Below, in pieces: positions 1 to 64,000 of a DNA stretch of 64,000 nt; position 1 is the stretch's first letter, and each line of letters opens with the position of its first letter. The DNA is from Eublepharis macularius (taxonomy: Eukaryota > Chordata > Lepidosauria > Squamata > Eublepharidae): the NCBI RefSeq assembly GCF_028583425.1, contig NC_072791.1:43469368-43533367 (forward strand), written 5' to 3'. The position numbers and the translations under genes are program-made. The notes below the pieces were generated by a model. It was not told the DNA's origin. It saw only the letters and a list, made by a program, of their open reading frames with translations, and did no database searches.

Positions 1-2133
1 GTGGGAGAGTGCACATAACCTTTGCTGTATAATTATTAAAGTACAGAAGCATGGCCTCATGAAATCTGGCAACTTTCCTTCTGGCACCTTTGTGGTTATC
101 CGCTCCCACTTCCACCATGCACAAGCAGCCTAAAAAGCATGGATTGAGGAACTCCTCATGCTTTGCCAGTTATCCTCAGCTGTTTGCTGCCCCTTGTTCA
201 TGGCTGCCTAAGGCAAGCTTCCATCCCGACCAGCTAGTGAGAAGGATCCAAGCAGGTAAGTTCCTGGAGGTTCTCAAAGTACGTTTAGCAGTAACCCTGA
301 GAACACCAGGTGCCGTGCTCTGGGTAACATCTTTCCCAAGAGGAGATGTTGCACAGATGTCTAAAGCTGCTTGCTTCTCCCTGCCCCCCTCTTCTTTGAT
401 AGAGCTGTGCGGCTGCTTTATTGGACCAAGCCAGCTGCTCCTTGAATCTGTTTGTGTCAAGAGAGACTCTATATTCTCTCTTTCTCTCCCCCCTTCTTCC
501 TTTCTCCCTCCCTCCTTCCCAGGATATATAGATCAGGATATCCCAAGATGTGTGTGCATTGAATTCTAAATGTGAATATGCTTTGCTGTTGCAATTCACT
601 TAGAGTTTCGTTTGTGTGCTGCAGCTGTATTTTAATGCATGTGTATGACAAATGTTCTGGCTTTCTATCAAGTAACAATTCACAGGTGGTGTAGCTAACA
701 TTCTTCGGTGACTGTGGTCCACATGTTAAGGGAAATGGGGTTGCTTGTCTGCACTTCCTAACCTTTAAAAAGGCCCTGCTAGATGTAAGTATTGCAGTAA
801 GAGGGCAGCGAACCACTGGTTCATGGAAGCTCGTAAGTATGTTTTCCTAAAGAGACACAGCCCAGGAAAAACTTGAAAACTATCACAACCCCGTACTTTC
901 CCTCCCCTACAAGAATGAAGGCCTTGTATGTGTGAGACGGAATGCACTTTAAAGAAAGTTTCTTAAGCGCAGCACTCAAGAACTGGAAGGGAAGGAGTTA
1001 ATAATTGCCTGGAATGAGAACTTGATTGACAGGCTGCTCCCTCCTCTCTGATTGGCCAGTCAGAACCAGCCTTCAGGATGACAGTTGCTGACAGGATTTT
1101 GGGTTCAGAAAGAGTGTGTGAGAGAGTCTGACAGGGAAGATCAGACAGGTTCCCTTCTGAAGTGAGGAAAAAGAAATCTTTTGCCCTAACTGTAATATCA
1201 TTGTCTTGAGGAGGAATTCTAGTTAGAAATTCCAAGTATAAAAGCCAACACAAGCTAAAACCCGTTTACACAGCCATGATAGAACTGGGTGTGTGTTTTT
1301 GGCAAAGAGTGATTGGGTAGTAAGTGGAGACTCCCATTCAAGCTAAGTGAAGAAGGGTTCATTCTTCTTAGGAGAAGATTAATTCCTGCCCAGTGTGTAA
1401 AGGAGGTTTGGTGCTGAGGAGGCCCTCTGGGTCTGTTGTAAACGGAAAACAGTTTTGAACTTATTGTCAGGAAACCAGAGTTGTAAAAAGGAACTCAACA
1501 AAGAAATGTTGTTGCTGTAACAAAAGTATTAAACAAAACACATCTCACTGTTAAGGATTAAGACCATAGAAGCTAAGCTTCAAGAAAACTATTTTACCTG
1601 TGAATTAAGGAGTATTCTGTTCTACTAACAAATTTTACTTCTGCTTTTTTATTCCCTGACTGCCCTTATTACATCCCTGCCTGTTCAATGAAGTTGTTGT
1701 TTCTTTTGAATGTTATACTGCCTCTAGTACCATTTCCAACGCAGAAGAAGAGGGTTCCTGCTTTTCTCCCATCAAGTTTCTGGGCTGAGCTAAAAAGCCA
1801 AAATTATAACTGCTTAAAACCACAAATAGAGACTGCTTAACCAAGGCAGGCAAACCTGGATTTTGGCAGAAAAATCTGCCTCAGAGTGGGGGAATGCAGG
1901 GGGGGGATCACAACATGACATTGGAAAGAACACACATCCTTCCCCTGTTTTTCCCCACCTCCATCTTCTGTCCCCTCTCTTTGTAATCTTGTTTCACTTT
2001 TTAGATTGTAAGCTCCTTGGGGCAGGGGTTGTCTTCTTGTGCTCTGTAAAGCATTATACACATTGATTGTTCTGTGTAATAAGAAAACCCACCATTGAAT
2101 TCAGCTGAAAAATATTAGTATCACTCAAGTTTT
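1..2133. other. Non-coding DNA, likely ISM2 intron 1 or upstream intergenic
   Basis: No exon with a plausible protein match or CpG island was seen here. In human the gene upstream of ISM2 in the same orientation is SPTLC2, so an SPTLC2 3' UTR could reach the left edge, but nothing recognisable supports it. A CT-rich tract lies near 475-522. A LINE-tail-like fragment near 1975-2085 is listed separately. Confidence 0.5.
1975..2085 (+). repeat. LINE 3'-tail-like fragment
   Basis: The phrase TAGATTGTAAGCTCCTTGGG at about 2003-2022, followed by GCAGGG and a terminal GCATTATACACATTG, resembles the 3' ends of ancient L2/CR1-type LINEs shared across amniotes. The boundaries are approximate and the family call rests on memory of the motif. 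Confidence 0.4.
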
Positions 2134-3600
2134 TTTTCTTCTAATCACAATAAGTTTCTTTTTTTTAATTAATAAATTTTTATTGGATGGGTCAATATAT
2201 AGTCAGCTTAAAACACAAATATAATCCATTTCAATTCCCACAAATATATTTCCCCACCCCCTCCCCTCCCCCTTTTCGATGTTGACTTCCAACAGCACTC
2301 GAACCCCCCGCTATTAATATTACATTATTTCTATATTATAGAACCTTCATGCTCCTTACATTTCCAACACTTATTAGATAGCTGCTTATTAGCTATGGCT
2401 AATTTTTTCGGTGTTAAATACCATCTATATAACATTTTATAGCCATTCTCTCTAATACTTGTACATGTTGATATTTTTAACGTATTTTTCCACAATTGTT
2501 CCCATGCTTCCATCATTATTTCATTGTTACAGTTTATTGCCCGCTTTACCATTTGTACCTTGACTGTTTCATCTTCTGTGAACCATTTCAATAACAATTT
2601 ATACATTTTAGAAATTGCTTTATTACTATCTCCTAACAAAAGTTCCTCAAATCCTGAATTCTTAGTTCTAAAACCTGTCTTCCTTTGATCTGTGTCAAAT
2701 AGGTCTTTAATTTGTCTATATTGTAACCAACCATATTTAAATGGCAACTCCTCATTTGGTTTGAGTTTTACTTCCTTATCTTCTACTTCTGTTAAGTCCT
2801 TGAGGGTAAGCCATTCTTTTCCTTTATATTCTAGGTTTGGGTTGATCACCTCAGCTGGTATAATCCACAGTGGTTTCTTCTGATCTATATTTTTTTTGTA
2901 TTTTAGCCAAGTCAACAATAAATTTCTTCTCAGATAGTGGTGCTGAAACATTGCATCCATTTTGTACTTATCATACCACATATACGCATGCCATGCAAAA
3001 AGTCTGTTATAGCCTTCCAAAGTTAAGAATTTATGATTGGCTAAAGACACCCTTTCTTTTAACCAGACTAGACATATCTCCTCATGGTAAAGTCGAAGAT
3101 CAGGAAACTGCATTCCACCTCTTTCCTTAGCATCACAAAGTACTTTAATCTTTACTCTTGGTTTCTTCCCTGCCCACACAAATTCCGATATTTTCTTCTG
3201 TCATTTTTCAAATTGTTTTTTGTCTTTTATGATTGGTATTGTTTGCATTAGAAACATAATTCTAGGCAACACATTCATTTTAACTGTGGCAATCCGACCA
3301 AACCACAATAAGTTTAATTTATTCCATTTTATCATGTCTCTTTCAATTTGTGTCCAGACCTTTTCATAATTATTCTTGAATAGATCAATATTTTTAGCTG
3401 TCAGCTCTATTCCCAAATATTTAATCTTGTGTACCACTTCACAATTTGTTAATTCGCTCAGTTCCTGTTGCTTCTTCTTGGTCATATTCTTGTTTATTAT
3501 TTTTGACTTCTTTTTGTTTATAAAAAAAGCCTGCCAAATCTCCAGATTCCTTAATTTTATGCAGTAGTCTTGTATTTTCTTCTAATCACAATAAGTTTCT
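2134..3600 (-). mobile_element. 5'-truncated L1 LINE insertion with TSD
   Basis: A minus-strand L1 insertion. It is flanked by a perfect direct repeat of up to 26 bp (2134-2159 and 3575-3600), which includes T-rich bases of the insertion site. A poly(T) run at about 2159-2166 is the poly(A) tail on the other strand. The body reads as the C-terminal part of L1 ORF2 and then a short G-rich 3' UTR ending in AATAAAAATTTAT. An intact TSD and a mostly open reading frame point to a fairly recent insertion. It lies upstream of the ISM2 exons. Confidence 0.9.
2331..3485 (-). pseudogene. L1 ORF2 protein C-terminal fragment
   Basis: About 380 codons of the post-RT part of an L1 ORF2 protein. Visible L1 hallmarks are KIKYLGIELT, a tryptophan-rich stretch with LLWFGRIATVKMNVLPRI, WAGKKPRVK, MLYRWYLTPKKLA and the zinc-knuckle start CWKCKEHEG. 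One in-frame TGA near 3200 interrupts the frame where L1 proteins usually have Trp (FEK-W-QKK), consistent with a single TGG to TGA change. The usual residues after the CWKC knuckle are missing, so the last codons and part of the 3' UTR were lost. EN and most of the RT domain were never inserted. It has no host function. Confidence 0.88.
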
Positions 3601-3625
3601 GAAAGGTCCATAGCTTCAGAAGTGC

Positions 3626-4120
3626 AGAGGAGCCACAGCTCAGTAGAAGAGTTTGTGTTTTGTGTGCAGAAGGTCCCATGTTCAGGCTCTACTGTCAGGA
3701 GGTTGGCATCCACCTCTCCCCCCTCCCCCACCTGGGGGATGAGACAGCTGTAGTTTCTTTTGCCTTTCAGAGGATGTTTAGCCGGGAGCTGACAAGTCGA
3801 TCTTGAGTGCCTAGATTCTCACAGGCTGAATGTCCAACCCCAGAAAGGGGGGCCAGTACTTTAAGCTACATGTACTAATGTTTGTTGATACTGTCATTCC
3901 TAACAAAGTCTTCGTTGTACCTTGAACTGGATTGTTATAATAAATCTTCATTAAACCAACCAGTGGAGTTTTTTTGTAAAATATCTTGGCCGGGTCCTTA
4001 CACCTACCATCTCCAGCTCAAGGATCTTGGGTAGTTTGAGATCCTGGAGAGCCACTTCTAGCCAGAGGACACGCCAGTGAAGCTAGATGGATCAATTATC
4101 TGACTTGGTATCAGGCAACT
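3626..4120 (+). repeat. tRNA-derived SINE, interrupted
   Basis: The head at about 3630-3700 resembles a tRNA-type Pol III promoter: an A-box-like CAGCTCAGTAGAAGAG and a degenerate B box near CCCATGTTCAGGCTC. The typical tail of the same SINE (GAGATCCTGGAGAGCC, then GATGGATCAATTATCTGACT) appears only at about 4040-4110. About 280 bp between them, including TATAATAAATCTTCATT, looks like a later insertion of unidentified type. Confidence 0.55.
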
Positions 4121-4636
4121 TAGAGTGCAGTAAAGGGGGGAAGCCTGCTCTCCATTTCCATGGTTGAACCAGTCATGTCACCCCAGAAAGCACTTACACC
4201 AATATCCATTTATATTTTGGGCCCTCTGGCCTTCAGAAAGTAGAAAGCTAGTTAAATAGAAAAAAGCTTCTAAATTTTTTTTATACTCTTCCTTTTTTTC
4301 TCTGTCATTGTTAGCCATATAGGCTTCCAGGGCAACTTAAGTATTTAGATTAAAATATTATCAAGACACTTGAAATTCCCAGAATTAACAATTAATAGGG
4401 ACCTTATTTGGGTGGGAAGGTGGCATAGAAATGTTATAAATAAAATAAAATAGTAAATATTGTTAAAATAACAGCATACATTAAAATAGCAAAACATGTT
4501 TTGTGCCTTTGTTGTGTGTATTTTCCAACATCAGTTATTTGACACATCAAATAACCGCCCTACCCTGGGTGGAACTACCAGTTTATCTGAATTCCAACTG
4601 GCAGGAATTCTCCAAGGTCTTTTGTAAACCTGTTAC

Positions 4637-4725
4637 CTGGGATCCTTTAACTGAAGAAGCTGATTAAACCTAGGAGCTTCTGCATGGAAAGCATGTGCCT
4701 ATCCACTGAATCATAGCTCCTCCCC
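4637..4725 (-). repeat. tRNA-derived SINE head
   Basis: On the minus strand this reads as a decayed tRNA-like SINE head: GAGCTATGATTCAGTGGATA, then TGCTTTCCATGCAGAAG and a degraded B box. It is truncated, and this is a remnant rather than a tRNA gene. Confidence 0.5.
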
Positions 4726-4984
4726 TCATCACCAGCTTTCACTGACCCAGGGAAATAAGAAGTAGAAGCTTTGCTGTACAGCCTTGTTGCCATGGTACAG
4801 AAGCAATACATTACGAATTCTTCTCATTCACTTGCCTAAAAATGTTGACTATTCTGCAACATTTACAAGATCTTTTCTATCGTAGTCTCTTTTTTTCTAG
4901 TAACCCAGTATATGCCAAATCCTTGCTCTGAATCAGTGATACTCACTAGAGGGGCACATGTGGCTCTTCTGAGAAGCACATTCT

Positions 4985-5180
4985 CTCAAAGGGGACCCAA
5001 GGTGGTTTACATAATTCTCCTTTTAATCCCTACAACAACCCTGTGAGGTAGGTTAGGCTGAGGGTGTGTGACTGGCCCAAGGTTATCCTGCAAGCTTCTA
5101 TGGCAGAGTGGGGATTCGAACCTGGGTCTCCCAGGTCCCAGTTCAACACTCTAATCACAGCACACTGCTGGCATACCACT
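4985..5180 (-). repeat. tRNA-derived SINE, near complete
   Basis: On the minus strand a tRNA-like head with A box (GATTAGAGTGTTGAAC) and a well-preserved B box (GGTTCGAATCC at about 5112-5122) is followed by TGCCATAGAAGCTTGCAGG, a GCCAGTCACACACCCTCAGC segment, CTCACAGGGTTGTTGT and a tail with CACCTTGGGTCCCC. The same family recurs at 6.0, 14.2, 29.0 and 36.2 kb. Confidence 0.75.
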
Positions 5181-5458
5181 GTCGAATGTTCATCCATAAA
5201 AACAAAATTCCTTGCAAGCAGAAAACTTAGCACAGAGAGAAGTTCTAGCAACCCCTTCTGCAAAACTGTAGGAAAACGTGACTGGAATTTTTAACCCAGA
5301 GAAGCATTTACTTTTTTAACATCCAGCCTAATGGAGAGTTTGAAAACAGTTGCACACTGTTGTGTGTCATAACTATGACTTGCAAGTCTGTCCCCTCACT
5401 CTACACACTCAAAAGAATGGCTAATATTTAGTAATCATGAGGCAAGACATGTTCAGAG

Positions 5459-5505
5459 GGTTATGTTATATAACTGTTAAAAGGGTTATGTTATATAACG
5501 GTTAA
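5459..5505. repeat. Two-copy tandem duplication
   Basis: Two near-identical units of about 24 bp share GGGTTATGTTATATAAC, followed by T or G and GTTAA. A local duplication, probably slippage. Confidence 0.7.
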
Positions 5506-6011
5506 TATGTATTTTGGGTAGTGTGCATGGTATGGGGTGATTACATGGCTCTTGGTGGATGGTAATGGCAAATGTGGCTGTGTGAAGTACCGCTGCTGTA
5601 AATGATTCAGTAAGGCAGTATCTTATATACTAATAGCCAAGTGGCCCTGATCTGAGGACACTTATATCTGGAGACTGGTGGCGTGAATGGACAAGGCAGA
5701 TCTTTCTACACACCTGAAAAATGACCCAGGTTTGCAGAAAAATCTGAAATCTAAAAAAAACCCCAAAATGATAAAAGGAGCTCCTATAATTTTAACCAGA
5801 GGCCCTCAGTGGCTGCTGCAAAGCAACCATTAGCCAATATTCCAGGCCTGATTTCTGTCAGGAAAAGGTAGGGGGAGGTGGTAGGACCATTTTCAGGGCT
5901 GTTTTGGCCTTTGAGGGAGGCCTCCTTGGGGCCAGGCCCAGCAGCAACCACTGGGCGACTTGAGACCTCATGACTTGTATGACTCACCCAGCCCAGACTC
6001 CCCCCCCCCCC

Positions 6012-6245
6012 CAGTATAGTGTACTGGTTAGAGTTTAAGGGTAGGATGTGAGAGACCCAGGTTCAATTCATCACTCTGCTATGGAAGCTTACTGGGTGTC
6101 TTTGATCCTGTCATACACTCTTAGCCTAACTTACCTCTCAGGGTTGTTGTGAGGATAAAATGGAGGCAAGGAGAATGGTGTAAGCTACTTTGGGTCCCCA
6201 TTGTGGAGAAATGCCATATAGAAATGAAGTAAATTAAGAAATATA
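6012..6245 (+). repeat. tRNA-derived SINE, sense copy
   Basis: The A box lies in GTGTACTGGTTAGAGTTTAA and the B box in CCAGGTTCAATTC. Then come ACTCTGCTATGGAAGCTTAC, CAGGGTTGTTGTGAGGATAA and a 3' tail TACTTTGGGTCCCCATTG with GAAATGAAGTAAAT. Both Pol III boxes are present, so it is nearly full length. Confidence 0.75.
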
Positions 6246-6539
6246 ACAACAACAACATTCAATTTAAATACTGCTCTTCAGGACAACTTAACACCCACTC
6301 AGCATGGCTTACAAAGTATGCTATTATCCCCACAACAATCACCCTGTGAGGTGGGTGGGACTAGATTAAATGTAAGTTGTTTAGTGGGTTTGAAGGAGAG
6401 AACGGCTCAGGGAAATGTGGCTTATGGAGGCTGATAGGAAGAGGGAAAGAGGAAATAGTGTGGGGGATGGGGTAGAGGGAAAAGTGAAGTACCCCTGTAA
6501 GTCCTTACAGGTTCCCCACCATTCAGCTGGCCCAGCTTA

Positions 6540-6720
6540 ACCAGCACCATGCAACTGGGCCGCAGGGGAGAGGCTCCCAGGGAGGACAGGAGTGAAGATG
6601 GGGGGGGGGGAGACAAAGGTGGGTGGGAAGGAGAGAAGGAAGCAGAAATGGGGGGGAAGGCTGTGGGAAACAGGGAAGGGAAAGAAGACATGGTGTGTGT
6701 GGGGGGGGGGGAAGAGATGC
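6540..6720. repeat. Purine-rich, G-run-rich low-complexity tract
   Basis: The plus strand is dominated by G and A with runs of 8 to 10 G at about 6600-6609 and 6701-6710 and several shorter runs. The long open frames here are a by-product of composition and match no protein family. G-quadruplex potential is plausible. Confidence 0.7.
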
Positions 6721-7743
6721 CCCCACACAAATCCTTACATGTTCTCCAATTGTAATCAACTATTTCCAATGCAGCATATAGGTTTAGCAGGGTCAAATGG
6801 AATTATCCGTCCTATCGATTTCTAACTTAAATTTATCTCCTAAGTAAATACAGTGAATTTCAAGGGATTTCTAGTTTCTTTTCAGAAAGGGATTTTGGTC
6901 TCACTGGGTGTAACTGCTTTATTGACTCTTGCTTGGAGTAACTTGAAGCCATCTGTGTTTGAATCTACTGTGCATTAGGCACACAGTGCAAGCTTTAGCA
7001 GTACTTATCACCATGTCTTGTGTCATTCTTCCTTCACAAAGCTCTTTTAAAATATTTTTTTAAAGAACCTGAAGAAGAGTTCTGGTTAGGCTCAAAAGCT
7101 CACACACTGTTGTGTGTCATTGGGTTGATCCTAATAATAAATATATCTTACATGGATTATGCTCTAGCTAGAGACCACCTGCTAATTCTACCAAAGCCAC
7201 CTCTGTCCCATAATTGGGTCAAAAACAGATAAAATGATCAAGGGGGAAAATTTCATCCCAGGTGGGCCTGTAGGGTTGCTGTCCCCCCCGGTGGGGGTGG
7301 GAGATCCCCCCTCCACACACACCCACTCACTTGGCCAGCAGGAGGGGAAGATAGAGACAGGCCTCCTGGGTGCGCTCTTGGGGTGGCACAATGACATCAT
7401 TCCCAGAAGTGACATTATTGTGCTTCCTCAGGAACACCCCCACGCTTCTCACCAGGCTGATTTGGGCTCCGAACGTGCCGAATTGCGTTTGTTTGAGGCC
7501 GAATTCATCCTGATGCAAAGTTCACATGCTCCAGGGGTGAAAGAAAGAAAAAGGTGAAAACTCCCCTATGTGCCTGAGATTATGCACAAGGGGACAGGCT
7601 TCCTAGCCTTCTTGTAATTTGAACGCTACAATAGATAGAACTGATCAGTTCATCTGCTGCTTCCTTTCTCTGGCTAAATACTGGCTGTTGAAAGAGAATA
7701 CAGTAAAACAAGCATGAAATCTAGAGAGGATTCGTCAGTTGCT

Positions 7744-7900
7744 AAGGTTGCCAATTCCAGGTTGGGAAATTCATGGAGATTTGGAGAGTGGAGCCGCAGG
7801 AGGGAGGGACTTAATCAGGGTATAACACCATAGACACCAAAGCAGCTGTTTTCTCTAGGGGATCTGATCGTTGTGGTCTGGAGATCAGTTGTAATTCTAG
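7744..7900. repeat. Squamate-type interspersed repeat fragment
   Basis: GTTGCCAATTCCAGGTTGGG at the left end, then AAATTCATGGAGATTTGGAG, GGGACTTAATCAGGGTATAA and GGAGATCAGTTGTAATTCTA match my memory of an abundant non-autonomous repeat of lizard genomes whose ends read GTTGCCAAC. Family name uncertain. Confidence 0.5.
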
Positions 7901-10562
7901 GAGTTGCATAGTTGCTGCTCCTGCTGCAGCTATGCCAGGCTGAGTTGTGTGGCTAGTGAGTACTTAGTAGTTGCCGCTAGGCCTGGCCTTGGCAAGTTTC
8001 TGTCCCTAATGAGGTGGAGAATAGGACTTTTTCAAGGGCTGTTTCAGACTCCCAGTGCACTCCTGCTTCCCCCACTCTGCTTTGCTGTACAGAAACCAAA
8101 GCTTGGAAATGTTGTTGTGGTTGTTTAGCAACACTCAACAGCCACTGAGTTCTGTTGCCATTCTTTTCTTAAAGCTACAGGTAGGCGTGATTTCTATTAA
8201 CTACTGACTTTAGAAGGTTTTTAGAGGGTAGGAAGGACTTGGCTTACCTGTTTACATTTATGATATAGGGATCATGGGGTAGGCCTTGTGGATTTCATTA
8301 ATGCCCCCCCCCCCCCTTTTCCGTCTTCCATAAACCAATGCCCTGATTTGGTGTGAGTTTGATTCTTCTGAGGTGCATCTCCTGTCTTTTAGTCTCTGCC
8401 TTTGCTGCAAGTACTTGTAGCCAACTATTTCTTGTGTATACAGAGCCCTGAACTGTTGGGTCCCAGAGGGAAGAGTCTCACGTAGCAGCTGTGGTTGTCT
8501 TAAACCTGACTCTGGAATCTGTGGGTCAAGTGGCTGAAGAGGAACAAGATAAAAATGAAATGCAGACAAGACAGAGGCTGTTTGGGAAAGCTGATATTCC
8601 GTAGAGGGTTTATGTCGGCATTGTTTTTTTGGACAATTTTATTGTGCTTCTTTGCCATATTTGGCATCTGTTTGTTGCCTTGAAGCATAAAGAGGTTACG
8701 TAGGATGAGGAGAAGAAGGAGAAGCAGATCAAGAAGAAGGTTTCTGCTGAGCACCTGGCCTAGATATCCACAGGCCATGTAGGCCATGAAGCAGTGGCCG
8801 TGTAGGGATTTGATAGGAGCCAGTTGTCCATACCTTTGAAAGAAGACAGGCTGGGCATTACATGTGAGTCGTAACAAGCCGTTCCACCCGCAGTAGATTT
8901 CATAATAAAAGCATTTACTTTAAAAGCTGGTGACTACATCCTCAGCAAAGCCTAAGGGGGGAAGCTACTCTTTGGGCCCCTCCCCTAAATCTGAGGTCAC
9001 TCTTCCCTAACATTGTGGTGGGCTTCATAACCCCCTAATTTAAAGCAGACACCTATACACATACACATTTAACATGTCTTTAATGAATAAGTCTGTTGCA
9101 CCAGTTGATATGTGCAGCCTGTATGCCAGAGCTGTTAAACGTAAAGTCTGGAGGCGTTATCAGGCTCATTGGGGTCCAATAAATAGACAGCCCTCAGCAC
9201 CATCACTAAACCATTCTTAGGCCTAGGAAATGATGAACTCCTGCTACATGCATTCATAACAGCTTCTCTCCTGTTCCCTTGAAACCAGCAACCCATGTGT
9301 CAAAGGGTATGGAATTTGCTGGTTTTTTTGGAGAGGTTGGGAACACTGGCTTTTTGTCAGTGAAGAGGAGACTTGGTTGACAGGGATGCTTAGGGTGGCT
9401 GACTGGGGTTGGGAGCAGCTGTTTGGCACCACTGCCTCCTAAGTAGGCTTTGGTTGTGAGGAGTGGAAGGAATGGATTCAGCACCTATTTCTTCTGACCG
9501 CTTAAAAAGAAATGAGACTGGCATCTTGGCTTGAAACAAGCACATGGCACTGAAGTACATTCAGTTGTAGAGGCAGAGTCCTTGTTCTGTTTATCTTTTA
9601 AAGTTTGGTATTAGGCCGCAGTGCTAACAGAGCAGTAACTGAAGTTGCTGGGAGATTCAGGGATACAGTGTGCAAGTGAAAAATGTATATCATTAGAACC
9701 AGTGAATGGTTACTAAAGCTCATGGTTTTTTATATCTGGAAAGCACAATATTGCCCATTGTATTAAGAGATTATGTGCATTACAGCTGAACTAAAAGAAA
9801 ACATGGCTTGGATCCTGTGAAACTGTTTCCCTTGTGCTGTTATCTGTAGGCTTTTCTCTGCTGCAGCACTCACTTCTTCTGCCTCTAGCACTTCGACATG
9901 TGTAAAGGCTCCTTGAAAAGCACTGGTTGTGTTAACACAGAAGCGCTTGAGGCAGAAAGCCTTTTTTCATAGAATCCAAGCATCTTAGTCCTTTCAATTG
10001 TCAGGATGTAGATCTGAGACTCTCGCTTTGCACTAGTGTGGGTAAATGCAATCATTACCCTTTTCTCTGTTTTTCATCTTGCATTTTTCCTGGAGCAGCA
10101 AGGGGTTGGTAAAGTCTTGGGAGAGTTCAGAAAACATCACTTCTTGTCTGGGAATGGGAATGCAAGGCCCTCATAAAAAGGGGAAGCTTTGAACCATGAA
10201 TTCTTCCTTCATCTAGTAATTTGAGATAACAGGCTTATTGAAGACAGAATAGTCCAGCCATCCCAAGAGTGCTTTCTTTGAGCAGGGTTCTGTGTGTAAA
10301 AATGTGTGTGTGTGCGCGTGTTTTGAACCTGTTGAGCGTATATTTCATGTGTCCATGTGGGCAGAGTGCTGATTGTGACACTGTAAATCATGGCTTTTGT
10401 TTTTTAAGAGCCCTATTTTCATCTCCACTGAATGCTTTTTAAATTTGTTTTACTAAGTATGTCAAAATAACATGCTATTTCAGGGCATCAGAATTTTTTG
10501 GGGAAATGTTTCAGTTCTGATATTTCTGGAAACCCACATCATTGGATATGAGGAAAACTAGG
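7901..10562. other. Non-coding, no clear feature
   Basis: No exon or recognisable element. A C10 run lies at about 8305-8316 and a short GT/GC repeat at about 10302-10320. Part of a decayed SINE (GGTTGTTATGAAGATAAAG) lies just right of this stretch at about 10600-10620. Confidence 0.5.
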
Positions 10563-10677
10563 TTCAGTTCAGCCATGAAGCTCAGCGAGTGACCTTACAG
10601 GGTTGTTATGAAGATAAAGTAGAAGGGGAGACTCACATATGCTGCTTTATGCTCTTTGGGGGAAAGGGTGTAATATG

Positions 10678-11067
10678 CAGGGCTTTTTTTCTGGGAAAAA
10701 AGGTGGTGGAACTCAGCGGGTTGCCAGTACAGGGGGCAACTCTTGGCGGGAGGTGGTGCCCCTGGTACCACATGTGCGTGTGCAAAGTTTGTGCATGCTC
10801 CCAGGACCAATGATGTCATTTTGGGTCAGCTGGAACAAAGGGGAGTTTTTAAATTGCCCTCGGTGAAAATGGTCACATGGCTGGTGGCCCCGCCCCCTGA
10901 CCTCCAGACAGAGGGTAGTTTTGATTGCCCTCTGCACCAGGTGGCACGGAGGGCAATCTAAACTCTCCTCTGTCTGGAGGTCAGGGGGCGGGGCCACCAG
11001 CCATGTGACCATTTTCAAGAGGTTCCGGAACTCTGTTCCACTGCATTCCAGCTGAAAAAAAGCCCTG
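10678..11067. mobile_element. hAT MITE, copy 1 (390 bp)
   Basis: The termini are CAGGGCTTTTTTTC and its inverted partner GAAAAAAAGCCCTG. The element is flanked by a perfect 8-bp duplication GTAATATG (10670-10677 and 11068-11075), diagnostic of hAT transposition. The interior is a long palindrome: the segment containing CACATGGCTGGTGGCCCCGC is repeated in inverse as GCGGGGCCACCAGCCATGTG. It has no transposase and sits inside an older SINE remnant. Two relatives lie at 32.79 and 59.80 kb. Confidence 0.92.
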
Positions 11068-11765
11068 GTAATATGTATATATTCAAGGACCAAATTTCAA
11101 TCTTTCCTTTTCCTGGTGAAGACAGCATAGGTAAAGTCCGCCTTTGGCTGTGAGTTCCCAGGTTAGAGTACTCACTCAGGCTCTCGTTCTCAAATCCATT
11201 CAGAAGAGACAAGCTGGCTCAAAACATCAACCATTTATTTTCATGAAGACAACTCCAGCAACCAACAACTTTAACACAAAACTAAAAATCTTGAAACAAG
11301 AGTTCCGCCCAATAGGACCAAACTAAATAACACAGATATTAGGGGAGGACAAGAGTATACAGCTGCTGTCAGGGAGGAGCATTCACATGCTTAAGGTGGG
11401 CATGGAATAGCATTCCTGATGACAGCAATTAGAAGTAATACTGAGGCGTTTTGATGGCCAGTCACTGAAAGGTCTGTTCTCAGTGGTTGACCACTGAGGG
11501 GGAAGGGAGGGAATTGGTCAGTCAAGTATTTTTAAAGCATTTACTCTATTAGAATGATGGAAGAGAGATGTTAATCATCAACAGGTTTGATATTTAGGAT
11601 GATTGCTAGAACATACTTGTTCACAGTGTGAAACAATGAAATTTCTTAAGAAATAGTAATTCATTTTTAAAATGGTAGCTTAACAATGTTAGGTCATATT
11701 TCTATAAATATGAAAGATTTAATGAATAGTTCTTTTTAGCTTTTTTTTTTTTTAGAAATGTCAGC

Positions 11766-11870
11766 CTATAATTTGTTTATTTTATTTAAATGCTTATATC
11801 CCACTTTTCTCCCCATAGGGGACCTAAAGTGACTTACAGTTTATTTTTGTCCCTTAATTTGTAGTTCCCC
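11766..11870 (-). repeat. SINE/LINE 3' tail, antisense
   Basis: TTTATTTAAATGCTTATATC, then CCACTTTTCTCCCC and GGGGACCTAAAGTGACTTAC are the reverse complement of the common tail 'gtaagtcactttaggtcccc...' of the local SINE family. Boundaries approximate. Confidence 0.5.
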
Positions 11871-11984
11871 TTTCTTATTGAGACTTTATACAAATTACAA
11901 AAGATTGTTAGACGATCGAAAACTCAGTTTCCAAATTCAGTGTGTTGTGCTGCCGGACCGCTCCCATTGAGGCTGTGAATTTGT

Positions 11985-12130
11985 GTGTCTGTTTGGTTTA
12001 AGACTTCAATCTTTTTTTCTGTGTGTGGCACCTGGTTACCGCCCTGAGGAAGCAATGACCTGTGAAACGGGAATATGAAATATGCAAGCATGAGCCCGTT
12101 GGCCCTTTCTTAGGAGTTTTTGGTGTTGCC
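11985..12130 (+). repeat. Penelope-like fragment with hammerhead-like core (tentative)
   Basis: CCCTGAGGAAGC at about 12042-12053, a short spacer, then TGTGAAACGGG resembles the conserved CUGANGA...GAAA core seen in other repeats of this window. Here the intervening stem is decayed. The family call is by analogy only. Confidence 0.35.
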
Positions 12131-13589
12131 CACATATGGACATTGTTTGTACAGATTGTATAACACCTACCCTTTTCCTTTATGAGTATATACTGTGAGT
12201 ATATACAACATGTTTGTGGTCTGAACCAGCTTACTTTGACTTTACATTGATATTGGTCCTGGCACTTTGTAAATTACTTCCATGTACTGACTGTATTGTG
12301 TTTTGCCATTAATTTGTCTGGATATATTCGGCTTTTGATCTCTAACCTTTGAATTTTTGTATATATGACTTGTATATATGATTCATATCTTTGATTAATT
12401 TTCACATATGCTGTTTATCCAATTGTATTGTCATTACTATAAGCATATATATCATATTTTCATAATTCTTTTGGTATTGTAGTTGCTGCCTTCCCCTTCT
12501 TTTTGTTTTTGATGAAATATTTGACATTTAACTGGTCAGTTGACTTGCTTGCCAACCTTACTTTGCATACATTAAAAAACAGCAGTGCCTCAGGGGATCA
12601 GCGCTTCATACCTATAAATCACCATTTTCTTACTTGCCTGTAGTGGGTAAAAATTGCCTTCCAGTGACCAGGCACACCAACACCATTATTGGACCCTGCA
12701 GACGTAATAAGCTGGGGAAATGAATTCTGTGGTCTTGTTGGATTCTCTCTGGTATTTGTCCAGCCCCAAATGAAAACTGGGGGAATCCCAGTGGCAGATC
12801 TGGCTACTTTTCTCAGCACTTACTATCTTGAGATATTGTGCCAGATCCCCAAGACTTAACTAACCAAATTCCCTTCTGCTTTATTTTCTAAGGCTGTGTT
12901 GTTGCTGTGTTTTTTTGCAAGGGGAGGGCGCTTTTGCAACCTTTTCCACCCCAACTATCCCAATTCCTAAATAAAACCTTCCAAGGGACCCAGCAATCTT
13001 CCTGCTGCTTTCTCTTCCGTTCGCCGTGGGAGGGAAAGACAGGCCGTAAGTCTTTGATGTGCAGCCCTGTAAACCCATCCATGACACCCATGTGTGCACT
13101 CATGTGAGTCAGGACCAGCTCCGGCTCCCTTTGAAGTGCTCCAGCGGTCAGGATGAAAGTAGGGTGGTGGTGGGGAAGAATTCTTCCCAAGCCATCAGGC
13201 CTTAATTGCAGGTAATAGCAGCTCTCCATATCCCAGAAAGGGGAGGGCAGTATCCTTCTTTTTTCTAATCCTGCATCTGCATCCTGGGTTCCTGCAGTGA
13301 AAGGAAATAACACACAGTGAACCTACCAAACAGAGACTGCACCTCAGGAATGGCTCCGAGCTGCAAGAAGGATTGGTGGGCTGCAGAAATGGCCCTCCTG
13401 GGAAGATGCAAGAAGGTTCTGGTTACCACCAAGTTCCTTCACTAGCAACTGCATGTTAACTAGAATTTTTTTAACATGATTTGATGAGATTTTCACCTCC
13501 TCGATCCAAATTGCTTACTCTGTTTTTCATACAGGAGGTTTGTTTGAGCAAGGATGATTGTTTTTGTGATATAGGAATGGTTGAGAGTC

Positions 13590-14220
13590 AGTGTGGTATA
13601 CTGGAGTACCACATACAGTTCTGGTTACCATATCTCAAAAGGAGCTTTGCAGAGCTAGAGAAAGAGGTCAACCAAGATGATTAAGGCAGCTGGAGTCCAT
13701 TTTGTATGAGGAAAGGCTGGAGAGACTGTTTAGAAAAAAGTTTTTTTAAAAAGACACATGAGGAGGAACATTACATATCCCGTATCCCTAACCTACCTTA
13801 TAGGAACATTACACATGTTTATAAAATTGTGCATGTGGTAAGGAAAGCGTATAGCAAGACTTTTTCTCCTCCCAAAACACTAGAACTCTGGGGCATCCAA
13901 TGAAGATGGTGAGCAATACATTCAGGAAAGATAAAAGGAAATACTACTTTAGTCAACAAGTGATTAAATTGTGGGCTTCACTTCCAGTGGATGTAGTCAT
14001 GGCAACCAGCATGGATGACTTTAAAAGGAGAAAGATTCATGGAGGACAGGTCCATAAGTGGCTACTAGCCATGATGACTCAAGAGAACCTCATAGTGAGA
14101 AGCAGCGAACCTCTAAATAGCAGTGCTAGGTAGCAACATGTTTGTTGTCCGCCATATGAAGCAGGATGTTGGACTAGATGGACTACTGGTCTGATTCCAC
14201 TGGGCTCTTCTTATATTCTT
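13590..14220 (+). mobile_element. CR1-type LINE 3' end
   Basis: Decayed translation in shifting frames gives CR1 ORF2 C-terminal motifs: NTRTLGHPMKMVSNTFRKDK, KYYFSQQVIKLWASLPVDVV and MATSMDDFKRRK. The end has the CR1 3' signature GGACTAGATGGACTACTGG, CTGATTCCACTGGGCTCTTC and an octamer-like TTCTTATATTCTTATG. It is 5'-truncated, with several frameshifts. Confidence 0.75.
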
Positions 14221-14390
14221 ATGGTGTAGTAGATTAGAGTGTTGAACAAGGACTGGGGAAACCTGGCTTCCCATTGAGACATGAAGCTTATTGTGTGACC
14301 TTGGGCCAAGCTTTCTCTTTCAGCGTAACCTACCTTATAGGGTTGCTGAGAGGACAAAATGCTGCTGTGTATGCTGCATGGAGCTCCTTG
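14215..14390 (+). repeat. tRNA-derived SINE, decayed
   Basis: GTAGATTAGAGTGTTGAACA (A-box region), a degraded B box in CCTGGCTTCCC, GTGTGACCTTGGGCCAAGC, then CCTACCTTATAGGGTTGCTG. It abuts the CR1 end to its left. Confidence 0.55.
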
Positions 14391-14479
14391 GAGAAATGGC
14401 CAGACAAAAAGATAAAGCTAGCTGGATATCCTTAAATTCACTTCCCAATGAGAATTTACCAGGATGGGAGGTGGAGGGG

Positions 14480-14590
14480 ATCAAACTATTTATTTTATTT
14501 ATTTATGTCATTTATAGTTGCCTTTTTCACAGAGACTCAAGGTGGATTACACAGTATTCTGCTTTACAGAATACAATAAAAGAAATTGAA
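14480..14590 (-). repeat. LINE/SINE tail fragment
   Basis: TTATTTATTTATGTCATTTA, TTTTTCACAGAGACTCAAGG and TGGATTACACAGTATTC recur in similar form at about 53570-53640, so this is a dispersed repeat tail. Reverse complement matches the L2-like '...ccttgagtctcagtgag...' ends elsewhere in the window. Confidence 0.5.
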
Positions 14591-14599
14591 TTTGCTTGT

Positions 14600-17205
14600 C
14601 CAAAGATGTAGTAATAAGGAGTCGAATTGACCCTGATTTCCTTGCCCCTCTGGAACTTGCAAACACCTTGGCATGTAGAGTTTGAAGGTGAACTCTGAAA
14701 TCAGCAAGGCAAGGTAAAATAAGCAACATTAAATGGCTGTTAAATGGAAGTTGCATATGTGTTTCTATAGCAGCTTTACATCAGCAGATGAGAGTTCCTT
14801 GTCCTAAGGAGCGTCCAGTCTCAGTGTAGGTGATGGGGAGGGCCAAGAATATCAAGGGATGAATGTAAGCAAAGGACTTGGATTTTGGTTCAGTGGGGTG
14901 AAAGGATGAATCCTGCTACTAGCTCTTTCAGATTCTGAAATCTGTTTCAGAAGTTTCCTCAAAAATCAAGATGGCCCATCCATGTATAAAGTTTCCCCAG
15001 TGGAGTAAGTAGAGGTCCCCCAGGCCACTTCTTGCTTCTAAAATGGTGTGAGGGGGAAACTTAAGTGCTCCCGCACCCATATTCCATGGTTGTGACTTGG
15101 TCCTCCATGCACCTGGGAATTATGTGCCATGCACAGATCTCCTGGAACGTATCTAGTTGACGGGGGCAGGATAGATACAGAAGTAACAGGAAGACATGAG
15201 GACCATGTAAGGCCCTCATGCTTTGTTCTATTTTGGCTAAGACTAGAAGATTCTGTCACCATCAGTGCATGTGGCAATGAACACATGAAGAGAGATACCT
15301 TACCTGTTTGCCAGCAGTCTTCCATTTATGGCACCAATGAAAAACAGCCATGGGGCCTCCATTCCCTGATACTGTAGAGCATGTCTTCACGAGCAACCGG
15401 TGTTGCTGTCCTACACATCCCTTACTGGAACAGAATGGGCTGTTGAATAGATGGGCTAGCTCGGTGGGGCATAGATGTCATAAATTTTGATCTGCTTACA
15501 TGTGGCAAAGAAACTGGGTTTAGATGGATAGTCCCTGGATTTTGGAAGGACAGAGAGGAAAAAAGCCAGGCCCGAATCATCCAGGAGTGGCAAAGTCATG
15601 TTAAATTGGTCAAGATTGTAGTCTGCCAGTATGGACATTAAACCAAGTGACCCTCTAAATACAGGGATCTGTATGTTTCTATAGGATGCATTTGATATCT
15701 CACCCTGTGAATGTGGTACAATGTAGCATACTGCAGTCTTTTTTTCTCCCATTTTTTAATTCTATTGAAAAGGTTTTACAAAACTTGATTATCACATTAC
15801 AGAACATGTAAATATTAAGATATCAGGAAATGGGTAGGGCAAACAATTCAGAAAGGTGGGTTTCTAACATCTACATCAGCAACTGCCTTCTCTAGCCAGT
15901 CACCTCAATAGGACTTTGCCAAACTGTCTGGCTTTGCAACTGCCTTCAAGGTCAGAAAAATTGCCACAGACCTATTCTAAGACACATTTTAAACAATTCC
16001 AAGGTATATTCAAATACATTGCAGAAAAAAAACCCAGATGTTCTCTTTTTAAAATTAGCTCCTGGATGTGCTTAACTGCTAACTATGAAAACTATGAAAA
16101 TGACCATACTCCCTTTGGACTGGCTGGGGTCAAATCCTACCACCCCACCTAGAGGACATTCCTCATTTGCTGAGAGTTACACAAAATGCAAAAATGGCCT
16201 CTTTAAACACAGAAGTTTTCCTGAGTAGCAAAAAAAGAATGACAGAGTGCAGGAGGAGCAGATGTAGTAATCTTGTTGCAAAAGTAGCAAAGAGATGCAT
16301 AGCATCTTACAGGTTAGCACATTGTACTTTGGCTTTAGTTTGAAATGCCAGAACCCACTGCATCAGATGCAGGAGTTTTGAGTGTCTGGATCTGGACAGC
16401 TGGTGGGAATGCTGCAGTCTTTATAAATGCAAACATATGTTCAAAAAATTGAAATTACCTTGCTTGCAGTGCTCATTTTCTCTTGTGTGCCCCATATATT
16501 TGCATTGATAATTTGTTCACTGTTTAAAATCAGCAATATATTGAGTGTGTTTGCGCCTAAGCTTTTGGTAACATTCAGTATGGATGCTGGTTGGATAACT
16601 GTGGCTGGCATGTGCTCACAATTTACTGAATTGCTAGGATTACATATGAACCAGGGTCATTCTGGGCAGATCATGCATCATTTATAATCAGCTACATTTT
16701 GAGTGTGTGCGTGTGCGCTTATGTTCTTACAGAGTCAGCATTCATCATACTAGTGCATGCTCAGAACTTACAAGATCAAACTACAGTTCCTAGGCAGCAG
16801 TGTAAGGGAAAACATTAGATGGCTTCTGGGTCCACTTCATACCCATCCCAGGTCCTGCCAAGCAGACGAACTCCAGGAGTTCCCTGTTGAAATGTAAATT
16901 CTCAGGCGTGTGGAAGCGCAATTTGGATGAGGACCATCGTGCACGTGGAGAAGGGGATTAATTTTCTATCATCATACTGTTTTCCTGACCTGAAACAGCC
17001 CTGAGAAGCTGCTATTTCCCCTGTTGATTACGCCAGTAGTACCATTGGTTTGGCAGGACCCAGGGCAGACGCACACTGTTCTCACAAACAGTGGGAATAT
17101 GTACTTAGATCCTAAGACTGCACCAAATATCTGCTATACACTTGAGAACGCTCACTGAATGTTGTTGGCTTCAGGAGAGCAGGCAAAATTGGCAACGCTG
17201 GAATG
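14600..17205. other. Non-coding, no clear feature
   Basis: No exon, no CpG cluster and no complete repeat. A T-rich stretch at 15736-15780 could be a LINE tail in antisense but is too short to call. Confidence 0.45.
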
Positions 17206-17527
17206 CTAGAGTAGAGATAGGCACGAACTGGAAAAAAATGAACCGTGCGGTTTGTGATTCGTCGCATTTCATGAACCACAAACTTTCATAAACCTACCCC
17301 AGTGAAAACGTCACATCTAGGTCAGCAAATCATCACTTTTGGGTCAGCAGAAGGTCATTTCCGGGCCAGCAGAAGGTCTGCAGGAAGTCCATCCTGCAGA
17401 TAGCCTGGCGCCGATCAATCAGTTTCCTTGGCAACTGATTGAAATGGGCTCTAACGTGAACCACAAACCAGCTCGGTTCGTCACAAACTTTGGTTCGGAT
17501 TTCGGTTCGTGTGCATCTCTACTAGAG
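17206..17527. mobile_element. MITE-like element with inverted termini
   Basis: Left end TAGAGATAGGCACGAACTGG (17212) and right end CGGTTCGTGTGCATCTCTA (ending 17521) are imperfect inverted repeats. A 6-bp direct repeat CTAGAG flanks them (17206-17211 and 17522-17527). The interior is rich in GAACC/GGTTC words. The same terminus recurs at about 21190 (GTTCTTGCCCATCTCTAG). No coding capacity; the superfamily is uncertain. Confidence 0.65.
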
Positions 17528-17879
17528 AGACAACCAAGAAAGGTTGTCTTAATATATATTTTTTCCTCTTAGGTAGGTTGGGCAAATGGGGACAGCTGTG
17601 GTAAAGTGGTGGGAGAACATACAATGCACATTAGAAATATCTTGAATGCTCAAACAGCGTCCATTTGTTTGAGGGTACTACTCTCAAGCTGCTATTGGGG
17701 CAGAGATGCAACTGCAAATTATTGGAACTTGGTTGTTTCCAGTTCTTCTTGGCATGATGGGACAATCAGAATTATCACTGGCATCTGTTCCATTTTGTTC
17801 TGATGTAAGGGTGCAAGAAAAGCAGCTAGATCAGTCATTTAACAGTGCCAATGCTTCCATTATTATCCTTCATTGCTAG

Positions 17880-27315
<9,436 letters not shown>

Positions 27316-28263
27316 CATGCCCTGAAAGCGGGGCTGTGAAAAGAGAACAGTTTCAGTCTCCCATACAATCTGCTAAGAGCATAGCAGTCTCCCCCTTTTA
27401 CATCAGGTTTTCTACAGAGTTGTTATCTTTTGCTTTTCATTCTCTTGATAACGAGGTAGTCTGTAGGAAAGCTTACATGAATGCCACAGTAGCTCCAGTC
27501 ATGTCTTTTCTACAACAGGACTTCCTTGTTACCCCAGCAATTCATGCTGTCCAGTTGGCTGAAAGGGGCTCTCTTCTCACTCCAGCAGATTTTCTCTTGG
27601 TCTTTCGGGAAGAGCCCAGAGAAGTGAAAAACGGGAACAGCAATGGCAGGCAAAGGGCTGCTTTTAAAAGAAAGGCCTGCCTTGTATTGTATTCATGGCT
27701 CATTTGCAAAGCAGACTTTTATGTTCTTGCAACTCGAAAAAGTCTGATTCCTGATGGTTTTACCTAAATTTCTAAAGTGGTTTGGGAAGGATGACATTGC
27801 ACCAAAATTATGTTTAAGATAAAAAAGGAGGCTTTCAGAGAGGCAATCGGATCTCCAAACCTCTGTAATTTGAGATGGTCCCAGGGAAGAGAGAGGATTG
27901 CTTCTTCCATTTCTTACATTCCACACAATTTGGGAGAATCTGGAGGAATGCATTTTCTGGGATGGATCTGAAAACACATCCGCTGGAGGGAAAAGGAGGG
28001 CTGCCTGCTCCCTAGGTCTGACGGGAACAAACAGGATCTGATTTCTAGCCAGAAGGTCAGGAAAGGAAATGACCAAATGTCTCAATTCCTTTCTTACCTT
28101 TACTTGTGACAGGCCTGGGGTTCCATCCAGCAGTTAAATCTGTGAAACCAGGTATTCTGGGGAAACTGTGATATACACCTGTCAGTAACACGCCCATGGC
28201 CTTCAGCCAGGTCTCTTGTCTCAAACACTATGCAAAGAAAAGGCTGTCCTTGGCCCTAATAAA
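27316..28263 (+). other. ISM2: ISM2 3' UTR (proximal) with poly(A) signal
   Basis: Sequence after the ISM2 stop. A canonical AATAAA lies at 28258-28263 (CCCTAATAAAGCAC). A second, distal AATAAA at 31267-31272 leaves open a UTR of almost 4 kb. Which is used cannot be read from sequence. Confidence 0.5.
28258..28263 (+). terminator. ISM2: Candidate proximal poly(A) signal of ISM2
   Basis: AATAAA 943 bp after the stop codon, the first well-placed canonical hexamer on the coding strand. Confidence 0.5.
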
Positions 28264-29019
28264 GCACTCAGGAAGGCAGGCAGGAATGATGTCACTGTGA
28301 GGAACAAAATCTCCCAGTCAGTGCAGCTGGGTTTCTAGAAGACTGACTGCCCTGATAGAGGCTGATCGGGTAGTTTTACCTATTAATGTGCTTCGTACCA
28401 ATAGGCTCTTCTTTTGTTTTCAGTTTTTAAATGTTCCACCCTTTCTCTTTTCCCTTCAAAGCTTTGATTTTCTTGCTGTAGTGCAGGAAATAGTCTAATA
28501 GTTCAAGCATAGTTGATACTCCACTGTGTTGGAGTGGTTCTGTTCTGACATCTAGTGGCCATGCAGGGGCTGAACAGCCTTGTATTTCAGCCCAGTTAAA
28601 GAATCTTAGCCAGAATCCTGGAAATGTGCAAGTGATAGATATCCTTCCTGTGGGCTGCCTGAACATTCTTTTATCTCCTTCTCCCTCTAAATACAGTCTC
28701 CAGCCCTTGTCCTTTGCTGCATTTACTGGCTGAGAACACAACCTTCTCTGAAACCTGGAACCATCTCCAGGGTGCCAGCCCTGTCTCTGGTTCAAGATAG
28801 GCTCCTTGATACCTGGGCCTCAAATGTATGTTGCTTTTAAAAACCCTTATTTTTATTCTTAGCACATACAGTGGTAGAACTGTCTGGCAATGAACTGTAT
28901 TTTTAAATGCCGAGTGTATCAGAGGGCTTTTGTTTTTTGAACTTGAGATGCAAGATAGACATTACACAATAGGCTAAATCATCCGTTGATCACATTTTAT
29001 CCCATCCATCCTCCAAGAT

Positions 29020-29115
29020 GCTCAGGGCACCTTTCATAGTTCACCCCTCTTCCATTTCATCCTCACAACAACCTTGTGAGGTTGGTTAGGCTGAGAGACG
29101 ATGATTGCCCATGGT
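29020..29115 (-). repeat. tRNA-derived SINE fragment
   Basis: CATCCTCACAACAACCTTGT and GAGGTTGGTTAGGCTGAGAG match the antisense middle of the SINE family at 5.0 and 6.0 kb. Truncated. Confidence 0.6.
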
Positions 29116-30150
29116 CCCTCAGTGAACCTTGTGGTGGAAGAGAGAGGGGCCTCTGAGCTTTTGAGGAAGAGACTCTCCATCACAGAGAAAAGGGAAAGAG
29201 AACCAGCTTCTCCTTCTTTCAAATGGCAGGTGGTTATAGACCTGCTATTGCTTGCAGTCGCTTAGCTTCTAAATCATCTTGTAGCGCTGGCCCCAAAACA
29301 TGATGGTTGTTTGCTGGGATCCAGTTTGCTATACTCTAGAAGCCCTAATAGGTAGCACTAGGGAGAGATAATCCTAACACAGTCCTCACACATACATCCA
29401 GTATAAAATCAAACTGGTTTTCAATTTTCCAATTCAAAGGATTTCAAAGGAGAGAGAGATCACTCTGTGTTCATAGACGATTGAGTATTTTCAGCTGCAT
29501 ACCAGGAAGTTTTGTGCGGAGTAGGTCCTTTTCTGTTTCTACAAGCAGCTTTGAAAGGTCACTGGTAAAATACTGCCCAAGCTACTTTGGGTAGCTTATT
29601 TAATACCTTTATAATTGGCAGCCAGAAGTAGTTGGTGCCAGCCTGTACTCAGACCACAGTTCCTTTTCCTTAAGTCTGTGCAGTCTTACACCTCATTCCC
29701 ACATTCAGGAGAATGAGGATCTGCCACTTCAGTCTCCCAAAATGTGTGGACACAACCCAGAGATTGTTAGAGTGGGATGTGCCATTTAAAGCTACAGGTG
29801 GTAGATTCCAATTTTTTTAAAAAAAAAAAAATTTTTTTTAAAAACCAAAAGGAGAGAGATTCTATCCCCACCCGCTCCAAGCTCACTATGTTGGGTTTTC
29901 TCTTTGTAGGGAAATGTTAACCTAGGCGAGTGTTCCAAACTATGATCCTTCACCTTTAGTTTGAATTGGTGCAGTACATTTTACTGCTTCAGGTCTTTGC
30001 CATCTCATTTCTCATCCCCATATGTGTGAGCTAAGGTTTAACTACATTACATGGAGTCCTGTGACAACTTTAAGGGAATTTTAAAAAATGTACTCAACTT
30101 GGCTGTCAAGGCTGCAATTTGAAGCCAGAAACTAACATGCGGAGGAGGGG

Positions 30151-30151
<1 letters not shown>

Positions 30152-30217
<66 letters not shown>
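30152..30217. repeat. Compound microsatellite (TC)n(AC)n
   Basis: About 17 TC repeats followed directly by about 16 CA repeats. Located between the two candidate ISM2 poly(A) sites. Confidence 0.98.
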
Positions 30218-30220
<3 letters not shown>

Positions 30221-31266
30221 CTGCGATCCAGAATCAATGCCTAGCTGACTGCTGGATTCATTTGCATATTAAGCAAACAGCTGCCAGCTTGCTATGCTTC
30301 TGACAATAGGAATACCTCCAGTTTCGACAATGGGAAAATCTCTGGGTCATGGATGCCTGTGTATCAAATGCAATCATTCCCACAAGCACTTTGGTTCCCC
30401 TCACCCCTGAGCTTTGTAGTCACATTTGGATAACTATTAAAACGAGCATTTATTTTTATACCATGTAACTAAGATTCTGTCCAGTAATTCCTATTTAAGC
30501 TCTAAAAAAGTTTTGTATTCCACCCCATCCATAAAAAATGTAATGCTATATCAGTACACTGTTTGTATATAGATATATTTTAGTTCTACAAAAATTGCAT
30601 TTATGAGGTCACCTTTATTCTGATTTTAGATGAAAGCACTTTATTTCAAAATGTGTGTGTTTGTGACCAATATGATTCATTTATATAATACTGTGAGGTT
30701 TAGTTTGGTTTGAAAGGGATAACACAGTGTTGAAAGATGGCATGTTTTAGAGATCCATCATTAGCTCGTTCACACTACGGGCCCAGAATGCTTCGTCATC
30801 TTCCTTCTCTGTGTTGTGTTTTGATTGTGAGGGGTGAACCTCAGAGCAAAGGGACATCCAGATATTTGCTTACAAAGCACAGATGTCTGGAATGGAGACC
30901 CCTCAGAAGAATCTTGGTTCTGGGTTGGCTGGAAATCGGCCTCTCCTGTGGCATTTTAGTGTTCCTGTTTCCATACGGGAAAGGGGGGGGGACGTTTGAG
31001 GGCACGGCACACCTTTTTGTTGCTTTCCAAAGAGGATTGAATGTTTGTATGTGGTTTGGGGTGGAAGGACTGGGGCAGATTCTTCTTTATAGCTGTTTCG
31101 CCTATCCCAGCTGTTCTGCCGTGTTCGGTCTTTCTCTTGTACAGTATTTATTGGTTGTGATAGCTAAAGAAATGGAGAGGTGCTGTTCTGGTGAATGAGG
31201 CCTCACTCTTGGGGGATGTGTGTGAGAAATGCCAAAAGGGAAGCAAGATTGCAGATGTCTCTTATG

Positions 31267-31272
31267 AATAAA
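31267..31272 (+). terminator. ISM2: Candidate distal poly(A) signal
   Basis: AATAAA in TTATGAATAAATTCTATTG. It could end a long ISM2 transcript. The 28.3-31.2 kb interval holds a SINE fragment and a microsatellite, so it is not repeat-free. Confidence 0.35.
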
Positions 31273-31587
31273 TTCTATTGTTAACACACCACAAGCCCAT
31301 GCCTCAGTTATTCAAGAATGGAAAGCAAAGAGCCTTTTGGAGGTCAGGTGGACAACTAAAGTCCAGAACTTGCAGGGGTTGTTCATAGAGTCATAGGGTT
31401 GGAAGGGACCTCCAGGTTTAGAGCTGGAACTCTGAAACTTGTTTTGTCTGAGTTCAAAGTTATAATCTGTCTGTTGCAAGAAACAGCAAACCTGCTGCAG
31501 AGTTCCCTGGGGAGGGGACGGGTAGTGGGTGTCCCTTCCTGGAAGAAAAGGCCACCAATAGCAGCTTGTAGCCTAGTATTCCCCTCC

Positions 31588-31690
31588 GCAAAGTCTGGAA
31601 CATTCCTCCAGCCTGGAGCCTTCCTCTGACTTATGACTCTTTCTCTGGCGGAGGAAGGCTCCGGAGGCTGGAGGAATGCTTCAGACTTTG
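31588..31690. repeat. Long imperfect hairpin
   Basis: GCAAAGTCTGGAACATTCCTC followed by CAGCCTGGAGCCTTCCTC (31588-31626) is mirrored by GAGGAAGGCTCCGGAGGC and GGAGGAATGCTTCAGACTTTG (31651-31690). The loop is about 24 nt. It may be a small MITE; no TSD identified. Confidence 0.75.
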
Positions 31691-32679
31691 CTGGGAAGAA
31701 TGGGAGGATACAGGCCAGCTTGTTCTGAGGTGTGGAAATAAAAAATCCATTATTTGTGACACAATTCATGGAGCCATCTGCATGCCATCAAATAGATGAA
31801 ATGGTTCCTTCGTACAGGACAAATATTTCTTCAGGTACCTCCTACAATGTGGAAATTTGCTACAACTTGAAAAAAAACACATTATTTAGTATGTGGGAGA
31901 ACTTAAACGTTGAAGCCCATTTCTCTCGCCAGCTCATCTCAGATCCTCAGGCTGGTTTTTCACACAGCTGGAGCACAGGGTGAGAAGACAGACACGACTT
32001 GAAGCGAAGCCAAGGGAAGTCTGTCAATGAGGTCAGCTTAGCCCACAGTTCCCTTTCCGATAAGAATGCAAAGCCCTCTCCCGAGAGACCGAGAGCTGGC
32101 AGCAAAATGTAGCCAGCATCATATTTCAAAGCTCTCAGTGAATCTACAAAGTGAGATCCAGCTGCTTGGGAATGGGTGTATATTTAAGCAACAGGGTGCT
32201 ACTGAAAAGTTTGATGACAAGCCCAGAAGGAAAGCCAAACCCTCTGTCAACAAAGCAGGTACTTCTGAAGCAGCTGCCTTGGGTGGGAAGGAAGCCGCAG
32301 CCTATAGATGACTTACATTCTCCAGCTGAAATTCTACAAAAGGAGGCTGTAATGTGAACTTTTAAAACACCATCCTCTTTTTTTTGGGGGGGGGGGACTG
32401 CTGAAGACTCCATGGCCTCAGTCCGGGCTGGAATCACAACTGCCCAGGAATGCTCAGCCTGTCTATTCCAAGCAGAAGCAGGAGACTATCCCAGAGACGT
32501 TGTGGAGGCCATGGTGGAGATCTTCCATTTTCTGACGGGAGAGGCATTAAAGTGAGGCTTCACGCAAGAGAAGCCAGCTCTGCTGCCTCCCATCCCAGGA
32601 AAGGGGAAATTACCAGAGAGGCCCCTGCAAAGTTGCCAGTGCCTCTTGGGAGCGCTGCCATTTTCTGTTGGGGTAGGGT

Positions 32680-33085
32680 TGCCAACAGGCCTGGAGAAAA
32701 AGGCTCTGTCTCTGTAATGGAGTTTTAATGTGTGGAAATGAGGAACTGAACGTTTCCATGGCACAAATCTAAATAGCATCACCTGGTAACCAGGGCTTTT
32801 TTTCAGCTGGAACGCGGTGGAACGGAGTTCCGGAACCTCTTGAAAATGGTCACATGGCTGGTGGCCCCGCCCCCTGATCGTGCACGGAGGGCAATCTCAA
32901 CTCCCCTCTGTCTAGAGATCAGGGGGCGGGGCCACCAGCCATGTGACCATTTTCTCCTAGGACAACCCACTGAGTTCCACCACCTCTTTTCCCAGAAAAA
33001 AAGCCCTGCTGGTAACTAACATCCCATTAAGCCTAGAGGATTAAAGAGGTAGATTCTTCTACAGGCGTCAGCCCTAGCTGGGGGA
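32680..33085. mobile_element. MITE-like element split by a hAT insertion
   Basis: The left part begins AGGGTTGCCAACAGGCCTGG. The right part resumes after the hAT copy with ACATCCCATTAAGCCT, the phrase also found in the element at 18.84-19.01 kb. The nested order shows this element is older than the hAT insertion. Confidence 0.5.
32791..33008. mobile_element. hAT MITE, copy 2 (218 bp)
   Basis: Termini CAGGGCTTTTTTTC and GAAAAAAAGCCCTG with a perfect 8-bp TSD CTGGTAAC (32783-32790 and 33009-33016). Same family as 10678-11067, with a shorter interior, but the inverted CACATGGCTGGTGGCCCCGC block is kept. The orientation of the ends is opposite to copy 1: AGCTGGAACG now follows the left terminus. 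Confidence 0.93.
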
Positions 33086-33754
33086 GGAAGTGTAGTATGA
33101 TTTTTTTGTACTACAAACATAAATGTCATGCTCTGTCCCTTCTTTCAAGGGGGAAGGGGTTTCATGCACTTGTGGGCTGGTGTGACATTGGGCATTTTTT
33201 GCCCAGAGCCTCTCAGAGTTGAAGTCAGGCCTGTTTTCATGCTCCAAAACTGTGCAGCTCTTGGGCTTGCTCATTTATTTCTGATAGCTGCAATTTTTAT
33301 ACTGCTAGTAATTTGTACGTTTAAGGGGAAAAAAGTAATTTTTAATCTGGTAGTGGATGTTGGTGACATGCAGTCCACAATACATCCATAACTCAGCATA
33401 GTAGTGAACAAAGCCAGTGCTTAGACCATCATTTGTGCCAATGTTATACTAGAAACCATCTGGCACTGCAGCTGTTGTAAAAGCTGTGGTATTGGCACAG
33501 GAAGAGAAAGGCCACCATCCAGTAACCTGGGATATGAAAGAGCACGATCGCACACACAGCCAAATGTTACTTGGTCGTTATTACAGAAAATAAAGACAAC
33601 ATGGTAAAAACAAACCTGAGGGGCCACTAAAACTCAACAAGTAGAACTCATATCCCATCCTACAGCAACAAACTGCTGTTTGGCCTACAACGGGTGGGTC
33701 AGTGAATGACTTTACTGGTGCAAGGAATACTTTTTAACAAAGTAAAGCTTAGGT

Positions 33755-33965
33755 GGCTCAAATTCCCTGCCAAACATCTGATCCATGGGTTTAAGTGCCC
33801 TTTTCTGTGCTGCTGCAAAGGGGCATGGAAAGGGGCATTTAAACCCCCACCAGCTGGATCAGTTGCTTGGCGGGGAATCTCCCCACCAAACAGCTGATCC
33901 ATGGGTTTAAATGCCCCTTTCCCTGCTGCTGCAAAGTGGCACGGAAAGGGGCATTTAAACCTTTC
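33755..33965. repeat. Two palindromic modules related to 20.8-21.2 kb
   Basis: GGGTTTAAATGCCCCTTTCC is mirrored by GGAAAGGGGCATTTAAACC (33902-33962) and an earlier, less perfect pair occupies 33788-33845. AACAGCTGATCCATGGGTTT recurs. The modules share TTTAAA and GGGGCATTTAAAC words with the array at 20.8-21.2 kb. Confidence 0.65.
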
Positions 33966-34195
33966 GACCCAAAGCTTCCTGAAGCAATACGAATAGCAGA
34001 CCCAGCAACCCTTGCTCCATGCCCAGATGATGGTAAAACATTGTCAGGATCCCTAGCTGAACTGGCCTGGGAAAATTGCCACCTGACCCCAAGGTGGTGA
34101 TTGGCATTACCCTGGGCATGTAAGAAGGGGCCACAAGAACTAAGCACTGATGTGAACTAATGTAACCCTTCCTGTCCTCCCTCTCATGATCTGCC

Positions 34196-36030
34196 TAGGT
34201 TCACAGAATCTGCTTTGCTGTCAGATGGCCATCTAGCCTCTGCTTAAAAACCTCCAAAGGAGGAGAGTCCACCACCTCCCAAGGAAGCCTGTTCCACTGA
34301 GGGACTGTTCTTTTAGGAAGTTCTTCCTAATGTTTAGCTGAAAACTCTCTTGATTTAATTTCAACCTGTTGGTTCTGGTCCAACCTTCTGGGGCAACAGA
34401 AAACAACTCTGCATCATCCTCTATATGACAGCCCTTCAAGTACTTGAAGATGGTCATCATATCACTTCTCAGTCGTCTCCTCTCCTGGCTAAACATACCA
34501 AACTCCTTCAACCTTTCCTCATAGGATTTGGTCTCCAGACCTTTCACCATCTTTGTTGCCCTCCTCCGGACTTGCTCCAGCTTGTCTATATCCTTCTTAA
34601 GTTGTGGTGCCCAAAATTGAACACAGTACTCCAGGTGAGGTCTAACCAGAGCAGAGAGATACCATCACTTCTCGTGATCTGGACACTATACTTCTGTTGA
34701 TATAGCCTAAAATCACATTTGCCTTTTTAGCTACCACACCACATTGCCAACTCATGTTCAGTATATGGTCTACTAAGTCCCCTAAATCCTTTTCACACAT
34801 ACTTCTGCCAAGACAAGTCTCCCACATCCTATCATTATGCATTTGATTTTTCCTACCTAAATGCAGAACTTTACATTTATCCCTGTTGAATATTTATTTT
34901 ATTTGTTTTAGCCCAGTTTTCCAGCCTGTCAAGATCATCCTATCTTCAACCATATTTGCTACCCTTTCCAACTTAGTATCGTCTGCAAATTTAATAAGCA
35001 TTCCTTCTATTCCTTCATCCAAATCATTTAAAAAATATTGAACAGAACAGGTCCCAGGACTGATCCCCGAGGCACTCCACTTGTCACTGTTCTCCAAGAG
35101 GATGAGGAACCATTAACAAGCACTCTCTGGGTGCCATCTATCAACCAATTACAGATCTACCTAACAGTAATAGGATCCAAATCACATTTTACCAACTTGT
35201 CAACAAGGATATTATGGGAAGCCTTACTGAAATCAGGATAAACTATGTCTACAGCATTCTCCTGATCCAGCAACGTAGTAACTTTCTCAAAAAAGATACA
35301 AGGTTAGTCTGACATAACTTGTTTTTGAGAAACCCATGTTGGCTCTTAGTAATCACAGCCATCCTTTCTAAATGCTCAAGGACTGACTGATGATTTGTTT
35401 TAAAACTTTTCCAGGTATAGACGTCAAGAAGATGGGCCAGTAGTTACCTGGATCCTTTTCCCCCTTCTTGAAGATGAGGACAGCATTTGCCTGCCTCCTA
35501 TCTTCTGGCATCTCAAAATTGATGGACAGAGGCTCAGAAATTACATCCGCGAGTTCTTTTAGTACCCTTGGGTGCAATTCATCTGGCCCTGAGGATTTCG
35601 TTTCAATTAAAGAAACTAAGTGTTTATATACTGCCCCATTCCAATCCTAGGCTGTAGCTTCCTTCTTCCATCACGTGTTCTGTTATTGATATGTTGAGCA
35701 CCATCTCCCTCGCAGGAGAAGACTGAGGAAAAGTAGGAATTGAGCAGTTCTGCCCTTTCTTCATCACCTGTTACAATTTCACTTTCTGTCCCTGCAGTGG
35801 GCCTTCCATGTCCTTGCTCTCTTTCTTACTTTTAACATAAGCAAAGAACCCCTTTTTGAATCAATGAATGCAGTTCATCTGTCTTACTAACTCTAGGCAA
35901 AGTCCAAGCCATTTTTTCCTGTTTTCCTTTGGAACTCTTAGTCTTGCTTTGCTCCATTCCTTAGCAATGTCAAACTCTCACCCAAGACTTAATAGAGATC
36001 TGCTGCAGCAGCTGGGCAATTTTAGTTAAC
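34196..36030 (-). mobile_element. CR1 LINE, long antisense copy
   Basis: Minus-strand translation gives CR1 ORF2 RT pieces in order: [120 protein letters not shown] and FKYLKGCHIEDDAELFS. Many frameshifts and stops make it inactive. It covers most of the RT domain through to near the 3' end and lies between ISM2 and AHSA1. Boundaries approximate. Confidence 0.9.
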
Positions 36031-36161
36031 AATTACATTTCATGCAGCGATTTGTCATCCTGCCAAAAAGTAGAGGATTTACAGCTGGGGACTCGTGCAC
36101 TGGCAGAATAACGTTGCCATTTTTCTCTAGCCCTTTCCCCAAGGAGCTCAGAGTGCGCGCT

Positions 36162-36162
36162 T

Positions 36163-36217
<55 letters not shown>
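36162..36217. repeat. Compound microsatellite (TC)n(AC)n
   Basis: About ten TC repeats followed by about eighteen AC repeats, the same order and junction as at 30152-30217. Confidence 0.98.
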
Positions 36218-36219
<2 letters not shown>

Positions 36220-36225
36220 CTTCAA

Positions 36226-36360
36226 CAAGCATATGAGATAGGTTAGACTAACAGTGACTGGCCCAAGGTCATTGGTTGAGCTTCATGGCAGAGTGAGGAT
36301 TAGAACCTGGGCCTCCAGATCCTAATGTGATACTGACCTCTACACCTCAGAGGTGGCTCG
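36226..36360 (-). repeat. tRNA-derived SINE, antisense
   Basis: GTGACTGGCCCAAGGTCATT, GCTTCATGGCAGAGTGAGGA and TTAGAACCTGGGCCTCCAGA are the antisense SINE body with a degraded B box. The copy directly abuts the microsatellite. Confidence 0.7.
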
Positions 36361-36364
36361 TCCA

Positions 36365-38515
36365 GCTAACAACCGCAAGTTAATTTTCCGACCATTGGTC
36401 TTATATTTTCATCCTCATTTCAGTTCATACAGACCTTTGGCCAGAATGTAAACAAATAGTATATGCCCGCTGCTTTTCACATCTAGAAAATTGCATTTTC
36501 TCACAAAGCCAAGAGTTCATTGTATTAAGGAGTGCTGCCATCCTGTGGGCAACTGTATACAGAGCTTGCCCGAAACTAATCGGCATCTGCCTGCAAGACT
36601 GAAACTTGACAGATTAAACAGGTATTTATGCTCTTAAGTGAAATTATAATTTAGCTACTTCAGTTTCTGGTAGCAAGAGCAGAGACTGTGGTGTGATATT
36701 TCAGAGTCGACTATCTGTGGAATGAGATTCTATAGGTGACAGCTTGTTTTTATCAGATTCACGATTTCCTATACAGGTGTTTCAATAGGTTAGCTTGTTC
36801 CCTGTATGGAAGCCAGTTTATTGTACATGTTCCTTTCTCCCACAGCAGCATCCTCTGAAATGCAAATGTTGATGCTGAGGGTCGGGGCCTGCATGGGCAA
36901 AACCCAAACAATATTGGTGGCTGCAGTGAGAAAGGAAAGGGAAGCCAAATCCCTTCCCCACTCATTTTGGCAGTGGAGCCCATTTCTAGCATTGGTTAGC
37001 ATTGCTGCCAGAACAGCCAGGAGGTGTTATTTTTTCCTTATTACCCAACCTCACTGTAGGTTTTTGTCTACACAGGTTCCCCAGTATTTGCTTTTCATGG
37101 GTTAAAAGGAGCTGGCATCGAGAACACAGGGAAAGATTTGTTTTTGCCAGCATCTTGCATTCACATATTGTAGGATCTCTCTCTGTTCTGACAGATTAAG
37201 ACAGGGAGCCCCATTGTGGGGAAAAGTTAGAAAGACGATTGCTGCAAACCACAGCAAAGTAGTCAGAAGCATTTCATCATGTAAAGGGTATAGACAGAAG
37301 ATTTGGAAATCTACGTGGCTGGGAGCACAGAATATAGAGCATTTATTACAGAATCCAATGCCACTGGGCCATACATTCTAGTAGGGGTGGGTGGGACATC
37401 TTCAATTAACACAAACATCAGCCCCTCCTTCCTCTTACAGACTTCCTTCCTCACCTTTCTGTTCCTCACAAGGAATGAAGTACATTTCTAACTCAATACC
37501 CCACCATGTAATGGAAATTGCCTGAATAATGCAAATTAGGCACTTTCATTGTGCTTGCCCAATTTGAGTTTTGTGACTTCCAGATATGTTGGCAATGAAT
37601 TCCTCTCTCCCTAAGGCGATGTGATGGGGAATGTGCAAACTGCCCAGAGATGATATTAGGAAATTAAATTACCCAGGCAAATGTTCAATCACTGTTGGAT
37701 TGCAACCACTGCCACATAGACTCTCTCATTCAATCTGCAGTGGACAAGGTATGGCAGAAGCTACAGGCCTCAAAAAACCTTGAACTGCGCTGATCTGAAA
37801 AACACTGAGAACTGCAGCTAGTACATGCAGTAAAGATTTTCATCCTAAACCCTTCATTTTCCTTCTTGCTGTTCAGAGCCAAAATATAATTTATGCAACA
37901 AAAATAAGGTCACTGTCAATAGGCATATAATTTATGTAACAGAAATAAGGTCAATAGGTATGGCTCTTCTAAAAGCACAACTCTACTAACAAGAGTATGT
38001 TTGCTACACTACATCAAGTTTACTAGCAAACTTCTGAAAATCCGGAGTAAAAAAAATTACCTTCAACTGCCTCCGTGTCAGAGCATACGTTGGCATGCAG
38101 AAGGGCCCAGGTTTAATTCCTAGCATCTCCAATGGAAACGTAGTAGGTGGTGTTAAAGCTCTCTACCCAAAACCAGCACAACAAGCAAAGACAGGGTAAA
38201 AGCTTCCTCCCTGCTGTGATAGTTTTATATTCGCATGAAGCTGCATGCAAAGACATATTCAGAATGGGAATCTATTACCTGCAGTATGGGTACATCTCAT
38301 TCTACGGCCTCAATATTCTACCCACCTCAGCATGCATAAAGCAGGCCTCTCCAAGTGTTCAGGAGAGTTACAGTAGACGCTTGCCTTCCCAGATGCTTTG
38401 CTATGAATTTCCAACTATCTTTCTAAAGAGGTTTAACCATTTGTTCCCTGGTTTAAAAAAATATGGCAGTCCCTACACACAGATACAAGAGCCAGTACCA
38501 CATGTTTAAGTTATC
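36365..38515. other. Intergenic region between ISM2 and AHSA1 3' ends
   Basis: No exon seen. Two imperfect tandem units of about 40 bp with ATAATTTATG and AAATAAGGTCA lie at about 37886-37955. A truncated tRNA-SINE head (TGTCAGAGCATACGTTGGCATGC, then CCCAGGTTTAATTCC) lies at about 38075-38125. Both neighbouring genes point towards this interval (convergent). Confidence 0.5.
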
Positions 38516-38521
38516 TTTATT
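38516..38521 (-). terminator. AHSA1: AHSA1 poly(A) signal
   Basis: On the minus strand GCTAAATAAAGATAA contains AATAAA 232 bp downstream of the AHSA1 stop, giving a short 3' UTR. Confidence 0.75.
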
Positions 38522-38752
38522 TAGCAATATGAATGTATGTACATTTATGAGAATCCACCTTGGAATCCCCTGCAGCAGGAGACATGCACAAGCAGTGAAG
38601 GACTGGACTCTGAGCTGCTTCGTGGCCTTCACTAGCCATCCTGTCATCCTGCTCATCACAACAGCGAAACAGAGGATAGAAAGGGACAGACAAGAAGCCA
38701 ATCAGTTCACACGGCAGAATCTTCAGGTGGAGACTCTCCGCAGTATCCAATG

Positions 38753-38925
38753 TTAAAACAAGCGGGCTCCATAGCCAAACGTCTGTTTAATACTCTCAAA
38801 ATAATACCGTTGCCAGCCCTCCCTTGTTCTCTCCTCTTCACTGGCTGGGATGCCTTTCCCTTCCAGACAGACTTCCGTTTCACCACCTTTATCACTGAAG
38901 GTCAAGTTAATGATTGCAAAATGCC
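38753..38925 (-). CDS. AHSA1: AHSA1 exon 9 (last coding)
   Basis: Encodes HFAIINLTFSDKGGETEVCL, EGKGIPASEEERTREGWQRY and YFESIKQTFGYGARLF then TAA at 38755-38753. The end is nearly identical to human. Confidence 0.97.
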
Positions 38926-41900
38926 CTAGAAAAGCCAGAATAAACTGTCAGATCAGTAACATGGTACTGGTTTCGTCAAGGGCAGAACTGATGCTACCCA
39001 CTCTGCCTTATGAACTAGTTTGTTAGTGGCAAGTAGTAATTATAAAATTGGCTTTAAAATTATAAAATTGGCTCTGTAATATTTGATTGTCTTTTGTATG
39101 TTCTGTACATTGTAAGCCACTTTGGGCCTGTATTGTATGGAAAAAGCAAGGTAAAAGTTTCCTAAACAGATAAATAAACAAACCAAAAGAAGAGCAATGA
39201 GACAAGTCAACTTCTTTCCTTACATAGCAGGAGAATTCTACTCTTCATCACCATGAACTCAGCAAAGCAGCTGGAAAAAAAACCCTCAATTCTTCACTAA
39301 CTTTCACCTTAAGCATTCATTATCCTCTCAGGAAGTCAGAAGAGATTACTAGTACTGAATATGGATGATAATCATTTCCCCTCACATTAAGGGAACACAC
39401 AGTACAAGATAATGGCTTGCAGATCAGCTGAGAAGCCTTGTACTTCCTACTATCTTATTCAAGAGTAGATAGCCTAAGACAGCCAGATGTGCAGCTAAAA
39501 CCAAGATGGCTTCTTGTTGTACACAAGTGAATTACTTACCCTCGGGCCATGACTTAAATCTCCATTTCATAGCAATCTGTTTCTCAGGAACCTGAAAAAG
39601 TAGGAAAGTTATCTATTTACCAGGCAGATTCCCGCTTTGCACACTAAAGAGAAGGACAGAAATCATACTGGAAAATGCTTGGGATATTACTATTTAGATA
39701 AAAGTAACACAAATACATGCTCCTGTTTTAGGAAATATAAGTAAAAGCATGAGATGCTCACCAGCTGCTTTTACTTGAAACTACAATAAGAAGCTAATCT
39801 ATGATCCTATGTGGAGTTACTCCAGACTAGGCTCACAAATTTCACTTGACACTAGTTTTCTCCTATAACAAATCACCAAGGATTGTTGGATCTTAATGCA
39901 GTTCCATTTACACAACACACTGCACAATAGCCACTTAAAAATCAAGCTTTTGTATTTCATTTTCAATTAGAGGAAGAGAAAGGCAAAAGGGGGGTGGGGG
40001 GACAAGATCTAAGACTGAAGAGAAAAGCCAATATGGCAATATTAGAATGTAGCAGAGCATGCCTGTTACTAGACTGCTCTCCCTGAAAGCAGGAACAGAA
40101 CTAAGGAGAGGGTGTCCCGTGCATCAGACAGGAAGAAGAAGAACAAACGGTTCATGAGGCAGATGGGAAGGCACTTCAGGCAATACACAAACCAACTGCT
40201 GTTGGTACTCACCAGTTCAGTGAACTCGCCAGTCACACTGCCATCGAGTAGCTGGAATTTTCCTCCTTTATCAGCCTCTATGACAGCAGGCGAGTGAGTA
40301 AAAGCCTGCACCATCTGCAATAAAAAATGAGCTAATCAGCCTAGTATCAAGGTGAGTCCTTGCACTACGTAAATCATGACTTCCAGCTCATTAGCTGAAC
40401 CAACAGCTCCAATTACTGGGATAGCTGTTTTGATTCCAGTGTTCCAGAATGCTGACCTTCATTCCTGCGTCCCATTAGAGACTCTGGAGAAGACAGCTGC
40501 CATTTCAAGGACGGACAAAGCAAAGGATGCACCTTCTAAACCATCAGCTCTGAGGAGAAATTACTTGTGGCAGACAACTATAGGAATACATATGACCCTT
40601 CCACAGTATGCAGTGGATCAATATTCATTGATATTCTTGGAAGGTGTGGAGTCGGTTTCGTTTTCTCAGCCATGCCGGACGCTCCTCTCGGCTGGTCCGG
40701 GAGGAAACGACCGGGCACCCTGACCGGGCGGCTGATCTGCAAGGATTAGCCCCCAGGACTCCCAGGGAGGGAGCCAGGGTCCGGGACGCGGCGGGAAGAA
40801 CTCCCCGAAATCAATGCGGGGAGGGAATTGCCCGTTTGTCCCTATGGAGGCCGGCAGATGTGCGCAGCGCCTCGAGTGCCGCCGGGCAACGAGAAACGGC
40901 AAGTAAAAGAAACAGGCGGAAGCCTGTAAACAAGCGAATCCCTTCTGTTCTACAAGCGTTTGTGAAGGAGAGGTTGATCTGAAGAAGACTCGCTCTTCCC
41001 CTTCGTGGAGTTCCGGAATTTTGTTGCCCCCCCCCCCCAAAATGGCAGCAAAGAAGCAAAGTCCCGCTCTCGGTAAGTCAATCTCGGCCACCTTGCAGAA
41101 AGGGGAGTCGCTCGAAAAATTGGTGCGCAGGGCGGTGGTGGAAGCTATAAAACCCTTTGTTGACAAGCTGAACGAAACTGATCAAAGGGTGGGCTTAATT
41201 GAAAGCGAGGTGAAAACCATTAAGGCAGCAGCGGGGGGGGGCAGAAAAGTCTGCTCTGGAAAGTGCGTCACTTGTGAAGGCTACAAAAAAGGAGTTGAAG
41301 TTGGTGGAGAACCAACTGATCGGGCTACAAGTGGAACGAACGCAGACAATTTTGCGTCTCCAAAACGTGAAAGAGGAGGAAAATGAGGATCTGTGGGATT
41401 TGGTCTCGGAACTACTGGCGACACCCGCGAGGACGACTAAAGAAGAGGTTAAAAGCGCCATTTTGGAGGTCCGTCGGGCTTCTTCAAAATATGCAACAAA
41501 GCGACAGTTGCCTCGTGAGATCATTATTGACTTTTCAACTAAAAAGATTAGGGACACCATCCTATATAACTCATACAATGCGGATTTGGACTTTATGGGT
41601 TTGAAAGTCAAGATTTTGAAGGACGTTCCATTTCTAGTCCGGAAACGGCGTTTTAAATATAAAAAGTTTGCAGCTCTTCTGAGGGACCATGGAATAAAGT
41701 ACAAATGGTTATTCCCGGAAGGAATATGGTTCAGATATAAAGATCAGGCCTATAAGATATTATCAGAAGATCAACTAAAGGATTTTGAGAATAAAAACCC
41801 AGAATTCTGCTGCACCAAGAACGAAGAAAAGGAGGAGCCGGAGGGGGGGGGGGAAGAGGAGAGCATTGCAACAGCAGTTGCACAGAGAGAATTGCGTCCG

Positions 41901-44900
41901 GGACCCAGAAGGGGGAGGAAAGTTTAATCAGAATTTGAAATGTTTATTCTCTGTATGATTAACCACTCCATCATTATTCTATGGAGCTATTTTTGTATTA
42001 TGACAGTATGAAGGGAAACATTGAAGTGTAGTGTTTAGTGTTTGTAGTTCATTCCCCCCCCCCTTTTTCTTTTTCCACTCCCCTTTGTCCCTTCCCTCTT
42101 CCCTTTCCTTGTGATAGTCTGGTGTAGTGTTTTGTAGTTATGAAAAATAAAAAAATTTATAAAAAAAAAAAAGATATTCTTGGAAGGTGTGATGTTATCT
42201 GGATTGTACGGAAGTGTAATAGTGACTACTTAAGTGAAGGCACAAATGGGACGAGGGATGGTTTGAGGGACTGATTGAGTAAGCCAGTAAGTATGGGAGA
42301 AATAGTAATTTGCATGTGGAGTATTGAAGGTTGCAAAAATTAGCACTAAGTGAAGAGTATGAAGAGTCTATGTTGGTGTGCATAGAGAGTCTGCCAGAAT
42401 GTTTCTGTCAACCTGGTATATTTAATAACTGCCACACTTTATTCTTGTTATGTAAATCGGCCAAATAACATTTGGTTCAATCATAAAGTTTCCTCAGAAT
42501 TACTGAATCAAATATAAGGAAGGTGGCAACAGTTTTAACCGTCAAAGGTTTAAAGAGCCAGAAACCAAAGAGTACACAGCCAGAGTATGGCAGAGCTGGT
42601 GGTGGTGGAGGTGGTGGGGAGACTGTGGAATACAAAAGCATCCTTAGGATAGATAAACACCCTGAAGCGCCTATAACTGAGGTCCAGGAAGGCGAGATTC
42701 AGACAATGACTAAAGGGAGGGGGGAGGTTTATTGCATTCAGTATTCCGTAAGTGACAGGCTATGCAGCAGCAGGTGATGATCAGGGGGGTAGGAACATTC
42801 TGAAATTAGGAAGGGGTTCTGTCACAGGTGGTAGGGAAGGAAAGAAATCCTTCTCCTGAGCTATGAAAGGGAAGATTTTACTACATGGGGCTAATCTACT
42901 CCTGCTGCAGAAAGCAGGCTGCCAGTTTCTCTGTGTCTAGGACAGTAAAAGGGGCATTGAAGACACACATGGAAGAAATGGTCTCCTGCAGCTAGGAGAT
43001 ACTTCTTGCTAAATCTGTTCTGAGAAGATGCCAAAAGTGCTGAGCAAAGATTGTTGCACCACAAGATACACATTAGCTGACTTACCTCCTGCATAATGAA
43101 TACTCTGTATAGCTCATCTGGGGATGTTAAGAAGACTTCTTTTAAACTTATCTTACAGGTAGGAATCTTGACTCCTACAGATTTAGATTTAAGTGCATTG
43201 CCACTGCCAGCAGCAGGTTCAGAGGCCTAGAGAAACATCAAAATGCATCTTAATTGCCATAGCACTGTCACAATGCAGTACCCCCCATTTAGGGGCCAGC
43301 TACAAATCCTCCATTTGCAGGCAGGTGCCACATTCCCTGCAGCTACCATGAGAGCAAGACAGAAACTTACAGCCACAGTTTCTCCTCACCCTACCATTCA
43401 CCAATTCTCAAGACAATTACAATGGCACGCAAGCTTCTGCAGTTTGAGATGTCTGCATTAGTTACGCTACTTAAAGAAACTGGATTAATCTCTAATCACA
43501 CACATGCCTAGAAACACTGTTTACTGCTCAGTGGTACTTCATGTGCTGTTTTGCTCAGGTGCAACCACAGAGTGTTTTACATGTTCATATAAAAAATTTA
43601 ACATCATGAACACATTTGTAAATGCATGTATTAGACTGGTGTGCAAGCCAAAAGGCTGAGACTGGTAGGTCTGCTGCCACACAGGTGGGTGTGAAGTAGC
43701 TGTTTGTTTTATTACTTCAAAGAAAGGTAATGTTATACTGTAAAACATATTTATTCAGGCTTTCAAATTCAACTTATCTTTAAATAAGGGCCTGTATCCA
43801 ATCATATAGCTCCAAAAATAGAAGTGCCCTCAGGTTTTCTTAAAAGATGACAACAGTGTCTGATTCCCTCCTTCTGCTGCAGCTTGTTCAGCCTCCCTCC
43901 GCCCAACCCATTTTGTTCCAGAGGGATCCACTGACAATCTATACCACAGAGGCAATCTGTGGTGGGGGGGAAGGGGAATTGGTGAAAATTGCCAGCCCCT
44001 CTTTAAGAAACCCCGTAAGATTTCAGAATGCGGTGGGAAATAAGTCCATATGCATCCAGAAACTGGTTTGCTAACCTTGTGTTCATCAGGTTTACGCACA
44101 GGAAGAGGGGTTGGCTCTGACTGTTCTCCATTCACTGTGGGCAAGATCATGCCTTGGGTGAATTCTGAAAAGACATGGAAATCTGACTTAGATTCTTTGT
44201 GTGGAATAGTAAGATCTTAATTAATCCATGTTTCTTTTATAAGCACCGTTGCTACTGTACATCACTAGGAAAGCAGGACTTCATGAAAACCAAGATAAAT
44301 ATAAAGCAGGAATTCATGAAAACTGGGATTAGAATAAAAATTGCCAAGTGATTATATACTAAAATGAGATGAGAAAGCTATCTCCAGGGCATAACACCAT
44401 TTCAGGTTTGTAATCTGAAGAATTATCCAACACCAGAAGAGAGCACTGAGATAGTTCTGTTGCTCCAGGGCAGGTAAGGCATGAACTAGAGGACCTGCTA
44501 CCCCCCAGAAGCAGAATAGGTTACTTGATCTGCATATGCAACTCACCCTTCAACACAGTCTATATGTTCAAACCATGCAGTCTGACACAGATTGCATTCA
44601 TAGAGTTAAATCAACCTAAATTCCTTAAGAATTTGACATAAAACTTTATGACTCTTCCAAGTTAGACATGCAGACAATTCTGTATTGTCAATAAAGACAA
44701 AGTTAGATCCCCTAATGAGAAGAAATAACTACTCCCAAAGGATAATAGCACTAGCAAACAGGGCGAGATGGGCGATAAATGTTCAGCCCTTACCCCTGAA
44801 TGGAGTCTGACCCATAACTAGTCCTAAAGAGAAGTGCTCATGAACAGGCACATCCTCTTCCCACACTCGTAAGGCAGCAGTAGCAGCACTCCTTACAGGA

Positions 44901-47900
44901 GCCCCAATATAGTGCAGTGTAGTGCATTTAGATGAAAAGTAGTTTCCTGCACTAGAACGCGATTTTACTTAGTTGCTCTCTACCATTTCAGGTTTCACTG
45001 GCACATGCTGATCTCTGAACTGTTTTCACAAAATCACAGAGTTGGAAGGGGCCATACAGACCTTCTAGTCCAACCCTCTGCCCAATGCAGGATGAGCCTA
45101 AAGCATCTCTGACAAATATTCATCCAGCCTCTTCATGAAAACTGCCAGTGAAGGGGAGCTCATCACCTCCCTAGGCAGCTGATTCCACCTTTGAACTACT
45201 CTGACCATGAAAAAGTTTTTCCTAATATCCAGCCGGTACCTTTCTGCGTGTAATTTAAGCCTGTTGCTTCGAGTCCTATCCTCTGCTGCCCACTGGAACA
45301 GCTCCTTGCTCTCCTCCAAATGACAGCCTTTCAAATACTTAAAGAGAGCAATCAGTCCCCCCTCAATCTCATCTTTTCCAAACTAAACATTCCCAAGGTT
45401 CTCAGCCTTTCCTCGTAGGGCTGTCTCCAGACTCCCTGATCATCCTCGTCGCTCTCTTCTGCACTCTCGATTTTGTCCACATCCTTTTTGAAGTGAGGCC
45501 TCAGAACTGCACACAGTACTCCAGGTGAGGCCTGACCAAGGCAGTATAGAGAGGGACTATGACCTCCTGCGATTTTGACGCTATGGCCCCTTTGATACAA
45601 CCCAAAACTGAGTTTGTCTTTTTTGCCACTGCATCACACTGACTGCTCATATTTAGTTTACAGTCCACTCTTATAGTCCTTTAAAGAAGATGGGAAGGTA
45701 TCAAGGAAAACTACTTAAGGTGCTGAAGACAGCCTGAAGAACCATTTATTTGGTCTTCGAACACTTGAGAAAAATTGTCCCAAACAAACATATTCTCTCA
45801 GAGGTAGATACTGAAACTATTATCTGTCCTCCATTTGAAAGCTAATGAAGAAATCTCCAGAAAGAGGTCTCTGTTGTTTCTCGGACTCTATGCAAACCTG
45901 TTTTGAGAGTGCTGATATAAGTTTCCAAAGCACTGCTGATCTTTTTCACACCTTCTTTTTTCATCAAAGTTAGCAGGTTGGTGTCTGGCTCATCTTTGGC
46001 AAGACTAACAGTTATCTAAAAAGAAAGGAAAAAAACTTTTAAGATCCTGACAGACACACACACACAATTTTAAATGCCTCATTTAAAATCTTAGCTAGTA
46101 CTACAAATTACTACCAAAATGCCTGTAACCGTCATATTGTATTTCCTCAGCTTAAGCTCAGAAAAAAGGAATGTAATCTTTTTAAATGAATACCAAACAG
46201 CTTACCAGGTAAATGCCTGAATGTCAGAAATGTACATTCTATCTGATGTTTTAAGTATGCGCGCCTATGTGCTACCCGTGCTTCAAGTATGATCCTAGTG
46301 GGTAGTTCTATGTTGTCTTATGTCAGTTCTAGAATTGCTTATGCTCTGTTTCAGCATTTCTTCAGCTCTGTGTGGGATTCTTGCTAATCCTGTATCTTTG
46401 TAAACTTGTATTTATTTAGCCTATGGCATTGTTTATGGAAATATCCTTGATATTTATTGTACTTATCTCACACTATGAAGTCCACCTTGAGTCTCAGTGA
46501 GACTAGTACTCCATTGAGTCCAGTATTCTGGACAAACAGCCAGAATACTGCCAACCAGTATTCACAAACAGCCAACCAGTTATCCTGAGGACCAATACTA
46601 GGGCATAGAGGCCAAGGCCTTCACTTGATATTGCCTCCTAGCACTGGTGTTCGAAGGCTTACTTCCTCTTAATGTGAATGTTCCCATTAGTTTCCATGAC
46701 CAGTTGCCATGAATCTGTCAAATACCCTTTTACAGCTATAAGATCTTCACTGTTACTATAAAACATGGAATTATTCAGCACTGTGGTCCAATAAAGTAGC
46801 AGTCACCAATACTATCTGTACTTACCTCAATGTCATCAATATCATTTTCATCTGAAAGATTGGGAATTTCCACGTGCCCCTTATACTTCACACCTGTGTT
46901 TGAGATGCCTGTAGACAGCAACATACTAATTAAATTAAGGCTTGTTTCTATTTTACTTGCTTAAAATCAACTCTTGGCAGATTTTGACATCTTGAAACTG
47001 CAAAATGATCATTCTCTCAAACTTTTTTCTAATTCTTTGGAAAAAAATTAGAAGGAATTCTTCTTTGAGACAATTCACTATCCTGCATGAGAATTCTTGA
47101 ATGAGTGAAACCAGAACAGCCAACTCACCTGTCCAAGCTAGCTTGATGTTCCACTCATAGAAGAAAATTAGTTTTCCTTTGCGGTTATTTATGGAGGCCT
47201 CTCCATCCAGCTTACTCACTTCTGTCACTTCACAAGACCCCTCTTCATTCTCTGCTCTAACAGCCAGAAACAGGGTTTTCAGTTTCTCTGATGACCAATT
47301 AGATGCATCTCTTTCAGTCCTAAGAAGAGAAAATATCTCAAACTGAAAGGTCAGTAGAACACAGTCAGTCAACTTTCCACCTTTCTGCGCTGTAAAATAT
47401 TTTACACACACATCCTTTATCCCACTGAGCTTAGTTGTCTAAACATGGCTTGAAAAGTGACACCTTCCAAACTGAATTTTTAGGAAACCTTCCTGTCATA
47501 TATTTAGAAGATAGTGATCAAGATTATTAAGTATACTTTACCTAGCACACCCAAACTCAATCATGTACAATCCAAGTCAAACAGAGTTGAGTGGCCAAAT
47601 CAGATTCACCCCCCATTTCTAGTCACACAATTCCTCCACATTTACTTCAGTTCCCACCACTCTGTCAAGTAATTAAATCAAGGCAGGGATGTCTCTTTTA
47701 TATACAGGCTGGATCTAAGCATAGCTAAGAATCCTTGCCACTTTTACTCCTGATATACCAAAATTCCCTCCTGTATCTATTGGCGTTACAGCATTACAGG
47801 CAAAAAGCAGCCAGGCAACAAGGAGCTGGCTTGAGCAGTAAGGCAGGCAGAGACCACTTATTTAGAAATAATTTCTAACAATCTGTCAGAAGGGAATATA

Positions 47901-50900
47901 ATGACTGGCTTTAAAAAAGAATACATTTTAACGTACCACTTCACTAGAGATGTTCTACATTATCAGAGGATCTAAGGTGTCAGTTACACAAAATTTACGC
48001 TCAAGTTTGAGTTACTATGTTTGCATACCGCATAATCCTAAATCTTGAGCGAAAGCTATGCTGTGTTCTGACTTGGCCGCTAATGTAGCATTGTGATGAA
48101 GGACACACTTCAGTTCAGTATAAATGCAGTTGAAGTTCCAGGTCAAAACCAAACAGACTACCCCTTTTTAAAATGTAAAACTACCTGGTAATCTGAGAAT
48201 GAGATCATTAACACTATTAATGAGTAGCCAATCCCAGTGGTTTGCCATCATCAGGACGTGTAGGTCTAGCCAATCGACTGGATTCTCTTGAAGTTTGTCC
48301 ACTGCAGAGAATTTAATCACAAGGCAAAAGTGGAAGGAAATTGAAAATGATACAGTAGGCTATGGGGTTTGGCTCAAAATTATTATGTTTATATTCTAAT
48401 CTACCCCAACCTTTGAGAATGCTTGCTCACCTGCTAGACATTATGCTTGAGGAGCTCACAAAAGCTGAGACCATAGTTCTTAAACTATCTGAGTCAAATG
48501 ACTGTAACATGATAGGAAAAAAGAGGTTCTACATACAAACATGCATCTGACGAAGAGAACTGTGGTTATCGAAAGCTTATGCTACAATAAAGTTGGTTAG
48601 TCTTAAAGGTGCTACTGAAGTCTTTACTATTTTACATACAAACAGGATTTTTTTCTTGTAGAACCAAGACTTCACTCACTGAGTGATAGTCCTTATCAGT
48701 ATCACTTAGTTTCTTATTGTGTTAATGGCCAACCCAAGGACTTCTCTCTCCTACCCAGAAGTGCCAAACTCCCTCTACCTCCTTTTCTTGTGGCACTTAT
48801 ACTATAGGTTGGCCACACATTTGCTTCTGTGCTTAAAGAAAGTATCCCCACAATGTACATTCTTCCTGTTAAAGAAGCATTGAGAAAATGGCTTGGCAAC
48901 GTCCCAGAGCTGAGCTGAGAAATGCATCCAACCTTTCCAAATCCAGCATGATACCCACTTTGCTTACCTGGGACAGTTTGTTAATGGCCCTGTCCACTTA
49001 AAAGATGCCACACCCATTTGCACAGTTTATGTCAACTGAAGGTATGTTCAAAAATCACAAACAGATCTTACAAAGCCTGAATTACAATGCTTGGATGAAG
49101 AGAAAGGAAGGCTCAATACTTTGTAACATTCTATCAAGTTACTGGGGTCCTCAGAACAGGATTCCACAATTGCCAAAGAGAAACCCAAGCCTGAAATATG
49201 ATTTTTGTGGACTGTGTTGATGTAAACTCTAAGTGTGCTTGCAGGGCTGGAATTAGCCTGGACGCTTCTTAGTTTTGAGTGTTGCTGCATTAAGTGATGG
49301 ACAATTTGCAGAATGTGCTGCTGGCTCACTTAACACTGCCTGTGTCACCACTTTTCACAGTTTAAGTTTTTTTCTTGGAGGGAAGAGGAGGAGGAGCTGC
49401 CAATGGAAAGCTCTCAGGGTTTGTGAGAAACAGAAGTTCTGCGAAGGACTGAAGAAACCTTGATACTCAAGATATCAAATAGGACTTGAGACAAACGAAG
49501 GCCCCATCCTGTGGTATAACTGTCTGGCAATTTTCCAAGGCAAAGAATACACTCATTCTGTCCCTTCCTTTTAAAAATCTCCTGCACCTCAAACCATAAC
49601 TATTGCACTCTGATCACATCAGGAGTATGGGGATTGTGTTTCTAGCAGTTCAATAATATAGAACTCTACAAAGAACAAAACTGGCTGTAGTAAGACCTCA
49701 GATACATGATGGAATTGGCAGGCACGACTCGGTGAGTGGGTAGCTGTAGCTGTGTAGGACCTGTCCAGGCATTAATCCTGAAAGGAGCAGGTTCTGTTGC
49801 CCACAAAGATTCATGGCACAATACATCAGTGAGTTTACAAGAAATTAAAGTGCTTGCACTTTTTATGACTACAGATAAGGGCTCTTTATCCAACCCATCC
49901 ATGCACAGTGGGTCACTTTACAATCCTGTCCCCACCACCATGAACAGGATTCTATTTTCAATACATGTAGGGAATTGTTGCAAAAAAGTTTTGATATTCC
50001 ATACCAGAAAGCATTGCCATGATGTTGAGAAAAAGTAAAACAGATTTAAAGTTACCTAACAAACAAATTGAATTCTATGCACAACATAGGGCCAATTGGT
50101 TTTCCCATGGGAATAGAAAAAATGCCTTTCTAGACCAGACCAAGTGCCTTCTAAATCCACATTAAGTTTCCAGCAGTAGCCTCCCAAAAGATTTATAAAC
50201 AGATCATGAAGACAACTACCAACCTCCTATTTCATCTCAGCATATGGTGCTAATGAATATACTAATCCTGAACACAGAAAATCCATTTAGTAATAATGGG
50301 CAATAGCTGTTACTGCCCCATTGCTCACTTGCCCACTGCAGAATAAATTACAGGCTTGCTTAACACTGCCTGTTTCACCACTTTTTCCCAATGGCTTCTT
50401 ACTTTGGCATGGCCGACCTGGCCACCTGGATCCATGCTATAGTAACATCAAGACTTGACTATTGTAATGCACTATACATAGGTCTCTCATCCAAATTAAC
50501 TAAGATACTCCAATTGGTGCAAAACGCTGCAGCATAGCTGCTATCAGGAGCATGAACATCACCCCCATTCTGCAGTCACTCCATTAGCTACCTATCAGTT
50601 ACCGTGCTCAGTTCAAGGTATTGGTTATCACATACAAAGCTCTTCTTGGTCTTGGCCCAGCATACCTATGGGACTGCCTCCCTCCCTATGTTCTCCATGA
50701 CAGCTTCGCTTATCTGAACAGGGTCTCCTGCAGGTGCCACCCTGCACATGGGTGAAATCAACAGCAGCCTGTACACAGGCTCTCTCTGTGGTGGCCCTTA
50801 CCCTTTGGAACAACCAGCCTGAGGAGGCCAGAAGAACCCCCATTCTCCTAGCTTTCTGCAAATAACACAAAACCAAATTATTCAAAAAGGCTTTTGTATT

Positions 50901-52220
50901 GTAGGGAGGAGCTCTCAGATGCTTCGCTAATGAGTTAAGGACCATAGACTTCACCACTATGTTGCCTTTTGTCTTAAGTATGTGCTCCTATGAGCTACTT
51001 GTGCTTCATGTGGTCTAATGTCAACCCTAGAATTGCTTATGTTCTGTTTCAGCATTTCTTCAACTCTGTATTGGATTCTTATTAATGCTATGTCTTTGTA
51101 AAATTGTTTTTATTTACCCTATGGCATTGTTTATGGAAATATCCTTGAAATTGACTGTACTAATCTCACACCGCAATCCGCCTTGAGTATCAGTGAGAAA
51201 GGCAGACTATAAACGACATAAATTAAAAACTAATCCACACCTCATCATTAAAAGCTTCATGTTAACTGCACAGTACTGCCATTTTGCCTGTCCTGAAGCT
51301 GAGGCCAGTCAACGCCACTGGATTTCTCCAAGATCAAGTACTGCTACGCAAAAAAATTTACTATAAAATTCATCCTGTTCACAACTTGACATTTATAAGG
51401 TCACTAACCATCTCACAGCTACAAAAATTAACCCCCTGTGACTAGATTAGAAGGGCAGGAGCATAGTTTGTGCATCAAAAAAAAAACGCTCCTGAGATTA
51501 AAATCAGCAAGATTCTTCATATCCTGAAGACGGAATTAGGGGTGGTCCCATATGATTCGCATACAGGTCTGCTGGCTTAACCCCCTCAACAAAAGCCAGA
51601 ACAGCAAACTGATGACTTTGGGGGGGGGCAGCCACTTGATCTGTAGACATCAATTCGTGATTAACGTTTTGCTCCATTCTGAAAAGTTCCACCCACTGAC
51701 TTCGGCAGACCAAGCTGCTGAGAAAGATACAGAGCAGGCCAGGGCAGGTTACTTTCTCAACCCCCTCCCTTTCTCTCAGATCAGTTGGCAACCCTCACGC
51801 ATCACACACTTGTTTGGGATCAAGCCCCAATTATTTTACAACGGGCTGGAGGATAAGGTTTCTTTGCAGAGAAAGCATAAAGAGGGACGTCCCCTCACTC
51901 CCAGGCGCAGATAACGAGGCACAAAGGAGTTTCCCAAGGGCACCCGCGGTGGCAGTGACAGGCGAGGCAGAAGACAAGCGGAGACCGGCGCGGGGTGCTG
52001 AGGTGGGGGAGAGAAGCGTGTCCCTTCCCCTCCTTCCCGGTTCCACGGCTCAAGATTGAAGGATGCGCGCGCAGCCGCCCCCAATTCTCCTCAGTGGTGG
52101 GTGGGTGGGGGTCCGCCCTCAAGAGACACGACCCGCTCACCAGTGCCAGTTATTGACGTTGGTGGCGTCCGCACGCTGCTCCACGATCCAGCGCGGGTCC
52201 CCCTCGCCCCACTTGGCCAT
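38753..52220 (-). CDS. AHSA1: AHSA1, activator of HSP90 ATPase 1, nine exons complete
   Basis: AHSA1 is a cytosolic co-chaperone that binds HSP90 and strongly stimulates its ATPase cycle. Exons in transcription order: 52220-52141, 47319-47129, 46908-46826, 46015-45898, 44164-44076, 43226-43086, 40314-40213, 39591-39540 and 38925-38753. They sum to 1029 nt (342 residues plus stop; human has 338) with no frame break, and every junction is AG/GT. The N-terminal Aha1_N domain (about residues 29-165) includes the NVNNWHW motif just before it and RKGKLIFFYEW. The C-terminal SRPBCC/START-like domain runs from about 205 to the end. The linker (about 160-200) is the least conserved part. Start chosen at MAKWGEGDPRWIVE, identical in type to mammals. 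Confidence 0.97.
38970..39175 (+). repeat. LINE 3'-tail-like fragment in AHSA1 intron 8
   Basis: ACATTGTAAGCCACTTTGGG and a terminal AAAGCAAGGTAAAA with AATAAACAAAC resemble an L2-type tail. A short tandem duplication of TTATAAAATTGGCT lies at about 39040-39073. Confidence 0.5.
39540..39591 (-). CDS. AHSA1: AHSA1 exon 8
   Basis: A 52-bp exon encoding VPEKQIAMKWRFKSWPE plus one base of the next Gly codon. Borders TTTTTCAG| and GAGG|GTAAGT. Confidence 0.95.
40213..40314 (-). CDS. AHSA1: AHSA1 exon 7
   Basis: Encodes MVQAFTHSPAVIEADKGGKF and QLLDGSVTGEFTEL. The first residue is Met where human has Leu. The intron before it carries the ORF2-less L1-type element. Confidence 0.96.
40630..42191 (+). 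mobile_element. ORF2-less (half-L1-like) LINE with perfect TSD
   Basis: A complete insertion flanked by the perfect 19-bp repeat GATATTCTTGGAAGGTGTG (40630-40648 and 42173-42191). From 5': a GC- and CpG-rich leader of about 390 bp with a C12 run, an L1 ORF1-like frame from 41042 to 41927, about 245 bp of 3' UTR with a pyrimidine-rich tract, AATAAAAAAATTTAT and an A12 tail. There is no trace of ORF2. This is the layout of mammalian HAL1 (half-L1) elements. It could also be a single L1 copy that lost ORF2 by deletion or through a spliced template. It lies antisense in AHSA1 intron 6 and is recent, given the perfect TSD and intact tail. Confidence 0.9.
41042..41927 (+). pseudogene. L1 ORF1-like RNA-binding protein, one frameshift
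   Basis: L1 ORF1 proteins are trimeric RNA-binding chaperones. The start MAAKKQSPALGKSISATLQK is followed by a coiled-coil-like region (VDKLNETDQRVGLIESEVKT; then KKELKLVENQLIGLQ in the next frame), an RRM-like part (ILRLQNVKEEENEDLWDLVS) and a C-terminal domain with PREIIIDFSTKKIRDTILYN, RRFKYKKFAALLRDHGIKYK and WLFPEGIWFRYKDQAYKIL. One frame change near a G8 run at about 41231-41238 separates the two parts; otherwise about 295 codons are open. The G run makes slippage or a sequencing slip plausible. Confidence 0.85.
43086..43226 (-). CDS. AHSA1: AHSA1 exon 6
   Basis: Begins with a variable linker (ASEPAAGSGNALKSKS) and continues VGVKIPTCKISLKEVFLTSP, DELYRVFIMQE, the start of the C-terminal START-like domain. 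47 codons exactly; borders CTCTAG| and GAG|GTAAGT. Confidence 0.96.
43227..44075. other. AHSA1 intron 5
   Basis: Between donor and acceptor no repeat was recognised. Confidence 0.5.
44076..44164 (-). CDS. AHSA1: AHSA1 exon 5
   Basis: Encodes EFTQGMILPTVNGEQSEPT and a divergent linker PLPVRKPDEHK. Borders TTTTCAG| and AAG|GTTAGC. Confidence 0.95.
45020..45690 (-). mobile_element. CR1 LINE 3' end in AHSA1 intron 4
   Basis: Minus-strand pieces YEERLRTLGMFSLEKMRLRG, MKGCHLEESKELFQ, DRTRSNRLKLHAERYRLDIR, KNFFMVRVVQRWNQLPREVM and SSPSLAVFMKRLDEYL are the C-terminal part of CR1 ORF2. The 3' end shows TCACAGAGTTGGAAGGGGCC with the usual CR1 phrase. Frameshifts present; same orientation as AHSA1. 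Confidence 0.9.
45898..46015 (-). CDS. AHSA1: AHSA1 exon 4
   Basis: Encodes ITVSLAKDEPDTNLLTLMKK, EGVKKISSALETYISTLKT, the end of Aha1_N. The donor AAACAG|GTTTGC is weaker than the others. Confidence 0.95.
46250..46520 (+). repeat. L2-type LINE 3' UTR fragment
   Basis: CAGCATTTCTTCAGCTCTGT, GGCATTGTTTATGGAAATAT and CACCTTGAGTCTCAGTGAG match the 3' ends at 50.95-51.23 and 56.8-57.05 kb. Three copies of one family are in this window. Confidence 0.7.
46826..46908 (-). CDS. AHSA1: AHSA1 exon 3
   Basis: Encodes ISNTGVKYKGHVEIPNLSDE followed by NDIDDIE (human: GTSKSGVQYKGHVEIPNLSDENSVDEVE). Borders CTACAG| and |GTAAGT. Confidence 0.96.
47129..47319 (-). CDS. AHSA1: AHSA1 exon 2
   Basis: Encodes TERDASNWSSEKLKTLFLAV, CEVTEVSKLDGEASIN and NRKGKLIFFYEWNIKLAWTG, the core of Aha1_N with the conserved RKGK loop. 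Acceptor TCTTCTTAG, donor GACAG|GTGAGT. Confidence 0.97.
47320..48541. other. AHSA1 intron 1, left part
   Basis: No element recognised. Intron 1 runs 47320-52140 and contains the Penelope-like copy at 48.54 kb and the L2 at 50.4 kb. Confidence 0.5.
48542..48632 (+). mobile_element. Penelope-like short copy with hammerhead-like core
   Basis: A 91-bp insertion flanked by the 12-bp repeat TACATACAAACA (48530-48541 and 48633-48644). It reads TGCATCTGACGAAGAGAAC, TGTGGTTATCGAAAGCTTAT, GCTACAATAAAGTTGGTTAG and TCTTAAAGGTGCTACTG. The CTGACGA...GAAA pair brackets a short stem that has decayed on its 3' side (TTATC instead of TTCTC). Same family as the inverted pair at 59.4 kb. The assignment to Penelope-like retroelements is inferred from structure. 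Confidence 0.65.
48645..50379. other. AHSA1 intron 1, no clear feature
   Basis: Nothing recognised as an exon or element. CTTAACACTGCCTGTGTCAC at about 49328 recurs as CTTAACACTGCCTGTTTCAC at 50359, a short dispersed repeat. Confidence 0.4.
50380..51235 (+). mobile_element. L2 LINE 3' end (ORF2 C-terminus plus 3' UTR)
   Basis: Translation gives DLATWIHAIVTSRLDYCNAL, YIGLSSKLTKILQLVQNAAA and later pieces around YKALLGLGPAYL in shifted frames, typical of L2 ORF2 C-termini. The 3' UTR contains GGCATTGTTTATGGAAATAT and ends CGCCTTGAGTATCAGTGAG with ATAAACGACATAAATTAAA. It is inactive and antisense to AHSA1. Confidence 0.85.
52141..52220 (-). CDS. AHSA1: AHSA1 exon 1
   Basis: Encodes MAKWGEGDPRWIVEQ through NVNNWHW. 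The NxNNWHW motif at the extreme N-terminus is known to be needed for full stimulation of HSP90 in the Aha1 family. The donor CACTG|GTGAGC splits the last Trp codon (phase 2). It lies inside the CpG-rich promoter block. Confidence 0.96.
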
Positions 52221-52308
52221 CGGCGCTTCTCCAAAACACGCTGCTCCCGCCGCTCCTGCCGCCGCCTCGTCAATGTCGAGCGCCGTCTTCCCCGCGCGCG
52301 CGCACGCG

Positions 52309-52330
52309 CCGTCTAGAAGCTGCTAGAAGC
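52309..52330 (-). promoter_or_regulatory. AHSA1: Possible heat-shock element (weak)
   Basis: GTCTAGAAGCTGCTAGAAGC, about 90-110 bp upstream of the AHSA1 ATG, has two AGAAG units 10 bp apart and a partial inverted TTC (GTC). This resembles a gap-type nGAAn array. AHSA1 is known to be heat-inducible, so an HSF1 site is plausible, but the match is imperfect. Confidence 0.35.
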
Positions 52331-52880
52331 ACCGGCAACCCGCACCGCCTCCCGACTTCCGCCACCGGCGAAAGGTTCCTTCCGCTTTCTTCCCGTCATG
52401 ACGACAGGAGTCCCAACCCTCTCCTAGTCCGTACGTAAAATGCTCCCGGCGGCCCGGAACCATAGATCGTGAGAGAGGGAGGGAATACTTAAACGCACAG
52501 CGCTTCCGGTACGCGAAGCAATTTCAACATAGAGTCTGTAGGTCTAGACTGGTTCATTGAGAGCTGTCCCGCAATGACGGTCTCTAATTCTTTTGAACCT
52601 CTGCGCCGCTCTAGTCTCTATGGTCCGAAATGACATTCGGCCCCGCCGCGACTTCCCTCAAATTAACCCCTGAACATCTAATATTTTATATCTAAAGCAA
52701 AAAATTTCAAACCGAAGTTTGACCTCCCCACCTCCTGGCTGCATCTTTGGTTAGAGAAGCGAAATAGTTGCAGAGCAAGGGACCGAGTTATTACCAAGTT
52801 GCTTTTCGTGGTCGCTTTTCGTAGTTCAATAGTCTTCCGATTTAAGGTGTCATTACAGGAAACCGGGAAGCCCGGCTGTA

Positions 52881-52899
52881 GCGGGATTTGTAGTTCCTT
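52881..52899 (-). promoter_or_regulatory. ZNF143-like site 1
   Basis: The minus strand reads AAGGAACTACAAATCCCGC, close to the ACTACAATTCCC core of ZNF143/Staf binding sites, which are common in CpG and bidirectional promoters. Confidence 0.55.
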
Positions 52900-52946
52900 C
52901 AATGCTCACACAGCTTTGATAAGAACGGAGGGTGACGCTACAGGAA

Positions 52947-52965
52947 ACTACCGATCCCAGGATGC
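52947..52965 (+). promoter_or_regulatory. ZNF143-like site 2
   Basis: ACTACCGATCCCAGGATGC matches the extended ZNF143 pattern ACTACAATTCCCAGAATGC at most positions. Together with site 1 it forms a divergent pair 48 bp apart. Confidence 0.65.
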
Positions 52966-53564
52966 TTTTCGAAAGCAGCGGTTCTCCCTGCCTACGGCCA
53001 CAGTTGAGAAGAATGGGGAGCTGAAAATGTTGTTCTGCTCAGAGAAAGGCGACTCCAACACAAAATATGGACTGGGAGACTGCATGATCTGATATCTGAG
53101 CCCTTGGTAGCTCCCTTCTTCACGATCTGCTCTTGTAAGGGTATGTGTTTCTTTCCTAGGCGACAGGGACATCAAGTGCTACCGTCGCTTATTCCTGTGT
53201 TCTTTGACAGGGGGACATAAATCGTCTCCTGTAGCACTGTTGGGCTAAGGAAGATTCTTGCAAATTGCATGTGTCAGAGTGCTTGGCTGCCTTAGGCTCT
53301 CTTTCCTTTTAAATCTGGCTAAAATCAAGTCTCCTTGGCTCTGTACATCGACTATTGGTGTGCTGTACAAGACAAGGTTGGGGAAAGTAGAACAGGCCAA
53401 ATGTGGAGAGTAAGAAATTCATGTGTAATACTGTTTTGATGTTAAAAGTGATGTTAAAAGAGATAGTGATGTCACTATCTCTGGTGCCTTTGCGGGTGGA
53501 TGGCTGTTAAGCACAATATGTTTGAGCAAATTGATCAGCAGTGAAATTAAGGACATCATGTATA

Positions 53565-53700
53565 CTTATTTATTTTTATTTATGTTATTTATAGCCTAAT
53601 TTTCTCACTGAGTCTCAAGGCAAATTACACAATGTGAGTCAATAGGATCAATGGCTCAGAGATTCAATAACAGTGCAATAAGGTTTAGATTGCAGAAATT
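53565..53700 (-). repeat. LINE tail fragment, antisense
   Basis: TTATTTATGTTATTTATAGC, TTTTCTCACTGAGTCTCAAGG and CAAATTACACAATG match the fragment at 14.48 kb and, inverted, the L2-like tails elsewhere. Confidence 0.55.
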
Positions 53701-54639
53701 TGAATACAGAGCTGAAACAATGCCGAAACAAAGCATAAACAATTAGACACAGCATATTAAATGACACAGAAGCTACCTGAAAGGTAAACAGTAATATAGT
53801 CCACAACTCTGTCTTTTGTCCAAAACATCTATCTGAACTATTTCCTTACAATACGGCCATCCTAACTGTTATAAAGCCCTGCTGGATGATTTAGTTTTGC
53901 ATAGTTTACAGACAGTTAGGAGAGTGGGAGCCCTCCTAGCCTCCATAAGGTGGTGTTATCCAAATAGGCAGTCTCCTAATTAGCTGAGGGAATTAGCTTA
54001 AAGGAGACGAGGGAGAGGGGGTAACTGGGATTCTCCATCTATGTTTATGAGGATTTTTCTCTTAAGAGAAATCTTGAAATAAGCTAGGCAGATGTTCAAC
54101 CAGAAAAAGGGTTTTTTATCAAAAGAGAAATAAAAGGCAAATGTACAGAAAACCACACACAGCACACATACAAGGGTAAATCCAGGGAAGGGGAGCAGTT
54201 TCAGGGAGGCAATAGTTACCAGTCTTGAGGACAGAGGTCTGCAGAGGCAGCAGCAAAACGTCCAGTATTTCATGGAGAAGAGAAGAGGCCCAAATGGATT
54301 TGGGGGGCACGTGGATAGATCCAAGAACACATGCACTCACTGGTGACTAGCAAATCCAAATATAGGACAAAATGCTCACTGGGCATGCTAAACTTGATGG
54401 CTGTCTCCGGAGGTGAACAATAGAATTGAGAGAGGCTTAATGGGTCTTTCTGTGGTGAACTGTAGGTGTGAATGGTGCTTGATGGCCCTTTGCGTACCGG
54501 ACGGGAAAAGCTACCAGGTTTGCTGAATAGTGTTAGGTGGTGCTTAATCAGGGTAAATGGGTGGGGGATAGTGAGGCAGGGCATTGATGAGATTAGCCAG
54601 GAGCTTCCTTGGAGTCTTACTGTCCTGAGTTACACATTT

Positions 54640-56580
54640 TTCTGAGACAAGGAGCTGCTCTGACTCTCCTTTTGAAATATTTTCCCAGGTTCCTTCCCTG
54701 CTGCATCCATTTTCTTTTTATTTCAGGCCAGGCAGTGCCTTGTGCTTATGTTATGTGAGGAAGGGTGTTTATGATTTCATATCTGTGAATTTCCTTCAGC
54801 AGGAGGAGGGGACTGTCTCTTAACAGTGGGTGCCACAACAGAGAATTCACATATAGGAAAGGCTGTTGGTTTTGCCAAATTACAGGGTGGTATCTGCACA
54901 AGGCCCTGTTCAGATGAGCGAAACTGCCATTGTGAAGTATAGGAAAAGAGGTAGTCTTGCAGCTATGAGGGATCAAGGCCATGAAGGGCTTCATATGTGA
55001 TAGCCAATACTTTGAACTGAGCTCAGTAACTGATAGTTGTCCTGCCCTGGATAGCCCAGGAAAGCCTGATCTTGTTCAGATCTCAGAAGCTAAGCAGGGT
55101 CAGCCTTGGTTAGTAATTGGATGGGAGACCGCCAGTGAACACCAAGGTTGCAGAGATAGGTAATGACAAACCACCTCTGGTAGTCTCTTGCCATAAATAT
55201 CCCACCAAGGGTTACCATAAGTCAGCTATGACTTGATGGCAGTCTCCACCACCATCTGATAGTTAACCAGTGAAGTGACTGCAGAATAGGAGTAATATAT
55301 GATCCACCTAGCTCCCGATAATAAGCGAGCTGTGGCATTCTGCACCAACTGAAGTCTCTGGGCTAACTTTGAGGGAAGACGTATGTAGAGTACTTTGTAG
55401 TAGCCTAGTCTCAACATTATCGTAGTATGGATCCAGATGGCTAGATCAGCCATGTCATGATAGGAGGCTGTCTTCCAGGCTAGACTGAGTGAAGAAGACC
55501 TTTTTTGCAGCTGCATTGACTTGCTTCTTTAGCAGTAATGCTGGATCCACTATAACCCCTAACTCTTAACCGAGTCTGCAAAGGTGAACTGATCCCTTGG
55601 GATGATTGTGAACTAGCTGATGCAATGGTTGTAGGAATAATGTTTCTTTGCTGCTCTCATTGCCACTTCATAGATCTTCCAATGGGCTCTGTAGCATGCT
55701 GTATCAGATTCAGTGCAAATTTTCTGCAAGCATCTTTCTAGATATCTTCTAGCTCTCTTTAGGTCACCCATTTCTGTGATCAACCATGGGGCAAGCTTCC
55801 ATCCCACGGCCTGGAGAGGTCACCAAGGAGCAATGTTTTCAATAGTTTTGAGGAGCTTTACATTCCAAGCTTCCACTGCAGCCTCGACAGGGTATTGTGT
55901 TCAGAATCCTAAAATCCCCCAGGCATTTTGAAATCTAGAAGGATCCATGTGGGCAGACCATTTTAGTGAGCCACCCGCCCCCCTTTTGCAAGGTATCAGG
56001 GCCTTTAGGAGATAATGGTTGGATCATGGTTTATGCCAAATTTCCAATCCTGAAGTAAGACCTCCCCTCAAAGGCTCAGTCAAAAGATTAAGTCCAAAGT
56101 GTGGCCTCTTTCATGTGTTGGGCCTGACACTATTTGATAGGGGCGTAGGGCAGCTAAAGAAGCTATACGATCTTGAGCTGGCCCTGGCGAGGAGCATTCA
56201 GCATGAATGTTGAGTCACACAGAAAAATCCGTTTAGGTGTGTCCAATACTACATCTGAGAGCATCTTTGCAATCTCTGAAAGGGTGCTTACTGAGGATCT
56301 CAGTGGTCAGTAAACAAGCAGAATGATCTATATTTAGTTCGCAATGAGAGGTGCATACAATCAATATGCTATAGTTTGTACCTAGCTTGCTGAAGCTAAT
56401 GGACTCACGGAGGATAATAGCAACCCCTCCTCCTCGGACAAGAGTGCAGGGTTGGTGGAGGACTGCATAGCCAGGCGGAGTTAGTTGGGACAGACACATG
56501 ACATCATTTTCTTCTAACCATATCTCTGTAATGCAAACCCAGTCTATTTCCTGTTCCTATAATATCCCAGCAAAGTATGC
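54640..56580 (-). mobile_element. L2 LINE, antisense, with internal deletion
   Basis: Minus-strand pieces in element order: endonuclease (LTPPGYAVLHQPCTLVRGGG, VAIILRESISFSKL at 56.35-56.5 kb), the EN-RT linker (LKRARRYLERCLQKI at 55.6-55.8 kb) and the RT C-terminal region (LRLGYYKVLYIRLPSKLAQR, LQLVQNATARLLSGAR at 55.3-55.4 kb), then ITYEALHGLDPS near 54.98 kb. The RT palm (about 200 residues) is absent between 55.53 and 55.61 kb. A 5S-derived SINE is inserted at 55.04 kb. Left boundary uncertain. Confidence 0.8.
55030..55264 (+). repeat. 5S-rRNA-derived SINE with TSD
   Basis: The body at 55039-55255 has the 5S internal promoter almost intact: CTCAGAAGCTAAGCAGGGTC (A box) and TGGATGGGAGACCGCC (C box). 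It is followed by a SINE body ending GTCAGCTATGACTTGATGGC. The 9-bp TSD CTGATAGTT flanks it (55030-55038 and 55256-55264), showing insertion into the older L2. It is not a functional 5S gene because the 3' third of 5S is replaced. Confidence 0.9.
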
Positions 56581-56689
56581 AGTTTTGTTCCTCTGATATT
56601 GCATAGCATTAGTGCAGCTGTGAGGAAAATGGGGCCCTAGAATCATCAGCTCTCAAGATGCTAGAGATTAGATAGGCAGCGAGCATCCT

Positions 56690-57045
56690 TGCCTAATAAA
56701 GCTCCCACTCTCCTGGCTTTCTGCAAACTACGCAGAACTGAATTATTCAAGAGGCTCAGATAGGAGGGCTGTATTATAAGGAAGTGGTCTCCATCAGTAA
56801 AAGGATCGTAAGTATGATAGACCATAGAATCTACTACTATTGCTATAAGTGTGATCCTACTGGGTAGTTCCTATGTTGTTTAATATGTCTTAGAGTTGCC
56901 TCTGCTCTTTCTCAGCATTTCTTCAGCTCTGTATTGGATTTCTGCTGGTTTAAATCTTTGCACATTTGCATGTATATGCTGTATTACATGTTTATTGAAA
57001 TGTCTTTGACTGTTCTGACTCCCACAGTGGATATAAATAAATATC
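56690..57045 (+). mobile_element. L2 LINE 3' end, sense
   Basis: CTCCTGGCTTTCTGCAAACT and ACTGAATTATTCAAGAGGCT correspond to the last ORF2 codons seen at 50.85 kb, followed by the same 3' UTR (TCAGCATTTCTTCAGCTCTG, then TTATTGAAATGTCTTTGACT). It lies head-to-tail inverted beside the antisense L2 to its left. Confidence 0.75.
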
Positions 57046-57299
57046 ATCAGCTCCCATCTGCACTGGAATAGTACATTCACCATACATCCTGCTCCAGGTA
57101 AAGATTGCCCATACAGCCACAGAGATGCATCCCGAAAACCACACAATACACATGTCGGTGGCCAAAGAGCTCATCCTATCTATGGCTGTAGTCATGATAT
57201 ATTGATGTTAGTGTTGTCCAACAGGTAGTGTTTCCATTCCAGTTGTGCATGTCCCTTAACCAAGCAAAGGAGTAACATAACTGCATTCCAACTCTGGCC

Positions 57300-57490
57300 T
57301 TAATTATAGGGCAAGCAGCGTGTGTATGTCATGTCACTTCCAACTTACGGTGACTATGAATTAATTACCTCCAGAACGTCCTATCATTAACAACATTGCT
57401 GAGATTTGCAAACTGAAGGTCGTGCCATCCTTTATTGAGTCAATCCACCTCATGCTCAGTCTTCCTCTTTTCCTACTGCCTTCAACTGCT
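57300..57490 (-). repeat. Dispersed repeat fragment (SINE-like)
   Basis: CATGTCACTTCCAACTTACGG, TGACTATGAATTAATTACCT, ACGTCCTATCATTAACAACA and TTTATTGAGTCAATCCACCT match a common squamate repeat I recall without a certain name. Strand uncertain. Confidence 0.5.
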
Positions 57491-58123
57491 TGCAAACAGA
57501 CAGGTAAAGAAAAGATGCTTTTCTTTCCGATCTTAGAAGGATGTATGGGGACATGCCCATGACTCACCAAAGGGAATGAAATGGCAGCTCAAGCTCCAGA
57601 GAATATTTCCAAACAGGGAAATAAAGAGGAGATCTCGAGAAAGGGATAAAGTCTATTGGGCAATTCCAAATAATCTTAGTTCTTGCTGTCCGAATAATGT
57701 AAGTTTGCAGAGAGCAAACATGGATATAGTTCGTTTTCTGGTGCAATACTAATCAAGCAGGATCCTATTTGTGCTAAAGGGTCATTGATTAATTGTTGGG
57801 GTCTTTGGCCAGCAATACCAATCCACCATGACATGAACTGTGTGCAGATATGTGATTCTGTAATAGCAGAGCGTAGCAGCAAGGCACCCACTCCCAAATT
57901 CTGTTGCTTCTGAGGCTATATATTAAGCTGGCAGCATCTGTACCATTTGTTAATCCATTCTGTTTCTGAAAATAACAGCACAAAATGGATCATCAGTCCT
58001 TAATGCACTTGCTCAGCAGTAAGTTCCATTAAAATTGGTGGAAAGTTTTGAATGTACATTCATAGGACCGCTCTGTGGGAAAGCAGAAGAGTGCATCCTC
58101 AGCCCTGACACACCCTTCATTAA

Positions 58124-58268
58124 ATCTTCTGTTTTGGTTGTTGTGGGTTTTCCGAGCTGTATTGCCGTGGTCTTGGCATGCCAAGACCACGGCAATACAG
58201 CCCGGAAAACCCACAACAACCATCGTTCTCCGGCCGTGAAAGCCTTCGACAGTACATCTTCTGTTTTG
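58124..58268. mobile_element. Near-perfect palindromic insertion with TSD
   Basis: The arms GGTTGTTGTGGGTTTTCCGA...CTTGGCA and TGCCAAG...GGAAAACCCACAACAACC meet at GGCATGCC (about 58178) with one or two mismatches over about 43 bp. The right side continues with CGGCCGTGAAAGCCTTCGAC. A 13-bp TSD ATCTTCTGTTTTG flanks it (58124-58136 and 58256-58268). TSD length and inverted structure fit a Penelope-like or related retroelement end better than a cut-and-paste MITE; family uncertain. Confidence 0.75.
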
Positions 58269-58329
58269 TTTGCGTGTTGCCTTTTGGCTACTGAATTTTT
58301 TGAATGATGTGATCAAGGTTTTAAAATAT

Positions 58330-58990
58330 TTGTTTATAAATATTTTATGTCAGTTAATCTGATACGCAGTCTCAGGAACAAATGGAATAAGGAGTTAGAT
58401 CATCCAATTTTGCCAAAGCAATGGGATAATGCCTTAAATGCTATTTGTATTACTTCTGTGGATCTTAAGCTGGATTTATTCAGCAAAAAAATTGTTTAAA
58501 GTTTATTGGACACCACAGCACCTTTTTAGTAAAGAACTACGTACAGTGTCTGATTGCTAGCAGTGTAGATTACAGGATGCGTCTCTTAAGCATATACTCT
58601 GAGCATGTCCAGTTATTCAATCTTTTGGGGAGAAAGTTATTACTCATACTAATTTTGTATTAGAATCCCCGTCAATTTTTGAGGATGTTTATGTATTTTT
58701 AAACTACCTTTTCCTGGAATCTAACCAATGAAAATGCACCCTCCATGTCCTTATTGTAGCTAAAAAGCCTTATATTACAACACTGGAGAGACAAATGCCC
58801 ACTTCTTAATTCAGGATGGAGAACCTTACAACTTTATTTGAACGTACGGCATATAGATGACAAATGCTGATGGACTTATTTTTAGTTATTTTGAAACCTC
58901 TTACAGATGCTTATGTGTACGTTTCTATTGTGCTTGAGGCTTATTTTTTCTTTTTATTTTCTTGTCTAATAAAATACAATTTTTAAAAAA
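58330..58990 (+). mobile_element. Old L1 ORF2 tail
   Basis: Decayed translation has an L1 C-terminal flavour: SLRNKWNKELDHPILPKQWD, NALNAICITSVDLKLDLF and later HVQLFNLLGRK (compare H..W.CP.I..FW). It ends AATAAAATACAATTTTTAAA. Much older than the copy at 2.2 kb. Confidence 0.55.
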
Positions 58991-59060
58991 TTCAAGAGTT
59001 TTTATGAATTGACCAAAGGAGAGATACTTGTAGATTTTAGAAGTCTTTCATTTTTTTCAG

Positions 59061-59153
59061 ATGAATAGAGTAAAAGTTGATGAGGAAGAATACTGGCACA
59101 GTTCCAAGTGTAAAGCCTTCACTTTCGACGATGAAGATGATGAACTCTCCCAG
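59061..59153 (+). CDS. VIPAS39: VIPAS39 coding exon 1
   Basis: 31 codons from ATG to Gln. The acceptor TTTTTTTCAG is directly followed by ATGAATAGAG. The donor is CCCAG|GTATCA. Confidence 0.96.
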
Positions 59154-62100
59154 GTATCATTTCTAGTTTGAACAAGTGGATAACTTAACTATGCAATACC
59201 CTTTTGCCTAAAACATGCATAAAAGGCAGTTTTTAAATATTGTATTTTTATGATGAACTGTACTTTGAAGGTAGCATTGCATTATTTACATGAGCAGAAA
59301 GAAAACCTATTCTATTTAGATACAGAACGTTAAATGGTTTTAGAGTTCTGAAGCTCTTTTGCACGTTAACAAGAATGTGGCTAAGGGTGATTGTGTAGAC
59401 ACAGATGCAGAGGAGTTAGCCGTGTTAGTCTGTAGTAGCAAAATCAAAAAGAGTCCAGTAGCACCTTTAAGACTAACCAACTTTATTGTAGCATAAGCTT
59501 TCGAGAATCACAGTTCTCTTCGTCAGATGCATCTGACGAAGAGAACTGTGATTCTCGAAAGCTTATGCTACAATAAAGTTGGTTAGTCTTAAAGGTGCTA
59601 CTGGACTCTTTTTGATTGTGTAGACACAAAGGTTTTGACAAGGTACCTCACCAAAGACTCCTGACAAATAAACTTTGTAGGCATGAGATAAGAGAATGGG
59701 TCCTGTAATGGATTAAAAGTTAGTTAAATGGCAAGAAGCACTGAGTAGGAGTTAATGGGCAGTTCTCACAATGGAGAAAAGTGAGCAGAGGGGTCCCACA
59801 AGCAGGGCTTTTTTCTGGGAAAAGAGATGGTGGAACTCAGTGGGTTGACCTAGGAGAAAATTGTCACATGGCTGGTGGCCCCAACCCCTGATCAGACAGA
59901 GAGGAGTTTAGATTACCCTCTGCGCTGCTTGACTTCCCTCTGTCTGGAGATCAGGAGGTGGGGCCACCAGCCATGTGACCATTTTGAAGAGGTTCCGGAA
60001 GTCCGTTCCACCACGTTCCTACTGAAAAAAAGCCCTGCCCAAAAGGAACAGTATTAGGACCAATGCTATTTAATTTCTTTATAAATGGTTTAGATAAGGA
60101 GGTCAGCAGTATAGTGGCCCATTATTCAGGATGGTGAACCAAAGTAGATGTCCATAAAAAGGGTGACTAGGCAACAACGTGGCAAATGAAGTTCAATGTA
60201 GGTAAGCATAAGATAAAGGTCCCAATTTGGTGCCCTCTGACACCTTCTGTGGCTCCTACCAAGTTTCTTTAGGAAGTGTGAGAGGCCAGGTGGCACTTTT
60301 GCCCAGGAGAGCTTCCGATTGGCCATTGGAGATCTGATTGGCTGTACAGATTTTTTAAAAACTTTGTTTCAGCAGTAGAACTCCACAGTACAACAATCTT
60401 CACTGTGTGACTGAATGCAAGCAGCGTATATGCAAAGGAATATTTTTAAACAGTATGTTCATTTTAAAAGGCACCCTGTTAAGCAGAAGCTGCTGCCTGA
60501 AATGGTGAAGTGTTACCATTAGAGTTATGCATAACCTAATTCCCTTACATTTTGAGTGACAGCCATTTTGTGCTTCGCTCAACCTCCTCCGGCAGCCATT
60601 TTGTGGTTGTGCCACCACCCTGTGTCAGAATTCCAAAGGAGCCCCCAAGCTCAGAAAGCTTGGGGACCCCTGCAGTAAGGCGATGCACACAGGAACAAAA
60701 AATCCTAACTTTAAATATATGTTGATGAGGTCTGAACTTTAAAAGGGAGTTAGACAGATTCATGGAGGAGGTAGGTTCATCAGTGCCTACTAATCAGGGC
60801 AAATAAAGGGAACCTCTGTATCAGAGATGGAGAATCTCTGAATACCAGTGCTAGGAGGCAGGTTTGGGAAAAGGCCTTGGTCTCTGTACCCTGTTTGTTG
60901 GCCTTCCAAGGCAAATACTTGGCCACTATGTAAAATAGAATGCTGGGCTAGATGAGCCAAAGGTTTGATCCAGTAGGGCTCTTACGATTCTGTTGCAGAA
61001 CTCATTTTTGTAATCTAGTAACAAACTGTTTCTAGCCCTGTGGTTGTGAACACATTGGAAAAATGTCTGCAAAAGGCTGTAGTGGCAGAACTTACATGCT
61101 GTGCAAATGTTCAGAGCTTTTACTAGGCTTTTCTCCACAGAACTCTTTTTCCTCCTTACTTCACTAATCTTTCCAGAATTGCTTCTTGCCAAAACATTTC
61201 AATGCACAAAATTGTATAACTTCCACATAAAACACTGTAATAATAGCAGTGCAGATCTGAGGTCTTAATGGAAATGTAGTGTGAATCTGTTAGATTTTTT
61301 CATAGTTTCTGGGTAACTAAAGATATTGTTTAGTTTGCACAAGTATAGAACCTGTCTATTCCTGGAGTGCAGGTTATTTGCTAACAAACGTAGAGTGTTA
61401 TGAGAAATGGAGATTTCCTTCCATCTAACTTTGGTTTTGTTTGTAGCTGAAGGAATCTAAGCGAGCAGTAAACAGCCTGCGAGATATTGTAGATGATGAC
61501 GATGATCTTGAGAAGTTCAGCTGGAGTGGGGAGCCTGTGGGCAGTAAGTGCAGGGGTACCCAAAATGAGTTTGGGAAGGGGATTTGTATGAAAGCATAAT
61601 TCTTTAGACTGATATTGTTTAGCTGTCATCCAGCAAAAAGATGGTTTAGAGCTGCAGTCTGAAATATATTTATTAGGAGACCGTTAGGACTCACAGCCTA
61701 AGTCCTAATCCTATTTGTTTGGAAATACAAGTGTCACATAACACCTTGAACTTAACACTCTAGCTGCTTATGTACATTGGGAGTAAGTGGAACCAAAAGG
61801 CAGGAATGGATAGAAGTATTTAAAATACACATGTTTGAATTCTGTCTACCCTCTTTTCCTGGGTAAAAAATATTCTAGGACAGACAAATGAAGGGAATGA
61901 AACCACAACTACAATAACTAAAACAAATCACAAAAGGTAATCCTGGTGATCCCCTTGTGGGAGTGGGTGGTCATCTAAACAGGGACTTTTATTGCCCTGT
62001 CCTATTAAGACAATAATGCTCTATCCTTTAAACATTGTTTTTTCTCAGTTTAATTTTTTTATTATTTTGCTGAAATTCCTGCCTAAGGAAGAGTTCTGTG

Positions 62101-62956
62101 CAACTTTAAAGGTTGTACAACACATTGTGAAGCTGATCCTAATTTAAAGTATTGTTTTCCTGTTCCTGTTTCCATATCAATAATTTCAGTTAGCAAAAAG
62201 GAACGTTGGCTGTTGTCTCTGGCCATTTTCTCATCGAGGTGAAGCAAACTAGCTGTGATAGCTGCTTTTGTGCTCCATTACACAAAGAGGTTGTTTCCAG
62301 AGTCTCTGCAGTGCATGCTCCCCTGCTTTGCTGTGCATAGTGGGGTCCTTCGTGCATTACTATGTTTCTCTATGGAAATGTGAGCTCCCCCAGTAACTAA
62401 CCTTCTGTCATTCACATTACTTCTTATCCTTGGGTGAAAAGAGATAAATCAACTGCTTGAAAATTTGACAGGGATTCTTGATTATATTTTCACTCACTTC
62501 AATTTTTGATTCTGCTCTAGAACATGGAAGGAAATCAGGCAAGTTTAGGATTATTATCCCACAATAAACTATTGTGTATGTCTGTTGTTCACACAGTGTG
62601 ACGATGTGTACTCTGCTCTAGGATTTCAGGTGTCTAGTTTTATAATTTGCTTTTATGTAAACAGGTAGGATATAAATGTTCAAAGTAAATGTAATAAAAT
62701 AATTGCTAAGAGAATCTCTCTCCTCCTCTCTCTTTCTCTCTCTCTCTCTCCCCCCCTCTCTCTGCGTATGCGTGCATGCATCCGTGCGTGCATGTGTGTG
62801 CGTGCGTCATCATAGGTATTTCCTGGTCAATCAAAGAGACTGCCTCCACCAGTAATACGCCAGAGGGAAGTGATCTGGGTCTGCAAAAGGGCTCTTCCTC
62901 CATTGCATCGTTCCCCAAGCAAGCCTCTTCCTACTCTCTAAGCAGCTTTTTTAAAG
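59061..62956 (+). CDS. VIPAS39: VIPAS39 (SPE-39/VIPAR), first three coding exons
   Basis: VIPAS39 binds VPS33B in the CHEVI-type tethering complex and acts in late endosome/lysosome and apical recycling traffic; human loss causes ARC syndrome 2. Exons 59061-59153, 61447-61543 and 62816-62956 give the first 110 residues: [40 protein letters not shown], an Asp-rich run, [20 protein letters not shown] and YSLSSFFKG. All match the human N-terminus closely. The remaining exons, including the Vps16_C-like domain, lie beyond the right edge. The start ATG is immediately after an AG acceptor, so an untranslated first exon lies upstream. Confidence 0.96.
59388..59628. mobile_element. Penelope-like inverted pair with two hammerhead-like cores
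   Basis: A perfect 16-bp TSD TGATTGTGTAGACACA (59388-59403 and 59613-59628) encloses two inverted copies of one sequence that meet at CAGATGCATCTG (59524-59535). The right arm has CTGACGA (59533-59539), then a stem GAGAA-CTGTGA-TTCTC and GAAA (59557-59560), followed by GCTTATGC. The left arm carries the mirror image and extends further (to GTTAGCCGTGTTAGTCTGTA). Relative to the minimal hammerhead consensus there is one extra A before the stem. The interior has no coding frame. It lies inside an older CR1. Confidence 0.8.
59803..60037. mobile_element. hAT MITE, copy 3 (235 bp)
   Basis: Termini CAGGGCTTTTTTCTGGG and CTGAAAAAAAGCCCTG. The 8-bp TSD is CCCACAAG (59795-59802) versus CCCAAAAG (60038-60045), one mismatch. 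It keeps the inverted CACATGGCTGGTGGCC block. It sits within the CR1 GVPQG codons. Confidence 0.9.
60217..60673. mobile_element. hAT-like element inside the CR1 (tentative)
   Basis: The left end near GGTCCCAATTTGGTGCCCTC and the right end AAGCTTGGGGACCCCTG are weak inverted repeats. The interior has repeated GCAGCCATTTTGTGG/ACAGCCATTTTGTGC words. The CR1 reading resumes directly on each side, so this block is an insertion. TSD not clear. Confidence 0.5.
61447..61543 (+). CDS. VIPAS39: VIPAS39 coding exon 2
   Basis: Encodes [32 protein letters not shown] and one base of Ser. The acidic run (five Asp) is two residues shorter than in human. Borders TTGTAG| and GGCA|GTAAGT. Confidence 0.96.
61544..62712. 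other. VIPAS39 intron, left part
   Basis: No element recognised up to the repeat-derived acceptor region. AT-rich, with a short LINE-like AATGTAATAAAATAA at about 62688-62702. Confidence 0.5.
62713..62815 (+). promoter_or_regulatory. VIPAS39: Unusual 3' splice site: CT repeat, GT/GC repeat, then CATAG
   Basis: A CT-rich tract (about 62715-62762) is followed by about 50 nt of alternating GTGC/GCAT repeat, then CATCATAG. No AG occurs from 62713 until the splice AG at 62814-62815. The pyrimidine tract is therefore about 50 nt upstream of the acceptor. Confidence 0.8.
62816..62956 (+). CDS. VIPAS39: VIPAS39 coding exon 3
   Basis: 141 bp, phase 1-1. Encodes [40 protein letters not shown] and LSSFFK plus one base of Gly; human has ISWSIRETAG and STYSLSSFFRG. 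Donor TTAAAG|GTAGAC. Confidence 0.94.
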
Positions 62957-63618
62957 GTAGACTCTCTCTGTAGAAATCCTAAAAGTGTGCCTCAGGGAGG
63001 CTGGTTTTGGGTCCCAAATTAACAACGAGATCTCCCTTATGGTCTATGTGATTGACATTGCCTTTCAGTATAGCACCCATGAGTCACATTTCATGGCCTT
63101 GGTCCCCACGTCTGCAGGACCACCTCCCTCCCTATGCCCCGCCACGGCAGCAGGACCATCTCATGCAAATGGGCAAAATCAGCATGTGTACATGTGCATT
63201 CTCTGTTGTGGCCTTCACAGAGCAGCAGTTGAAATAGATTAAATATGTTTTTCACCAGTAAGTCTCCAGTCTAATAGGAGGACAGCAAAAAATCAGTATG
63301 CACCTAACGCCTGTTGGCATGCACACTACATCTCTACATCTCTGTTGTAGAGACAGCAGGGTTAATGTTCACCTTTTGGAGACAAGGTACAGTTTCCACA
63401 TCTCCTTGCAGTAACTTTTGAGATGAAAAGTGTCCAAGCCTGCTCTAATAAGTTCCTAGCTATGTTGCACAACAATCTCTCATTTGGTGGAAGACAGATC
63501 TGCCTGCAGGAGCTCTGCACTTGATTGTAGCTAAGGTCAAATTCCCTATTCCCAAGTGGCCTGCATTTTGTTCAGTCTGCTTCTGTTCCTCCTATGTTAA
63601 ATGGTAAGCATGTTAATA
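62957..63618. other. VIPAS39 intron, no exon seen
   Basis: An exon matching the following human segment (RTRPGSFQSLSDALSDT) was not found before the right edge. ATGGCCTTGGTCCCCACGTC and CTCTGTTGTGGCCTTCACAG at about 63090-63220 look like decayed L2 ORF2 text. Not firm enough to annotate. Confidence 0.45.
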
Positions 63619-63877
63619 CCAGAAACAGTGCCCGTTGTGTGAAAAAATAAAATTGACAGGCCCCTCCTGGCAGCAAGCAGGCACTTTGCAGTAACCTGGA
63701 GGTCAGAGTGGGAGGGCGCTGAGGGGAGGCATGCTTAGGCCACCAATTCAGCAGTCCCCCTCCCAGCGGCAAGTGGATGCTTCGCAGCAGCCTCGAGACC
63801 AGAGTTGTTGGCAATGCACCTGCGCAAGGATAAAAAGAGAGTCATCACCAATACGGCTTGCCTTTTATATAGTAGGA
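63619..63877 (-). mobile_element. Helitron-like non-autonomous element (tentative)
   Basis: On the minus strand the element begins TCCTACTATATAAAAGG (63877 downwards) and ends CAACGGGCACTGTTTCTGG (63619). It is flanked by A on the left and T on the right, as expected for Helitron insertion between A and T with 5'-TC and CTRR-3' ends. The interior has two related units with AGCGGCAAG/GGCAGCAAG words (about 63667 and 63765). A clear 3' hairpin was not seen, so this remains a candidate. Confidence 0.5.
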
Positions 63878-64000
63878 TAGGAACCACATTCATCCAGAGT
63901 GCCTGATCTTACAAGCCATGCAGTATCCTCATATAGCCCTGTGGATTTCACTCACTGCAGATAAGAGTGGGGAAAGCACAGGCAGCACCTCCTCCCAACT

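Follow-up and report, generated by a model that had tools for sequence, protein, structure and literature searches.

A recently amplified, ORF2-less HAL1-like family with a selected ORF1 in a probably squamate genome

The window analysed here, a stretch of 64,000 nucleotides of DNA, contains a complete ORF2-less L1-type insertion (40649-42172), which is very probably a copy of a recently amplified HAL1-like ("half-L1") family using its own ORF1 protein (ORF1p) together with L1 ORF2p in trans. HAL1 as a kind has already been described from mammals, for which Bao and Jurka (2010) is reportedly the reference; here it appears as a fresh family in what is probably a squamate genome. A young family with selected source copies in such a genome would make the loss of ORF2 with retention of ORF1 a repeatable, stable lifestyle of L1 relatives, and one can use such young copies to ask whether ORF1p acts solely on its own RNA, and whether it needs to match its partner ORF2p.

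The layout is given in Table 1. The first-pass annotation had described a complete insertion with a perfect 19-bp target-site duplication (TSD), a CpG-rich leader, a 3'UTR and poly(A), and all of these stand. The leader has 60% GC and a CpG observed/expected ratio of 0.87, the corresponding values for the whole window being 43% and 0.25. The ORF1-like frame that it also reported is indeed an L1-type ORF1, with its start codon at 41042 and its stop codon at 41925-41927, but in the window copy this frame is broken by the first G run. An AHSA1 exon (40213-40314; E 3e-12) and the Aha1_N exon of the same gene (47121-47315) both lie on the minus strand; the element therefore sits, as had been annotated, in an AHSA1 intron, and in antisense orientation. 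Rfam gave no match in 40600-42200.

Table 1. Coordinates of the element's features in the window.
Feature	Position	Strand	Remarks
Target-site duplication, 5' copy	40630..40648	+	GATATTCTTGGAAGGTGTG, 19 bp, same as 3' copy
CpG-rich 5' leader, putative Pol II promoter	40649..41041	+	Promoter role inferred
ORF1, N-terminal part	41042..41232	+	dN/dS 0.136, subfamily A vs B
G9 run breaking the ORF1 frame in the window copy	41233..41241	+	Length differs among copies
ORF1, RRM and C-terminal domain, L1 ORF1p type	41241..41927	+	dN/dS 0.12
Second G run	41843..41853	+	Length selects among three short C-terminal ends
3'UTR	41928..42160	+	AATAAA near 42146
A tail	42161..42172	+	
Target-site duplication, 3' copy	42173..42191	+	GATATTCTTGGAAGGTGTG, 19 bp, same as 5' copy

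As in HAL1, the element is predicted to encode an L1-type ORF1p. The C-terminal 228 aa matched Pfam PF02994 with an E-value of 0.0022, which is below the curated cut-off; against L1 ORF1p in the PDB, the single ORF1 sequence gave E 6e-4 and a profile of five ORF1 sequences E 4e-10. AlphaFold, given the C-terminal part as a single sequence, returned a model of low confidence (mean pLDDT 41.6), which was used for no reading.

A one-off deletion or a spliced L1 template had been named by the annotation as the simpler alternative, to be checked by searching the same genome with the junction between the ORF1 stop and the 3'UTR. Two such searches of the window's own genome returned 1143 and 1377 first-look candidates, and the best 40 scored in each were all (40/40) at a printed identity of 100%. 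The element was present in every one of the 38 loci read, 32 of which begin within its first 1-4 bases, and a TSD was found at 37. Since the junction is common to very many near-identical copies, nearly all with their own TSD, a private deletion or single spliced copy is refuted, and we leave it next to no chance; the proposed HAL1-like family is borne out. A search with the leader agrees: 39 of the 40 scored places share a single score over 301 bp (printed identity 100%), and among the matches listed 21 of the 40 could be paired with a junction match, always at a spacing of 1.03-1.25 kb and never at L1 length. Three of the other 19 leader matches were checked, and the junction was present in all three.

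The family has spread very recently to many sites of the genome, and the annotation was right to call the element young. Pairwise divergence among 32 copies of subfamily A averages 0.73% (range 0.07-1.6%), although these loci were chosen for reading by best match, so that the youth of the subfamily is overstated to some degree. In the youngest group of L1s read, four copies differ by 14-30 of 800 bases, which is more than the A copies differ among themselves.

The ends of the copies carry the marks of L1-type insertion seen in HAL1, namely poly(A) tails, TSDs (median 18 bp) and an L1-like target motif, T[T/C]|AARA, the end repeats being common strings of 15-22 bp. Under the HAL1-like reading, the CpG-rich leader would give rise to a Pol II-type RNA encoding only an L1-type ORF1p, an RNA-binding chaperone, which would bind its own RNA in cis; L1 ORF2p from elsewhere would then nick the target at this motif and copy the poly(A) RNA in trans by target-primed reverse transcription. 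That L1 lends the ORF2p is suggested by the target motif and by how abundant L1 is in this genome, where a search gave 34228 first-look candidates and scored 135; no donor was identified among the L1s read, whose youngest group is more diverged than subfamily A. CR1, BovB and L2 are given as the abundant squamate LINEs in the available part of PMC6050309, and a donor of another APE type (RTE/BovB, CR1 or L2) might be considered; A tails, end strings and target sites of L1 type speak against it, and the resident L1 target sites resemble those of the element, albeit in a small sample of four usable among 30 loci, one of them being the window's own L1 (about 2150-3600, minus strand). We regard such a donor as highly improbable.

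Beyond what the first-pass annotation had covered, the family was seen to comprise at least two subfamilies, with part of another, and its ORF1 to be under purifying selection and distant from the ORF1s of the resident L1s read. Subfamily B (five copies) has the same ORF2-less layout as A, and so does subfamily C, represented by a single, older copy of which the 3' half was seen.

One should also keep in mind that ORF1 could be a mere passenger, the element moving like a processed pseudogene with L1 ORF1p and ORF2p while its own ORF1p has no role. G-run frameshifts are many: in 18 of the 32 A copies read from the 5' end the start codon opens a frame of 294-305 aa, and such a long frame is absent from the other 14 (the window copy among them) and from all five B copies, mostly because of G-run length. 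The first G run is mostly G8 across copies, G11 also being seen, and these two lengths are read through. Against the passenger reading, dN/dS between A and B is 0.12-0.14 for the two parts of ORF1, computed over 150 non-independent pairs per part with dS at 0.54-0.73, as opposed to 0.86-3.0 in wrong-frame controls, and we conclude that the predicted protein has been kept by purifying selection. Variants common to several A copies are also mostly synonymous (six synonymous, two nonsynonymous and no stop, with 29% synonymous expected; p 0.009). Singleton variants (11 synonymous, 11 nonsynonymous, one stop) have a weak synonymous excess (p 0.06), and the difference between shared and singleton variants within A is not significant (p 0.24). 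A passenger ORF1 is accordingly quite improbable, if marginally less so than a donor other than L1.

The annotation had seen nothing of ORF2, and this holds for the family: five ORF2 fragments of resident L1s gave no match to the element below E 0.3, and no ORF2 match was found in the element and four B copies. The absence of ORF2 is thus a family trait, as in HAL1, and the element lacks the ORF2 with EN and RT that defines an autonomous L1. The resident L1s (that of the window and other loci) share with the element the ORF1p fold, an A-rich target, a TSD and an A tail, but they possess ORF2, and in the six L1 loci with a readable ORF1 this is just 27-35% identical to that of the element. No similarity was found between the element's leader and the resident L1 leaders, nor, in the comparison that the annotation had recommended, between its 3'UTR and those of the L1s read in the same genome. 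Derivation of the 3'UTR from a resident L1 was considered and rejected; likeness is confined to the very end, and was given no weight because AATAAA- and A-rich sequence is too simple.

Instead, a full-length L1 that carries this ORF1 might still be alive and be the recurrent source of ORF2-less copies, made each time by splicing or deletion at one and the same junction, with selection acting in the parent. Such a source would likewise give a single junction and a selected ORF1, and a rare parent could escape searches that scored the best matches alone; none was found among the best 40-150 matches scored per search. Spliced L1 insertions (SpIREs) are known in human, and the available part of PMC5860796 describes them as L1-derived, shortened and moved by L1, but as losing parts of the 5'UTR and ORF1 and generally being dead ends, whereas the present element keeps leader and ORF1 and its family multiplies. 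Every leader-junction pair found is HAL1-sized, the L1 ORF1s read are distant, and the junction looks old rather than newly remade, as A and B have sequence in common some 35 bases past the ORF1 stop despite 3'UTRs that are about 37% diverged. We consider recurrent production from a living parent unlikely. One locus (L063), taken up as a possible L1 with a HAL1-type ORF1, proved on reading to hold a HAL1 copy of its own, with unrelated flanking sequence and an L1 in antisense orientation after it.

Returning to a HAL1-like family with its own ORF1p, we tentatively suggest, at slightly less than an even chance, an old, self-perpetuating ORF1-only lineage that has been without ORF2 since before the A/B split and was re-amplified very recently. 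Its ORF1p would be about 29% identical to that of the L1s lending ORF2p, making chaperone and reverse transcriptase long-term heterologous partners.

Mammalian HAL1, in the available parts of PMC5753468, PMC3627910, PMC5322556, PMC4859970 and PMC8535693, has ORF1 alone, a poly(A) tail, TSDs and a reliance on L1 RT/EN; it arose several times (PMC5753468), and in guinea pig ORF1 coding was retained for about 29-44 Myr (PMC3627910). The present element is alike in having ORF1 alone, a poly(A) tail and TSDs, its reliance on L1 RT/EN being presumed and its ORF1 coding likewise long kept, and differs in its probably squamate host and in the distance of its ORF1 from those of the resident L1s read; its origin would be independent of mammalian HAL1. 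No reptile HAL1 appeared in the titles or abstract openings of the literature matches listed, though an entry in Repbase or Dfam only is possible. Lastly, one HAL1-B copy (locus L056) lies inside an L1 ORF2.

We found the window copy to be a 1524-bp insertion between two identical repeats, and the perfect 19-bp target-site duplication (TSD), CpG-rich leader, and 3′ UTR with poly(A) described in the first-pass annotation are all present (see table). The absence of ORF2 also holds, with five ORF2 fragments from resident L1s (L1s of the same genome that have ORF2) giving nothing below E 0.3 against the element. The ORF1-like frame is there, but in the window copy it is interrupted at the first of two G runs. 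Because an AHSA1 exon and an Aha1_N exon flank the element, its site is within an intron of AHSA1, as had been proposed, and its orientation is opposite to that of the gene. Two nearby CR1-like fragments were recognized by eye and have no Pfam match at E 0.01.

Features of the window copy and its surroundings (window positions)
Feature	Position	Strand	Details
L1, 5′-truncated	about 2150-3600	minus	ORF2 C-terminal part; 26-bp direct repeat at ends
CR1-like reverse transcriptase, C-terminal fragment	34236-34664	minus	
AHSA1 exon	40213-40314	minus	E 3e-12
19-bp repeat, first	40630-40648		
Leader	40649-41041		60% GC, CpG o/e 0.87 (window 43%, 0.25)
ORF1	41042-41927		
First G run (G9)	41233-41241		within ORF1
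Second G run	41843-41853		within ORF1
AATAAA	near 42146		followed by short A tail
19-bp repeat, second	42173-42191		
CR1-like reverse transcriptase, C-terminal fragment	45101-45633	minus	
Aha1_N exon	47121-47315	minus	

The element belongs to a family. The junction of ORF1 stop and 3′ UTR, suggested earlier as the query, gave 1143 first-look candidates in the genome from which the window comes (2.24 Gb in 72 contigs), and a second, overlapping query gave 1377; for each, the best 40 were scored and all 40 were 100% identical. First-look figures, here and below, are loose and should not be taken as copy counts. We read 38 loci, eight from the first query and 30 from the second (L016 being the window copy), and the element is present in every one, with 32 starting at its first 1–4 bases and six 5′-truncated. 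Three of the truncated copies (L003, L024, and L036) start at element base 552–553 (window about 41200) and have different end repeats; their common start may be a truncation hot spot or a second transcript start.

A search with the leader drew 589 candidates; among the best 40, which were scored, the 39 matches besides the window copy have one score over 301 bp. A downstream junction match, among the 80 listed, pairs with 21 of the 40, always 1.03–1.25 kb away, and no pair at 1.25 to 12 kb occurs among the matches listed; three of the other 19 were checked, and the junction is present in all three. The ORF1 protein query (20684 candidates, best 150 scored) returned matches that are all 98–100% identical, 147 of them lacking an internal stop, though best-match samples favour young, intact copies.

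Direct repeats of at least 12 bp bound 37 of the 38 loci (15–22 bp, median 18, measured as the longest common string at the ends, which may include tail As), and none of that length was found at L022. The insertion-site consensus of the loci read, T[T/C]|AARA, is like the target of the L1 endonuclease. Within the subfamily of the window copy (A), 32 copies differ by a mean of 0.73% (range 0.07–1.6%), and each lies 0.07–1.06% from the column majority (window copy, 0.53%); the A copies read are very young, in a sample biased to young copies.

A query with a copy of a second, older subfamily (B), from locus L056, gave 4961 candidates; of the best 40 scored, the other 39 are at 97–98% identity. 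The five B copies read (L056 and L075–L078) are 79–83% identical to A and have ORF1 and no ORF2. All share the start base of A except L078, which is alignable only from element base 234. End repeats are 14–18 bp in L075–L077, and none were found for L078 or for L056, where the locus stops within the element. At about L056 position 2452, the B copy sits within ORF2 of an L1. A third HAL1 subfamily (C), also older, is represented by a 3′ part at locus L063 (1–491); it is 85% identical to B and 75% to A, and likewise terminates in a 3′ UTR and A tail. Because AACCACTCCATCA, a short stretch about 35 bases past the ORF1 stop, is common to A and B despite an overall 3′ UTR divergence of about 37%, ORF2 was most likely lost before these subfamilies split.

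Over its C-terminal 228 aa, ORF1 matches Pfam PF02994 (L1 ORF1p) at E 0.0022, under the curated cut-off; PDB 2ldy, 2ykp, and 2yko match its RRM and C-terminal domains (E 6e-4 to 9e-4), a five-fragment profile matches L1 ORF1p at E 4e-10, and the N-terminal part alone has no L1 family match. Both G runs vary in length among near-identical copies, altering the frame and C-terminus. Of the 31 A copies in which the first run could be read, 19 are in frame there, as are none of five B copies, and a frame of at least 290 aa, counted from the start codon, occurs in 18/32 A and 0/5 B copies. The simplest reading is slippage during copying, with slippage during expression a possibility.

ORF1 has been under selection. 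In comparisons of 30 A copies (all but L012 and L022) with the five B copies, dN/dS is 0.136 in the N-terminal part (dS 0.54) and 0.120 in the RRM-CTD part (dS 0.73), and the +1 and +2 readings of the same stretch give 0.86–3.0, a large contrast, although the 150 pairs are non-independent. Mean dN over mean dS is 0.16 within A (435 pairs) and 0.34 within B (10 pairs). Variants found in at least two A copies comprise six synonymous, two nonsynonymous, and no stop (expected synonymous 29%, p 0.009), and singletons 11, 11, and one (p 0.06); shared and singleton variants within A do not differ significantly (p 0.24). From dN/dS and the variant pattern, therefore, ORF1p has been needed, and on this reading the need would fall in the period when the elements were without ORF2, as has likewise been argued for guinea-pig HAL1 (PMC3627910).

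HAL1 is a kind already known, with ORF1 only and several origins in mammals (PMC5753468), an A tail, TSDs, and dependence on L1 (PMC5322556); the ORF1-only layout, the tail, and the TSDs are common to our element. What is newly found is one more HAL1-like family, probably of independent origin, whose ORF1 is unusually distant. A genome screen for full-length L1 and HAL1 included the anole (PMC5322556), and the literature matches listed include no reptile HAL1. L1-driven retrotransposition of a Pol II transcript in cultured cells required ORF1p as well as ORF2p (PMC2666806); an ORF1-only element would supply ORF1p itself and borrow ORF2p, with the leader promoter, ORF1p cis-binding, and L1 ORF2p as partner all putative.

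The ORF2 end of the window L1 gave 34228 candidates, of which the best 135 were scored. Among 37 L1 loci examined, ORF1 is readable in six (L069, L071–L074, and L083), at 27–35% identity to the HAL1-like ORF1, and L056 and L063 each carry a separate HAL1-like insertion. The comparison with resident L1s that the first-pass annotation had called for gave no match of element DNA to L069–L074 at E 1e-5 and nothing better than E 0.05 to L083/L084. Neither a parent L1 nor a present ORF2p donor was pinned down among the L1s read. The nearest L1 pairs among 36 loci are at least 1.6% apart, within the youngest group encountered, four copies show 14–30 differences per 800 bases, and the other 39 scored matches in the search for that group are at 97–98%; by these distances, the L1s read predate A. 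Mammals usually have a single L1 lineage; here, in contrast, L069, L071, and L074 differ from the other L1 loci by 12–15% in ORF2, as coexisting groups.
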